The position numbers and the translations under genes were made by a program. This document shows, in pieces, positions 1 through 64,000 of a stretch of DNA of 64,000 nt (the first letter of the stretch is position 1; every line of letters begins with the position of its first letter). The notes under the pieces were generated by a model, which searched no databases, had not been told where the DNA came from, and saw nothing but the letters and a program-made list of their open reading frames with translations. Location of the stretch: positions 1 through 64,000 of the forward strand of contig JAQTOS010000005.1 of NCBI GenBank assembly GCA_028713225.1, written 5' to 3'. The stretch comes from Candidatus Altimarinota bacterium. Its GTDB lineage: Bacteria > Patescibacteriota > Gracilibacteria > BD1-5 > UBA6164.

Positions 1-24
1 ATATTTTTTTAATTGTGCTTTTGA

Positions 25-83
25 CTTATGCCTTCTAGACAGACTATAAAGAAATTTTATAAGCTATCTAGAAAAAGCATAAG
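25..83. repeat. Nested stem-loop (imperfect inverted repeat)
   Basis: Outer arms CTTATGC (25-31) and GCATAAG (77-83) are exact complements. They continue inward as CTTCTAGA against TCTAGAAAAA, and a second small stem TATAAA/TTTATA sits in the loop. No gene was found that it would terminate, and no T-run follows directly. It could be a small structured RNA, a repeat-element end, or the end of something starting outside the window. Confidence 0.4.
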
Positions 84-519
84 TACCTAAGACACGTATT
101 TGTTTTTATTTTGTTTTTGTGTTTTTTGTATAGGAATGAACTATTTTTGGGTAATAGAGTTCCAAATCTTGAGAAGTAGCAGATTTTTTAAAGAACAAGT
201 TGAATTAATCAACTTACAAACTAATTATACAGGATAAGTAGCAAAAGTTCCATAAATGTATGTTGACGAAAAAGAAAAATATGTTTTTTAGAACAAACAT
301 TATAAGAATAATATCTTAAATAAGGCAAAATAAAAACCTATAGAAAAACTAAGAAATTTCTAAAAAATCATTAAAAAACAACAAAAAAAGTGCAAAAATA
401 GTCAAAAAAATGTGAAGAAAAAGCCACTTTTGTACACAAAAATAGTACAAAAATAGATTAGTCTTTATTTTTCTAAAAAAATCCTTATACTCGCTCAAAA
501 TAACTATTAAACACAAAAT
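84..519. other. AT-rich non-coding stretch with a possible decayed ORF
   Basis: No intact gene was found here. A 33-codon plus-strand ORF (136-237) is followed in the same frame by several TAA/TAG-interrupted segments up to about 290, which could be the remains of a longer coding sequence; I do not recognise it. The stretch before tsaD carries short repeats of CAAAAATAG. The tsaD promoter must lie here, but no clear -35/-10 pair stands out. Confidence 0.3.
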
Positions 520-1491
520 ATGAAAATACTTGCTTTTGAAACTTCTTGCGATGATACAAGCTTGGCTTTATTTGAAGAAGATAAATTGATTTTTATGGAT
601 ACTATGAGTCAAATAGCTATTCATAATGAAACTTGTGGAGTTGTACCAGAAGTTGCAGCCAGAGAACATGCTAATAATATTTTCACTGTAATTAAAAATG
701 TACTAGATTGAGCAAATGTAAAATTAGAAGAAATAGATTATTTAGCTGTTACTATGACTCCAGGATTATTACCATCACTTTTAACAGGAATTACTGTAGC
801 GAAAACTATTTCAACTATTTTGAATATTCCACTTATTGAAATAAATCATATAGAAGCACATATTTTTGCTAATTATTTAGAAAGAAAAGATGAAGAAATA
901 TCATATCCTTTAGCTTGTTTAACAGTTTCGGGATGACATAATGAAGTTTATTTTATGGAAAGTAAATGGAAATTAGAAAAAATCTGATCAACTCAAGATG
1001 ATAGTGCTGGAGAAGCTTTTGATAAAGTGGCTAAAATGATGGATTTATGATATCCAGGATGACCAATTATTTCTCAAATGGCTTCAGAATTTGAAAGACC
1101 AGTCTCTTCAGAAAAAACTCTTTTCCCAAGAGTTTGGCTTAAAAAACAGGAATTTGATTTTTCATTTTCTGGCTTGAAATCAGCTGTAAAAAGAGAAGTT
1201 GAGCTTAGATGAAAATTAAGTTTAGAAGATAAAAGAGAAATAGCTTTTGAATTTCAAAATGCTGTTACGGAAGTTTTAGCTTATAAGCTAATAAATGCAG
1301 CAAAACAAAAAAATGTAAAAACTGTAATGCTTGCCGGGTGAGTAAGTGCTAATGATGATTTAAATGAAAAAATTTTAAAAATGGCAGAAAAAGAAGGATT
1401 TAATTTTATTTCACCAGTGAAAAAACTTTATTCTACAGATAATGCTGCAATGGTTTGAATAAATGCTTACTACAAGATAAAAGAGCTCTAA
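520..1491 (+). CDS. tsaD: tRNA N6-adenosine threonylcarbamoyltransferase TsaD
   Basis: Catalytic subunit that transfers threonylcarbamoyl to A37 of ANN-decoding tRNAs, acting in the cytoplasm with TsaB and TsaE; tsaE is also in this window at 39836. The protein is 323 residues, normal for the family. It opens with the Kae1/Qri7 pattern LAFETSCDDTS, has the metal-binding HIEAH motif near residue 110, and SGGHNE, whose second glycine is a TGA codon (934-936). Several other conserved glycines are also TGA. The ATG is preceded by an A-rich leader without Shine-Dalgarno. The gene ends in a hairpin shared with the convergent unknown gene. Confidence 0.95.
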
Positions 1492-1503
1492 GAGCTCTTT
1501 TAT
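1479..1503. terminator. Bidirectional terminator between tsaD and the next gene
   Basis: AAAAGAGCT and AGCTCTTTT are perfect 9-bp arms around CTAAG, overlapping the tsaD stop codon. The arms provide T-runs in both directions, so it probably ends both convergent genes. Confidence 0.75.
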
Positions 1504-2171
1504 TTTCTATTTGGAAATGCTAAATTAATGTTTATAGCGGGTCCATGATCTAAATTAATTCTAAAGTTTGTACTAGGATATCTAGAGTTTTGATAATTCA
1601 TATATCAATTTCTCGGAAAGTTAATTGCTTGTTCTCAAATTATTCTATTATTATATTCATTTATTATTTGAACTGTATTTCAATAAGGATTATATCTTAA
1701 TCTTAGTTTTGCAATTTCTCATAAGTCAGATCAATCATTATCAATTCTATTTAGTTCCAATTCATAAAGTCAATTTCATAGAGGACTTATATTTCAATTT
1801 AGAGAACTAGTCATTTTCTCTTTTCATTTAAATAAAACTCTTACATTTTCCTCAATAGTTCATCAAACAAAAACTATGTCAGAATTATTAAGATTATCAT
1901 TTGAATCTTGAAGATTATTATTTTGATTATTTTGTGTTGGATTAGTATCAATAGATGTTTCTAAATCCATTAATTGTAATTTATCATCTTCATTTGTCGC
2001 TATATCCTTTTTCATATCAAGAAAATCTTTTAAACTAGATAATTCACTTCTAGTAGATTCTCTAGTTTTTTGAATTAAATAATTTTTATAAGTTTCAGAT
2101 TTAGGTGATTTAAAAGTTTCTTTTAAGTAAGAATTTATATCACCATTATATTTGTTTGCTATTTCAGACAT
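1500..2171 (-). CDS. Hypothetical protein, 223 aa
   Basis: Not recognised. Reading TGA as Gly extends an apparent 102-residue ORF to 223 residues ending in TAA. The N-terminal half is charged and probably helical. The C-terminal half is Asn/Gly/Tyr-rich with alternating hydrophobic residues, suggesting a beta-rich domain. There is no signal peptide or membrane segment, so a cytoplasmic location is likely. It lies downstream of another unknown minus-strand gene, and a 12-bp gap after that gene's in-frame remnant suggests co-transcription. The ATG follows an A/T-only leader with no Shine-Dalgarno. Confidence 0.7.
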
Positions 2172-2183
2172 ATTTTTAAAAAA

Positions 2184-2357
2184 TTATAAATTAAAATCTT
2201 TTTCTCATAGTGCAAAAAATGCATCAATTTTCCCTAATTTATTTAATAATCGATCATTAACGGGAAAATTAGAATTAGGTCTTGTTATTTTTATAACATA
2301 TACAAGTATATGAGTTGATATTTTTTCAAATATTTCCTTTTCCTCTTCACTTATTAA
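2184..2357 (-). pseudogene. Open in-frame extension behind the TAA of the upstream gene
   Basis: Directly after the TAA at 2358-2360 the same frame stays open for 57 more codons to a second TAA at 2184-2186. The translation (starting LISEEEKEIFEKIS, ending ALGEKDFNL) looks like genuine protein and contains TGA-encoded glycine, but it has no ATG near its beginning. It is most simply the C-terminal part of the gene at 2358-2771 cut off by a nonsense mutation. A base error or an unusual start are alternatives. Confidence 0.5.
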
Positions 2358-2771
2358 TTATTTATCTAAATATAAATCTATGTCTCACTTATTTTTATTT
2401 TTTTTATATTCTGTTTTTGCAATTAAAAAGATTTCTTTAAATCTTATAAAATCTGGATCTTTCTTAATTTCTTCTAGATTTTTACGTGCTTTCTTCAAAT
2501 TTTCGTATTCTTTCATTCTTTTTAATTTTTCACCAGAAATTAATCATTCTGTTTTTTTATTAAATGCAGAAGCAATTTCAAGTTCATCTCAGAATAGAAG
2601 AGCTTTAACTTTATTTTTTGTTCATTCAACAAAAGGTTTAATTATTTCTAAAAATATTTCACCATTATAAACTTCACCATTATATGTAAGGAATCATATA
2701 CTTCTTTGACTAGGGTCTTTATTCAGTATTCTTGCTTTTGCAGGTGCGATGAAAGAATGTGATTTAGTCAT
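2358..2771 (-). CDS. Hypothetical protein, 137 aa, possibly truncated
   Basis: Not recognised. The protein begins MTKSHSFIAPAKARIL and contains a Lys/Glu-rich helical middle (about residues 75-125). No signal peptide or membrane helix is visible. Several glycines are TGA, so it is native to this genetic code. The reading frame continues past its TAA for a further 57 codons, suggesting the original protein was about 195 residues. It stands alone upstream of the 223-residue unknown gene on the same strand. The PAP2 phosphatase terminator lies just upstream, so it needs its own promoter in 2772-2844. Confidence 0.65.
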
Positions 2772-2844
2772 ATTTTTCTTTTTTATAAATTAATTTATCT
2801 AATTTTAACATATATACTTTTTCTTTGCAAAAATTTGAATAAAA

Positions 2845-2868
2845 AATCCCGCGGGTAGCGGGAAATAT
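2845..2868 (-). terminator. Terminator of the PAP2 phosphatase gene
   Basis: CCCGC (2848-2852) pairs with GCGGG (2858-2862), a GC-rich stem unlike the surrounding DNA. On the minus strand it is followed by a T-run (the AAAAAA at 2841-2846). It lies just beyond the stop of the phosphatase gene. Confidence 0.75.
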
Positions 2869-2871
2869 TTT

Positions 2872-3465
2872 TTATAGTTTTATGAATGATGCAATTTTGA
2901 TGATGCATTTATTTATTTTCTTAAATATGAAGAAATTTCTAAATTTAAAAATTGTGAATCCTGAAGTTATTCAAACAATAATTCATCCTATTATATCAAG
3001 TGGCCAGTGAACTCAGGCAATTACTCTTGATATTAGCATAATTACAAAAAATGGAAGCATAAAATATGCTGGTTTTTTGTATCCAAGTAAAAACAAAGCA
3101 GTTATAAAAGATGATGATACAGCTGCGTGGTCTGAAGGGAAAGATGCATCAGGAATATGATTTAATAGGAAATGTCCAGCATTATGTAAAAAAGCTTCAG
3201 GTCTTTCTATATGTACTAATTTTTGTAAAATTAAGTTTATAGAAATTGCCATTATTACAGAGTAAACTATATATAACATATTTTCTTTTTTACTAGTTTC
3301 TCATTTTTTATTATGAATTATCCAGAAACTCAGCAAAAATATAGGTAATAAAAATATAGGAGCGTCAGCAAAAATTATTGCAATATCTTTTATTATACTA
3401 TATTGTGCCAGTCAATTTAATGCAGATAATCAAGTCTCATTAAAATTTTTTAATATTTCAATCAT
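2872..3465 (-). CDS. PAP2-family membrane phosphatase (BcrC/YbjG-like)
   Basis: Integral membrane phosphatase of the PAP2 superfamily, 197 residues, most likely recycling undecaprenyl pyrophosphate or a related lipid phosphate on the outer face of the membrane. The three signature motifs are present: KLVHIERP near residue 80 (spacing one residue shorter than the textbook KX6RP), SFPSDHA near residue 105, and SRVIAGVHWPLD near residue 150. Hydrophobic segments surround them. The second half was only visible after reading TGA as Gly. It is transcribed divergently from hisS. The substrate is inferred from family; lipid phosphate phosphatase activity in general is the safer claim. Confidence 0.85.
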
Positions 3466-3651
3466 TTTTTTAAATAGAAAATATAAAATTAAAAGATGAC
3501 TTATTCTGTAATATATTAAATTTGTATTACAAAGCTAAGTGCTATCTTTTGCTTTTTCTTTATATGTATATTTTATATAAAATCAATAAAACTATAAAAA
3601 AATAACTTGAATTATTCTAATAAACTGTTAAACTATCTTTAATTTACAAAC

Positions 3652-3679
3652 TGCCTTAAGAAAATTAAGGCATTTTTAT
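3652..3679 (+). terminator. Hairpin with T-run 20 bp before hisS
   Basis: TGCCTTAA (3652-3659) pairs with TTAAGGCA (3665-3672), followed by TTTTTA. It has the form of a rho-independent terminator but lies between the divergent PAP2/hisS promoter region and hisS, with no plus-strand gene upstream inside the window. It may attenuate hisS or end a short transcript started at about 3500-3640. Confidence 0.55.
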
Positions 3680-3699
3680 TTCTCTAAATGAATTTTAAG

Positions 3700-5055
3700 A
3701 TGAGTGATTCAATAGTTAAAGTAAGATGAATGCAAGATATATTGCCTGAAACACATAATTATTTTACTTTTTTGAAAAAAGTAACAAGACATGAATTTAG
3801 AAAAAATGGATTTAGAAGAATTTCTACACCAATTTTAGAAAAAAAAGAATTATTTACAAGAGCTGTTTGAGAAGGAACAGATATTGTTGATAAAGAAATG
3901 TATAATCTAATTGATAAAAAAGGTAGAGATTTAGTTATGAAACCTGAATCAACAGCTGGTATTATGAGAGCATATATAGAAAATGATATGCAATCTTTGG
4001 CTCAACCAGTATACTTATATTATGTTGAACCACATTTTAGATACGATAGACCTCAAAAATGAAGATATAGACAATTTCATCAAATTTGAGCTGAAATTAT
4101 AGGGGAAATTGACCCTATTTTGGATGCGGAACTTATTTATATTGGTTATACAATTTTGAATAAAATTGGTTTAGCTGGTGATTTCAAAGTAAAAATAAAT
4201 TCTATAGGAACTACAAAAGATAGAGCAAAATATTTAGAAGAATTAGTAAGTTTTTATACTAATAAATCGGCTTTGTTAACTGAAGATGGAAAAAGAAAAT
4301 TAGAAGTTAATCCTTTGAGACTTCTTGATACAAAAGATAATGACGAAATAATTTTGGCTAATGAAGCTCCAAAAATCACAAAATTTCTGAAAAAAGAATC
4401 AAAAGAACATTATGAAAAAGTAAAAAAATACTTAGATTTACTTGGTGTTCCATACGAAGAAGATCACAAATTGGTTAGATGACTTGATTATTATTGTCAT
4501 ACAGTTTGGGAATTTGTTGATAATTCTGGAAGAAGTCAAGATGCTTTCTGAGGAGGAGGTAGATATGATTGACTTGCTAAAACAATAGGAAATAAAGATG
4601 AAATTCCAGCTGTAGGTTTTGCTATGTGAGCAGAAAGACTTATGCGAGCTATGATTGATAAATGAATAAGTATAAAAAGTAAAGATAAAATTGATTTATA
4701 TTTTATCCAACTTGGTGATGAGGCAAAAGAAGTAGTTTTCCCACTTAGTCTAATGGCTCGTGAAAAATGAATAAGAGCTCTTTCTTCACTTGGTACTCCA
4801 TCTCTAAAAGTACAATTAAAAAAAGCAAATAGAATAAATGCTAGATATGTTGTAATAGTTGGTGTTATGGAAGCTAGAAATGGTAAACTTCAATTAAGAG
4901 ATATGGATGCTGGAACTCAAGAAGAAATAGAAAAAGATAAGCTTATAGATTATATAATTTCAAAAATTTGATCTGATAAATTAGATTTTTATGATCCATC
5001 AAAAGATTTGATAATTGATACTCCTGTAATAGAAGAAGAAAAGGTAGAGGCATAA
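3700..5055 (+). CDS. hisS: Histidine--tRNA ligase
   Basis: Class II aminoacyl-tRNA synthetase that charges tRNA-His. The protein has 451 residues. It contains the VRGMQDILPE start typical of HisRS, motif 2 (FRYDRPQKGRYRQFHQIG), the histidine-binding pattern LVRGLDYYCHTVWEF, motif 3 with GFAMGAERL, and a C-terminal anticodon-binding domain. Many invariant glycines are TGA. An ATG at 3688 is in frame four codons upstream; I chose 3700 because AATTTTAAG directly before it matches the leader at 13067-13075. Its own terminator overlaps the 3' end. Confidence 0.95.
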
Positions 5056-5071
5056 GCTCTCTGCCTTTTGG
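5043..5071 (+). terminator. hisS terminator
   Basis: GGTAGAG (5043-5049) pairs, with one G-U, with CTCTGCC (5059-5065), followed by TTTT. The stem overlaps the hisS stop codon. Confidence 0.65.
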
Positions 5072-5178
5072 CTTTTTAAACAAGAAAAAATAAAAAAATT
5101 TGTCTTTTTAAGCTAAAATTTTAAAATTCGCAGGTATTGTTAAATATTACAGTATTTTTTAAACACAATTAAACCTTT

Positions 5179-6711
5179 ATGAAATTATTACTTTTATTTA
5201 TTACTTTTATTTTTTCTATTAATACTTCATTTTGAGATAATCTGACTTCTACAGGTCAAGTAGATAATAAAACAGAATGTACTAGAAATAAATATGATAT
5301 AATTTGAGATTTTAATACAAAAACAAATACGAATTTAATTTATAGCATTAAAAATAATTTTAATTGAGGTACTAGTGATATATCAAATGTTTCTTATATT
5401 TTGGAACAGAATTGAAAAAAGCTAAAAGAAATAAATTCAGAAAAGCTTAATATTTCATTTAGTGATGTTTGAAATGCTAAAATCATAGCTCAAATAGAAG
5501 AAAAAAATACTAGTTGTAATTATAGAATTGAAAAAAATATAACTATTTATTCAAAAATAGTAAGCTATATTTCAGATAAGGATGATTTAAATTTATCATT
5601 TAATAATGATTTCAAGAAAAATGATACTCTTTTTAATAAAATAATACTTGAAACTAAGAATGCAAGTTCTGTACAAGATGCATTTATATCTCAAACTACT
5701 CAAAATTTATATATTTTTGGTGGTTCTGATATAGTAATTATTAACACAAATAATTATTTAGAAATTTTGCAAGCTTTTGAAAAGCTTTCAACGGTATATA
5801 ATATAAATTTCCCAAACAAAAAGATTTTTATAGTTACTGATTCTAGTTTCATAGTATCAAAGAAATTACTTAGTAATTTTATAAACAGTTTAGATGTAAG
5901 TCTTTATACTTTTGCCCCTTATAATTTGTTAAATTTCTTGAATTATATATCTCTTGGAAAATCTTCAACAGATGTAATAAGTGATAAAAATTATTGAATA
6001 AATCAAATTTCATTTACAGATAATTCAAATAGTTTATTTTTCCTTACAAATTTCACGAATAAACTGATTTCACGAGGTTTTCCAATAAGTATTTTGTGAA
6101 TAATTTTTTCTCTTGCAGTAGCTGTTACTGTTATAAATTTCATAAGGCAATTTGTGGGTTTATCTATTTTTAGTTTATATTATCCATTATTTTTTGCTCT
6201 TAGTATATATTTGTTTAGTTTTCAAATGACTTTGGCACTTTTTGTTTCAGCTATTTTTTCTCAATATTTCATGAAAAGAGTTTATAAAAAAGTTCATTTT
6301 CTACTTAATGCTAAACTGTCATTATTCTTTGTTCTTTATCTTATAATAGCCATTATTATTATTTGGATGGGAAATATTTTTAATCTTTTTGATTTTAATG
6401 ATTTGAAATCAAATTTGGTTGTTTTCCCATTTATTGTAATTCCAATGTTTACTTATAAAATATTTTCAGATGAAAGAAATATCTTTTCTTTAGCTTTTTC
6501 TCTTTATTTACTTGAATTTTGATTTGTTTCTTTGATGGCTTATCTAACATTAAAATCAAATTTTATACAAAATATTTTCTTGTCTTATACAGAACTTTTG
6601 ATTCTAGTTTTTTTCATAAATTTGATGATTTGAAAATTTACCTGAATGCAATTTGTAGAATATATTCGTTTCTTACCACTTATTAAGAAACATTTTCAAG
6701 AAGAAGAATAA
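5179..6711 (+). CDS. Probable inactive-transglutaminase/7-TM membrane protein
   Basis: 510 residues: a signal peptide (1-19), an extracytoplasmic domain (about 20-300), then seven hydrophobic helices (about 302-500) and a short charged tail. This plan, with an ATP-grasp ligase gene immediately downstream, matches the family of inactive transglutaminase-like domains fused to seven helices (Pfam families Transglut_i_TM and 7TM_transglut) encoded beside RimK-related ligases in proteobacteria. I see no Cys-His-Asp triad, as expected for an inactive domain. Family assignment rests on topology and context, since sequence motifs are weak. It ends 21 bp before the ligase-peptidase fusion, so the two are almost certainly co-transcribed. 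Confidence 0.65.
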
Positions 6712-6732
6712 TAAATCCTAAAATTAAAAATT

Positions 6733-9060
6733 ATGTTTGATTTTTGAATACTTTCTATGAATGAAAGAAATCTAAATTATATAAAAAAACTAAATTCATC
6801 ATCGTCTGTAAATTTGGCAGATGATAAAGTTGAAACTAAATTATTTTTGGAACAAAGATGAGTTTCAGTTCCTAAAACTTTAGCTATAGTATCTAGCAAA
6901 AAACAATTGTGAGAGTTTAATCTTGAATCTATAAAAGAGGATTTTTTTGTCGTAAAACCGGTTTTTTGAAGTAAATGACAGGGTATATTGATAGTGGAAA
7001 ATTTGCATGATTGAACTTATATGATATGAGAAGAAATACTTAGTGAAGACTTTTTGTATGATCATATGACAGATATTTTGAACTGAGATTTTTCGCTTAA
7101 TTATGGTTTTGATAAGGTTTTGATAGAAGAAAAACTTATTCCTGGAAACTGATTTGAAAAATTTTGTGAATTTTGATTAGCTGATATAAGAATGATTGTT
7201 TATAATCTTGTTCCAGTTGCTGCGATGGTAAGAATGCCAACTTCTAGTTCATGAGGAAAAGCAAATTTAGCTCAAGGTTGAATTGGACTTGGTATAGAAG
7301 TTTGATCTGGAATAATAAATACAATTTATATTAATTGAAAAGTTTATAAAAAAGATTTTCCTTTAAAATATGCTCATTTGAAGTGATTTGAAATTCCTTT
7401 TTGGAATGATATAATGTTAGCTTCATCAAAAACTCAATTTTTTGTAAATCTAGGTTATCTTGCTTTAGATTGGGTTATAACTAAATCATGACCTAAAATA
7501 CTTGAAATAAATGCTAGAGCAGGTTTAGAAATACAAAATGTTTGTTTACTACCATTAAAAAGCAGATTGGATAAAGTAAAAGACTTGAAAATACTTGAAC
7601 CTGAAAAATGAGTAGAATTAGCAAAATCTTTGTTTTCAGACAAAATTAGAGATAAATTTTCTACGCAAAAAGTGATTTATCTTTCTCAAGATGCAAAATT
7701 AAAATTTTGAGATTCTAGTGAAGATATTATTGTTAAAGTAGATTTTACTAAAACAAAAAATACTATTTCTTCTCATCTGTATGATATAATCTCTAAAAAT
7801 AATTATTTACTAGAATTGGATTCTAATATAAAACTTGAAAACCTTAAATTTCAAGTTGATAATGTTTTGGATGATGAACTAATAATTTTATGAACAAATT
7901 CAATAAAAGATTTTTTGATTAAACCTGAAATAAAAGAGAATAAAAAAGATATTTTTATGCCTAGAAAAGTTAATAAGAATGAATTATCACTTTTGAGAGC
8001 ATTAGATGAAAAAGTAGTAAAACTAGATAAAAAAATAAGTCTTTCACGAGCCTTGAAACCTACAAATTTTTTGGAACAATTTGATAAATTTGTAGAAATG
8101 CAATGAAAATATAATCCTATTTTTACATATGAGTTCCCTGCGTGAGAAAAAATAGAATTACTTGAAAGGGAAGTATTATTTTTAAGAGATACTTATTTCA
8201 AAAAAGGATTAGAATTAAAGTCTGAATTTGCTAGAATTTTTTCAGAAAAATTAGATGAAATTTCTAATAGATTGAATTTAATAAAGGCTTACAAATTACA
8301 AAATTTTGAAGATATAGCTAAATTTAATACAAGACTTTTTAAGCCTTTTGATGAAAATCTTATAAAAAAAGCAGAAACAAAATTATTATCTTTAGCAAAT
8401 GAAAATGTTTTAGGTGAACAAGTTGATGTAAATAATGTGATTCAGTATATAAAAGATTATTTAGATAAAAATTCTCTATCTTCGGGTGTAAAAGTTGTAC
8501 TTTCTTCGACTAATATGTCTAGAATATCAGTAAATAGAAAAAAATGAAAAGTTGAAATCAGAGTTTCATCTGACTGAGTTTTTAGAGAAAAAGAGATTGA
8601 TTGAATAATAGCACATGAAATAGGAATTCATTTAATAAGATCTATTAATTGAAAAAAATCCGGTTGGAATATACTGGAATCAGGAACTGCAAATTATATA
8701 GAAACTGAAGAATGATTAGCTGTTTATAATAGTTTGGAATATTTTCCAGATGCTTATGAAAAAAATGCAATGTATCAAAATTATTATATGTTGAATTTAG
8801 CTAAGAAATTAGATTTCCAAGAATTAGCAGATGTTTGATTTCACTTAAAATGAAATGATTACCAAAAAGTTTTTAAAACAATTTCAAGATTCAAAAAATG
8901 AATAACTGATACTTCTGTTAAACATCCATGAGCTTTATTCTCAAAAGACAAAGTTTATCTTGATTGATTCACACAAGTAAGAAAATGGATTGAAAAGGGC
9001 TGAGATATAGAAAAACTTATGATATGAAAAATTAAAATAGAAGATTTAGATTTGATTTAA
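6733..9060 (+). CDS. ATP-grasp ligase fused to DUF1704/MATCAP-type metallopeptidase
   Basis: 775-residue two-domain protein. Residues 1 to about 310 form an ATP-grasp ligase of the RimK-related 'alpha-L-glutamate ligase-like' group, with KPVFGSKGQG near residue 75, EEKLIPG near 130, and a C-terminal metal/ATP site LEINARAGLE near 255. Residues about 430-775 match DUF1704 (QEGLA-motif proteins, homologous to the tyrosine carboxypeptidase MATCAP): HEIGIH at 628-633 is the zinc site, and ETEEGLAVY at 657-665 supplies the distal glutamate. The middle is a helical linker. Family knowledge suggests one half adds an amino acid to a peptide or protein end and the other removes one. No signal peptide is present, so it acts in the cytoplasm, with the upstream 7-TM protein as likely partner. 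The target is unknown. Confidence 0.85.
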
Positions 9061-9112
9061 TTAGCTGAACAAAAAAAGATTTTGAAAAATAAGAATATAT
9101 AATAAAATGTAT

Positions 9113-9138
9113 AAGATTATTTTTTAAAATCTTTTTTC
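9113..9138 (+). terminator. Weak terminator or leader hairpin
   Basis: AAGATT (9113-9118) pairs with AATCTT (9128-9133), followed by a T-run that ends at the next ATG. It may end the ligase-peptidase transcript or reduce read-through into the tail-fibre-like genes. Confidence 0.4.
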
Positions 9139-9139
9139 T

Positions 9140-9652
9140 ATGGAAATTTTATCAAATTTAAAAAAGTGAATAATTCAAGGAATCTGAATTATTCTAGTTC
9201 TAATCCTTTCATGAGCAACATATGCAGCCTGGACTGCTTTATCAACAGAAACTGATTGATGAACCCTTACTTCAACAAAATGGAACGCGGTAATAAATAG
9301 ATTAAATTCAATAGATCAAAAAAGTCTAGCAACAGCTTGGGTGAATTTTGATGGTACAGTATGTACATTATGAACTTGAAATGATTGTAATATAAGATCT
9401 AGTTTTAATATAAGTAGAGTTAGAAAAATTACTACCTGACAATATGAAGTATTCTTTGCTAATCCAGTCGATAATATAAATTATTCTTTAGCATCTATTA
9501 CGTCTTATAATACTGATGCTACTGCTTATATTTCATCAGAAGATAAAAGGTTATGAGCAAGAAGTGTTAACTCATTTTTTATATGAGCCTGGACTTCTGC
9601 TTATGCAGATTCTAGAGATATTCAAATTCAAGTATTTTGATGAAAAAATTAA
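9140..9652 (+). CDS. Secreted tail-fibre-tip-like protein, copy 1
   Basis: 170 residues. An N-terminal hydrophobic segment (about 10-26) ending GATYAAW looks like a signal peptide. Next comes a module ALSTETDGGTLTSTKWNAV, then a beta-rich C-terminal domain. The pattern AWVNFDGTVC...IRSSFNISRV...YEVFFANP...QIQVFGG resembles the receptor-binding C-terminal domain common in phage tail fibres. Eight or more glycines are TGA. It is followed 22 bp later by a paralogue of identical length. It is probably a surface or pilus-associated binding protein; this is inferred from similarity of form only. Confidence 0.7.
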
Positions 9653-9674
9653 TTTATAATTTAACTAAAAAATT

Positions 9675-10187
9675 ATGTTAAAACAAACAATAAAAAAATG
9701 AATAATATTCTGATTATCAGCGTGATTAACTATGCTCATAATATGAGCAACATATGCAGCTTGGACTGCTTTATCAACAGAAACTGATTGATGAACCCTT
9801 ACATCAACAAAATGGAATGCAGTAATAAATAGATTGAATTCAATAGATCAAAGACAATTAGCAACAGCTTGGATAAATTTTAACTGAGTAAATTGTAGCT
9901 CTTGAGCCTGAGCAAATGAGTGTATTATAAATTCTTCATATAATGTTTCTAAAGTTATAAGATTATGAGTGTGAAGATATGAAGTACAATTTCTATCTCC
10001 TATGGACAATTCAAATTATTCAATATCGGCATCAAATATTGCATCTACAATAGCGTACTATGCATCATTTTTTGTTAGTGATGGCACTGTTAATACTACT
10101 AATGCATTTAGATTACAAGCTAGAAATGTTAATTCATCACTATATGATCAAGATTCTGTAAATATTCAAGTATTCTGAGGAAAATAA
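9675..10187 (+). CDS. Secreted tail-fibre-tip-like protein, copy 2
   Basis: 170 residues and a clear tandem paralogue of the preceding gene: residues about 24-65 (GATYAAWTALSTETDGGTL and onward) are almost identical, and both end QIQVFGGK/NIQVFGGK. The middle has diverged: copy 2 has CSSGAGANEC where copy 1 has CTLGTGNDC. Conserved stem with variable tip suggests diversification of a binding surface after duplication. Same signal peptide and presumed location. A strong terminator follows, making the pair a unit. Confidence 0.7.
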
Positions 10188-10194
10188 AAATTTT

Positions 10195-10222
10195 AAAATC
10201 TCCAAATTTGGAGATTTTTTTC
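10195..10222 (+). terminator. Terminator after the tail-fibre-like pair
   Basis: AAATCTCCAAATTTGGAGATTT is a perfect palindrome (10196-10217), given here as arms AAATCTCC and GGAGATTT, followed by a T-run. Confidence 0.85.
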
Positions 10223-10293
10223 TTTAATTTTACTTTTTTGCCTTTTTAGATACAATCTTGCGCAAATTAATTAACAAAAAAATAGATAAAAAT

Positions 10294-12156
10294 ATGGAAT
10301 TAAATAAAATTAGAAATTTTTGTATTATTGCTCATATAGACCATGGGAAATCAACTTTGGCTGATAGAATGCTGGAAATTACTGGAACTATGGATAAAAG
10401 AGATATGAAAAATGGGCAAATGCTGGATTCTATGGAACTTGAACAAGAAAGATGAATTACAATCAAACTTACTCCAGTTAGAATGGCTTTTAGATGACAT
10501 GAATTGAACTTGATTGATACTCCAGGTCATGTAGATTTTCAATATGAAGTATCAAGAAGTTTGGCTTCTGTAGAATGAGCTATTTTAGTGGTTGATGCAA
10601 CTCAAGGAATTGAAGCTCAAACTCTATCAAATGTTTATATGGCTATAGAAAATGATTTGGATATTATTCCAGTTTTGAACAAAATAGACCTTCCTTCTGC
10701 TGATGTAGAAAGAGTTACTGATGAAGTTGTTAATCTTCTTGGTTGTGACCCGAGTGAAATAATTTCGGTTTCAGCAAAAACAGGCTTGAATGTAGAATCA
10801 GTTTTGGACGCCGTAATTGCAAGAGTTAAAGCTCCAAAAGTATTTGAAGAAGAAAACTTGAAAGAAGAAACAAAAGCACTTGTTTTTGATAGTCAATATG
10901 ACCCATATAGATGAGTAGTATCTTACGTAAAAGTATTTTCTGGAAATATCAAGAAATGAGATACATTGCATTTCCTAAATACAAAAACTAAAATCGAAGC
11001 TACTGATGTAGGTTATTTTGCTCCAAAATATACATCAAGTGGAATAATTGATACCGGGGAAATTGGATATATTGTAACCGGTTTAAAATCTATTAGAGAA
11101 GCTCAAGTAGGGGATACTGTTTGGAAAGCAAAATGAAGAGATTTCAAAGAAGCACAAGCAATAGAGTGATTTAAAAAAGTTACTCCATTTATCTTTGCCT
11201 GAGTTTTTCCTATGGATACTGATGAATATCCAGTTTTCAAAGATGCTATGGAAAAATTGACACTAAACGATTCTGCTCTAACTATGGAAAATGAAGTTAG
11301 TCCAGCTCTTGGACACTGATTTAGATGTTGATTTTTATGATTATTACATCTAGATATAGTAAAAGAAAGACTTTTCAGAGAATTCAAAATAGATGCAATA
11401 GTTACATCTCCTCAAGTTACTTACAAGGTAAAAATGCCATGAGATAAATCAAATGAATATTTTAGATTTCATCCAGAAGTAATCTCAAATGAATTTTGAA
11501 CTTACACATATTTACATATTTCAAATCCAGAAGATTTACCAAAAAGAGAACTTTATCAAGCTATAGAAGAACCACTCGCTAAAGTTGAAATAATAACTCC
11601 AAAAGAATTTGTTGGTAATCTGATGCAATTATCTCAAGAAAGAAGATGAAGATTTTTGAATCAAAATTTCATTGATGAAAAAAGAGTTCTTCTTACTTAT
11701 GAACTTCCAATGGCGGAACTTATAACAGATTTTTATGATGAATTAAAAAGTCTTTCAAGCTGATATGCATCGCTAAACTATGAATTTTCAAAATACAGGG
11801 AAGATGATTTAGTGAAACTTGATATTCTTATTGCAGGAGAGCCAATAGATGCTCTTGCTATGATTTGTCATAAAAATTCAGCTGCTTATTTAGGTTGAAA
11901 AATGGCAAAAAAACTTAAAGAAGTTGTTCCAAAAGCACAATTTGCAATCGCAATTCAAGCCGCAGTTTGAGTAAAAGTTGTTGCCAGAGAAGATATTTCA
12001 GCTATGAGAAAAGATGTTACAGCCAAACTTTATGGTTGAGATATTACTCGTAAGAGAAAGCTTCTAGATAAACAAAAAGAATGAAAGAAAAAAATGAAAA
12101 TGTTTGGTAAAGTTGAACTTCCAAGTGAGACTTTCGTAAATTTACTGAAGAAATAA
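10294..12156 (+). CDS. lepA: Elongation factor 4 (LepA)
   Basis: Ribosome-associated GTPase that acts on stalled or incorrectly translocated ribosomes. The protein has 620 residues, slightly longer than the usual ~600. Visible motifs: G1 AHIDHGKST (13-21), switch [11 protein letters not shown]4 NKIDLP, the EF-4 signature GFRCGFLGLLHLDI, and a basic C-terminal domain with [16 protein letters not shown]. Conserved glycines are often TGA, including the switch region GITIK. A TTG at 10258 lies in frame upstream, but the ATG at 10294 gives the standard N-terminus. Monocistronic, closed by a terminator. Confidence 0.97.
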
Positions 12157-12182
12157 AAAAAATCCCGAAAGGGATTTTTTTT
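12157..12182. terminator. Bidirectional terminator, lepA / unknown gene
   Basis: AATCCC-GAAA-GGGATT with a GNRA tetraloop, flanked by A-run and T-run, so it can serve lepA and the convergent minus-strand gene. Confidence 0.85.
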
Positions 12183-12930
12183 ATTTCTTTTTACTTATCA
12201 TTTGTCTTGAATAGGAATCAAAATCTTTTATTATTGCTTTTTCTTCATTTAATGATACTACATTATCATTTGCTCGAAAAGCAGCTAAAGATATAGCTAA
12301 TGGCAGATTTTTAGTAAACATCTGTGTAAGACTTCATATTATAAGTGATGTTCATATCATCATTGTATCAGATATATCAAAATGTTTTTCGGCTTCATAT
12401 AATAATTCTACTATTTTTTTGGATAAGTCATTTTCAATTACTCACATATCAATATATTTTGAATTTTTTTTCTCAATATTCTCTATAATATTTACTAATA
12501 TATCTAATAATATATTGTCTTTAGATTTTTCATTACCAAAAAGTATTAAATCAGTTCAACTAAAATCTACATTAAATAAATTATTACTATCTTTAGGCTG
12601 TTTAGTTAATTTTGATATTCATTTTTTTAATCTTTCTCTTATTATATCTTTTCTATCTTTTGGATATTCTAATACGAATTTCTTATTATATTCAATATTG
12701 ACTTTTTTTCGATTATCTTTGAAGCTTTTAACAAGTTTACTAACTTTTTCACGGTCATTTTTAGAAATTGATTTTATATCTCATTTATCTGAATCATAAG
12801 CTTTTAGTATATTCTTTACTTCATCATCAGATAGATATCAATCAGATAATGATTTAGCTATTAAATCTTGTAATTTCTTATCATCAATAGTTACTTCTAC
12901 AATTCCTGATTTTTTTTCAATTTCTGCCAT
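12181..12930 (-). CDS. Hypothetical protein, 249 aa
   Basis: Not recognised. Acidic/basic mixed, largely helical, with no signal peptide. Near residues 30-45 it has DGYLSDDEVKNIL, which resembles one EF-hand-like loop, but there is no second copy and I do not assign calcium binding. A more hydrophobic stretch MMIGTSLIIGSLTQMF lies near residue 200 and may be a buried helix. Eight or so glycines are TGA. It is divergent from the toxin-antitoxin pair and convergent with lepA. Confidence 0.7.
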
Positions 12931-13020
12931 AATAATTATAAATTATTAAATAAATATTTTAAAGTCTTTTTTTGACTTATAAGTTAATCTTACTATTTTT
13001 CTTAATTTTTTGCAAATATT

Positions 13021-13048
13021 TTGATATTATTATTTATATGATTATAAT
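13021..13048 (+). promoter_or_regulatory. Putative promoter of the toxin-antitoxin pair
   Basis: TTGATA (13021-13026), 16 bp, TATAAT (13043-13048), then AATT-rich inverted repeats between -10 and the ATG that could be an autoregulatory operator, as usual for RelBE-type systems. The operator assignment is inference. Confidence 0.5.
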
Positions 13049-13075
13049 TTTTTTAAATTATATCTTAATTTTAAG

Positions 13076-13324
13076 ATGAATATGAAAACTACAATGACAA
13101 TAAGTGTTGATAAAGATTTAAAAGAGGCTTTTTCAATCTTTTCAAGAGAGATGGGAACTACTCCTACTAATTTAATGAATATGATGATGAAAAATACTGT
13201 TAATAGAAGAGATTATGATGTTTCTGGATTTGAAATAGAAGCATTTTCTAAAGACGAAAAAGAAAGTCTTTTGACGAATAAAAGCATACAAAAAAGTATG
13301 GCAAAGTTGAGCTTTATCGCTTAA
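13076..13324 (+). CDS. RelB/DinJ-family antitoxin
   Basis: 82 residues. The N-terminus (MKTTMTISVDKDLKEAFSIF) is a ribbon-helix-helix DNA-binding domain of the RelB/DinJ family: a beta strand of alternating residues, then helix, GTTPTNLMNMM turn, and second helix. The C-terminal part would wrap and neutralise the toxin encoded 10 bp downstream. It likely represses its own promoter with the toxin as co-repressor. A second ATG at 13082 is an equally plausible start. No TGA is used, but the gene has only two glycines. Confidence 0.85.
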   Translation: MNMKTTMTISVDKDLKEAFSIFSREMGTTPTNLMNMMMKNTVNRRDYDVSGFEIEAFSKDEKESLLTNKSIQKSMAKLSFIA

Positions 13325-13334
13325 TATATAGATT

Positions 13335-13676
13335 ATGAAAGTGATAATTACCAAAAGATTTGAAAAAGAATATCTAAAAAAGTTATCAAAATATCTTACT
13401 AAAATAAATCTAGTTGAAACTCTAAAAAATAAAGAACATAAATTTATATCTCTTCATGAACCGTTTTTAAAATTCAAAAATAAGATAAATTTAGTTGAAT
13501 TTAGATGAGTTCTAGCTGTTAAAGATAATTCAAATATAATACCTTTGTTTATTTTTCTTAAAAAAGATAAAAAATTTTGAGAAAATGTATCTTGGGAAAC
13601 TCAAGAAAAAATGATTGAACTAGAATTTGAATTAAATGTTTTAGATTTAGAAAACTGAAATTATGAAATATTTTAA
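13335..13676 (+). CDS. RelE/YafQ-like toxin
   Basis: 113 residues, directly behind the antitoxin. The start MKVIITKRFEKEYLKKL is typical of RelE/ParE-superfamily toxins, which are either ribosome-dependent mRNA endonucleases (RelE) or gyrase poisons (ParE). A central FRGVLAVKDNSNIIPLFIFLKKDKKFGENV fits the beta core (shown here as short motifs: FRGVLAV and LFIFLKK). Three glycines are TGA, so the protein would be truncated in a standard-code cell. Which subfamily it belongs to cannot be settled by eye. A terminator follows. Confidence 0.75.
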
Positions 13677-13678
13677 AT

Positions 13679-13702
13679 AAAGCCTGAATTTCAGGCTTTT
13701 AA
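13679..13702 (+). terminator. Terminator of the toxin-antitoxin operon
   Basis: AAAGCCTGA and TCAGGCTTT flank ATT, followed by TTAATTCTT. Confidence 0.8.
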
Positions 13703-13722
13703 TTCTTAATAAAACTAATTCC

Positions 13723-14757
13723 ATGAAAAAAATAATATCATTAATACTTTTATTTTCCCTTTTATCTTGCTCAAATAACTATACTAATTTTCATGAAAAC
13801 AAGGATAATTTTGATGTGAATAAGACTGAAATAAAAGAAAATTTATCTAATTTTTCGCTTAGCAATTTAAGAGAATTTGAAAGTATAGAAATATCTGCTA
13901 CTCCTGATAAAAAGTTACTTAAAGAAATTGTAAAAAAGATAGATGAAGCAAAAGCTAGGATTTTTGTTGAGGTCTATATTTTTACTGAAAAAGATTTACA
14001 AAAAGCTCTTGTTAGAGCTAAAAAAAGATGAATTGACGTAAAAGTGATAATGGAAAAAAATGTTTATAAAGCTTGAAATTTGAATAAGAAAACAAGTGAT
14101 AATTTTGCTAAAAATAATATAGAAACAGTATGGGCTTCAGATACTAATTTTGCTCTTACTCATACAAAAATGATGATAATTGATGATGCGCGAATTATTT
14201 CTACTGGAAATTATTCTTATTCTACTTTTTCAAAAAATAGAGAATTTTTTATTTTTGTGAAAGATGAAAAATTACTTTGAAATCTGTTAAATATTTTTAA
14301 TGCTGATTTTACTTATAAAAAAGAAATAATTTATGATGAAAATCTAATACTTAGTCCTTATTATACAAGAGAAAAATTTGATATTTTACTAAAATCTGCA
14401 AAAAAATCTATAAAAATGTATATCCAAAATTTTGGAGATACAGATATTTTAGAAATCTTAAAATCAAAGCAAAAAGAGTGAATTGATATAGAAATTATAA
14501 TGCCAGACTTGAAAGCTTTGCCTGCAAATAAAGAAGAAATAGTTGAACTTGATAAGGCGGGTATAAAGTATAAATTGCTTAAATCTCCTTATATACATGC
14601 CAAAGGAATACTGGTAGATGATAAATATTTATATCTTTGAAGTGTGAATATGAGTTACTATTCTATAGAGAAAAATAGAGAAATTTGACTACTTATAAAA
14701 GAACAAAAAATCATATCAAAATTTAATGAGGTTTTTAGCTTAGATTTCAAAAAATAA
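13723..14757 (+). CDS. Phospholipase D-like lipoprotein
   Basis: 344 residues. The N-terminus is a lipoprotein signal with lipobox LLSC (Cys16), so the protein is anchored outside the cytoplasmic membrane. It carries two HKD catalytic repeats: HTKMMIIDDARIISTGN near residue 147 and HAKGILVDDKYLYLGSVN near residue 292, together forming one active site. PLD-superfamily members hydrolyse or transfer phosphodiester bonds in phospholipids, cardiolipin or nucleic acid. An extracellular lipoprotein form could act on host or neighbour lipids or DNA; the substrate is not predictable here. Stands alone between two hairpins. Confidence 0.85.
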
Positions 14758-14812
14758 TTATAAAAGAAAGCTTTTAATTATCAATAGAATTAAACTTTTA
14801 AAATTCAAAAAA

Positions 14813-14848
14813 AATAGTATTATTAAGGTAAAATAATAATACTATTTT
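14813..14848. terminator. Perfect 12-bp hairpin before the 882-aa gene
   Basis: AATAGTATTATT (14813-14824) and AATAATACTATT (14835-14846) are exact complements with a 10-nt loop, followed by TT. It may terminate the phospholipase gene, but lying only 20 bp before the next ATG it could instead be an operator or mRNA leader. Confidence 0.5.
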
Positions 14849-14866
14849 ATTAATAAACGAACTCTT

Positions 14867-17515
14867 ATGAATTTAGACAAAAAAAATATAATTTATTTTT
14901 TATTCTGATTTTTCCTTTTTATAATTTTCTTGTTTTTCTCTTTTAATACATCTAGGCAAAAATTAGATGATAATTTTTTAAATTCAATTGTTTCTTATTC
15001 ATCATGATTTTCTGAATTTTCAGCTTCAGGAAATATTTCAAAAATAGATGAAAATACTTCATTTGCGGCTAAAAATATAGTATTTAAAGATTCTCTTTTA
15101 AATACAGTTTATGCTCAAATCGCTGATAAAACAGCTATTAATTTAGAAACTAATTGAACTAAAAAAGTATTTAATATTGGAACTTGAATATTTCTTATGG
15201 ATTTAAATGATCCATCCTTTGATTATGAAATTAAATGACAAGGATTTGATATAAAATTATTATCTTTGTGAAAAATATTTATAGATAATAGAATTACATC
15301 AAAAATACAAGTTTTCCCTATAAATTCTACTGTAAATCTTTCTTTGATGGACCAAAAAAATAGATTTGCTTTGACTAATTTATATTTGTATCCACATATG
15401 AATTTTTATTTTGATAGTTCTAGAAATATTTATCTTAAAAATGCAGATTTGTATAGAATATCTGCGATAGACACTGTTTCTTATTTAAAAACAAATATTT
15501 ATACAAGTGATAAACAAATAAATCCTGAATTTGAAAAAGACTTTTTTGTTATGTTTGATGACACAAAAAAACAATTTTTTATAGATACTGTAAGCTTTAT
15601 ATCATCTACTCAAGAGAGTATTTCTAAAAATTATACTAGTATAAAAGATTCAGAAATTTATAATTTTTGAGGAATTTCTTATATTCAAAATTATTTTTTC
15701 CTTTTATTTAATAGTGAGAAAAAAACTATTTATTATAAAAATCTTATTCTTGAGCAACTTAAAAGCTTATTTGTATCAGATTCTTCAAATACTGAATTGA
15801 TTTCATCTATAAACCAAAATATGCTTTCTTTGGATGCTATGTCTCATAGTGATTATTTGGAATTAAGCGAAATAGCAAAAGGATTTTATATGCAATTGTA
15901 TCAATATGATAATACAGAAGATTATAATGCCGAAATAAATTTTTATAAACTTATTGCACTATTAAATAATAAGGCTGTTGCAGCAAAAGATCTAGAAACA
16001 TTTTATTATCTATCAGCTTTTTATTCTTCTTATGATACTAGTAATTTTTCTAAGTCATTTTATTATTATTTAAAAGATTATATAAAGACATATTTATTTA
16101 CTAATATGGCTATTTTAACTGATGAAACAGGAGAATTAGCTTTTAAAAATACAAATTTAGGAAATAATTTAAATCAAGTAAAGCAATTAGATTACTTTTC
16201 TTTTATGCTTTATAATACACTTATTTCATCATTTGATTTATCGGATCTTGATAGAGATGACTTACTTTTTGTTACTAAACAATATATACTTTTAAATAAT
16301 CTGATTATAAGGACTATGTGAGATGATAAAAGGACATTATCTCAGGTTTATTATAATAATACACTTGCTAGGAAAATATTAGATAATTTTAAACAGATTT
16401 ATTTTACAGGGAATAGAAATACTGAGAATTTGTTAGAATTGAAGCCAGATGTTCAACTTTTAAATTTTACAACAGATCAATTCAATTCATTAGCTTCAAT
16501 TTTCTGAGTAATAAATAAATTTTACAGTAAAAATTTCTCTTTACTAGATTCAAATAATAGCACTTCTGACAGATTAGTAGATGCTTCATATAGAGAAATT
16601 AATTCAACTAATGATGAATATATTCTTGCTGCCAAGGATTATGATTCTTATACTCTTCAATATGATAAAACTAAAAAAGCTCTTCTTGATACAAAAACTG
16701 TTTGATCTGCTACTTGAGAATTAGCCTTAAATAAAGAAAATTTCATATCATATATGAGTATATTTAATTCTGTTGATGCTAGTAATGCTGAAGTTAGTAT
16801 ATTAGAAAACCATTATGAAATTAAAAATGTTTTTGTTGCTTGAATTAATATGTGATTTTCTCTTTATCCAAGAGAGGCAAATAGAATTACAAACGTAATA
16901 TTTGGAGCTCAAAAATTAACAGTTTCTTATAAACTTGATAATATAAGAGATAATTATAAAGATCTATATTCTAATGCAGCAACAAATGAAGATAGAGAAA
17001 AATATGATTTCAAGAATTTCTTTATAAATACTTTTGTAAATAAACAAATAGATACAAAAGAATATTATACAAATAATACTTCAAAAATAGTTGATACTGA
17101 CAAAGCTATAATTATACTTAAAAAAGATAAACTTTTATGAGACCAGGGTGAATTTAAAATAGTTTCAGATTTATTGCCAATAAAATATGAAAATATAAAT
17201 GTTGTAAAAAATTGAGATAATTATGATATAAGTATTTCTGGAGTAAATATGACTTTCCCATTGGATGAACAACGAGGAAGTCCTCAAAATATTCTAGTAG
17301 AATTTGCTTCAAAATATATATTTACAAATACAGATCATAAATTCACATCTATTTCTATAAAATTTTTAGATGCTAATGCTTTTGCTATGAGTCAAGAAAA
17401 AGTATATTTATTTAGCGGTAAAAGTTTTGACTTGCCATATAATTTAGATATAAATACATTCGCAGATAGGATAAAACCAATAATCAGAAAGTTTTATAAT
17501 AGCGCAAGTAAATAA
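14867..17515 (+). CDS. Large single-pass envelope protein, 882 aa, unknown
   Basis: Not recognised. A short cytoplasmic start, one hydrophobic anchor (about residues 9-27), then about 850 residues predicted outside. Residues about 80-140 (FNIGTGIFLMDLND...DIKLLSLGKIFIDNR) have the strand pattern of a FecR-like domain, a weak suggestion only. The middle is helical and Tyr/Asn/Ser-rich, and the C-terminal 120 residues look beta-rich. Glycine is scarce and often TGA. Followed by a 69-residue membrane-anchored protein and then the ferredoxin oxidoreductase genes, all on the same strand. Confidence 0.7.
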
Positions 17516-17560
17516 TCTCTGTAAACAAAATTTAAATTATTAATTTTAATAAAAGAAAAT

Positions 17561-17770
17561 ATGACAAATAAATCAACAAAATTATTAGCAGTTATTGCTC
17601 TTCTTGCAATAATATGATGAGTAGTTTCAACATGAATATTAGTTTTATACGAAACTCTTTTCCCACAAAAAACAGCAACAGAAAATACTGCTCCACAATC
17701 TGAAAAAATAGATTTATCTAGTTTACTAAAAGATTCTTGAGCTATAATCTCTACTTGAATAACAAAATAA
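17561..17770 (+). CDS. Small membrane-anchored protein, 69 aa
   Basis: Not recognised. One hydrophobic helix (about residues 7-29, with GGVVSTG in it), then a polar tail of 40 residues with Thr/Ser/Glu. The stop lies 3 bp before the korA start, so the two are co-transcribed. It may anchor the oxidoreductase, or simply be a leading small gene. Supported by a proper ATG, TGA-encoded glycines and tight packing. Confidence 0.65.
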
Positions 17771-17773
17771 TAA

Positions 17774-19483
17774 ATGCACTTAAATATAAGAATAACATGA
17801 GCCGCTTGAGCATGAGTAAACTCAACTGTAGATATAATCGCAGCAATTTTTGCTAGACTTGGATATGATTTAATCACTGATATAGAATACGAATCAAGAA
17901 TCAAATGATGAGTAAATTATTTTGATGTTTCAGTTTCAGATAACTGATCTAAATTCTTAACTAAAAAAGTAGATTTACTTCTTGCTTTTAATGCGGAATC
18001 TTTAGAAAGACAATTATCTTCATTAAAAGATGGGGCTACTATTATTGTAAATAAAAAACATTTAGAAAAACTCTTAGGGAATTCAGGTCTGAATTCCGAT
18101 AATGAAAATGGGAACGAAAATATTCGTCCCCTACAAGAAAGATTCAACTTTCTTACACCAGAAATAGATGACAAATATGATAATACATATTTGCTTTGAG
18201 TAATGGCAAAATTTATGTGAATTTCTGCTGAAATCATAAATGAAAAATTAGAAGAAGTTTTCGGAAAAAAATGAGAAGCAGTTGTGAAGTTAAATCAGGC
18301 AGTTGTGGAAAATATTTATAATACTTTTGAAATCACAAAAGCTTGTGAATATAAAATTGTTGATAAAAAGAATGAATTAGAAATCAATTATTGAAATAAA
18401 GCGATAATTGATGGAGCTACAGCTTCAGGATTAGAATTTTATTCAGCTTATCCTATGACTCCAGCTTCTACACTACTAACAGAAGTTGTAAAACAAAACA
18501 AAGTAAAATATATTCAAAATGAAGATGAAATCGCGGTAGTAAATTCAGCTATTTGAGCAAGTTTTACTTGAGCTAGAGCAATGTGTGGGACTTCAGGTGG
18601 TTGATTTGCACTTATGACAGAAGCTTTGAGTTTTGCTGTTCAAGCAGAATTTCCAATAGTTGTAGTTTTGGCTCAAAGAGCAGGTCCTTCAACTTGAACT
18701 CCAACTTATCACGAAGCTTGAGATTTGAATTTTGCATTAAATCCTACATTTGGTGATTTTGAACACGTTGTTATGTATCCAAGTACACTAGAAGAATCAT
18801 ATTATTTTGGATGACTAGCACTAAATATTGCTGACAAATATCAAACTCAAGTAATTTTCTTAACTGACAAACAAGCTGCAGAATTAAATGGAACGGTATG
18901 AGAAATGCAAACTGCAGTAGTTGATAGATGAGTGATTTTAGCTAATCCACCAGCAGATTATAAAAGATATGATTTATCTGCAGAGTATGGAATTTCTCCA
19001 AGAGTAAAAGTTGGAACTGTAAATTGAGATTTCATTGCTACAAGTTATGAACATGACGAATATGGTGCAACAACAGAAAACTCAGATTTGAAAAAAGCTT
19101 TCACAGAAAAAAGATGGAAAAAATTAGAAAATTTCTTTGAAAGAGAATGATATAAGGGTTATGAAGTAGTAAATCCAAGTGCAAAGAAAATGCTTATAGT
19201 TACTTCATTCACTTCATATACTGCAAGAGAATTTATAAAAAATAATCCAGAATTTGGTCTTATAATAATCAAATTCTTAAAACCACTTGACGCAAGACTT
19301 AGAGATGAAATAGCTTCAAAAGAAGAAATAATTTTCATAGAATCAAACTTTTCAGGACAACTAGAAAAATATATCACAAACGAATTTGGACTAAAATATA
19401 TTGAATGATTAAAAATATCTAATCTAAGAAAATATGATTTGTTCCCATTCTACATAGAAGACTTTGAAACTTTAAAAAAATAA
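17774..19483 (+). CDS. korA: 2-oxoacid:ferredoxin oxidoreductase, gamma-alpha fusion subunit
   Basis: 569 residues. Residues 1 to about 190 are the gamma domain (start MHLNIRITGAAGAGVNST, glycine-rich nucleotide-type loop), and residues about 210-569 the alpha (pyrimidine-binding) domain, with YPMTPAS, IQNEDEIAV and GTSGGGFALM motifs. With KorB it oxidises 2-oxoacids (pyruvate or 2-oxoglutarate) to acyl-CoA and reduces ferredoxin. Residues about 100-122 (LNSDNENGNENIRPLQER region) are encoded by a palindromic repeat element inserted in frame between gamma-domain parts. A NUDIX gene follows 3 bp later, and the beta subunit after that. Confidence 0.92.
18078..18140. repeat. In-frame palindromic repeat element inside korA
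   Basis: Two palindromes lie side by side: GGAATTC/GAATTCC (18078-18097) and GGGAACGA/TCGTCCC around AAATATT (about 18110-18130). The stretch is more GC-rich than its surroundings and keeps the frame open. The core GGAACGAAAATATTCGT and flanking bases recur in the penicillin-binding protein gene at 33784-33820, also in frame and in the same frame relative to the motif, giving NENIR(P/S)LQE in both proteins. Confidence 0.7.
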
Positions 19484-19486
19484 AAA

Positions 19487-19861
19487 ATGTTTAAAATTTT
19501 TGTAAGAGCAGTTATAAAAAATGAAAAGTGAGAATTTATACTTGTAAAAAAGCTAAATTCTCAGAAAGTGGCACCTTGAAAATCACTTTTTCCCGGATGA
19601 ACTTTGGAATTTTGAGAAGAGGTTGAAGATTGCTTAGTTAGAGAAATACAGGAAGAAATTGGACTTGATGTAATAGAATCTAGATTTATTGTCCATGAAA
19701 ATATAATGTTAGATTGAATTCATTGGCTTGGCTGTTATTACGAATGCAAAACTTCCAGTTTAGATTTTACTAATATGGAACCAGACAAACATGAAAAAGT
19801 GTTTTGGTGAAATGTAGATAATTTATGACTACATTGAAAAAATATATTAAAATATTTATAA
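19487..19861 (+). CDS. NUDIX hydrolase
   Basis: 124 residues with a complete Nudix box: GGTLEFGEEVEDCLVREI followed by QEEIGLD (about residues 38-60), where the glutamates bind the metal. NUDIX enzymes hydrolyse nucleoside diphosphates linked to another moiety, for example damaged nucleotides, NADH or ADP-ribose. It sits between the two ferredoxin oxidoreductase subunits, 3 bp after korA and 12 bp before korB, so it is translated from the same mRNA. The substrate cannot be read from the sequence. Confidence 0.88.
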
Positions 19862-19873
19862 AATACAAATAAT

Positions 19874-20476
19874 ATGAGATCAGGTTTAACAAATATACAA
19901 CGGTGTCCTGGATGTTGAGACACTTTGATAATAATGGCTATAAAAAATGCATTTAAAGAATTAGGAATTGAAAGCCATCAAAGAGTGGTTGTTTCTGGAG
20001 TAGGATGTGCAGGAAAAGCTAGCCAATATATAGATTGATATGCAGCTGAAACTCTTCATTGAAGAGCTATTCCTTTTGCTGTTTGAACGAAAATGGCTAA
20101 TCCAGAATTGACTGTTATGGCTATGTGATGAGATGGTGATGGTTATGGAATATGACTTGGACACTTTTTGCATGCTTGTAAAAGAGATGATGATATAACT
20201 TATATTGTCTTTAATAATGAAAATTATGCTCTTACAACAGGTCAATCTAGTCCGACAACACCAGTTTGAGCAAAAACTAAAACAGCTCCAAATTGAAACA
20301 CTAGTCTTCCAATGGATCCAATAGCTTTAGCTCTTACTGCTTGAGCAAAATTTGCTCGCAAAGCTGATAGTGCAAAATTTGCTGAATTAAAAGAAATTAT
20401 TAAAGAAGCAATTCAACATAAAGGATTTTCACTTGTTGATGTTACTCAGGCTTGTCCTTCATTCAAAAGATGGTAA
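19874..20476 (+). CDS. korB: 2-oxoacid:ferredoxin oxidoreductase, beta subunit (short)
   Basis: Thiamine-diphosphate-binding subunit. RCPGCGDT near residue 10 holds cysteines of the iron-sulfur/TPP region. GGDGDGYGIG (about residues 84-93) and FNNENYALTTGQSSPTTP match the TPP/Mg motif and the KorB signature. At 200 residues it is clearly shorter than common KorB proteins (about 270-300), ending VTQACPSFKRW without the usual C-terminal extension. Short forms exist in the family, so this may be complete. Pairs with korA upstream. Confidence 0.9.
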
Positions 20477-20500
20477 AATATTTTTTCTAATTTTCTTCCT

Positions 20501-21076
20501 ATGGATTTTATAAACATTATTTGAAATAATCCTTTCTTGATATATGCATTTGCTTTTTTTGGTATGCTTATCTCGAATTTATTTCCAATAATGTTTTTTT
20601 TGTTCCCAGAAATTATTATAACTTCAGTTATTTATTTATCTGGTGAACGAAAAGTATCAATTTATATGATATTTGTTTTTTGCCTTGTTTGAGCAATTAT
20701 TTGAGAAACTATGAGTTATTTTATAGGGAAACATATCAAAAAAGAAAAATTATATAAATATTTTAAACAAGAAAATATAGAAAAAATTGAAGCTATATTT
20801 CATACTCATCACAAAAAATCAATAATAATAGGTAAAATGCTTCCTTGAATCACTTGGCTTGTTCCAGTTTTTTTCTGATTTATAAAATATGATTTTAAAA
20901 AGTTTTTTATACTTAATTCTTTGATGATTTTTTATTCGCTAGCTACTTTTTTTGCAACTATATTTATTTGATTTTCTATTTTTGAATATTTTTTCAAAGA
21001 ATATAGCTTATATTTATTCATAATTCTTATTATAATTTTTGTTTTTCCGCATATTTATAAGAAAGTGAAAAATTAA
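20501..21076 (+). CDS. DedA-family membrane protein
   Basis: 191 residues with four or five hydrophobic helices. The family pattern is present: an FPE loop (LFPEIIITS) after the first helix, GAIIGETMSYFIGK near residue 65, a basic amphipathic stretch, then GKMLPGITWLVPVFFG, corresponding to the DedA motif with conserved Gly and Pro. DedA proteins are lipid scramblases/transporters implicated in undecaprenyl-phosphate or phospholipid recycling and membrane homeostasis. A terminator follows, closing the 17.5-21 kb operon. Confidence 0.85.
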
Positions 21077-21086
21077 CTAGATAATA

Positions 21087-21117
21087 AAAAAGAGCAAATT
21101 TAATTGCTCTTTTTTTG
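21087..21117. terminator. Bidirectional terminator, dedA / Kazal protein
   Basis: AAAAGAGCAA and TTGCTCTTTT arms with A- and T-runs on both sides. It serves both convergent genes. Confidence 0.85.
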
Positions 21118-21669
21118 TTACATAGACATTAATTTTGTAGATATTAAATCTCTTAAAAATTTATATTTTGTTATTTTATCTTTTTGAACTTGTTCAGCTA
21201 TTTTTTCTAATTTTGTATTTGCGATTAGAAGATCAGCTTTTTCTATAGCTTTAGCTAAATTTTCATTAGATATATTTTCTAATTTTCTATTTAATATAAT
21301 CTTATATATATTTAACTTTTTAAGTAAATTAGTATCTATATATTTATCACATTCTCAAATATATGCTATTTCATTATCTCAGGCAGTACATTTATTTCCA
21401 TAAGTAACTCAATTTGTTGAACAAACTGGAGCATATTCCATAGTACAAATTTTAACTGTTTCTTTTGTGTCTTCCCATGGCCTAGTACATTGATTTTTAT
21501 CAGCATTCCAAGAATATCCAGCAGAAGGAATACATCCGTGTTCGTCTCTATCTCATCAAACTATAGTAGTTGTAGCATCAAGAGCTTGAGCAAATCAAGA
21601 TAAGATGAAAAATAGACTTATAATTGCAATTATTTTTTTTACCCCAAGGGCACTTGTTTCACTGCGCAT
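21118..21669 (-). CDS. Secreted Kazal-type protease-inhibitor protein
   Basis: 183 residues. Hydrophobic segment residues about 12-29 ending GFAQALDA is a signal peptide. A Cys-containing stretch EHGCIPSAGYSWNADKNQC precedes a Kazal domain: CTMEYAPVC, NGVTYGNKCTAG and IGEC (about residues 75-107) follow the C-x-PVC-x-GxTYxNxC pattern. The C-terminal 75 residues are helical and Lys/Glu-rich. Kazal domains block serine proteases by inserting a loop into their active sites. Being exported, this could protect the cell from proteases of a host, prey or neighbour. The role is inferred. Confidence 0.8.
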
Positions 21670-21826
21670 ATCTTTTAAAATTATAAAATAAAAATATTTT
21701 TAAGGCTTTGTAAAACTTAATACGAACAGTATATATAAAAAGTGACAAAAAAATATTTTTTCTTACACAAATCTTACTTTTTTTATATAATATGCTAAAT
21801 ATTATTATTAATAATTTACAAAAAAT

Positions 21827-22054
21827 ATGAAAAACAAATCATTACTAGTTATTCCTAGTTTATTATTACTTGCTTCTTGTTCAAATCAATCAGATAAAAA
21901 TACAGCTTGATTTGCAAGGGCTTCAGATGCTAATTTTACAAATGATTCATCATCTTTATCTGTTAATAATAAGAATACAAGTCTGAATCAAAATATTCAA
22001 AGGAGTTCTTATATAACAAGTAATTGAAGTGATTCTAGATCAAAAGCTAGTTAA
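21827..22054 (+). CDS. Small Ser/Asn-rich lipoprotein
   Basis: 75 residues. N-terminal lipoprotein signal with lipobox LASC (Cys18), then a low-complexity Asn/Ser/Thr-rich chain without recognisable domain. The mature part is only about 57 residues. Possibly a spacer or surface decoration. Transcribed with, or just before, the GIY-YIG gene that starts 17 bp later. The region 21670-21826 upstream holds the divergent promoters of this gene and the Kazal gene. Confidence 0.65.
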
Positions 22055-22071
22055 TTTTTCATCTTTTTCTT

Positions 22072-22314
22072 ATGTACTATTTATATATTTTAGAATGTGC
22101 TGATAATACTCTTTACACTGGTATAACAACAGACTTAAATCGTAGACTAGAAGAACATAATTCTTCGAAACTTTGAGCAAAATATACTAGCCTTCGTCGT
22201 CCAGTAAAAATAGTTTACCAGGCTGAATTTGAAAATAGGTCTGAGGCTTCGAAAGAAGAATATAGAATTAAGGCTTTGAAGAGAGAAGATAAATTGAAAT
22301 TGATAAAAAAATAA
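22072..22314 (+). CDS. GIY-YIG domain protein (UPF0213-like)
   Basis: 80 residues, a stand-alone GIY-YIG endonuclease fold. [20 protein letters not shown] contains the LYI...LYTGIT core (the second Gly of the motif), followed by the conserved Arg/His stretch NRRLEEHN and a catalytic-type Glu ([10 protein letters not shown]). Small proteins of this group are widespread and of uncertain function, probably nucleic-acid cleavage in repair. One glycine is TGA, so it is native. It converges with the TGA-free gene on the other strand and shares a terminator with it. Confidence 0.85.
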
Positions 22315-22343
22315 GGCACCTTAGCTTGCGCTAGGTGCTTTTT
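22315..22343. terminator. Terminator between GIY-YIG and the converging gene
   Basis: GGCACC-TTAGC and GCTA-GGTGC pair with one bulged T around TTGC, followed by TTTTT. On the other strand the hairpin overlaps the last codons of the converging gene. Confidence 0.7.
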
Positions 22344-22842
22344 CATAATTATATTGATTATCGTGACTATAATCAATAATGTTAACAGAAAAGATTTCTT
22401 CGATTTCATTGTGAAACTTTTCTATTTTGTCTTTTTCATATACCCCAAAATCATCACTTCCATCATAGAAGGCAAGAAGTTTCTTTTCCGGACTATAGTA
22501 AATTTTCCCTCCACCATAGATTTTAATATCAGGTCTATCTAGAAGCCAAGAACGTCCAGAAATTTCACTATGTTTTTCTAGGAAGAAGTCCATTAATGGA
22601 CTATGTTTTGTATTTGGTCCAAAGATAATGTAATCTTCTTTATCATCAATATTTACCGCTAAGAAGCTACTTGCCTGGACTTCAGGAAAATCGGCTTCGC
22701 GTATTGTATTTATCAAAGTATCTAGATAGATAACTTTGAAGGACTTTGGTTTCATTTCGTATTCTTTTAATGCTTTCTTTTTGAGTAGTAAAAATACTCC
22801 CAATAAAATAAGCAAACTTACAAAAATTCCAATGTATAACAT
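22321..22842 (-). CDS. Membrane-anchored protein, 173 aa, standard-code-like
   Basis: Not recognised. One N-terminal hydrophobic helix (about 3-21) followed by KKKALKEYEMKPKSF and a soluble domain of about 140 residues. It differs from its neighbours in two ways: all nine glycines use GGN and none TGA, and its ATG is preceded by a canonical AAGGAG at 6-nt spacing, which native genes here lack. Promoter elements of standard sigma-70 type lie upstream. These traits match the gene at 30508-31230 and suggest import from standard-code DNA. The stop is TAA, so the product would be the same in both codes. Confidence 0.7.
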   Translation of the reverse strand: MLYIGIFVSLLILLGVFLLLKKKALKEYEMKPKSFKVIYLDTLINTIREADFPEVQASSFLAVNIDDKEDYIIFGPNTKHSPLMDFFLEKHSEISGRSWLLDRPDIKIYGGGKIYYSPEKKLLAFYDGSDDFGVYEKDKIEKFHNEIEEIFSVNIIDYSHDNQYNYEKAPSAS

Positions 22843-22849
22843 TTTAGTC

Positions 22850-22929
22850 TCCTTAAGACTTGTATTTATTTTTGATTTTTAACTTAAAATTAAGTCTTAC
22901 ATTTATAAGTATTTTTGTTATTTTGTCAA
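22850..22929 (-). promoter_or_regulatory. Promoter and Shine-Dalgarno of the 173-aa gene
   Basis: Read on the minus strand: TTGACA (22924-22929), 16 bp, TATAAA (22902-22907), a small dyad ACTTA/TAAGT, and AAGGAG ending 6 nt before the ATG. Spacing and ribosome-binding site repeat almost exactly in front of 30508. Confidence 0.65.
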
Positions 22930-23037
22930 AAATTAAAAATATTTAACTTAAATCTAATTATTAAATGACAAATGAGTTTTTTTGAATATAATAGGCTTCT
23001 TTAACCAAAAGAAATATTTTTTCATATATAAAAACTA

Positions 23038-24264
23038 ATGTTATTTAAAGAACTAAATTTAATAAGCCCTATATTAAAGGCTTTGGAACAAGAAGGATAT
23101 GAAAGTCCTACTCCAATTCAAGCTCAAGCGATTCCTCATATTTTGGAGGGAAGAGATGTACTTGGTTCCGCTCAAACTGGAACTGGTAAAACCGCTGCTT
23201 TTGCTATCCCGACATTGCAAATACTTTCAAGAGAAAGAGAAACTTCTCATGTTTCAGCTCGTACTATAAAATCACTTATTTTGACTCCTACTCGTGAACT
23301 TGCTATACAAATAGAAGAAAGTTTTATGGCTTATGGACAAAATTTATCACTTCGTCATGCAGTTATTTTTGGTTGAGTAAATCAAAATTCTCAAGTAAAT
23401 AAATTGAAATCTTGAGTAGATATTTTGGTTGCTACTCCTGGTAGACTTCTAGATTTGATGAATCAAGGATTTGTCGATTTGAAAAAAGTAGAAATATTTA
23501 TACTTGATGAAGCTGATAGAATGCTAAATATGGGATTTATACACGATGTAAAAAAAGTATTAGCAAAACTTCCAGCCAAAAAACAAACTCTATTTTTCTC
23601 AGCAACTATGCCAAAAGAAATATTATCACTAGCTAATTCTATACTAGTAAATCCAGTAAAAGTAGAAGTTGCTCCAGTTTCTTCAACAGCTGATACTGTA
23701 AAACAATCAGTTTATTTCGTTTCAAAATCTGACAAAAAAAATCTACTTGTAGATATTTTGAAAAATCCTGATATGACTTCAGTATTGGTTTTTACTCGTA
23801 CTAAACATTGAGCTGATAAAGTAGTAAAAGATTTGGAAAAAGCAGGAATAGTATCTGAAGCAATTCACGGAAATAAATCTCAAAATGCTCGTCAAAGAGC
23901 TCTAAGTAATTTCAAAAATTGAACTACAAGAGTACTCGTTGCAACTGATATTGCCGCTCGTGGAATAGATATTGATGATTTGGCCTATGTTATAAATTAT
24001 GATTTATCAAATGAATCAGAAACTTATGTACATAGAATTTGAAGAACTGGTAGAGCTGGACTTAACTGAACAGCAATATCATTTTGTGACCAAGAAGAGT
24101 TCGAATATTTAAAAGATATAGAAAGACTTATTTGAAGAAAAATAGATATTGTAGAAAATCATCCATTTGCACTTAGAATATCTCAAAGTATTCATAATGT
24201 TGCACCAAAGAAATCAAATAAAAGACCAGCCGTTGCTGCAAGAAAACAAAATTTTAGAAGATAA
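23038..24264 (+). CDS. DEAD-box ATP-dependent RNA helicase (RhlE/CshA-like)
   Basis: 408 residues, the two RecA-like domains with a short basic tail. Motifs in order: Q motif TPIQAQAIP, Walker [24 protein letters not shown] as [18 protein letters not shown], then in the second domain [11 protein letters not shown] and HRIGRTGRAG. The Gly in HRIGRTGR is TGA. Unwinds RNA duplexes in ribosome assembly or mRNA turnover, especially at low temperature. Closed by a long perfect palindromic terminator shared with an Arg/Gly-rich small protein that converges from the other side. Confidence 0.95.
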
Positions 24265-24302
24265 AAACAATAAAGCATCAAATTTGATGCTTTATTGTTT
24301 TT
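24264..24302. terminator. Long perfect bidirectional terminator
   Basis: An 18-bp arm pair (AACAATAAAGCATCAA against TTGATGCTTTATTGTT) with A- and T-runs at either end, between the helicase and the convergent small gene. Confidence 0.85.
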
Positions 24303-24495
24303 ATCTTCCTCTTCCAGCTCATTTTCTGATAACTGGTTTATTTGAGTTATTATTTTGATTTCCTCTTCCAAAACTATTTTGTTGTTGAAATGCAGGTGGT
24401 CTAGTATATTTAGCCATTACTGGAGGAACAGCAACTTTTGCATGTTCTTGAGATTCACTCACTTCAATCTCCTCATTTTCTATTTCTTTTGTCAT
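24301..24495 (-). CDS. Small Gln/Asn- and RG-rich protein, 64 aa
   Basis: Not recognised. Acidic N-terminus (EIENEEIEVSES), middle PPVMAKYTRPPAFQQQN, and a tail with Gly-Arg repeats (FGRGNQNNN, KGAGRGR). Such RG-rich disordered tails often bind RNA. Convergent placement next to an RNA helicase is suggestive, but the two are on opposite strands. An in-frame ATG nine codons upstream (24522) is an alternative start; I prefer 24495 because the upstream codons read like the usual A/T-rich leader. Confidence 0.55.
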
Positions 24496-24554
24496 AATAA
24501 ATTTGTTAAAAATTAATTTCACTAATCATATAGCAATAAATTTTTAAATCAAAT

Positions 24555-25208
24555 TTAGTTTTTAATTTTTTTATCTGTAAATATTACAATTCTGCTAGGG
24601 TAAGCCTTTTTTGTATTATCCCAAGGACCATAACAACTTATCAAATTGAGATGAGATTTTCAGTCTGTAGAATTAAATATATCAGAAGTATCACCATATT
24701 CAGAATATATTTTTGATGATTTAACTACAAAATTTATAAGATTTCAATTATCATCTTTTATATATATATCATCTCATATTTTAAGTTTATCTAAATCATT
24801 AAATACTCATCATACTGATTTTTTCCAGCCATAATGCCCATCAATAACAGCAGAACCAATTTCCCCAGGCTTAGAGTTAAGATTATACCATCATACATCA
24901 GCAAAATCTTTTGCTACATCTAGAGTATTATCATTTATAAGCCCAACAGAAGCTATATTAGCAATTAGATTAATTTCAGGGATTTTTATATTTATTGGAA
25001 TTCAGATAGATATTTGAGTTTTGTTGATATTATTATTTAGATTTTCTGAAACTTTAGAAATAACTTTATTCTTAATAGGAATATTTTCATTTATTTTATC
25101 CTCTTCTATATAAAAAGTACTATGAATATATGAATATAAAGCTATTATACTTATACTAGTCCATACAATAGCAAAGCCAAGAAATAATCATAATAATACT
25201 TTTTTCAT
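24555..25208 (-). CDS. Sortase (class E/F-like)
   Basis: 217 residues. One N-terminal membrane helix (about 5-25), then an extracytoplasmic sortase domain with catalytic His in VIDGHYGW (near 123), Cys in LISCYGPWD (near 192) and Arg in YPSRIVIF (near 207). Sortases cleave an LPXTG-like motif and join the protein to the cell envelope or to another protein. The gene begins 6 bp after a DUF3494 adhesin whose C-terminus contains FPNTG, the probable substrate. Exact sortase class cannot be fixed by eye. Confidence 0.85.
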
Positions 25209-25214
25209 AATTTA

Positions 25215-26552
25215 TTATTTTATTTCTTTAGGAGGAAATCATGTATTTGGAAAAACTGGAGAATGAGTTATTTTTTTAGAATTACTTGTAATATTTACTT
25301 TAGGAGCACTAATAGGCAGAGTTTCTACAACAGTTTCAGTTTGCACAGTAACTCAAGTATCGCTAGTAGTTGATATAGTAGCTCCAGTATTTGTAATTAT
25401 ACCTGTAGAAGTAGTTATTACAGTAGTTCCAGTAGAACTAATAATTCCAGTGCTGCTTTTAGTAGGAGTCGTTCAACAAGAATTGTCATAATAAGAATAT
25501 GAATAATCTCAATTTGAACAAACATCTCTATGTAATACTGAACTACCACCACCTCAAGAACTTACATATGTATTAGTAATTGTACAAGTTTTATTATCTC
25601 AAGCTGATAATGTAATATTTCCACTAGCATTACAATCTCAAGCAAAGCTTTGAGTATAAGAAGACGTCGCATCTTCAGTTACATTATAAGATCAAGCAGA
25701 TAGAGAATAATTTCTACCAAGATTTCAAATTCAGGTTGCAGGACTTCAAATTACATCAGTTCCAGAAGGATATTTTACATGAATATTGAAATTTCAAGCT
25801 ACACTCGTCCCACCAACAACATTTTTGATTATATGTAAACTTGCAGGACTAGCACATATTGGAGCTGTTATTGTATTTGTATCAGTTGTAACTGTTCATC
25901 CATAAGCCAAAGCCATTCATAGAAGAGTAGTATTAGCTCAAAGTGTTATTCCAGCTGCATCAATAATAATTCATTTGAAATTTGTATTTGCTCCAAGCGT
26001 AGTAGCAGAAGTAGGAGTCCAGAAAACATCACAATTAGAAGCAGCACCAGATAATGTTATATTAGAATTATCTGCTGATGTAAGAGCTCAACTTATTCTA
26101 AAAATATAAGTTCAAGTTCCTTCTAGTGTAATTCAAGCTGTTCATATAGAAGCAGCTCATGTTATACAATATACTCAAGGAGCATAAACTCAAATTGCTC
26201 AAGTATGAGTGATATCAGTAGCTAAATCAATTGCTCCAGGAGCAAAATTAAAAGTACAAACTTGAGAATTCAAATTAGCCAAAGTACTTGCTTGGTCCAA
26301 ACCTGCTTGATTATACAGACTATCAGCCATATGAATATTTCCACTAAGTATAGCAGGACTTGCAGGAGGAGTAGTATATCAAATATCTCCACTTACTGTA
26401 GTACTAGATGAATTTGTGAAAGTGCTAGAAAGTATAGCAAATGTTCAAGCACTATTTAATGCTGGACTTGTTGCTGCAAATATAGCAATCATCCCAAAAA
26501 TTCCTATAGAAACAGGAACTCCAATTAAAGAAAATTTTTTCAAATTTGTCAT
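25215..26552 (-). CDS. DUF3494 (ice-binding-like) surface adhesin
   Basis: 445 residues. A signal peptide (about 8-30) is followed by a DUF3494 beta-helix domain (about 35-240): repeats like TDITHTGAIGVYAPGVYC, GTAGITLEGTGTY and NITLSGAAS have the Thr/Gly-rich solenoid pattern of bacterial ice-binding/adhesin proteins. Next is an Ig-like domain (about 255-345), then a Thr/Ser-rich stalk, and a C-terminal HSPVFPNTGFPPKEIK. That FPNTG resembles a sortase motif but lacks the hydrophobic anchor usually behind it. Glycines are often TGA. Directly followed by a sortase gene. Confidence 0.82.
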
Positions 26553-26733
26553 ATTTCTTTATTATTAAATAATATAATCTATAACTCTATGATTTTTTAA
26601 GTCAATAGCAAATACATTTTTAATTATCTTTTTTGAAATTTTTATTTTTAAAAGTTAAGGGAACTTATAGTCTCAATATAAATATTTTTCGTTTTTTTAT
26701 TTGTTTATTAATAAAACAAAAAACAACTTTCTT
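26553..26733. other. Intergenic region, adhesin promoter and convergent terminator
   Basis: AT-rich, no gene seen. It holds the upstream region of the adhesin-sortase operon (minus strand) and, at 26717-26752, a hairpin for the incoming 154-residue gene. Confidence 0.4.
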
Positions 26734-26752
26734 TTATGAAAATTGTTTTTTG
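26717..26752 (-). terminator. Terminator overlapping the end of the 154-aa gene
   Basis: ACAAAAAACAA (26716-26726) and TTGTTTTTTGC (26743-26753) pair around a 16-nt loop. The left arm supplies a T-run for minus-strand transcripts. Confidence 0.55.
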
Positions 26753-27198
26753 CTTATTTTTTCAATATCTCTTTGATAAATAATATTTACTGATATTGGT
26801 CAATCAAACCAAATACGAGGTTTGAATCTTAATATGTCTCTGACTTTATTTTTTGCAACATTATTATGGGTGGATAATTCATCAATTATCCATTCCTCTA
26901 TTTTATTAATATTTGTTTCTTCATTTTCAAGGACGATTCCAATATTAATAGAATAGTCATTAAAATTATCTCATATTGGTAACAAATAACTAGGAAAATC
27001 ATCAGGTAACTCTATCCCTTTAAAAATTTTATTTCTAACAGATATTAGTATACTATCTATAGGTGTTTTTATTTCTATTTCACTATGTTCATATTTTTTT
27101 AGAATATTTAATTCTTCATCAGATAAAACATCAATAACACTACTAGGTTTTGTATTTTTAAGAATCAGAATATCATTTTTATCTAAGTAATTACCCAT
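26734..27198 (-). CDS. Hypothetical protein, 154 aa
   Basis: Not recognised. Soluble, mixed-charge protein. Two short TGA-glycine contexts (LPIGDNFNDY and FDGPISVNI) join what would otherwise be separate fragments. The second half (EEWIIDELSTHNN...RDILRFKPRIWFDGP) may be an alpha/beta domain. No signal peptide. It lies downstream of tRNA-Glu on the same strand and could be expressed from read-through or its own promoter in 27199-27250. Confidence 0.65.
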
Positions 27199-27250
27199 TA
27201 TAATATTTTAGAGATATAAAATGAAATATTTTTCTTGTTCTATTTTCTTT

Positions 27251-27325
27251 TGGTACTCCCACGGAGAATCGAACTCCGGTCGCAGCCTTGAGAAGGCCGA
27301 GTCCTAACCGCTAGACGATGAGAGC
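27251..27325 (-). tRNA. tRNA-Glu (CTC anticodon)
   Basis: Cloverleaf with acceptor GCTCTCA/TGGGAGT, D-arm GTCTAGCGGTTAGGAC, anticodon stem CGGCC/GGCTG with loop TTCTCAA giving anticodon CTC, T-arm CGGAG-TTCGATT-CTCCG, discriminator A and encoded CCA. It decodes GAG. Sequence closely follows bacterial tRNA-Glu. It lies 54 bp downstream of rplK on the same strand. Confidence 0.9.
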
Positions 27326-27327
27326 AA

Positions 27328-27370
27328 AAATTTAGTCTAGGAAATAATTAAATTTCTTAGACTAAATTGG
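27328..27370 (-). terminator. Terminator after rplK
   Basis: AATTTAGTCTAGGAAAT and ATTTCTTAGACTAAATT form a long nearly perfect stem between rplK and tRNA-Glu. Confidence 0.7.
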
Positions 27371-27379
27371 GTTTTAAAA

Positions 27380-27859
27380 TTATGCAGCAAGTCTTGGATC
27401 TTTTCTTAGATCTTCTAAGCTCATATCATGAATATCAGAAGTAATACCGATAGATCTAGCAGTGCCATCCATAATTTTCATTGCACCAGCTAAGTCAACA
27501 GCATTTAAATCTGGACCTTTCTTTTCAGCTAATTTTTTAAGTACATCAAAAGTTAGATGTCCAACTTTTTCTTTATGAGGAAGTTTAGAACCTGATTTTA
27601 AACCTAATTCTTTTTTAATCAAAAATGAAGCAGGAGAAACTTTTACAACGAAATCAAATGATTTATCTTCATACACAGTAATTTTTACTGGTACTAAATC
27701 ACCCATATTTGCTTTAGTTTGGTCGTTGAATTGAGTACAAAACGCTTGTATGTTAACTCATTTTTGACCAAGGGCAGGACCAACTGGAGGAGCTGGATTT
27801 GCTTTACCAGCTTCGATAATCAAGCTTATATAACCAGTAGCATTCTTTTTAGGAGCCAT
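27380..27859 (-). CDS. rplK: 50S ribosomal protein L11
   Basis: 159 residues. Start [20 protein letters not shown] (the variant of the usual AKKV...), then [20 protein letters not shown] and the C-terminal rRNA-binding domain with GTARSIGI near residue 142. The Gly of GQKGVN is TGA. L11 forms the GTPase-associated centre with 23S rRNA and contacts elongation factors. Normally followed by rplA; here rplA is absent and a terminator plus tRNA follow, so the L11-L1 operon is broken in this genome region. A structured leader lies upstream. Confidence 0.95.
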
Positions 27860-27892
27860 ATTCTTTTTAAATTAAAAATTATTTTTGATGTT

Positions 27893-27924
27893 CATTCGGG
27901 TAGTTTCACGTTCTATTCCGAATA
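27893..27924 (-). promoter_or_regulatory. Stem-loop in the rplK leader
   Basis: ATTCGG (27894-27899) pairs with CCGAAT (27918-27923) around an 18-nt loop, within a stretch that is GC-richer than the surroundings (27893-27945). Ribosomal-protein leaders often bind a ribosomal protein for feedback control. No match to the known L1 site is evident, so this is only a candidate. Confidence 0.35.
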
Positions 27925-27983
27925 TTTTGAAGCAGCCGCGCAGTATTTTATGAAAAAACTTATAAAAATCAAGTTTTTTTAAA

Positions 27984-28019
27984 GCAAAAAAACAAGCCAA
28001 TTTAATTGGCTTGTTTTTG
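27984..28019. terminator. Terminator of the beta-propeller gene
   Basis: AAACAAGCCAA and TTGGCTTGTTT arms around TTTAA, with long A- and T-runs. It lies between the end of the beta-propeller gene and the rplK promoter. Confidence 0.8.
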
Positions 28020-28026
28020 GCTTGTA

Positions 28027-30285
28027 TTACTTGAAATTTATATCTCAAACTTTAGAATAATTTGCACTAGTATCATTTATCTGAATTTTTGTATTACTTA
28101 TAGAATATATATAATTATCTATAAATACATTTCTAAGTATAAAATTATCATTTTGATTCCAGATTAGATTAGCTAAATATTCTCAAGTTGTGCTTCATTC
28201 ATAACAATAAGGTGGAACGTAAGTATTTGCAGGAGGACAATATTCTCAACCTCAAATTATTTTTACGCAAGCTGGTTTTGAAGTCGTACCAGAATATTGT
28301 TTACATTCTTTTTGTCTTGCTTCTTCAAGTCAACTTGTATCAATATTTGTAATTCTTGCTTTTTCTTTGATTCCAGTACTTGCATCTATATTTAAAGCAA
28401 TAGTTCATTGAAATACATCAGAATTTCTATAAGGATTATTTACATCATTTGCAGAAGTATAAAGCATTGCTGTTAGATAAAGCATTTTAGTTGATTTATC
28501 CCATACAAATAATCTTGGGTCATTTAATGCATCAGCACTTGAATAATTATCTCATAATTTTAGTGAAGAAGAAACTTTTGGATTTTTGAAATCTGAAATA
28601 TCATATAAATCTACTTTTATTCAATCGTTTTGAGTTCATCACCATTGGTTTTCTTTTGTATTATATCCAAGTCATATAAGATGATTTTCATCATATGGAT
28701 GCAAATAAGTTGAGTAGCCAGGCATTTTCAATTCTCAAAGTATTTTTGGATTAGTTGAATCTGATAAATCTATTGCAAAAAGTGGGTCTATTTGTTTAAA
28801 AGTAACTAGGAATAATTTATTTCCGATAAATCTATTTGATTTATAATCTTCTCATTTTTCTATATTTTCTAGTTTTCAAACTAAGCTTAAATCTTTTCCT
28901 AAAATATATAGATTTGTGTATCTATCAGGATAATAAGTGCTTGTTAGAATTCTAAATTCTCAAGCAGAATTTTCATCCATAGAATATTGATTTAATGGAC
29001 TTCCAGGAATTATAGTAGAAGATCTATAAGTTGTTGTATCTTTGTCTATTGCTATTTTGTGAATAATTGTATTTGCTCAAGCTGGGAAAATCGGAGCTAC
29101 ACATTTTTGAGGACAAGGAGCTGCAAAACACATTATAGCAGGACAAGCATAGTTTTCATTTGTGTACATACTAGAAGTGATATACAAGTTTTTTTCACTC
29201 ATATAAATGTTTGAAACATCACCAAAAAGTAGTTTTGATTTTACTTTTTTAGTAGCGTCACTTGTATCAATTATAGAAAGAGTAACAATAGAAGGATTGA
29301 AATTATTATTTTTTATAGTTGCTTGGTCAGGCATAATATACTCTATATCTGAACAATTGTTTGCTGTATTTCCAGAAGTCATATTATAGTCATATTTTTT
29401 TCAATTTACAACTACATTTCTTTTTGCAGTACTTGTTGCTCTAGTCATATCAGCTTTTTCTGGTAGTATTTTTTCTACATTTAATTCAGAATCAAATTTT
29501 GTCTCATTAAATCCTTTTATATTGTTTCCATAATAGATTCCATAAGGCATATAGAAGTCATTTTTTGAAACTATATAAATGTAATTTCAGATTTTTCTAG
29601 ATTCTATTACATTCCCATCAACTTGGTAAAATCTATCTATTTTTAGATTATTTATATCAGATAAATCATAAACTACAACAACAGTTTTCACATCTCTATT
29701 AAACCAAAAATATGAATAATTATTGTTAGAATATTTTGTAGAAATTATAGTTAATTTATTTCCATTTATAAATATTTTTGGGTCTACAAAATTACTTGGT
29801 AAAGCAATTTTTTTAACTACTTTAGCATCCGTTGCAGGATAAGCTAAACTAATATATATTTTTTGGTCTTTTGAATTGTAATAATATATATATTTTCAGT
29901 CAGTTTTAACTATTTCTGGTTCATCAACATTTGCTACTTGAGAATTAGTTTCTGAAAAATTTTGTGCTACATTTACAGTTTTAGCTTCATTTCAAGATAT
30001 TCATCAAACAGCAGCATCTTTTGAAATAGCACTAGTTGGCATTGCAACATCGTCAAGCATTCATCATCTATAAAGTATAGGATATTGTGGGAAGCTTGAA
30101 TAATTATTTTTTACATAATCCTTTATAACTTTTTTCATATCAGAACAAGAAGAGAATTTTTTTACTTCAAAGTTCGGATTTAAAGTTTTTGTTGCAGTTA
30201 ACTGAGTATCAGTATCTACTGCATTTACTTGGCTTAGGATAAATAAACTCAAAATAGCCAAAGTACTAATAATAATTTTTCTCAT
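28027..30285 (-). CDS. Secreted beta-propeller domain protein (Beta_propel family)
   Basis: 752 residues. Signal peptide (1-22, ending QVNA), then a short Cys-containing stretch (FSSCSDMKKVIKDYV) and repeated blades: YIYYYNSKDQKIYISL, KIFINGNKLTIIST, NYIYIVSKNDFYM, SNIYMSEKNLYITSS, NKLFLVTFKQIDPLFAIDL, ENHLIGLGYNTKENQ and TKMLYLTAMLY. This matches secreted beta-propeller proteins known from archaea and bacteria (Pfam Beta_propel), of unclear function. A Cys/Pro-rich insert (CPAIMCFAAPCPQKC) near residue 400 and CVKIIGGGEYCPP near 680 may hold disulfides or metal. Many glycines are TGA. Monocistronic. Confidence 0.8.
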
Positions 30286-30439
30286 ACAGATAAAAATTAA
30301 TAAATAAAATTTTTTAGTTTACAAAATTTAAAACGAAATAATATCTAAAAGGTGACAATTAAAAATTATATCTTTTTTAGAATCTTTACAAGAGCTTATG
30401 AAATTTCGCTTTGACAAATATTATTTTTATTACATTATT

Positions 30440-30507
30440 TTGACAATATATTTTTTATAAGTATAAGTAATACAAACCCAAACAAAAACATTCGTAAGGA
30501 GCTTAAG
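30440..30507 (+). promoter_or_regulatory. Promoter and Shine-Dalgarno of the 240-aa ORF
   Basis: TTGACA (30440-30445), 16 bp, TATAAG (30462-30467), and CGTAAGGAGCTTAAG with AAGGAG 6 nt before the ATG. Architecture nearly identical to that in front of the other TGA-free gene at 22842. Confidence 0.65.
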
Positions 30508-31230
30508 ATGAAAAAAGGTCAACAAGAAGTTTATCCACTTAAGATGAATGCAAAAGAAATTTTTGCACTCTTCAATAGTGTTGCATTTCCTGAAATTGAA
30601 TTTATCGATTCACGAAATGTTATTCTTTTCGAAGTTGATAGCCTAAGAGCTATTCTTCAAATCGAAAAAGCACTTTTGAAGTCGGTTTTAGAGTACAACC
30701 CAAAAGGAAAAGCGGATAAACTTGTGTCAAACAAGCGAAAACCACTTTTCCTGAAAGCTTCGCTTCTTTCTAATCCATCTGGAATTGACCTGTGGCAATT
30801 TCATATTTATCAAGAACATGCTCAAGGAATCGTCATTGAGACGAATATTTCTTTGAATTCCTATGCTGATATTGGTGCGGAGCTGTCTGTTGTTCTCTTG
30901 ATGCTGACAGACCGTTATCACCGAGAACAATTTTCCCAAAAAATGGAGCGGGAATTTAAAATGTTTAAGCATGAACAGATGCTTCTGAAAAAAGAAGACT
31001 TGGAATATTTTCTGACTATTGATTATATTACTAGTCCAGAAAGAAACCAAGTTCTCTATACTTTCGAATATTACAAGTCACAAAAAGATGAGTATCCTGA
31101 GATGATTGAATTATTATCTCAACATCAGGCTGCAATCGCTAACAATGCTAAAATTCAAATTATTCTTGATCTCTGTAAAGAGTGTTTCGAAAAGTTTGAT
31201 TTTTGCCCAACAATCCAAAACCCCGCGTGA
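30508..31230 (+). CDS. 240-aa protein of standard-code origin, ends in TGA
   Basis: Not recognised. A soluble 240-residue protein without signal peptide; Leu/Glu/Lys-rich, helical. Base and codon use differ from the neighbours: higher GC, use of CTG, CGA, CGG and GAG, all glycines GGN, and a strong Shine-Dalgarno. The frame runs into GCG TGA inside a GC-rich terminator hairpin, exactly where a standard-code gene would stop. In this organism's code TGA would add Gly and 11 further residues to TAA at 31264-31266. Best explained as recent transfer from a standard-code bacterium; assembly contamination is a less likely alternative because the flanks are native. Confidence 0.75.
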   Translation: MKKGQQEVYPLKMNAKEIFALFNSVAFPEIEFIDSRNVILFEVDSLRAILQIEKALLKSVLEYNPKGKADKLVSNKRKPLFLKASLLSNPSGIDLWQFHIYQEHAQGIVIETNISLNSYADIGAELSVVLLMLTDRYHREQFSQKMEREFKMFKHEQMLLKKEDLEYFLTIDYITSPERNQVLYTFEYYKSQKDEYPEMIELLSQHQAAIANNAKIQIILDLCKECFEKFDFCPTIQNPA

Positions 31231-31247
31231 TGCGGGGCCTTTTTTAT
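31219..31247 (+). terminator. GC-rich terminator containing the TGA stop
   Basis: CCCCGC (31221-31226), loop GTGAT, GCGGGG (31232-31237), then CCTTTTTT. The TGA lies in the loop. The stem is far more GC-rich than native hairpins here. Confidence 0.85.
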
Positions 31248-33458
31248 TTATCTAATGAATCAATAAAATAATGTATTTGCAAAATCTTCTTTTATTCTAA
31301 GCATCTCATTTTCTAGTAATTCTTTTTGATGTTTTAAATTATTAAATTCTGGATTTGAATTAGTATTATTTAATTCATTTTGCAATCATTCATTTTCTTT
31401 TTCTAATGATGATATTTTCTTTAGTAATTTTTCTATTTCATTATTCGTAGTTTCTAACTCTTTTTCTTTTTTGGCTATCTCGTCTAATGCCTCTTGTCTT
31501 TTGAATCTTCGCATTACTCAAGATGGCATATTTAACTTTAATCTAGGTATTTCATTTTCTAAATCAGCTTTTTCATTTCTTAGTTGAGTTAAATTAGATT
31601 TATATTGATTAATAGATTTAATGTTTAAATCAAAAAAAGTTTTTTGTTCTGCTTGAGGTCATTTTAGTTTAATAAAATCATTTTGTATACTACTTAATTT
31701 ATTAATTCTAAGGTTTAATTCATCAAAAATTTTTATTACACTATAATTAGATGAATCTATTTCTATATCTTTAAAAGAAAAACTAGGATATTTATCTTCT
31801 CATCAAATTTGGTCTATACTAGAATCAAAAAATCAAAATAATTTAGCTAATTTATCGTTATTTTCTCATATTTTATTAAAAATTAGATCTGTGAAATCTA
31901 ACATTGGATTTCTTATATCTCAGCTATCAACAAGTGCTATAAACATTCATTTTAAAATTACTTTATCTGGATTTTTGATTCATACAGATGGAAACATTTT
32001 TTTCATAGCATTAGAAAAATCTATAAATATCTCATTTGAAAAAGTTTTACGAAAAGTCGTAACATCTATATCATTGATAAGAGATTTCATATTTTGATTA
32101 AATAAATCTTTTAGATGAGATGCTGTTTTATTAACTTTTCTTTCTAAATTTTCATCTACTTTATAAATACTATGATATTTGATTCATGTACTAGAAGATA
32201 ATTTCTGTAATAGTAGATTTCATATGCGAGAATTTATAAAATCAAAATGTTCTCTAAACAAATACCCAGTTACTCACTTGCTTACATCTTTATCAATAGT
32301 TCATTTGGCAACAGCAAAAACTTCCTTTGCTATTATATCAAAAACAAATTTTATATATTTTCCGGATTCAAAAATTGATGTTAATTTATTTTGTGATAAT
32401 TTATTTAATTCTACATTTGATATAATATCATTTAAAAACATTCGTATATCTTCCTTGTGCTCTAATTTCAGATGATTTGATAATATATATTTTAATTTAG
32501 GTTCATTTAATCAATTAAACCTCCTTTCTGGTCATTCTTCTTCTCAAGCGATATTTAGCATCAAGATGTTAGATTTTTGCGCATCATAAATTAATCAATA
32601 ATTTACTTTTAAGTTTAATGATTCTATAATTTTTTGTTTGAATAAAGGATTTAGTATATTATTTTGTAGATTAGTTATTCCACTAAAATGAGAAGTTGGT
32701 ATTACTATAGGATGATTTACATCTTCTGGAACTCTTACAATAGATTTTAATTTATCAAAAAATATATTTTTTGAATCACATTCGAAATTAAAATATTCTC
32801 TAACTATAAATCAAGTTATTCATGTACAAATATCTACATCAATGTTTCATTCGGAAAGCATTAAAATGTGCTTTTTTATAATTTCAAAAACAAATTGTAT
32901 ATAGTTTCAAGAATTAGAAAATAACGCAATATCATCATTTGATAAATCCTGTAAATCAATTTTACTTGTTATATCATAAATAAAATCTATTCTTTCTTTT
33001 TTATCGCTAATTTTTAGTATTTGTGATAGGATAAAATTTATATTTTTATCAGATAATCAAAGGGCTCTATTTGGTCTTTCTCATTCTTTAGTTGGTGGGT
33101 CTATATTTATTAGTATTATAGCTGAATTATAGTCATATCTTACAAATCAGTAATTTGATTCTAAGTTTAATGTTTCAATGATTAGAGCTTTGAATTTAGG
33201 GTCTTGTATATAATCATGGATTTTAATTCCTGTTTTTTGATGTATTTCATCTAATACATTTGACGGGATAATTATTTTATCTTTATTTACTCAAGAAAAT
33301 ATTAGTTTATGAGAAATTTCTTTTAGATATCTTAATCTTTCCGAAGGAGAATTAACTAAAGAATTTACAGATGCAACAATACCTGATCCATCTTTAGGCA
33401 GGGTTTTATCAACTTTTGTTTCAGCTAAATTATTGTTTGCAGAGTTTGTTCGATTCAT
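31248..33458 (-). CDS. Unknown 736-aa protein with tandem-duplicated domain and coiled coil
   Basis: Not recognised. Residues about 85-240 and 260-425 are two copies of one domain: both contain ETLNLESNYGF / ESLNLKVNYGL, a hydrophobic strand (AIILINI / NILMLNI), SGNYIQFVFEIIKKH / SGKYIKFVFDIIAKE, and ITGFIVREYFNF / VTGYLFREHFDF. The C-terminal part (about 590-725) is a long Lys/Glu/Asn coiled coil. No signal peptide or membrane helix. Short pieces of the duplicated domain (the GVxGxxxR-FxF part) recur in the unknown gene at 40264-41796. It lies last on the nrd-pbp strand, with its own possible promoter at 33485-33530. Confidence 0.75.
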
Positions 33459-33530
33459 AGATTTTTTTACAAAAACATTAAGAAGTTATTTTACTTTTTT
33501 ATTATAAAAAGTCAACCCACAAAAATGTTT

Positions 33531-35615
33531 TTATTCTACGCTTATCAATGTTTTTTTAGTACTAATTAAACTTCAATTTTGCATCAATTTTACAAAAATT
33601 TTATGAGTTCATTTTTCTAGCTTCCAAAATTCATTTTTCAAAATTTCATTATCAACTAAGTAATAAACTTTATCATAATCATAATTTGTAGAAAATTCTA
33701 TTTTTATACTTTGAGAATCTAGAGGTTTTTGCTTATCTATACTATAAACACTATTTTGTAATGGGGAAGTTATTTCTAGATATTTTTCCTGTAAGGAACG
33801 AATATTTTCGTTCCTATTTTCTTTATTATTTGAAAAATATTTTGTCTCTACAATATCCGTAGGTTCCAAATAATAAACTATATTTCTAAAAACTTCTCAA
33901 GCTCAGCTTGCTCCAGAAACTCATTTCATATTTGAGGCATCTTTGTTACCAACCCAAACTCAAATTATATAATTGTCAGTATATCACATTGCCCAATTAT
34001 CTCTGAAATTTCTTGAAGTTCCAGTTTTTACAAATACATTTCTATCAGGGAAATCAAGCGAAGAATTTATAGGAAATCATCCAAGTTTAAAATATCTATT
34101 TGTTAGGATTTCTGACACCATATCGCTGTATTTTTTTTCAGCAATCTTAGAACATTTTTTATTATTTCATTCTATAAAATTTATATCACATAAATCTCAA
34201 TTATTCGCAAAAATAGAATAAGCTCTTGTTAATTCATATAAACTAACTTCTCAAACTCATAGAGTAAGAGCTAATCAATAATGTTCAGCTGATTCATTTA
34301 AACTTGTAATTCAAACTTTTTTCAAAAATTCTAGTAAATTTTCTACTCAAATTTCTTGAGTTAATTTAACAGCAGGAATATTTATACTTTGGCTTAAAGC
34401 TTCAGCTAAACTTACTTCAGAGTGGTATTTTAAATCATAGTTTTTTGGACTATATTCATATCATTCCTTTGTTTGAAAAGAAATAGGTAAATCTAGGATT
34501 TTTGACTCTGGACTTAGTCATAGATTTTTAAAAGCCAAATAATAAGTGAAAGGTTTTATTGCAGAACCAGCTTGTCTCGGAGAAGTTCGAGAATTTACTT
34601 GTCAGTTTAATCAAGCATAATCTATTCAACCTATCATAACTTTTAAATCATTTGTTTTTCTGTCCAAAACTATTACAGAATAATCTGTTACATTTTTCCA
34701 AAACAATTTCAAAATAGCATTATATGAAAGTTTTTCTATTTCACGAGTCATATAGTAGTCAAGGGTAGTTTGGATTTTTCACTCCCCCTCAGTCCCTCGC
34801 TCAACTTGAGGGGGAAGGGAAGCAGGGGGAGTTTTTTCTATAAAATCCACCACATAAGGCAATTTATTTTTATGTTCTGTATTCCAAATTAGTTTCTCTG
34901 ATTTTATATCTTCATATTCTGATTCTGTTATTATTTTTCTTGATTTTAAAGCTTCTAGAATAGCAGAAAATCTATTTTCAAAATTTTGTTTTTTCTTGAA
35001 TGGTTCATAATTATTTGAATTTTTTGGAATGGTAGCTAGTGCTATAATTTCAGCTTTTGTTAGATTTGTGACATCTTTCCCAAAATAATAAATTGAAGCT
35101 GATTCTAGTCAATAATTTAGGTAGCCAAAATAAATATTATTTAGATATAAATTTAGTATTTCATCTTTAGAATATTTTTTATTTAGAGCCAATGCTAGTA
35201 CAAATTCTTTGATTTTAGTTTTGTATCATCTGCTAGAATTTAGCCATAAACTATTTCTGATTACTTGAGAATCTATTGTAGAAGCTCATTCTACTATTTT
35301 TCAAGCGAGTAAATCATGATAAAATGCTCTAAAAAAAGATATAAAATCTATTCCAGAGTGATAGTAAAATCTTTTATCTTCAAGTGATATAAAAACTTTT
35401 TTTGCAAAATCATATTTTTCTCAAGAAAAATCTCATATTCTATGTCTATATTTATTTTCAGCTATTATTTCTCAAATTTCTTCATTATTCGAGTCATAAA
35501 TTACTTTTGATTCAGGGATTTCCTTTAGATCTATTTTGATAAAATAGGGAAAAGTAAAATAAATAACATAAAGAAAAATTATAGAGATTAGAGTGATTTT
35601 AATTGATTTTTTCAT
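33531..35615 (-). CDS. pbpC: Class A penicillin-binding protein (PBP1c-like)
   Basis: 694 residues, bifunctional peptidoglycan synthase. An N-terminal membrane helix (1-25) precedes a transglycosylase (GT51) domain with EDKRFYYHSGIDF (near 82), GASTIDSQVIRN and KYSKDEILNLYLNNIYFG. The transpeptidase domain has SxxK as PRQAGSAIKPF (near 350), SxN as SQSINIP and KTGTSRN (near 550). The C-terminal 90 residues resemble the PBP1c BiPBP_C domain. Two repeat elements lie in frame: one in the linker between the two catalytic domains (34781-34832), one before the C-terminal domain (33784-33820). Begins 5 bp after nrdR. PbpC assignment is by domain order and is tentative. Confidence 0.88.
33784..33820. 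repeat. In-frame palindromic repeat (second copy of korA type)
   Basis: GGAACGAATATTTTCGTTCC lies between TTTCCTGTAA and TATTTT. Read on the gene's strand it is AGGAACGAAAATATTCGTTCC, which matches the korA insert at 18107-18140 in about 27 of 34 positions and is translated as NRNENIRSLQEKY against NGNENIRPLQERF. Confidence 0.7.
34781..34832. repeat. In-frame GC-rich palindromic repeat, second family
   Basis: ACTCCCCCT (34781-34789) and AGGGGGAGT (34823-34831) are exact inverted arms, with further CCCTC/GAGGG pairing inside. GC content is far above the gene around it. It reads without stop through the PBP linker as TPPASLPPQVERGTEGE, low in the residue types used elsewhere in the protein. 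Confidence 0.7.
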
Positions 35616-35620
35616 AGATA

Positions 35621-36061
35621 TTAAAAATTTTTACTTATAAAATCTATATAATCTTTTTTATTTTTGAAATTATGATAAGCTGAAGCATATCTAATATATG
35701 CAGATTCATCAAGTTCTTTGATATTTTCAAGAACATAATTAGCAATTTCTTCTGATGTTATTTTTCTTTTATTTACTAGTTTTGATTCTATCTCAGAAAT
35801 TATTAAATCAAGTTTTTTAAAACTTATGTTTCTTTTATTAAAAGCCTTTATTATACTTCATTCAAGTTTTTTTCTACTATAATCTTCTGCTTTTCCAGAA
35901 GATTTTTCTACAATAAGTTCTATTTTTTCTGCTTTTTCATAAGTATTAAATCTATTATTACAATTTAAACACTCTCTTCTTCTTTTTACAGTAAATCAAT
36001 CCTCAGATAATCTAGAATCTAGAACTTTTGTATCAGTATTTCAACAGTATATACAATACAT
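35621..36061 (-). CDS. nrdR: Transcriptional repressor NrdR
   Basis: 146 residues. A zinc ribbon MYCIYCGN...RRRECLNC with four cysteines (residues 3, 6, 31, 34) is followed by NRFNTYE and an ATP-cone domain (KLEGSIIKAFNKRN). NrdR senses ATP/dATP and represses ribonucleotide reductase genes by binding paired NrdR boxes. Two such boxes lie in front of nrdD (39183-39229), the first gene of this strand unit, which gives a plausible autoregulatory loop. 32 bp after nrdG and 5 bp before the PBP gene. Confidence 0.93.
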
Positions 36062-36093
36062 ATTAAATTTTGTTAGTTTAAGTATTTTCTTTA

Positions 36094-36792
36094 TTATAGT
36101 CTAATTTCACAATTTTCAATATATTTTACTCAAATCTCTCTAAATTCCAATAATTCTGTAGAATTAAAACTTTCTCAATTAAAATTTGGATTTAAAGTAT
36201 TTCATCATCTATAATTTTGTAGAAAATATTTTTTGCACGGGAAAATTTGTTTTACTACTTTTTCGAAGTTTTCAAGTGTATGATAATTCTTTACAATAGT
36301 TGTTCTAAATTCATAGTTAATTCAAGAAGTTTTGATTATTTCGATACTTTTTAAATAATCTATTTTATTATATTTAATTCAAAGTAAATTTTCCAAATTC
36401 TCATAGTCTCACTTAATATCCATAGCTATATAATCAACTAAATTATACGTTAAAAGTTCAGCTAAAATATCTGGATTTTGCCCATTTGTATCAAGTTTAA
36501 CTAAAAATCACATATCTTTTATTTTTTTGCAAAATTCTACTAAGTCTTTTTGAATAGTTGGTTCTCAACCACAAATTACGACTCAGTCTAAAATTCAGAT
36601 TTTAGTTTTTAAAAAATTTAAAAATATAAGTTCGGGGATAAAATCTTTTATTTTTGCAATTTTTTCAGGTAAAACAAACTCAGAGTTATGACAGTAAGAA
36701 CATCTCAAATTACATCAAGCTGTAAAAATTATACAAGAAACTTTGCTTGGATAATCAAGCAAAGTTGTTTTTTGGATTCATGAAATTAGCAT
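36094..36792 (-). CDS. nrdG: Anaerobic ribonucleotide reductase activating protein (radical SAM)
   Basis: 232 residues. Radical-SAM motif GCNLRCSYCH (near residue 28), the CxxxCxxC iron-sulfur ligands, then GGEPTIQKD and DIKGDYEN typical of NrdG/PflA activases. It uses S-adenosylmethionine to generate the glycyl radical on NrdD. It immediately follows (5 bp) the separate gene for the NrdD glycyl-radical domain. Glycines in GGEP are partly TGA. Confidence 0.92.
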
Positions 36793-36797
36793 ATTTT

Positions 36798-36974
36798 CTA
36801 ATTTTTATATTCAGCAATAAATTTAGAATTCATACTTATATTTTCTTCAAAATAAGTACGAGAATAAAATTCAGATTTTTTTCCTATATTGAAATGACTT
36901 ACAGGTCTAAAATATCCCATAACTCTTGTATAAATTTCGCATTTAGTTCTTTCTAAATTAGTTTGATTTTCCAT
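36798..36974 (-). CDS. Stand-alone glycyl-radical domain of class III ribonucleotide reductase
   Basis: 58 residues. TKCEIYTRVMGYFRPVSHFN and GKKSEFYSRTYFEE match the C-terminal glycyl-radical region of NrdD, in which RV(x)GY(x)RP carries the radical glycine (here Gly20, codon GGA). The main NrdD gene next to it ends without this region, so the radical site is provided in trans, as with YfiD for pyruvate formate-lyase. It ends with TAG, an uncommon stop here. Lies between nrdD and nrdG (24 and 5 bp gaps). Confidence 0.8.
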   Translation of the reverse strand: MENQTNLERTKCEIYTRVMGYFRPVSHFNIGKKSEFYSRTYFEENISMNSKFIAEYKN

Positions 36975-36998
36975 ATTATTTTTATTATTAAATTAAAA

Positions 36999-39164
36999 TT
37001 ATTTTGCTGTATAAATTTTTCTAGTTTCTAGATCAAGTTTTTCTCAAGTAAATCATATTTCCTCATCACAATTAGGACAATAATCATGTTCTCAAGCAAT
37101 ATATCAATGTTTTGGACAGATTGAAAAAGTTGGAGTTATTGTTATGTAGGGAAGTTGATAATTCTCTAATACTTTTTTAACAAGTGATTTACAAGCTTGT
37201 AAGTCACTAACTTTCTCTCAAAGATATAAGTGCAGAACAGTTCATCCTGTATATTTACATTGTATTTCATTTTGATAATCAAGGGCTTCAAATGCATCAG
37301 ATGTAAATCAAACTGGTAGACTAGTAGAATTTGTATAATAAGGAGCATCTATTGTTCCAGCCTGAATAATATTTGGAATTTGTTTTTTATCCTCCTTTGC
37401 AAATCTATAAGTAGTTCATTCTGCAGGAGTTGCTTCTAGATTATATAAATTTCCACTTTCTTCTTGAAAATGTTTTAATCTTTCTCTCATCATTTCCATT
37501 ATTTCAAGGGTCATATTTCTTCAAAAATCTGTTGTTATATTTTCTTTTCCAGCAGTAAAATTCAAAATTGCTTCATTCATACCATTTATTCAAATTGTTG
37601 AAAAATGATTTCTGAAACTATGTAAATATCTTTTCGTATAAGGAAAAAGTCAAGCATCAAGCCATTTACTAAGCTCTTTTCTTTTTAGCTCAAGAGATAA
37701 ATAAGCATTTTCCATCAAGAATAAAATTCTAGATTTAAATCATTCTAAATCTCAAGCATTATTATATCCTATTCTTGCTAAATTTAGAGTAACAACTCCT
37801 ATACTTCAAGTCATCTCAGCTGATCCAAAAAGTCAATTTCATCTTTTTAATAATTCTGTTAAATCAAGTTGTAATCTACAACACATACTTCTAACAGCTC
37901 AAGGAGTATAAGCATCAGGATTTTTTACTTTTGTTATACTTCAATTTTCATCTTTTACTCTTTTAAATTGGCTTCCCACGAAATTTTGAAAATAGGGAAT
38001 TCAGTATTTCGCAGTCATTTCAAAAATATCATCTACTATTTCATTATTCCAGTCAAAATCTTCAGTTATATTGTAAGTAGGAATAGGGAAAGTAAAAACA
38101 TTTCATTTAGCATCTCAAGTCGTGTAAACTCGTACCAAAGCCTTATTTATCATATCCATTTCCTCTTGTAAATCTCAAAAATTCTTTTTATAATATCCGG
38201 CATTAACTCATCCTAGAAATAATGCTTTATCTTTTAAATCTTCAGGACAAACTAAATCAAGAGTTATATTTGTAAAAGGAGTTTGAGTTCACCATCTTGA
38301 TGGTACATTTAATCCAAATACAAAATTTTGCATTTGTTGATAAACATATTTATAAGTTTTTTTGTTTATATAATCTTTTTTTTCTTTCTCAGTTTCAAAT
38401 TTAACTCATAAATCATCTAATTCTTTTTCCAAAGTTTCTTTGTGTTTATGAACAAATGGTGCTAAATATGTATCAAAACTTGAAAATGCTTGTGCTCAAG
38501 CCCATTCATTTTGCAAAGTTCCTAAAAAATTTATCATTTGATTTACAACTGCTTGAAGATTTTTAGCAGGAGCTGATTCAATTCTATTTGGTAATCAATT
38601 AAATCATAATTCAAGTAATTGTCTCAAACTCCAACCTGCACAATATCAGCAAAACATATCTAAATCATGTATGTGATAATCTGCATTTCTATGTAATGCT
38701 CAAACTTCTTCAGGATAAACATGGCTTAACCAATAATTTGCTGTAACTTTACCGGAAGTATTTAGTATAAGTCCTCCAAGAGAATATCCAGAATTTGCAT
38801 TAGCATTTACTCTCCAATCAGATTTATTTAAATATTCTTCCATAGTATTTCAAACTTCTATGGTTATTTTTTGTCATTCTCTATTTAATCTTCTTTGTTC
38901 TCTGTATAAAATATACTTTTTAGCAACACTATCATGACCTTCTTTTATCAGAGTTTCTTCAACTACATCTTGTATAGTTTCAACTTCTGGAATAGTAACT
39001 CATGTTTTTTCAATATTTTTTATTGTATCAGATAAAATATTATCTAATCCTGAAAAATCATTACCTCAAGCAGCAATTATGGCATTTTTTATAGCTTTTT
39101 TAATTTTTTCGCTATCAAATGAAACAATGCTTCAATTTCTCTTTTTTACCTTAAAAATAGCCAT
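36999..39164 (-). CDS. nrdD: Anaerobic ribonucleoside-triphosphate reductase, large part
   Basis: 721 residues. Reduces ribonucleotides to deoxyribonucleotides without oxygen. N-terminal ATP-cone (FKVKKRNGSIVSFDSEKI, 3-90), then the NrdD barrel (DIHDLDMFCGYCAGWSLRQL; NVPSRWGTQTPFTN; GAVRSMCCRLQLD). The C-terminal zinc ribbon is CPKHG...CPNC (about 685-705). It ends 15 residues later, before the RVxGY glycyl-radical motif, which is encoded by the next small gene. First gene of a unit with the radical domain, nrdG, nrdR and the PBP. Two NrdR-like boxes precede it. Confidence 0.93.
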
Positions 39165-39182
39165 AATTAGAAAAAAATTTAA

Positions 39183-39229
39183 ATAAAATATATAGTATTA
39201 ATTAAATACAAAAACACTATATATAGTAT
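39183..39229 (-). promoter_or_regulatory. Two tandem NrdR boxes before nrdD
   Basis: ACACTATATATAGTAT (39214-39229) matches the NrdR consensus acaCwAtATaTwGtgt closely. ATAAAATATATAGTAT (39183-39198) is a second, weaker copy. Offset is 31 bp, three helical turns, the known arrangement of NrdR operators. Confidence 0.8.
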
Positions 39230-39308
39230 TTAAATTTTACAAAATCAATATATATTGACAAATTTACAATATTTCTTAAATGCTTGAGTTTTTCTTTTAC
39301 TAAAGACA

Positions 39309-39345
39309 AGAAAAAAACCTAGATTTTAAAAATCTAGGTTTTTTG
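39309..39345. terminator. Terminator after the STAS gene
   Basis: AAAACCTAGATTT and AAATCTAGGTTTT arms around TTA with A- and T-runs. Lies between the STAS gene end and the nrdD promoter. Confidence 0.8.
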
Positions 39346-39396
39346 AAATTTTGTATTTTTTGTATTTAAGGCTTTAACTTTTTTTAAAAAAATATA

Positions 39397-39747
39397 TTAT
39401 TTCATAGCTTCTATAGCTTCTTCTATTGTATCAACAGTAGGTATTATAGTAGTTATTCAAACAAGTTCAAGTACATCTTTAACTCCTTCATCACAGTTAG
39501 TTATATACATTTGACCGTTATTATCCTCTAAATTAGAGAAAATATCAGCTATATAACCAATAGATTTAGAATTAAGATATTTTAATTCTCAAAGTTGAAA
39601 AATTACTTTTTTTCCTTCGAATTCTCCGATATCTGTGTAGATAGCAGTAAATGTTTTATCTGCATTAGTTTCATCTAATTCTCCTTTGAATTCAAAAATT
39701 AAAATTCAATTTTCATCTTTTTTATTTACTTCTATAAGCGTTTCCAT
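39397..39747 (-). CDS. STAS-domain protein (anti-sigma factor antagonist-like)
   Basis: 116 residues, one STAS domain. GILIFEFKGELDETNADKTF and FQLGELKYLNSKSIGYIADI match the family; the Ser in LNSKSIG (about residue 62) sits where RsbV/SpoIIAA proteins are phosphorylated. Such proteins are switched by a kinase and by PP2C phosphatases. A SpoIIE-type PP2C is encoded at 52321 within the pilus operon. No RsbW kinase is seen here. Whether it controls sigma factor or pilus activity is unknown. Confidence 0.85.
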
Positions 39748-39835
39748 AAAATAGGTGTTAATATATAAGACAAACTCATTATATTACATATTTGAAGAAA
39801 AAACAAATTTTTAATCATTATTATTATCAAATTTT

Positions 39836-40228
39836 ATGTATAATTATAAATTAGAAGATATTGCAAGTTTAAAAATATCTATAAATAAGGGAAATATAAT
39901 ATTTTTGTATTGAGATTTGCGAGCTTGAAAAACAACTTTATCAAAGCATATTATAAATGATATTTTATGAATTAAGGAGGATGTAAGAAGCCCCACTTAT
40001 ACTTATTATAATAAATACTGAAATAATATTTATCATTTTGATTTATACAGACTTAAAAATTATGACGAGTTTTTTGCAATAGGATGAGAAGAAATTCTAG
40101 ATAATCCAGATAATATTTGCATTATAGAATGGCCAGAAATTTTAGAGAAATATTTCAAAGCAGATATTGTAATAAAATTATGAAAAATAAGTGAAACTGA
40201 GAGAAGTATAGATATAGTTTATAAATAA
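39836..40228 (+). CDS. tsaE: tRNA threonylcarbamoyladenosine biosynthesis ATPase TsaE
   Basis: 130 residues. Walker A GDLRAGKTTLSK (near 26), SPTYTYYN, HFDLYRL and IIEWPE follow TsaE order. Its ATPase activity supports TsaB-TsaD in t6A formation; tsaD is at 520. The Gly of GDLRAG and others are TGA. Between two terminators, so an independent transcript. Confidence 0.93.
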
Positions 40229-40231
40229 AAT

Positions 40232-40260
40232 AAAAAGCTGATTTTCAAAATCAGCTTTTT
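40232..40260. terminator. Bidirectional terminator after tsaE
   Basis: AAAAAGCTGATTTT and AAAATCAGCTTTTT perfect arms around one C; serves tsaE and the convergent 510-aa gene. Confidence 0.85.
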
Positions 40261-40263
40261 ACT

Positions 40264-41796
40264 TTACCTCCTTTTTTTTGGGGAAGTCATAAGCATTGCA
40301 AGTAAATCATCTATTAATAATTTTTTATATTCTTCCCCAACTGATTCAAGTACTATATTTATTGCTTTAAAATAAAGCTCAATTTGATATATCTTAATTA
40401 ATTTTTTACCTTCTATATATACGGTTTCTTTTGTTCCTCTTGATTGAAAAGCAAGAGTATATATTACTTCTGAAACTAGTAAGTATGGTTTTTCTAATCA
40501 AGACTCCACATCATTTGGTGATAAATTACTTTGGTATTCTAGTAAAAATTTAAAGTCAGTTTTTATTATATCTTTCTTAGTTTGTATAGGACTTATTAAA
40601 GAAGGTATTATTTCTTTATTTGCTTTAAAATTACATAAAATAAGCTCTTTAATGGTTTCATTTGCAAAAACAAAGTTATTTCTAAGTACTAATCAAGCAA
40701 CACCTTTTATAGTTTGTTCTTTAAATATTTCTGACATTTTTTTATCTAATTCTTCTTTAACTTTATTTTCTACAAAAGCATTAAATCACATTTGTTTTAA
40801 ATCAGAATGAATATCATTTATATTTCAAAAACATTTTACAGCATTTAATACTGTTTCTTGTTGTTCTTTTTTTAGTTTTTTTTCATCAGAAGACATAATT
40901 TGATGCAAAATATTTGTAAAATATTTTTTTAATATTATTTCTCTTCTTTCTTTTTTTTCTTTAATAGGGTCTTTATTTCAAGATATTGTTGCTTCTACTT
41001 GGTCTGCTACATCATTTGCTACTTTTTTAGGTGATTCATCAGCTAATTCTATATTATTACAGGCTTCAAAAATTTGTTCTAATTCTTCTAAAGAATATCA
41101 ATTATATCTAATATCTTCTCATCAAATTATATTAATTTTTACTCTAGGGTCTAGTCAAATTTTTACTTCTTTTTCTCATCATTGTAATTTTAAGTTAACA
41201 GAGTTATCTTCTTTAATATTTATTATACTAGGTCAAAATAATATCAAAAAAATAGCTCATATTATAAGTTTTAATAAAGTTTTTTCATCTAAATTATCAT
41301 TATTTTTATAATCTTTAAAATATTCTTCTCATTCACTAATTTCTAAAAAATAATTATAAATTTCATTATAATCTTTTACTTTAAATATATCTTGAAATGT
41401 TTCTAAGTTAAAATCGGCATTATGTAATTTTCTTTTTAAAAGATGATTATCATTTTCGGAAGTGTTATTTATAAGGCTTCTTTTTATATTATGTACAAAG
41501 CTTTGTTCTATATCAGATGAAAAATATATTATTTTTTTTTCATAATCTATGTTTATGTCAAAGCATAAGTTTGGGTCCATTTCACGAATACAAAAATTTT
41601 CAATTTGCTCTCTATATCGTGTAGATTGTTGATAATTTCAGCAATCAATTAGTTTGTAAAGTGCTTTAAGTCAAAGTTCAGAAATTTTTCCATTATAAAA
41701 ATCAGGAGAATTTTTTATTATTCCTTCAACTTCTATATATTCAGCAGATTTTTTAATTTCTTTAATTTCTTTTACTTTTTCAGGTGCTTTATTCAT
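40264..41796 (-). CDS. Unknown 510-aa protein with central membrane helix
   Basis: Not recognised. N-terminal 165 residues charged, then one hydrophobic helix (IIGAIFLILFGPSIINI, about 190-210), then a helical, Glu/Lys-rich region. Near residue 380, IFKEQTIKGVAGLVLRNNFVF resembles the VSKGVTGYLFREHFDF part of the duplicated domain in the 736-aa protein (31248-33458), so the two may share a domain. Uses TGA for Gly. Stands alone; ends in a terminator shared with tsaE. Confidence 0.7.
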
Positions 41797-42025
41797 CTTC
41801 TCTTATTAAATATTTACTTTAAATATATTTCTTCTCTTTTATTTTACACTATAATTTAAAATATTGCAAAAAAACTAGAGTTAAAAAGATATTTTTTTAG
41901 ATTAAGAAAAAAATATCAATAAATTAATCTATTTTTGACAAAAAAATGACACAGTTTTTGTACAATTGCCATATCTTTAATTTTTAAGGCTTAAAGATAA
42001 TCATTATTTAATAATTTTTTGTTTT

Positions 42026-42253
42026 ATGAAAACTACAAAAATAATAGCCGGACTTTTAGTTTCTGCTTTAGTTTCTACTACTGGTGTTTTTGCTGCTAAT
42101 ACTACTTCTAATACTACTGCTATGGCTATGCCTACTACTGCAAAAGTAGTTGCTAAAAAAGTTGTTATTGCAAAAAAAATAGCTACTAAAAAAGCAATTA
42201 AGAAAACTACTAAAAAAGTAGTTAAAAAAGTTGCTACTAAAACTAAGAAATAA
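42026..42253 (+). CDS. Secreted Lys/Ala-rich protein, 75 aa
   Basis: Signal peptide (1-23, GVFAANTT junction), then a short Thr-rich stretch, then a chain of Lys-Lys/Ala/Thr/Val repeats (AKKVVIAKKIATKKAIKK), very basic, histone-H1-tail-like. It could bind acidic polymers, DNA, or cell-surface teichoic-type polysaccharide outside the cell. No family assigned. Followed by a terminator and then the two-component system. Confidence 0.7.
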   Translation: MKTTKIIAGLLVSALVSTTGVFAANTTSNTTAMAMPTTAKVVAKKVVIAKKIATKKAIKKTTKKVVKKVATKTKK

Positions 42254-42272
42254 TATTTATTTCTTTTTAAAT

Positions 42273-42297
42273 AAAAGCCTTTTTTAAGGCTTTTATT
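42273..42297 (+). terminator. Terminator after the Lys-rich gene
   Basis: AAAAGCC (42273-42279) and GGCTTTT (42288-42294), followed by ATTTAG. Confidence 0.7.
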
Positions 42298-42365
42298 TAG
42301 TTTTGCTCAAAAATATAAAATAAATATAATTAGATTTAAAATAGTATCATAATTTACAAAAAAAT

Positions 42366-43046
42366 ATGAAAGTTTTACTTATAGAAGATGAACCACAAAT
42401 ATCAAAAAATATAGAAGAATTTTTGAAACAAAATACTTTTTCTGTTGATACAGCTTGAGATTGAGAAATCTGATTTAATTTGGCTAAAAGTTCAAATCCT
42501 TATGATATAATAATCCTTGATTTGATGTTGCCCAAAAAGGATGGTATAAGTATATGCAAGGATTTGAGAAAACTTGATATAAAAACTCCAATTATAATGC
42601 TTACAGCTAAAGATACAATAGATAATAAAATTGAATGACTTGATAGTGGAGCTGATGATTATATAGTTAAGCCATTTTCTCTTAGAGAATTATTATCAAG
42701 AATTAATTCTATTATTAGAAGATCTTATGATAATTTAGAAGATTGAACAAAATTATCAGTTTGAGATTTGATATTGGATACTAAAAGTAAAAAAGTCACA
42801 AGGGGATGAATGGATATAATTTTATCAAAAAAACATTTTCAAATACTTGAACTTCTTATGAGAAATAAGTGAAAAGTAATATCAAAACAAGAGATAGAAG
42901 AACAATTATGGGATATGAATGCTGAACTATGGAGTGATGTTGTTAGGTCTCATATTCAAATAATTAGAAGCAAAGTAGATAAGGATTTTCCTGTAAAACT
43001 TATAAAAACGGCACATTCTATGTGATATTCTATAAGCGAAGATTAA
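42366..43046 (+). CDS. OmpR-family response regulator
   Basis: 226 residues. Receiver domain with acidic pair near E8-D9, phosphorylated Asp52 ([11 protein letters not shown]), Thr in LTAKD and Lys in VKPFS. C-terminal winged-helix DNA-binding domain (from about residue 130: [30 protein letters not shown]). Paired with the histidine kinase 1 bp later. Targets are unknown; the nearby Lys-rich secreted protein and pilus genes are candidates by proximity only. Confidence 0.92.
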
Positions 43047-43047
43047 G

Positions 43048-44379
43048 ATGTTTAAAAATATTCCAATTAAAATAAAATTAGCCCTGCAATTTACATTTTT
43101 TACCTGAATTATTTTGGGTTTTTTATGAATAATGATCTTTTTTTTATACTTAAATACTATAGAAAATACTAGAAAAAATATTCTAACTATAGAATATGAA
43201 AATATAAAAAATAGTATAATTAGTACAAATTATACAAAAGATTGACTTGAATTAGAAGAAAAAACTATTGATAATATTGATAAGGCTACAAATTTAGGAT
43301 TACTTATATTTATTTATGATAAGGATTCTAATCTTGTCGAATCAAGTTCAACTATTGAATGAATTATAGATAAAACAAAAACTTGATATTTCAATCAGAT
43401 AATAAATTTACAACATTATATTTTTTATTCAGGAATTCATAAAAATCTTAAGATAATAGTATGATTAAGTTTAGAAATAGATTATAAAAATATTTATAAC
43501 TTAGCTAAAATTATCATAATAAGTTTTTTTGTAACAATTCTAGTTTCCCTTATTTTTTCTTATATTTTTTCAAAAAAAGCATTATCTCCTATAAATAAGC
43601 TTATAAATGATATAGACAAAACAGATATAGCTGAGGGAAAAGAGTCTGATATTTGAAAAAAATATTTGAATGATGAAATATGAATACTAGCGAGAACTTT
43701 TGATACTTTTATAAACAAAGTTAAATCTAGTATAAAGAGAGAAAAAGAGCTGTATGAAGATATTAATCATGATTTAAGAACCCCTTTGATGGTAATAAGT
43801 TCTTCTATAGAATTACTTAAATCTGGAAAATTATCTACTTACCAAATTGAAAAACTTGATATGATAGAGGACAATTCTACTAAAATGAAAAATCTTGTAA
43901 ATGAATTACTTTTTTTAAATAAGAATATTATTTCAACAAGTGAAAATATAGATGTGAATATGCAATTATTTCTAAAAAATATTATTCAAAATTTTTCTAT
44001 ACTTCGAGACAAAAAATGAATTCCACTTATTTTAGAAGTGAATGAAAATTTTATACTAAAAACAAATCCTTTAATTTTAGATAAATTAATATGAAATATA
44101 CTTAAAAATGCAATTTCTTATAGTGAAAGATGAGGAATTTTTATAAGTGTAGATAAAAATAAAATATCTATAATAGATTCTTGAATCTGAATAGAAAAAA
44201 AAGATTTAGAGAATATATGGAATAGATTTTATAGAATAGAAAAATCTAGAAATAATAAAAATTGATGATTTGGACTTGGTTTATCTATAGTTAAAAGAAT
44301 ATTAGAGGAAAACAACTGGAAGATAAAAATAAATTCTGAAATTTTAGTTTGAACTGAATTTATTATCTTTTTTGATTAA
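43048..44379 (+). CDS. Sensor histidine kinase
   Basis: 443 residues. Membrane helix 1 (about 10-33), an extracytoplasmic loop of about 120 residues, helix 2 (about 155-178), a HAMP-like linker, dimerisation domain with His241 in DINHDLRTPLMVISS, and ATPase domain with N box (IGNILKNAISYS), G1 (DSGIGIEKKD), F box (RFYRIEKS) and G2 (GGFGLGLSIV), many glycines being TGA. Phosphorylates the OmpR-type regulator encoded 1 bp upstream. Ligand unknown. Confidence 0.92.
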
Positions 44380-44383
44380 TAAA

Positions 44384-44420
44384 AAATCAGTAAATAAATA
44401 TTATTTACTGATTTGTTTTT
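44384..44420. terminator. Terminator between the kinase and the tRNA pair
   Basis: AAATCAGTAAATAA (44384-44397) and TTATTTACTGATTT (44401-44414) are perfect arms around ATA; followed by GTTTTT. Confidence 0.85.
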
Positions 44421-44426
44421 TAGAAA

Positions 44427-44502
44427 TGGTGGAGCATAGGGGGGTCGAACCCCTAATCTACAGGATCGAAATCTGTATGCATTACCATTATGCAAATGCC
44501 CC
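44427..44502 (-). tRNA. tRNA-Arg (TCG anticodon)
   Basis: Acceptor GGGGCAT/ATGCTCC, D-arm GCAT-AATGGTA-ATGC, T-arm AGGGG-TTCGACC-CCCCT, discriminator A, encoded CCA. With a standard 5-nt variable region the anticodon loop is TTTCGAT, giving TCG (reads CGA/CGN). The anticodon stem ACAGA/CCTGT then has an A-C mismatch at its last pair (31-39). Isotype rests on this alignment. Confidence 0.65.
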
Positions 44503-44511
44503 AAAAAATTA

Positions 44512-44586
44512 TGGTGTACTTGACTGGAATTGAACCAGCGACCAACAGTTTCGCAAACTGATGCTCTTCCACTGAGCTACAAGTAC
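44512..44586 (-). tRNA. tRNA-Arg (GCG anticodon)
   Basis: Acceptor GTACTTG/CAAGTAC, D-arm AGCTC-AGTGGAA-GAGC, anticodon loop TTGCGAA with anticodon GCG, T-arm CTGG-TTCAATT-CCAG, discriminator A and encoded CCA. It decodes CGC/CGU. Most bacteria use ACG with inosine here, so GCG is uncommon. Nine bp separate it from the first tRNA. Confidence 0.8.
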
Positions 44587-44703
44587 AAATAACGCGAAAG
44601 CTATTCTATGAATTTTTTATTTATAGTAAAGCTTTTTTGACTAAATCATTTTTTTTATATAATGACTTGTATAAAAAATTATTAATTTTTAAATTATTTA
44701 TTT

Positions 44704-47700
44704 ATGGTTTGATATTTACTTAAATTACTTGTACTTATTTTTGTAGCATTTTCGGTTATAGTTAATTATTACTGAAAAGATTTTTCTTTTCATAATGAGA
44801 GCTTTACATGATATACTATGTATGTAATTTTTATGTTTATTGCATATGGAGTTTATAAGTTTTTTCAAATTAATTTAGATGAAGACAAAGTAAGATTTTC
44901 ACCATTTTCTTTGTTTTTATACTTTGTAGGGCATTTATTTTTACTAACAATAGTATTTTTTAGTATTTCTAGCCAGCCACTAGGTTATTCTATGGTATTA
45001 TTTTTTAAAATAATTCTATATTCAATTATTCCAGTTTCGCTTGTTTTATTATCATATTCGACTTGAAAGAAAATAATGTCTTATATAAAAGATTTTTGAA
45101 ATGAGACTATTACTTTTAGATTTTTATCTAGTTTAGGTCTTGGTTTTTCAGTTTTTTTAAGTCTACTTACTATTTTTTGAAGTTTGGGGCTTTATAATAT
45201 ATATTCAGTTTTAATTATTATTTTAGGGCTTTGATTTTTTTCATTTAAAGAAATTAAATCTACTTTCTTTTCTATTTTTGATTATAAAATAGAACTTCCA
45301 AAACATGACAGCGATAGTGATGATTTCTTTTCACAAGTTAATTTATATCTTTTATCTTCAGAATTCCTTTTTATAGTTTTGACTTTTTTACTTTCTGTAA
45401 ATCTTATAAATATAGTTAGACCTATGCCAATTGGTTGGGATGATTTATGAGTTTATATGAATCTACCTCAAATTATGGCATTAGGTGGTGATATAAAATG
45501 ATATTCTATAGTCGCTTGGCAAACTTTTACGTGAATTGGTTTTATGATACATTCAAATGTACAAGCTTTTTTCTTGAATAATGTTGGGTGATTTTTATCT
45601 GCCATTGTTATAGCTTTATCTATTTGAGATTTACTAAAAAGTACTAAAAAAACTTTTATAAATATTCCACTTTTAGCTTCAACTATAATTCTTTCTATGC
45701 CAATGGTAGTTTTCCAACAGGCAAAAGATATGAAACTTGATCCAGGGCTTTTATTCGTTACTGTTATTGCTATATATATGATTTTCTATGTATTTTTGAA
45801 ATATATAGGATATAAAGAAGAAACAGAAATTAAATCAAATAAATGAAGTATTAAAGATACTTTGAAAGTTAAATGAAATTCACAAGAATTAATACATTCA
45901 GAAAAAACAGATAATTCATTTTCTTTTATTTCATATAAATTCAATTCTTTTTGAAGATGAGATTTATTTGAAAATAAAACGTATTTAATTTATATTTTTA
46001 TTATCTGAATAATAGCAGGACTTGCTTTTGCTATAAAATTTACAACTCTAATGCTTGTTATAGCTTTTATAGGAATTATATTTTTTGCTAAACTTGGTTT
46101 TTCAGGTTTTCTTGGATATTTTGCATTATTTTTAGCAATATTTACAAAAGCAAAACTTTGGGATTATATGAATGTAGCTTATCCAAAAGATAATATAACA
46201 CTCATAAACAATTTTTCTTTATTTTCAGCTATTATTTGAATTGTATTATTGGCTTATGCTTTTTATAAATATAAATTAGTTGCATTTAAAAAAGCTTTTG
46301 TTTTACTAATTATTTTCATCTCAGGATTTGTTATAAGTATGCTTCCTTGGTTTGCTAAAAATATATATGAAGCTTCTCCAAATATAAATATTTCGTCTTT
46401 GTTAAATTGAAAACCATATAGCTTTAAAACTGATTATACAAAAATTTATTCTAAAAAAGAAATAGATGATATTGCAAAAAAATATGATTATGAATGAATA
46501 ACTTCATCTGGAACAAGTCAAAATGAAGATATGTGAAGATATTTGGGTTATGATAAATGAGCAAATAATTTGCTTAAAATGCCATATAATCTTACTATGC
46601 AAGTAAATCAAAGATGAGAATTTACAGATATTACATTTATATTTTTAGCTTTATTACCAGTAGTTTTATTATTTTTAGCATTTAAATTCGAATTTTTATC
46701 GCTTTGAATAATTTGATTTTTAGCTACGGAAATAATTTTATTTTGAAATAAATTTTGATTATCAGCTTTTATTTGAAATTATGATTATCCATTAGCTTAT
46801 ATATTTGTATTAATTGCATTTTTACTACCAACTATATATTTTATATATGGACTTAAAAATGATATGAAGTCACAATTATTTAGGCTTAATATGATATTTG
46901 CTTTTGTTTATATTTTCTTATGGACAATTGCAGCATTTGGTATAGTTTGGTATGGAATTGCTCTATATTTTTCTCTTATTTTTATGATTGCTATATGAAT
47001 TGATTATATGTCATCATATAATGATAAAGATTTAGATAAAGACAAATTAATTAAATTTTTTGGTTCTATTCTAGTTTTAGCAGTAGTTTCAGTATATTTT
47101 TTCTCTTCTAGTTTTCCTCATTGATTTACAAACTTACAACAAGCTTCTTATATTTCATTTAAAGCTGGTCAAGTAGATCAAGTTATTTGAATATTTGAAT
47201 CTCATCCTGATTATTTTAAGATACTTTTTGAGCTTAATATAAAAGATGATTCAAAAGCTAAAGTAATATCTGATATAAAAGCTATGGCGAAAGATGAGAA
47301 TTTAAAGAAATTTCTAGCAAATATTAATACAGCTGAGGATTTAGATAATTTATTAAAGGAAATACAAACTCAAGAAATTAAATGAGCGGACACAATTACT
47401 ATGCAAACTCTTAGACAAGAAGCTAGTCAAATGAGAGAAACTCTTTATGACACAGTATTATATCCTACAAAAGATATGAAGAATGAGGAGGGAATTTATA
47501 GAATATGAACATTTTTGACTTACTTTATAAGTGAAAATAGAAAAAGATTTCTGGATGATAGTTTAGTTATGGAATTCCATAAATATATATATGACACAAA
47601 TCCTGATATAGCAATTGAAAGAATTAAAAAATTAGGGACTTCATATTTCTTAACAGATTTGAATGCTGCAACTATTGATCGTGATCCAAGACATGATTTA

Positions 47701-48108
47701 ACTAAAAGATTTGAAGAATTATTATTTTCTTACACTTCAGATAAATTGGAGCTTGTTTCAACTGATAGTATGTGTTTAAGAGTTGCTTTGGATGATTATA
47801 AAAAATCAGATAAATCTGAAATAGCTAAAAAGGAATATATTAAGATAGCATGAGTAAACTATGAATCTTATGAAACAGATGCTTCTGGAAATGAAAAAAC
47901 TATAGCAAGAGGAGAAAAACAATTAGCTTGTTATAATCATATTCTAACTCTTTTGCAAACTAATAAAATAGACCAAGCAAATTATTCTTACTTACTTCCT
48001 ATAAAAAATTATTTGGAACGAAATAAGATAACAGACCAAAATCAGTTATTGCAAATTTTCCAACAATACATAACTCATTGATGGTTAGCAGTATTTAAAA
48101 TTAAATAA
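44704..48108 (+). CDS. Large polytopic membrane protein, GT-C glycosyltransferase-like, 1134 aa
   Basis: About 18-20 hydrophobic segments up to residue ~830, then a soluble C-terminal region of 300 residues. After the fifth or sixth helix an extracytoplasmic loop has RPMPIGWDDLGVYMNLP, whose acidic pair is the usual position of the catalytic acids in GT-C glycosyltransferases (PMT/oligosaccharyltransferase type using polyprenyl-phosphate sugars). I infer glycosylation of envelope proteins or polymers; the family is not proven. Domain C-terminal: KRFEELLFSY...DSMCLRVALDD, unknown. Monocistronic, convergent with dnaG. Confidence 0.65.
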
Positions 48109-48142
48109 TAAAAAATCCTGGAATTTTCCAGGATTTTTTATT
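48109..48142. terminator. Bidirectional terminator, membrane protein / dnaG
   Basis: AAAAATCCTGGAA (48111-48123) and TTCCAGGATTTTT (48126-48138), T- and A-runs on both sides. Confidence 0.85.
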
Positions 48143-49814
48143 TTATATTATGCTTTTTTCATTTAGCTAGAAGTTCCATATAATCTTTTATATAATCAGG
48201 ATTAGAAGTCATTTTAGATTTCAGTTCTAATTCCAATTTTTTATATGTATCTTTATTTATTTTATCAATTATTTTTTCTAAATCTATAATTATTTTTGAC
48301 TGAGTTTTTCAGTCAATATACCTTTCTATTTCTATTTCAAGTCATCTATATTTTTCCTTTTCTTCAAGCGCTAATTTATTTAAAAAATCTTTTCATTCTT
48401 CTATAACTGATATTAGATTTTTTGAACTACTTTCAGGGAAAATAAGTTTATTTGCTGTTATTTCTGCTAAACTTATATCACTAAGAATATATCAAATAGC
48501 TTGGTCTTCAGCTGTTATTTGAAGGGATTCATTTTTTTTGAAAACTTCTTTTTTATCAATTCTTGCTAGGCGAGTATTTCTAAATTCATCACTTACTATT
48601 TTTTTATCTATATCTAGTTCTATAGCTATTTCTTTTAGATAAAAATCAAGTTCTATACTATCATTATAACTTTTTAAAATATGAAGAATTTCGCGTAAAA
48701 ATTTTCTTTTTTCTTCGATACTGTTAAGATTATAATCAGCTTTTAATTCTCTAATATAGTAAGTTATAGGACTTAGGGCATTATCTATCATCTTTTGAAA
48801 ATTTCATCATTTTTTTAAGATTTCATCAGGGTCTTTTCCATCTTCCAATTTGATGATTTTTAGTTCGATTTCCTTGTTTTTTAAATTTTCTATAGCAAGT
48901 TTTGTTGCGTTTTTACCAGCATTATCTCGGTCAAAACAAAGATAGATTTTTTTTGTAAGCCTTTTTATAACATCTATATGCTTGTCTGTAAGAGCAGTTC
49001 AACTAACTGCTACGGCATTTTTGAAATCATATTGATGAAGACTTATTGTATCCATATATCATTCTGTGATGATAATAAAATCTTTTTTTGTTATTTCAGA
49101 TTTAGCTTCAAAAAGCGCAAAAAGTATATTACTTTTATCATAAATAGTCGAAGCTGGAGAATTTAGATATTTTGGTTCTCATTTATCAATTATTCTACCA
49201 GCAAAAGCAACTGTATCTCATCTTTGATTTTTTATAGGGAAAATAATTCTTCCTATAAATTTATCTTTTTTATCTCTAATATTCAGAAATACATTTGTTT
49301 GCTCTATAGCTTCGTCATCATATCATTTATCTTTTAGATATCTGTATAAATCAAGTCCAGAATCAGAGTATCCAAGTTTAAATTTTTCTATACTTTCCTC
49401 ACTTAATCATCTTTTTAATAAATAATCCATTATTTCAGGATATTTTTTTAGTGAGTTTTGATAATAAGTTCCTATATCTTTGAAAAGAGAATAAACATTT
49501 TTCATTATTTTTTCTTTTTCTGGATTCATTCAATCTATTTTTATTCACAATTGGCTAGCTAGTATTTCTACTGCTTCTCTAAAAGTACAATTTTCTATAT
49601 CCATTATGAATTTTATTGCTCAACCTCACCTATGACAACCAAAACAATATCAGATTTGCTTAGAAGGGCTAACAACAAAGCTTGGAGTTTTTTCATTATG
49701 ACCAGGAAACGGACAAAGAGCCTTGTAATTGGCTCAATTTTTTTTCAACTTTGTGTATTTTCATACCAAATCTACTATATCAATTTTGCTTTCAATTTCA
49801 TCGTATAGGCTCAT
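48138..49814 (-). CDS. dnaG: DNA primase
   Basis: 558 residues. Synthesises RNA primers at the replication fork. N-terminal CHC2 zinc finger (CPFPGHNEKTPSF ... YCFGCHRGG, residues about 35-65), RNA-polymerase/Toprim core with EGYMDTISL and CFDRDNAGKNA near residue 300, and a helical C-terminal domain for DnaB contact. Most conserved glycines are TGA. The ATG is preceded by an A/T leader. The upstream 150 bp (49815-49964) separate it divergently from the pilus operon. Confidence 0.95.
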
Positions 49815-49964
49815 ATTTTGTTTGATATTTTAGTATAATTTTTTTTATTTTAACTAAAAAATGCAAAAACAAAAGTTTAACTTAACTTTTTTTATTCAAA
49901 TTCTTGATTTATTTTAGAAAATATAGTAAAATTGCAATGTAATTAATTTATAATATATGTTATT

Positions 49965-51077
49965 ATGGCTAAATTAAATTTATCTGCTATGCAAAACATT
50001 GCAGCAACTACAGTAAACACATCAGAAGAGACTGTTTCAACAAAACAAGATGTTTTGGTGCCTAGTATTTGAGTAACTAAGAAAAAGATGTCTCTAAATT
50101 CACTTATTTCTTGAACAAGTGAAGATGAAATACAAGGAGTAAAAGAAGATTTATCATTAGCAAAATTAGCAGCTAGTGATGTTTGATTCTCTCAAAATCA
50201 AGAAGAAAAAATTCAAATAGACTCAAATCAAATTGCAATTAATCCAATTTTGGAAGAAAAAGCTCTTATAGAAGAAAAATCTCAAATATTAAATCAAGAA
50301 AATATTAATTTAGTGGAAGTGAAAGAGGAAAAAATTGAGATTTTAGAGGATAAAAAGCCTGAAGAACTAAAAGAAGAGGTTAAAACTGTTAATATTTCTG
50401 ATTGAGATACAATAGGTAATTTAATAACAGAAATAAATAAAACTGAAATGTTTGTTTGATATGTATCTTCTTTTGAAAAAGAGATGCAAGCATTAAAAAA
50501 TAAAAATACAAAAAAGTCTGATAAAAAAGAAGAAAATAAAAAAGTAGATATAATTACTGAAACTAAAGTAGTTCCAGTAATTATAGAAAAGGAAGAATTG
50601 GATTTAGATAAGATTATAGAAGAAGCAAAAATAAAAGAAGAAGTAAAAATTTTAGAAGAAGCGAAACTTCAAGAGAAAACTGTAAAAATAGAGCAAAATT
50701 CTCTAAAAATAGAAGAGAAAGTAAATACTCCATTAGAAAATATTAGTAAATCTATAAATGATACGAATAAAAAGAAAATTTCATTAAAAATTCCTCTTAT
50801 GATTTTTTCAGTTTTTCTTATTCTTATTAGTTGATTTTTTTATTATACAAATATGGAAAAATCAATAGAAACAAATACTGTAAAAGTTAATGTGTTAGAA
50901 ACAAATAATACAACAAAAACTCAAGAACAAGAGGCTTGAAAATTAACTAATCCTAAGATTGATACAGAAAATACAAACATTAATAATACAACAAATAATG
51001 AAGAAGTAAAAGAGAAACTTATAAAATATTTTAAAAATAAACAAAATAGTGTTAAAATAGATCAAAATAAAAACTAA
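49965..51077 (+). CDS. Pilus-operon membrane protein with long acidic N-terminus, 370 aa
   Basis: Not recognised. Residues 1 to about 260 are Glu/Lys-rich and presumably cytoplasmic, mostly coiled or disordered, with repeats such as EEKALIEEKSQ and ILEEAKLQE. One membrane helix follows (IPLMIFSVFLILISGFFYY, about 270-290), then a 75-residue outer tail. It is 10 bp upstream of pilB and so leads the pilus operon; an inner-membrane platform or signalling role (FimV/PilN-like position) is possible but unsupported by motifs. Confidence 0.65.
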
Positions 51078-51087
51078 AAATAGAATT

Positions 51088-52311
51088 ATGAAGACACAAA
51101 AGGATATAGAACAAGTAGAAATTCAAAAAAACTTAGGTGATTTACCTAGGTTTATAAATGCTATTTTTGATGAAGCTATATCATCAAAAGTTTCTGATAT
51201 ACATCTAGAGACATTGAGAGATTTTATGTTACTTAGGTATAGAATTGATTGAGATTTTCTTATCAAATCAAAAATTGCTCTTGATAACTATGCCGCTATT
51301 ATTACTATGGTAAAAGTAATGGCATGACTTAAAATAGATGAAAATAAAAAACCGCAAGATTGAAAAATCTCATATAAATCAGAAAAAATATGACAAGAGG
51401 TTGATATGAGAATATCAATTATGCCAACAGTGTATTGAGAAAAAATTGTTATTCGTATACTTAGCCAAGATGCGAGTATTTTGAATTTAGACAATATGGG
51501 CTTTCTAGAAACTAATAATGAGAAAATCAAAAATGTTTTAAAATCTAAATATGGTCTTATACTCGTTGCTGGTCCAACTGGTTCGGGAAAATCGACAACT
51601 CTTTTTTCGCTACTTAAGAGTTTTAACCCAATTGAAATAAATATTTCTACCTTAGAAGACCCAATAGAATATAATATTGATTATATAAATCAAACTCAAG
51701 TTAGGCCAAATATATGATTCTGATTTGCTGATGGTCTTAGATCTTTAGTTAGACAAGACCCAGATGTTATAATGGTTTGAGAAATAAGAGATACTGAAAC
51801 TGCTACATTGGCAGTAGAGGCTTCTTTAACATGACATTTAGTATTGTCTACTATACATACAAATTCTGCAGCTGCTACTATTCAAAGACTTATAAATATG
51901 TGAGTTGAACCATTTCTAATATCTTCAGCTTTGAAAATGGTTATTAGTCAAAGACTTGTTAAATGAATCTGTCCACACTGTAAGACAAATACAAATCCTA
52001 ATGCTAATTTGGTAAAGAGAGCTAAAGAAATACTTGCTCCAGTTTTAGATGAATCTGAAATTAATAATTTAAAATTTTATGAATGAACTGGTTGTGATAA
52101 ATGTAATAATACTTGATATAAATGAAGGATATGAGTTCATGAAGTTTTAGTTTTATGAGATTATCTAGAAGATGCAATTTTATCTAGAAAATCAGCTTCT
52201 ATAATACAACATATATCTGAAGAAAATGGTATGATTACAATAATGCAAGATGCTGTTTTGAAAGCAGTTATGTGAAAAACTACACTTGAAGAAGTATTTA
52301 AACTTGTATAA
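51088..52311 (+). CDS. pilB: Type IV pilus assembly ATPase PilB/GspE
   Basis: 407 residues, shorter than usual PilB (about 560) because the N-terminal MshEN-type domain is missing. Conserved motifs: Walker A GPTGSGKSTT (near 165), Asp box LEDPIEY, Walker B VGEIRDTETA (Gly is TGA), His box TGHLVLSTIHTNS, and a tetracysteine zinc site CPHC...CDKCNNTGY near 300-330. It powers pilin polymerisation from the cytoplasmic side. Followed by the phosphatase gene 9 bp later. Confidence 0.93.
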
Positions 52312-52320
52312 ACCTTTTCT

Positions 52321-55014
52321 ATGTTAACAGCACAAATAAAGAAACTCCTACTTAAAATACAAGAAGATAAGATAAAAAAAATTAAAAGTAGTATATCAAA
52401 ACCTATGAAAAGTTTTGATGAAGCTATAATTAGAGTTAAAAATCTTATTTCTATATGAAATCTAAATGAAGCAGAGACTATTTTGAATAGTCTTTTATCG
52501 CTGGAAGCTACAAATTTAGAGAAAATTATAAATTCGGAATTAAATGAAACAAAGAAAGATACTTTTCAAAAAGAATATGATAATAAATTATTTAGAATAA
52601 AAAATTTACACAATCTTATTAAATGAAAAAAACTTTGAGTTTCTTTTACAAATGTTGAAGAATTTGGTTATACAGAAACTATAAGTATAATAAAACAGAA
52701 AATTAGAGAAAAAAATTTCATTGATGCTAGATTATTTTTGATGAAATCAAGACAAAAAGAACAAAATTTATATAATATAATTATTTGAAAGAAGCAAAAT
52801 TCATACTTGCAAAATATTAAATATAAATTTGTTTATAATGAAAAATTAAAAGTATTTTTTGATTTAGAAATAGCTGTTTTTTATAATGAATTATTCAAAG
52901 AAATTTCTACTTATTCAAATACCCAATCTTTAATAAAAATATTAAAATATATTATAAAAAAGAAAGAGTTTTCTTCTTTTGAACAGCTTATTCCTAAAAT
53001 TAAATCATTTGAAGAAAAATTATTAAATGATGTTAATTTAACTAAAAATTTATCATCGAGTTATAAAAGAAAATATGATTCTAGATATAATTTAGTTATC
53101 AATATAATAAAAAAAATGCATTCTTTTTATTATAAAGAAAAAACTGGACTTTCAATAGATTTATCTTCTGTAAGAACTGTAAATGATACATTTATTGTTA
53201 TAAATGATTTTGCTAAATCTTATAATTTTTCTAAAGCCTTAGAAGCATTATCTGAATTGAGAAATAAAGAATCAAATTCATTTGAAGCTATACTTTGAGA
53301 TCAAACTATTACACAAAAATACAAAGATAAATTACTAAAAAAATTTAGAAAATTTGAATCTACACTAAATGTGTTGGAAAAGAAAGTAAATAAAAACAAG
53401 GCTGAATATGAAAGAGTAGCACATTTGAAAGATCTTAAAATAAGAAACAATCAAATAGATAAACAATTGCAAACACTTTTAAGTCAAAATAATTATGATG
53501 AGGCATTTGATTTACTGGAATCATATAAAAAATGACTTTGAAAAGATATTGATAAATATGCTATTTTCTGTGAGAAGGCCAAATTTAAAATACTTAAAGC
53601 AAAACAAAAATTTTCTTGAGCAAAAAAGAAAAAACAAGATTTATTAGAACAGGCAAAAACTATGATGTGAGAACAAATAGATGTTTCTCCAGAAGATTTA
53701 ATGCTTGAAAAAGATATTGGCTCATCTTTCTATTCTTTGCTTAAATCATATTATACAAAATATAAATTTATAAATAAAACAAGAAATGATAAATTATTGT
53801 TAGATAATATTGAATCTTTATTAAAATCATCAAAAAATATAAAAGATGATGTAGTTAAGGCTAAAATGGAAAAAATTCATTCAGGTTTAGTCAAAGATAC
53901 AGACGGTGTTTCATTAGATGGATATTCGATATATTGAAGAACTCTTTGAGCTGATAAAATAAGTTGAGATACATTTTGATTTTATGATTATAATAATTGA
54001 AAAAGATTTTTTATTTGAGATGCAACAGGTCATTGAGTAAGAGCTTGATTTATGATATCATTACTTACTTCTAGTTTTCATTCATTAGTAAAAACTATCC
54101 CAAATTTAAAAGATTTAGTTGTTGCTTTAAATAATAAACTTAAACAAGATTTAAAAAGTTGAAATTTTATTACATCTATATTTTTTGAAATTTCATATAA
54201 AGAAAAAAATGAGATGAAATTTATAGGAATGTGACATGAACCTATGTTTTTTTATAAAAAGTCTACAATGACTGTTGATAAAGTATATCCAGGTTGAGTA
54301 GCAGCTTGAATGACTATGTTAAAAGATCAAGCTTTTTTAAAAGAAAAATCTATGACTTTTGAAATTTGAGATGTTTTACTTCTTTATACAGATTGACTTG
54401 TAGAAGCTAGAAATGAAAATGGAGATATGTTTTCTATTGATAGAATAAAAGAAGTATTTTTTAAATGAGTTTGATTGTATTCGGATGCAAAAGATATTTA
54501 TAATTACATATATCAAGATCTTACATCTTTTGTTAATAAAACAAAATTTTTAGATGATCTTACTATAATAGTTATAAAAAGAGATAGCAAAAAAGAATCT
54601 TTAAATGAAGAAAAAATCATAGAAAATATATTAGCAACTGAACATGTTTCTAAAAAATTTGTAAAAAAATTAAAATGACAATCAAGAGAACAAATAGAAA
54701 CTTTTCTTAAAGCTAAAAGAAAAGAAAGGGAATTATCATCTATATTAAAAAATCTTAGAGCGATATTTAAAACCTGAGATTTAGTATCTTTAAAAAAAGA
54801 AAGTCAGAGATATATAAAAGAGTGATTTATACATAAGGATATAGTTAAATATTTATCATATTCTATTGAAAATGAAGTTTTTGCTAAAATAGAACAACAA
54901 AATATGAGATTACAAAATAAATATGAAACACTTTTGAAATTACTTAAATCAGGTCGACATGAAACTGTTTTAGAAGAAGCAAGTAATATAATTATGAGTG
55001 AGTGAAAAATATAA
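52321..55014 (+). CDS. SpoIIE-type PP2C phosphatase with long helical N-terminus, 897 aa
   Basis: Residues 1 to about 515 form a long helical, Lys/Glu-rich region, probably coiled-coil. Residues about 520-775 are a PP2C-like SpoIIE/RsbU phosphatase: GDTFGFYDY, GDATGHGVRAGFM (near 566), GMGHEPMFFY, LLYTDGLVEARNE and FLDDLTIIVIK carry the metal-binding aspartates. The C-terminal 120 residues are helical. Substrates of this group are usually STAS-domain phosphoproteins; one is encoded at 39397. Sandwiched between pilB and pilC with small gaps, so it is likely part of pilus control. Confidence 0.85.
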
Positions 55015-55038
55015 ACTAGAATTTAAATTTTATAAAAT

Positions 55039-56259
55039 ATGTCAATTCTTTGAACTAAATTCATAGATAAATCTTGAAATTTTGATAACAAAAAATTTAT
55101 AGATTTGATGAAGAAAGCAAAATTAGCCGCAGCAAAAAAGGATAAAAAAAATTCCCTGAATTTATGAGGGGATATTATCCTTTTTAAAGGTGTGTCTAGA
55201 AAAGAATTATGGCAACTTATAAACAAATTATCAAATTTTATCAATTCAGGTCTTGATATTTCAACTTCTCTTTGAATTATTGCAAAACAAGTAGCTAATC
55301 CATATTTGAAATTTATTATTTTGGATATGAAAACTAATATAAATTATGGTATTGCTATTTCGGAAACTATGGCACAATATCCAAAAGTTTTCGATAATTT
55401 AACTACTTCACTTATTGCAGTATGAGTTAAAACCGGTAGTCTTTGATTTATATTAAAAGAAATAGAAAAAAAATTACTTGATGAAATTGAATTAAAAGCA
55501 AAAGTAAAATGAGCTTTAATGTATCCAGTTGTTGTATTAATTCTTACTTTTTGAGTAGTTATTTTCATGATGACATTTATTGTTCCAAAAATAACAAAAG
55601 CTTTTTGAGATACTTGAGTTCCTCTTCCTTATATGACTCAATTAATGGTTAACACATCATCTTTTATAGTAAATAGTTGGCCAATAATAATAATTTGAAT
55701 TGTAGCTATAGTATTTATTTTTAAATTACTTGCAAAAACATATCGTTGAGAAATAATTCTTTCTTCAATTTTATTAAATTTACCAATAGTATGACATATT
55801 ATTAGAATGTCTAATATAGTATATTTTATAAATTCATTTGTTATACTTTTAAAGTCTTGAGTTTTAGTTTTAGATGCTCTTGAAACTAGTTCTAGAGTAG
55901 TTACAGATATAAATTATAAAAGAGAAATAATAAGAATGAAAAATCAGGTTGAAATATGATTTTCTATATCAAAAGCTATGTGACTTAATTTGGATTATGA
56001 ATATGTAATTTATAATAATAAATATTTTCCAGAAGAATTTGCTTATGTTATGAATATATGAGAAGAAGCCTGAAATATAGTAGAATCTTTGGAAAAAATA
56101 GGTTCTACATATAATAATGAATTAAAAAGATATATTTGAACTCTTGCGACATTACTTGAACCATTTATTATAGTATTTATATGATCTATAGTTGGGGTAG
56201 TAGTTATTTCTATAATGCTTCCATTTTTTGAAATGTGAAAAGTTGTTAAGAAAATGTAA
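55039..56259 (+). CDS. pilC: Type IV pilus inner-membrane platform protein PilC/GspF
   Basis: 406 residues. Two GspF domains, each with three helices: FKGVSRKELWQLINKLSNFI near residue 55, SGLDISTSLGII, VGVKTGSLG, GVVIFMMTFIVPKI near 180, IGTLATLLEPFIIVFIG and VVVISIMLPFFEMG at the end. It anchors the pilus machine and coordinates PilB with pilin. Ends the core assembly genes of the operon (24 bp after the phosphatase). Confidence 0.92.
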
Positions 56260-56344
56260 TTATTAAAAATAATAAACTACTTGCAATAAATATAAAATAG
56301 TATTATAATTTTGTGCAATAATTAATTTTTAAATAAAAATATAT

Positions 56345-57013
56345 ATGTGATATAAAAAAATAATATCTTTTTTATTAGCATTTTGATTATCAGCTAATTT
56401 TATCACAACAAATGCTCTTACTGGAGATTTAAATATAGCTAGTCAAGCCGCGGTTTGAACTTGATCTAGTTCTTCTGTTATATCTTTTTCAACTTGAACA
56501 ATAACTCAGTATATAAATCAAAATAATGATAGTGAAACTATTTGAAATTATTTAAGTTGATATTATTATGACACTTCATTTTGATTTTTTAAACTTGATT
56601 GGAGTGCTACATGATCTGATAATGTATCAGTAGTCGCTTCTACTTCAAAATGTCCTACTTGATACGGTTATAAATTAGGTTGATATGCTTATTCTCCTTA
56701 TGCTGGATTTATAGATTTTGATTATAATTCTGATATATTTGTATATTATTGTGAATCTGATTCTGCTTTACATTGATTTGCTTATAGTGAAAATAATTGA
56801 TTTCAAAATTTTGATTGAATTTGATTAAATTTAATTAGTATAACTACAAATATTCCCGCAATATTTCAAAATTCAGGAGATCCATTTTTTGTAAATAATA
56901 ATACTTTGCTACTTGAAAATAAAAATAGTGTATTTGCAAATGTAATACAGTGACAATCGAATACTACAGATACTTGAAAAGAAACAATTTTTTACGTTTT
57001 AAAACAAAAATAA
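56345..57013 (+). CDS. Secreted protein with Gly/Tyr-rich repeats, 222 aa
   Basis: Start MGYKKIISFLLAFG with a signal peptide (to about TTNA, residue 23). The mature part is beta-rich, with YAYSPYAGFIDFDYNSD and FAYSENNGFQNFDGIGLNL, a two-copy motif reminiscent of the 'AWSxNxGWIxF' repeat found in CPR surface proteins. Two cysteines (SKCPTGYG and VYYCESD) could form a disulfide. Follows pilC at 85 bp. Function unknown, likely a surface or pilus accessory. Confidence 0.65.
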
Positions 57014-57036
57014 TCTCATAATTGAGATTATTTTTT
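57006..57036 (+). terminator. Terminator after the 222-aa gene
   Basis: AAATAATCTCA and TGAGATTATTT arms around TAAT, then TTTTTT. Confidence 0.85.
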
Positions 57037-57128
57037 TGTCAATACATAAATTTGACTTGTAAAAATAAGAATGATAGAATTAGTAGGTAAATAAAAATTT
57101 AATTTTATTATCTAATATAATTTAGATT

Positions 57129-58859
57129 ATGATCAAAAATAAATACATAAGATTGTACCTTTTGGTACTAACAACTTTTGTGATGATATGAGGAACTTAT
57201 GCCAGTCTTAGTCCGGCTACTTTTTTGGATTATATAACAAAACTTCAATCAACTGATAGTAATTTACCAAATGTAGCAAATCAAAAATGATATATATGAG
57301 CAATACTTGGAGAGATTTTTTATGATTCTTGAAGCACAAATCGAGGTAAAATAAAATCACAATATCTAGATTTATCATGAGTTACTGTAGTAGGTTCATC
57401 ATATACAGCAGGTACTGGACTTTTATTAAATGGAACAACTTTTTCAGTTAATACTGCAAGTTCTACTTCATCATGAATATTAACAAATACTGATTGGAAT
57501 ACATTTAATAATAAGCAGGCAAATATTGTATCTTGAACAACATCTCAATATTATAGATGAGATAAAACATGGCAAACATTAGACAAAACTGCTGTATGAT
57601 TATCTAATGTAGAAAACACAAAACTTAGTACTTGGACTTGAAGTTCAAATATAAATACGGTGTGAGCATTATCTTCTATATTTGTATCATGAATAGCAGA
57701 TATTTTTAATATTCGTTGAACAGATTGATTTACATGGTTATATTGAAATGAAGACTGAATTAGTTGATATAGAGTATGACCACAATGACTATCTACTGCG
57801 CCTCTAAGTTTTTATACAAACAATTCTGAAAGGATGAGAATAGATAGTACTGGTAAAGTATGAATTTGAGTATCATCACCAACTCAAGCTTTAACAGTTT
57901 CTTGAACTGTATCAGCAACAAGTTTTGCTTGAAATTGAGCTAGTGTGACTTCTTTGAATGCAACTAATCTAGCATCTTGAACTGTTCCTACAGCACGTCT
58001 ATGATGAGGTGTAGCATCATCTTGAACATATTTAAGATGAGATAATACTTGGGCTACTCCAACAGTATCAGAAACTGACCCTTCAGTAAATGCATTGTGA
58101 AAATCTAATTTATCAGTATGTTCTGCTGGGCAGGTTGCGGAATGGAATTGAAGTATTTGGGCTTGTGCTGCTGATAATGATACTATATATACTCATCCTA
58201 CAGGAGATGGAAATTTACACGTACCAGCAACAAGTACAACAAATAATGGTAAAGTACTTACAGCATGAGCTACAGCTTGAAGTTTAAGTTGGCAAGCTAT
58301 TTCTTCATCATCAGGACAAACAGCTGGTTCTGCAACTACTTGATATTTAAATTATGCTTGAACAACAAAGACTTTAGGACAAATTTATTGATGAACAACT
58401 AATCCATCTAATACAACAAGATTGAATTATGATTGAGATTTCTATGCAAATAATTTTTATGGAACTACTTATAATTTCTTATCAGATAGAAGACTTAAAG
58501 AAAATATAGAAACAATTACAGGTTCTCTTGATAAGGTTAATAAAATGAATTGAGTTTATTTTGATCGGAAAAAGGATGGTAAACATGATTTATGATTTAT
58601 TGCACAAGAAGTAGAAAAAGTTGAACCTAAACTTGTTACTACGAATGAAAATTGATTAAAAGCAGTTAAATATGCAAATATTACTTCATTGCTTGTAAAT
58701 GCAGTTAAAGAGTTAACAGATAAAATTAATGATTTATTTAACAAATATTTAAGCCAAGAAGAAAAAATAAATACTCAACAAGCTGAAATAGATGATTTAA
58801 AATCTGATTTAAAAGATATAAAAGATAATATGTATTTGATGAAAATGTATTGTAAATAA
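57129..58859 (+). CDS. Surface fibre protein with Peptidase_S74 chaperone domain, 576 aa
   Basis: Signal-peptide helix (about 8-26), then a long Gly/Ser/Thr-rich fibre typical of phage tail proteins (repeats ASGTVPTARLGG, YLRGDNTW, SGTSQYYRGDKTW). Residues about 440-510 form an intramolecular chaperone of endosialidase (Peptidase_S74): SDRRLKENIETITGSLDKV, NGVYFDRKKDGKHDLGF, IAQEVEKV. These domains fold trimeric fibres and are autocleaved. C-terminal 50 residues are coiled coil. Likely a trimeric adhesive fibre on the cell surface; the family is otherwise mainly phage tail spikes. Confidence 0.85.
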
Positions 58860-58951
58860 GAGACATTTTTATGAAAATGCAAAAGTAAATAATACTTGAT
58901 TTGGAATTTTAAAAGTATATAATAGCAATAATTATTTTGTAATTTAAATTT

Positions 58952-59416
58952 ATGAAAAATAAACTTAAAATTATAGCAGGAATAGTTATTGCTATTATTT
59001 TTCTTGTGATTTATGGAGTTTTTATAAGAGAAGATAATAATTCTGAAATAAATAAACCTATAAAACCAAGTACAGACGAAACAATATCTAAAAATTATAA
59101 CAATGTTTTATCTGAAATAAAAATTATAAAAGATATAAAAAAATGTGATAAAATAGAACAAAAAAATCTATCAGATATGTGTAAATATACTATAAAAGAT
59201 AGATTTGCTCCAGAAAGATCATTCACTAAATTAGATGAATGTAACAATATTTATACTTGATCTACAGATTCACGAAAACAAGCACTTGATATTTGCAGAT
59301 ACAATGTAGCACTTGCAAATATAAGGTCAAAAGAAGATATATCAAAATGTGATAAAATTGGGAATAAAACTTTTGCAAATATGTGCAAGGATATTATAAT
59401 GAACAGGTATAATTAA
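58952..59416 (+). CDS. Membrane-anchored Cys-rich protein, 154 aa
   Basis: One N-terminal helix (about 5-26) followed by an extracytoplasmic part of about 125 residues with three repeats of a Cys-pair motif: KKCDKIEQKNLSDMCKYTI, LDECNNIYTGSTDSRKQALDIC, ISKCDKIGNKTFANMC. The spacing C-x10-14-C suggests helical hairpins linked by disulfides. Not recognised further. Stands between two adhesin-like genes. Confidence 0.7.
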
Positions 59417-59436
59417 CTCTTAATTTTTTAGCTATT

Positions 59437-60291
59437 ATGGAAATAAAGAAAATAAAAGGATATATAGTAGGTCTTGTAATATGAACAACACTATGACTAA
59501 CGGCTTTTACAAACTGATGAAGTTTTAACTGAATAACAAGTATGACCCAAACTTGGTTTAATACAATTCAAACTAAACTAGATTGAACTTATGCAGCAGG
59601 AAATATGTGTACAAGTGATGGGAGTTGACAAATCCAGTGTATAACAGCGATTCCAACTTGATTATGATTACCTCAAAATTCACAAACTTTCACAGTAGAT
59701 GGAATTTTTACAGTTCCAGCTGGAGTTACTCAATTAATGGTTATTGGTGCACATGCAGGTGCAGGTGGATCAAGCGGATGAAGATTAAATACTGGTTATG
59801 CTTGTGGTGGTTGAGGTTGAAGTGCTTCGGTATTTTCAGCTCCGATTATAATTAGTGTTACTCCATGACAACAATTCCCTGTAGTAATAGGTATAGGGGG
59901 TGCTTGATGAGCAGCATCTACATTGTCAAGTGCTCAAGGTAACCCATGACTACCTTGAGGTACTACATCTTTTGGTTCATATAATTGGTATGGTAGTACA
60001 GCAATATTAAGTGTAAACTGATATGGTGGATGAGCATGAGCTTGAACAGCAGGGGGAGTATCTTGAATACAATGAGCTACTAATGGTTCAGGTTCAGCTG
60101 CAATATGATGAATATATCAATTTTACACTCAAGCTCAATGATGATGAACACAAGTTATTAATTCACCTGGTGGTGCTGGTGGAACATCTAATTGTAATAA
60201 TGGAACAGCAGGTTGACCAGGCTTAGGTGGACCTCTTACAACTTGATATGGTTGAAAATGATGAGATTGAAAAGTTATAGTTTATCGGTAA
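59437..60291 (+). CDS. Glycine-rich secreted adhesin-like protein, 284 aa
   Basis: Signal region (1-30), then a short module SMTQTWFNTIQTKLDGTYAAG related in style to the tail-fibre-like proteins at 9140 and 9675. Then FTVPAGVTQLMVIGAHAGAGG and a very Gly-rich domain (GGGWGAS-like runs; GGTTS, GAGTAGGV) ending GGDGKVIVYR. This pattern is that of 'GRP-like' receptor tips, as in T4-like adhesin gp38 and related bacterial surface proteins. Many Gly-Gly pairs mix GGT/GGA with TGA, including three TGAs in a row near 60140. Terminator follows. Confidence 0.75.
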
Positions 60292-60299
60292 AAAAATAA

Positions 60300-60338
60300 A
60301 AAAGAATTCGTTCCAAACTGGAACGAATTCTTTTTTAT
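60300..60338. terminator. Bidirectional terminator, Gly-rich / pilin-like gene
   Basis: AAAGAATTCGTTCC and GGAACGAATTCTTT perfect arms around AAACT with T-runs on both sides. Confidence 0.85.
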
Positions 60339-60754
60339 TTTTTTATAAGTTCTTTTATTCATCATTTTATTAATTGAGTTGTTGCTGTATCTTTGTCTAC
60401 CATAAAAATTCTTGTATAAATATTTCAATCATAGCTTCAAGTATTAGTTACTAAATCTCAGTTAGAGTTTACATATTTCATGTAATCATTATTTGCTCAA
60501 GAATAAGCTAGTATTTGACTACCAGTTTTGTATAGATAAAACACTTCTTTTTCTTTAAAAATTTTAGTATCTATTTTTTTGATTAGATTATTTGAATTTG
60601 TTTCTAGTAAAAAAATTTCATTTATTTTATCATAATCCAGAGATTTTTGTTTATCATAATCGATCATTTCTATTGTTCAAAAAGAAATTATTACAATAAT
60701 TACTATTCATATTAATATTGATATAAGAGTTTCAGCTCTATTATTATTTTTCAT
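60335..60754 (-). CDS. Pilin-like protein on the opposite strand, 139 aa
   Basis: Start MKNNNRAETLISILIGIVIIVI resembles a type IV prepilin leader (short basic leader, then a hydrophobic helix with Glu at about +5 in AETLI), though the usual Phe is absent. The remaining 100 residues are extracytoplasmic, with YKTGSQILAYSG and NGDLVTNTGSYDGN. Converges with the adhesin and is divergent from the pilins that follow. Pseudopilin or minor pilin by form; not certain. Confidence 0.6.
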
Positions 60755-60823
60755 TTGAACTTATTTGTTTAAATAATATAATGTAATTATATAAATAAAT
60801 ACATATTTTTCCAAATTAATTTT

Positions 60824-61441
60824 ATGAAACATAAGAAAGCCTTTACATTAATAGAACTAATTGTAGCTATAACTATATCATCAATAGTTATACTTTGATT
60901 TACTCAAATATATATTAGTATACAAGATAGTATATTATTTTCTCAAAAAAAAGCTGTAATTTTTAATGATATTAAAGATTTTACTACGAAATTGAGTTAT
61001 TCTACAAATATTTATAACTCTTGATTTGTAATAACACAAACTGGTAAATTTGATACTTTAATTATGACCAATTCAGGGGGCACAGATGCTTATATTATTT
61101 GAGTTTTTGATTGCACAAACACGACTTGAATAAATATAAAACTTGCAAGTGATAATCTTATTTATGATAATAAATGTTTTGGTTATTTTCCAATTAAACA
61201 AACACAAATATCTTCAATAATTACAAATAATTCTAGTATATATTCTGCTAGTTTTAACTGATGAAATTTATATTCAAATTTAATTGTAAAAAATTTTGGA
61301 GTAAAAGAATTTTTACCAAATCATATTTTCGATTTAAATATAGATTTTTTTGATAGTTTTTATCCTAAACTTGTTTCAAGAATTATATCAGATTTGAATT
61401 ATGATATATCTAAAATTGTTTCTGTAAATATTAATTTATAG
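60824..61441 (+). CDS. Prepilin-like protein, 205 aa
   Basis: Start MKHKKAFTLIELIVAITISS is a classical type IV prepilin signal (peptidase cleavage between K and A/F; Glu at +5). Residue 25 onward is an extracytoplasmic pilin domain with a Cys pair (FDCTNTTG and DNKCFGYF) giving a likely disulfide. Larger than major pilins, so probably a minor pilin or pseudopilin (PilW/PilJ-like). 6 bp before the next pilus gene. Confidence 0.85.
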
Positions 61442-61447
61442 CTTCTT

Positions 61448-62200
61448 ATGAAAAAAAATACTTCAGGTCTTATACTTATTTATGCAATTGTATTAACTGT
61501 AATGGTGCGATTTTTGGCATTTATTATAGTAAATAAACAATCTATGATAGTTTCAAATTTGTATTATAATTTTTATGATACAAAGATGGCTAAGAATATA
61601 TATAATAAAGCTGATATAGCATCAAAAGATTATACAGCAAACAATTCATGAGCATATCAACAAATAAAATGATATGTAAAAACTGATACTGATTTAAATA
61701 ATATTTTTTGGAATTCTAAAAAAATAAATGATTTTATAGCTTGATCTAGTTTTTCTTGATTGTCTAAAATTTGAACAGTTTCTAGCTGAAGTATTTATTT
61801 AGATGTAGATAACACTAGTACTTTGAAAATAGTAGAATTTGATTCAGGTGTTTATAATGCTGGATGATGATTAAAAGTATTAAATCGAACTACAATTAAT
61901 TTCCCAACTTGATCTCTATGATATCTTACATCTAATGGAATAACATTATCAGGAGCTTTAGCAAAAAAATATGATTTTACGAATCAAAATATAGCATTAT
62001 TTCTATCTTATACTCAGTCTGGTTCTACTCACCCAGAATTGGATTATTTGACTTATTCAGTGAAAGTATATAATGAATTTTGAAGCTGAATATATATAAA
62101 TCCTTTCAAAATAGATACAGGTAAATTTACATATTTTTGAACTGATATTATTCCACGAGAAGGAAAATATTTAAGTAAAGAAATGACTTTAATAAAATAA
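61448..62200 (+). CDS. Pilus assembly protein, PilX-like, 250 aa
   Basis: Start MKKNTSGLILIYAIVLTVMV with a hydrophobic helix (about 7-28) but no consensus AFTLIE. The rest is an extracytoplasmic domain (GSIYLDVDNTST, IVEFDSGVYNAGG). Placement between two prepilin genes (6 and 22 bp gaps) and the N-terminal helix suggest PilX-type minor pilin. Specific function unknown. Confidence 0.7.
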
Positions 62201-62222
62201 ATTATTTTTTAAGATAAAAAAT

Positions 62223-63911
62223 ATGAAAATAAAAAATAAAAGAGCCTTCACGATGGTGGAACTAATAGTTGTAGTCACTATATTAACTATACTATGAGCT
62301 ATTTGATTTATATCATATCAATGACAAATTGAATCATCTAGAAATACAAGTAGGCAAACAGATATTTTGAATCTATGAGTTGAATTAAAAAATCATAAAT
62401 TAAAAAATTGAATTTATCCAAATCCAGGAGATTATTTTAATATAATGTATAATTGAACAGGGAATATAGTAGCAAAACAATGATTCATGAATAGCAAAGT
62501 ATATTCAACAGAAATAATAACAGCTCCACTAGATCCAAATTATAAAATCCCATATTTGTATTCAGTTACTAAAAATAATCAATTCTATGAACTTGCTACT
62601 ATAATAGAGCCTATTGAAGATACAGAAAAAACAAAGACTTATTTAGTTTGAGATTATCAAACAGTAGCAAAAGATATTTTGCCTACAATCTTATTAGCAA
62701 CATCAACTTGAACAAATAATAATGTGGAAATATCGAGTTGAACAACAGCTTGAAATCTAAATAGACTTACATTTTTAGCAAATAATAGTAGTTTAAATTT
62801 AGCATATTGAAATAATTTAACTACTCCAATTTCTACTCGAACAAGTTTTGATTCAATATTTTCAGAATCAGGAGTAATATATTCTCAGTATCCATGATAT
62901 TCTAGCTGTCAGGAAATATATGATGCTTGAAGAAGTGTATGAAGTGGGACTTATCAGATATTAGATACTAATTGAGTAGTTACAAATACTGGGTGTAGTA
63001 TGGTTTTTTGAGTACAAGCATATGTATGAGGGGCAATATATACAAAATGACAAAGTTTTTCTTTTGATTGACTTACTTGGTATGTATCAGCAAATACAAA
63101 AATAGCATACACGAAGGACTCTTGAACTAATGATCTTCCAATTAATTTAACAGATAGTGATAATATATTTGTTTTTGATAATTGACAAACATTAATAAAA
63201 TGAACAAATGCTTTTATAATAAGAACACTAAATCAGTGAGCAACACAGCTATATAATTATGGAATATCATATACTTCATGAAGATTATGGAATGAATGAT
63301 CTATAACTAATTATTGAGCTGATTCAACTACAAGAAAAGCTTCATATACTGCAGATAAGTCAATGCTTTGAGATTATTTTCAATGGTGAAGAAATACTCC
63401 TGTAAGTCTTACATGAACAACAACAAGTTTGTATAATACAACAGGATATCTAACTTGATGAGTAAATTTGTCAACAGATTATTGATTTGTGACAACCTTA
63501 ATTTCTACAGGTAGTTGGTTATGAACTTATCATAATAGTTCATCTTGAATAGTATGGACAAATTCAGGTATATGAAATAATGGACCTTGTCCTAGTAATT
63601 ATCATGTACCCACAACTATTACTATTTGAAGTTGAGAATGGAAAAAAGTTATAGAACTTGTTACGGGGCTTACTTCTGCTTGGACTTCAACAGAAAGATG
63701 AAATTTACAAAAATATCTATTATTACCTATGGCAGGTTATCGTAATTATTACGCTTGAGATTTTGATGAACAAGGAAGTTATGGTCGCTATTGGGCATCA
63801 AGTACTAATGGAGATAATACTTATTATCTAAATTTCTATTCTACCGGTCTTTCACCTATTAGTAGCAATAACCGTGCTTATGGTTTTTCTGTTAGATGCT
63901 TTAAAAACTAA
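62223..63911 (+). CDS. Prepilin fused to FISUMP-like adhesive domain, 562 aa
   Basis: KRAFTMVELIVVVTILTIL is a prepilin signal helix (residues about 6-28). A large middle region follows, then from about residue 455 a C-terminal domain of FISUMP type (Fib_succ_major): GPCPSNYHVPTTITI, GEWKKVIEL, MAGYRNYYAGDFDEQG, GRYWASSTNGDNTYYLNF, YGFSVRCFKN. Such domains have a C-type-lectin-like fold, adopted by many diversity-generating-retroelement targets. The pilus tip may therefore carry a diversifiable adhesin. No template repeat or reverse transcriptase is seen inside the window. Terminator at the end. Confidence 0.8.
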
Positions 63912-63929
63912 ATTTACTTATTACTTATC

Positions 63930-63965
63930 AAAAAAGACAAAATTGAAATAAATTTTGTCTTTTTT
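63930..63965 (+). terminator. Terminator of the pilus/adhesin block
   Basis: AAAAAAGACAAAATT and AATTTTGTCTTTTTT arms around GAAATA, then GATATT. Confidence 0.85.
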
Positions 63966-64000
63966 GATATTTTAATTAAAATATTACTAATTTAGTAATA

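Follow-up and report, generated by a model that had tools for sequence, protein, structure and literature searches.

In the window, the 64,000-nucleotide stretch of DNA analysed here, a RimK/RloC-type ATP-grasp ligase, a degenerate retropepsin and a MATCAP zinc peptidase are joined in one protein of 775 amino acids (P0002; 6733..9060, + strand), as assigned from profiles, alignment and a structural model. Its gene lies 21 bases from that of a RloB-like seven-transmembrane (7-TM) membrane protein of 510 amino acids (P0001; 5179..6711, + strand), and the two genes, which share a strand, are neighbours of the rloB-rloC type. Among related systems, fusion of the ligase to MATCAP is associated with a Glu-Glu end (-EE) on the 7-TM partner. 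We regard it as an evenly balanced proposition that this pair is a variant of the Rlo and Rim systems, in which the ligase extends and the MATCAP domain trims a cytoplasmic Glu tail at the C-terminus of the partner, with the dead central domain acting as a scaffold or activator.

Architecture and distribution of the fusion protein

The genome to which the window belongs uses TGA for Gly (table 25). Translation with this table gives the expected long frames in this region, whereas the region is broken under table 11. The P0002 frame stays open for 775 codons under table 25 and contains 33 in-frame TGA codons. The fusion is encoded in 34 of 60 related genomes; one of these copies is split over two contigs, and a few are truncated or interrupted. 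Across the wider phylum, standard-code genomes, both from the same class and from a few others, carry it as a single frame of ~770-850 amino acids, and more than 30 further genomes carry full-length fused frames, including standard-code genomes and the complete SR1 chromosome CP006913. The homologues that are free of internal stops under the standard code rule out an assembly or stop-codon artefact as the source of the fusion, and the unbroken frame claimed in the original prediction therefore holds. A named-genome scan returned Gracilibacteria, Absconditabacteria (including SR1 CP006913), Peregrinibacteria and Peribacteria. The fusion is thus real and old in these tiny uncultured bacteria, and it is intact across Gracilibacteria, Absconditabacteria and Peregrinibacteria. 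Beyond those groups, other CPR, Gammaproteobacteria, Cyanobacteria and others have the ligase part next to a PF14402-type protein. A search for viral relatives found none.

The two enzymes named in the original prediction, an ATP-grasp ligase and a DUF1704/MATCAP peptidase in one chain, were both recovered. The ligase domain (residues 1-300; 6733..7632, +) matches ATPgrasp_ST (PF14397) over residues 12-283, with an E-value of 5.5e-47 and 160.7 bits against a Pfam cut-off of 31.4. The best NCBIfam matches of P0002 are TIGR02291 (RimK-related ligase), whose 195.8 bits fall below the equivalog cut-off of 314.2, and TIGR02421 (QEGLA), which likewise falls below its equivalog cut-off. The MATCAP domain (residues 438-775; 8044..9057, +) matches PF08014, formerly DUF1704, over residues 452-775 (E-value 4.9e-23; 82.1 bits against a cut-off of 27).

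The catalytic residues of both enzymes are invariant among aligned proteins, despite overall identities of 30-74%. In the ligase these are K75, D246, E258, N260 and R262, which in this fold correspond to the metal and ATP residues. In the peptidase, both predicted motifs are present. H628, E629 and H633 of the HExxxH motif (HEIGIH, residues 628-633; 8614..8631, +), together with E660 and G661 of the EEG motif (8710..8715, +), which includes the third zinc ligand, are conserved in 28/28 and in 32/32 aligned proteins.

A full-length model of P0002 covers three domains with a pLDDT of 88, although its pTM of 0.53 leaves their arrangement unsure. The MATCAP half superposes on human MATCAP (7z5g) with a Z score of 25.4 and an rmsd of 2.4 Å over 269 residues. 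The ligase half superposes on RimK (5zct) with a Z score of 17.6; RimK, LysX/ArgX and cyanophycin synthetase all score between 17 and 18, and the top Foldseek matches of the model include RimK and its complex with RpsF. P0002 shows no signal peptide. By analogy with its relatives, its peptidase half is predicted to be a zinc carboxypeptidase that acts on acidic tails.

What the original prediction overlooked is a third domain between these two (residues about 312-402; 7666..7938, +). The PF05618 profile (RimB/RloA family) does not match P0002, and the roughly 90 residues between ligase and peptidase are without a Pfam match. CPR relatives that lack MATCAP carry the DTGA or DSGA of retropepsins at the equivalent place after the ligase. 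Motifs in individual relatives include KTDTGA (L157) and DTGV, DTGI or DTGE (L202-L211). PF05618 recognizes the domain in some of the intact relatives only, for example L184 and L157.

A profile was built from intact domains only, meaning those with the catalytic motif, and was scored on 54 degenerate domains and 1080 shuffled controls. Scores above 10 bits were obtained for 42 of the degenerate domains and for none of the controls. Intermediates reach 75.6 bits, whereas the central domain of P0002 itself scores just 9.7 bits, so its descent from intact domains rests on alignment with the intermediates. P0002 has VDFTKT in place of the catalytic D-T/S-G. Other fused proteins have likewise lost DTGA and the flap, except for DTG or DSG relics in L060, L226, L230 and L235, and Asn replaces the catalytic Asp in a separate lineage whose MATCAP is adjacent but not fused (L170, L174, L175, L176 and L188). 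When the whole P0002 model was searched against the PDB, the matches listed were filled by the two larger domains, and the retropepsin fold was not among them. Judged from these alignments and profile scores, the central domain descends from a RimB/RloA-type aspartic peptidase and has lost its active site.

Since DTGA is kept where MATCAP is absent and lost, in all but a few cases, where MATCAP is fused, these findings indicate that one eraser was exchanged for the other and that the dead domain was retained. The original prediction is right that ligase and peptidase share a chain, but this is more than a joining of two ordinarily separate genes: other CPR ligases are already fused to an aspartic peptidase domain of RimB/RloA type, which is degenerate in P0002 and has been replaced by MATCAP.

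The 7-TM partner and its C-terminal tail

The upstream protein had been described as a 7-TM inactive transglutaminase, of which only the membrane part stands. Residues 308-501 of P0001 match 7TM_transglut (PF14402; 34.9 bits against a Pfam cut-off of 25), and seven membrane helices (residues 303-487; 6085..6639, +) are indicated by this match, the model and the charge distribution. A transglutaminase domain was rejected, because no transglutaminase model in Pfam matches any part of P0001, its ectodomain alone matches no Pfam family, and the structural model (pLDDT 84) shows a PKD-like fold instead. This PKD-like extracytoplasmic domain (residues about 35-125; 5281..5553, +) has VIA-align Z scores of 11.6 to 4aqo and 11.5 to 2y72. 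It is preceded by a signal-peptide-like N-terminus (residues 1-19; 5179..5235, +), apparent in the sequence and modelled as a hydrophobic helix at residues 2-14. It is followed in the model by an alpha/beta extracytoplasmic domain (residues about 126-280; 5554..6018, +) that weakly resembles lobes of ionotropic glutamate receptor chains (Z about 9).

The topology derived from the charge distribution in 23 aligned sequences places the C-terminal tail of P0001 (...EYIRFLPLIKKHFQEEE; 6640..6708, +) in the cytoplasm, so that it is predicted to lie on the same side of the membrane as the fusion protein. The tail ends in Glu-Glu-Glu (6700..6708, +), a candidate modification site in view of the tail conservation in fused systems.

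A link between the fusion protein and the 7-TM protein, as originally proposed, is supported beyond adjacency. Of the 60 related genomes surveyed, 36 encode at least one of the two proteins and 33 of these encode both (Fisher p 2e-13, uncorrected for kinship), even though in many members of the window's family the two genes are unlinked, being distant from each other or on separate contigs.

Among distinct MATCAP-fused systems, 64 of 66 have a 7-TM tail that ends in -EE, compared with none of 67 systems without MATCAP, including the gammaproteobacterial and cyanobacterial cases that were read. Gammaproteobacterial tails were taken from the named-genome scan; a plasmid search with canonical RloB returned three weak records only. 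In 12-residue tails of distinct fused systems, the terminal residue is Glu in 65/65 and the penultimate residue is Glu in 63/65, the exceptions being L209 (-NE) and L225 (-QE). Systems with an adjacent, unfused MATCAP divide according to the central domain: the -EE tail is found in 5/5 with a dead retropepsin and in 0/5 with an intact DTGA. Of six systems in which MATCAP is nearby but on the opposite strand, or lies at a greater distance, one (L202) has a poly-Glu tail. A composition effect was rejected as the source of this pattern, because about 0.5% of the other proteins encoded at these loci (7 of about 1300) have this ending.

Conservation within the tail is confined to its end. The entropy is 0.0 bits at the last residue and 0.23 bits at the second to last, compared with 2.4-3.7 bits in the remainder, and the length of the tail varies widely while the last two residues are nearly invariant. 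Near-invariance at these two positions, with variable residues and length upstream, is the pattern expected if a free C-terminus is read.

Proposed tail modification and alternative explanations

In the proposed mechanism, the 7-TM protein would have its -EE(E) tail extended by the cytoplasmic ATP-grasp domain, through addition of at least one amino acid (glutamate in alpha linkage being the likeliest), and shortened again by MATCAP, working as a zinc carboxypeptidase within the same polypeptide as the ligase. The length of the tail may then set the state of a 7-TM protein whose ectodomain lies outside. The writer and eraser of a terminal mark suggested by the original prediction are thus plausible, and now have a candidate target in the -EE end, although the exchange of erasers and the dead retropepsin had been missed. 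Precedents exist for each activity. RimK, which acts on RpsF, adds Glu to C-terminal tails, and RimB both removes these residues and stimulates RimK (PMC11957791); this stimulation is a possible reason why the dead domain has been retained, probably to scaffold or activate the ligase. Human MATCAPs act on acidic tails both as carboxypeptidases and as deglutamylases, and leave tails unprocessed when the penultimate Glu is altered (PMC10499314). One longer Glu run (-EEEY) is rejected by the human TMCPs (PMC10499314), and their specificity is therefore not directly transferable to a bacterial MATCAP. In Pseudomonas, RloA cleaves poly-Glu, and loss of rloB or rloC rescues the defects caused by loss of the RloA proteases (PMC12239564). 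In another bacterium, vesicle output rose when a 7-TM inactive transglutaminase was lost (PMC12096838).

More broadly, the system might constitute a membrane-protein tail code in bacteria, resembling the tubulin code, in which one enzyme lengthens and shortens an encoded Glu-Glu tail and in which MATCAP has replaced a retroviral-type aspartic peptidase more than once. We hold this wider formulation tentatively, at slightly less than an even chance.

The restriction of -EE to systems with MATCAP, and its absence from the retropepsin version, is also what a MATCAP docking motif would produce. The ligase could accordingly make free poly-alpha-glutamate that the 7-TM protein exports or senses, with MATCAP limiting the chain length and -EE only docking the enzyme to the membrane protein, for example by sitting in the MATCAP cleft like a product. 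Such a polymer has a precedent in the free poly-alpha-L-glutamate made by RimK, again with stimulation by RimB (PMC11957791). Moreover, Rlo is without a known protein substrate, and because RloA of Pseudomonas is secreted and RloC is cytoplasmic, some product may cross the membrane (PMC12239564). However, both types of CPR peptidase are fused to a cytoplasmic ligase, so no extracellular eraser is evident. We judge this explanation unlikely, yet the most credible of the alternatives.

Less probable still is that the ligase modifies some other cytoplasmic protein, as RimK modifies RpsF (PMC11957791), and that the 7-TM protein acts upstream as a sensor that switches the ligase on or off. The PKD-like and alpha/beta ectodomain could serve such sensing, but this reading does not account for a 7-TM tail whose -EE is nearly invariant. 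The ribosomal S6 tails that were read in relatives end in -EK, -EA, -ED, -DA and similar, and none ends in -EE, which makes S6 an unlikely target here.

How often -EE and MATCAP arose together was assessed on a ligase tree. A single clade of this tree holds the 89 rows around the window, with L209/L213 and the f51/f140 group placed elsewhere, and each of these groups is a supported clade under a careful tree method. The AU test rejects joining the window's clade with L209/L213 (p 0.0072) and does not firmly reject joining it with the f51 group (p 0.078). An independent-pairs test of MATCAP against -EE is not significant and has no power, and the raw Fisher p of 3e-36 counts relatives as independent and is no measure of strength. 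These results indicate that the association is strong in kind and rests on about three origins. So few origins, the pairs test and the AU result for the f51 group would fit a lineage-specific 7-TM feature that was inherited in a few clades and has no link to MATCAP, but we consider this very improbable given the contrast in entropy between the last two residues and the rest of the tail, the wide variation in tail length, the same -EE end in the f51/f140 lineage with its separate MATCAP, and the rejection of one cross-clade grouping.

Relation to known systems

The closest known system is the Rlo operon RloA-RloB-RloC of Pseudomonas aeruginosa (PMC12239564), which was not named in the original prediction. 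Both systems place a 7-TM PF14402-type protein beside a cytoplasmic RimK-like ATP-grasp ligase, and in both the peptidase is expected to act on poly-Glu; the same query recovered gammaproteobacterial and cyanobacterial loci with an Rlo-like 7-TM/ligase pair. However, the Rlo eraser is a separate, secreted aspartic retropepsin, whereas in the window this role falls to a zinc peptidase that is cytoplasmic and shares a chain with the ligase, and the retropepsin is dead. No separate secreted retropepsin gene (rloA) was seen on inspection of neighbouring ORFs at 3.6-13 kb. Similarly, the RloB ectodomain is an inactive transglutaminase, whereas that of P0001 is PKD-like plus alpha/beta, and its tail ends in -EE. 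Given the absence of both the secreted retropepsin and the transglutaminase ectodomain, we classify the system as an Rlo variant rather than a member of Rlo.

Rlo affects antibiotic resistance, biofilm formation and osmotic tolerance in Pseudomonas, and its substrate is not known (PMC12239564). For Rlo-type systems, or at least for those with MATCAP, the comparative evidence presented here points to a defined candidate substrate, namely the C-terminal end of the 7-TM partner. An -EE tail on the partner is the kind of end on which such enzymes act, which makes it a concrete and testable target. If the proposal is correct, a membrane protein would be added to the very few bacterial proteins that are glutamylated at the C-terminus.

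A fusion of writer and eraser as such is already known. RimBK, like the RimK/RimB pair, combines a ligase and an eraser of C-terminal Glu, and does so in one chain (PMC11957791); the window's ligase models on RimK. The window's system differs in that RimBK has an active N-terminal retropepsin, acts on RpsF and has neither a 7-TM partner nor MATCAP. What is new relative to Rim and Rlo is the MATCAP eraser, the dead retropepsin in between and the -EE tail of the partner, although earlier comparative work may note related architectures.

Human MATCAP, or TMCP1-2, which acts with TTL/TTLL, has the same peptidase fold and HExxxH/EEG site (PMC10499314; 7z5g). There, too, acidic C-terminal tails are cut by MATCAP and extended by ATP-grasp-type ligases, but the system is eukaryotic, its enzymes are separate proteins and its target is tubulin. 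Our proposal, if true, would suggest a role for the bacterial MATCAP peptidases, the relatives of these tubulin-tail enzymes.

The CPR fusions of ligase and retropepsin that retain DTGA (for example, L184 and L158) share the ligase, the central domain and the 7-TM neighbour with the window's system. They differ in that the central domain looks active, most lack MATCAP, and the 7-TM tail does not end in -EE. Replacement of an aspartic peptidase by a zinc peptidase in one position of the chain, accompanied by a change in the partner's tail, is an unusual natural experiment in enzyme-substrate co-evolution.

Linkage and kinship of the fusion in its family

The genes for the fusion and the 7-TM protein are not linked in most genomes of this family (G002, G009-G015, G027, G028, G034 and others), and the fusions encoded there share only ~32% identity with that of the window. 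The window's fusion is nearer to those of other families of the same order (~40% identity). Gene transfer is a possible explanation.

Another member of the family, G016, carries a canonical-looking Rlo set in place of the fusion system (locus L233:5859-9482). Its RloB-like protein has a long, acidic N-terminal region, its RloC-like ligase stands alone, and the retropepsin (PF05618, E 4e-13), also a separate protein, has an N-terminus that resembles a membrane anchor. The tail at this locus is -ISE.

Retropepsin and ligase arrangements in CPR

Five CPR genomes (loci L155, L156, L157, L158 and L172) encode a ligase-retropepsin protein with an intact DTGA motif and an adjoining MATCAP, and their 7-TM tails are without -EE. 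These systems might be at an intermediate stage, or MATCAP might be used differently in them. The genome of locus L202 has the DTGE form with a nearby MATCAP on the opposite strand, and its 7-TM protein (L202:4196-4891) ends in EEEEEEEREEE.

Some CPR genomes carry extra short ATP-grasp genes in tandem 3' of the ligase (L159:245-5654, L168:2284-5737 and L177:5619-10034). Elongated ligase-retropepsin proteins of 856-922 amino acids (L183:2411-5176 and L193:3212-5779) extend several hundred residues past the retropepsin domain.

Other genes in the window and its genome

Elsewhere in the window's own genome (G000:C16), a second locus, L004:7676-12534, may hold another writer-eraser set. Its consecutive genes encode a MATCAP (PF08014, E 3e-27), then an ATP-grasp protein and an N-formylglutamate amidohydrolase (PF05013, E 3e-30), and then a further MATCAP that is divergent.

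Immediately downstream of the fusion are tandem paralogues of 170 amino acids each (window:9140-9652 and 9675-10187), for which a Pfam search returned no match. Both have an N-terminal hydrophobic segment and share a near-identical 'AAWTALSTETDGGTLTSTKWNAVINRLNSIDQ' stretch.
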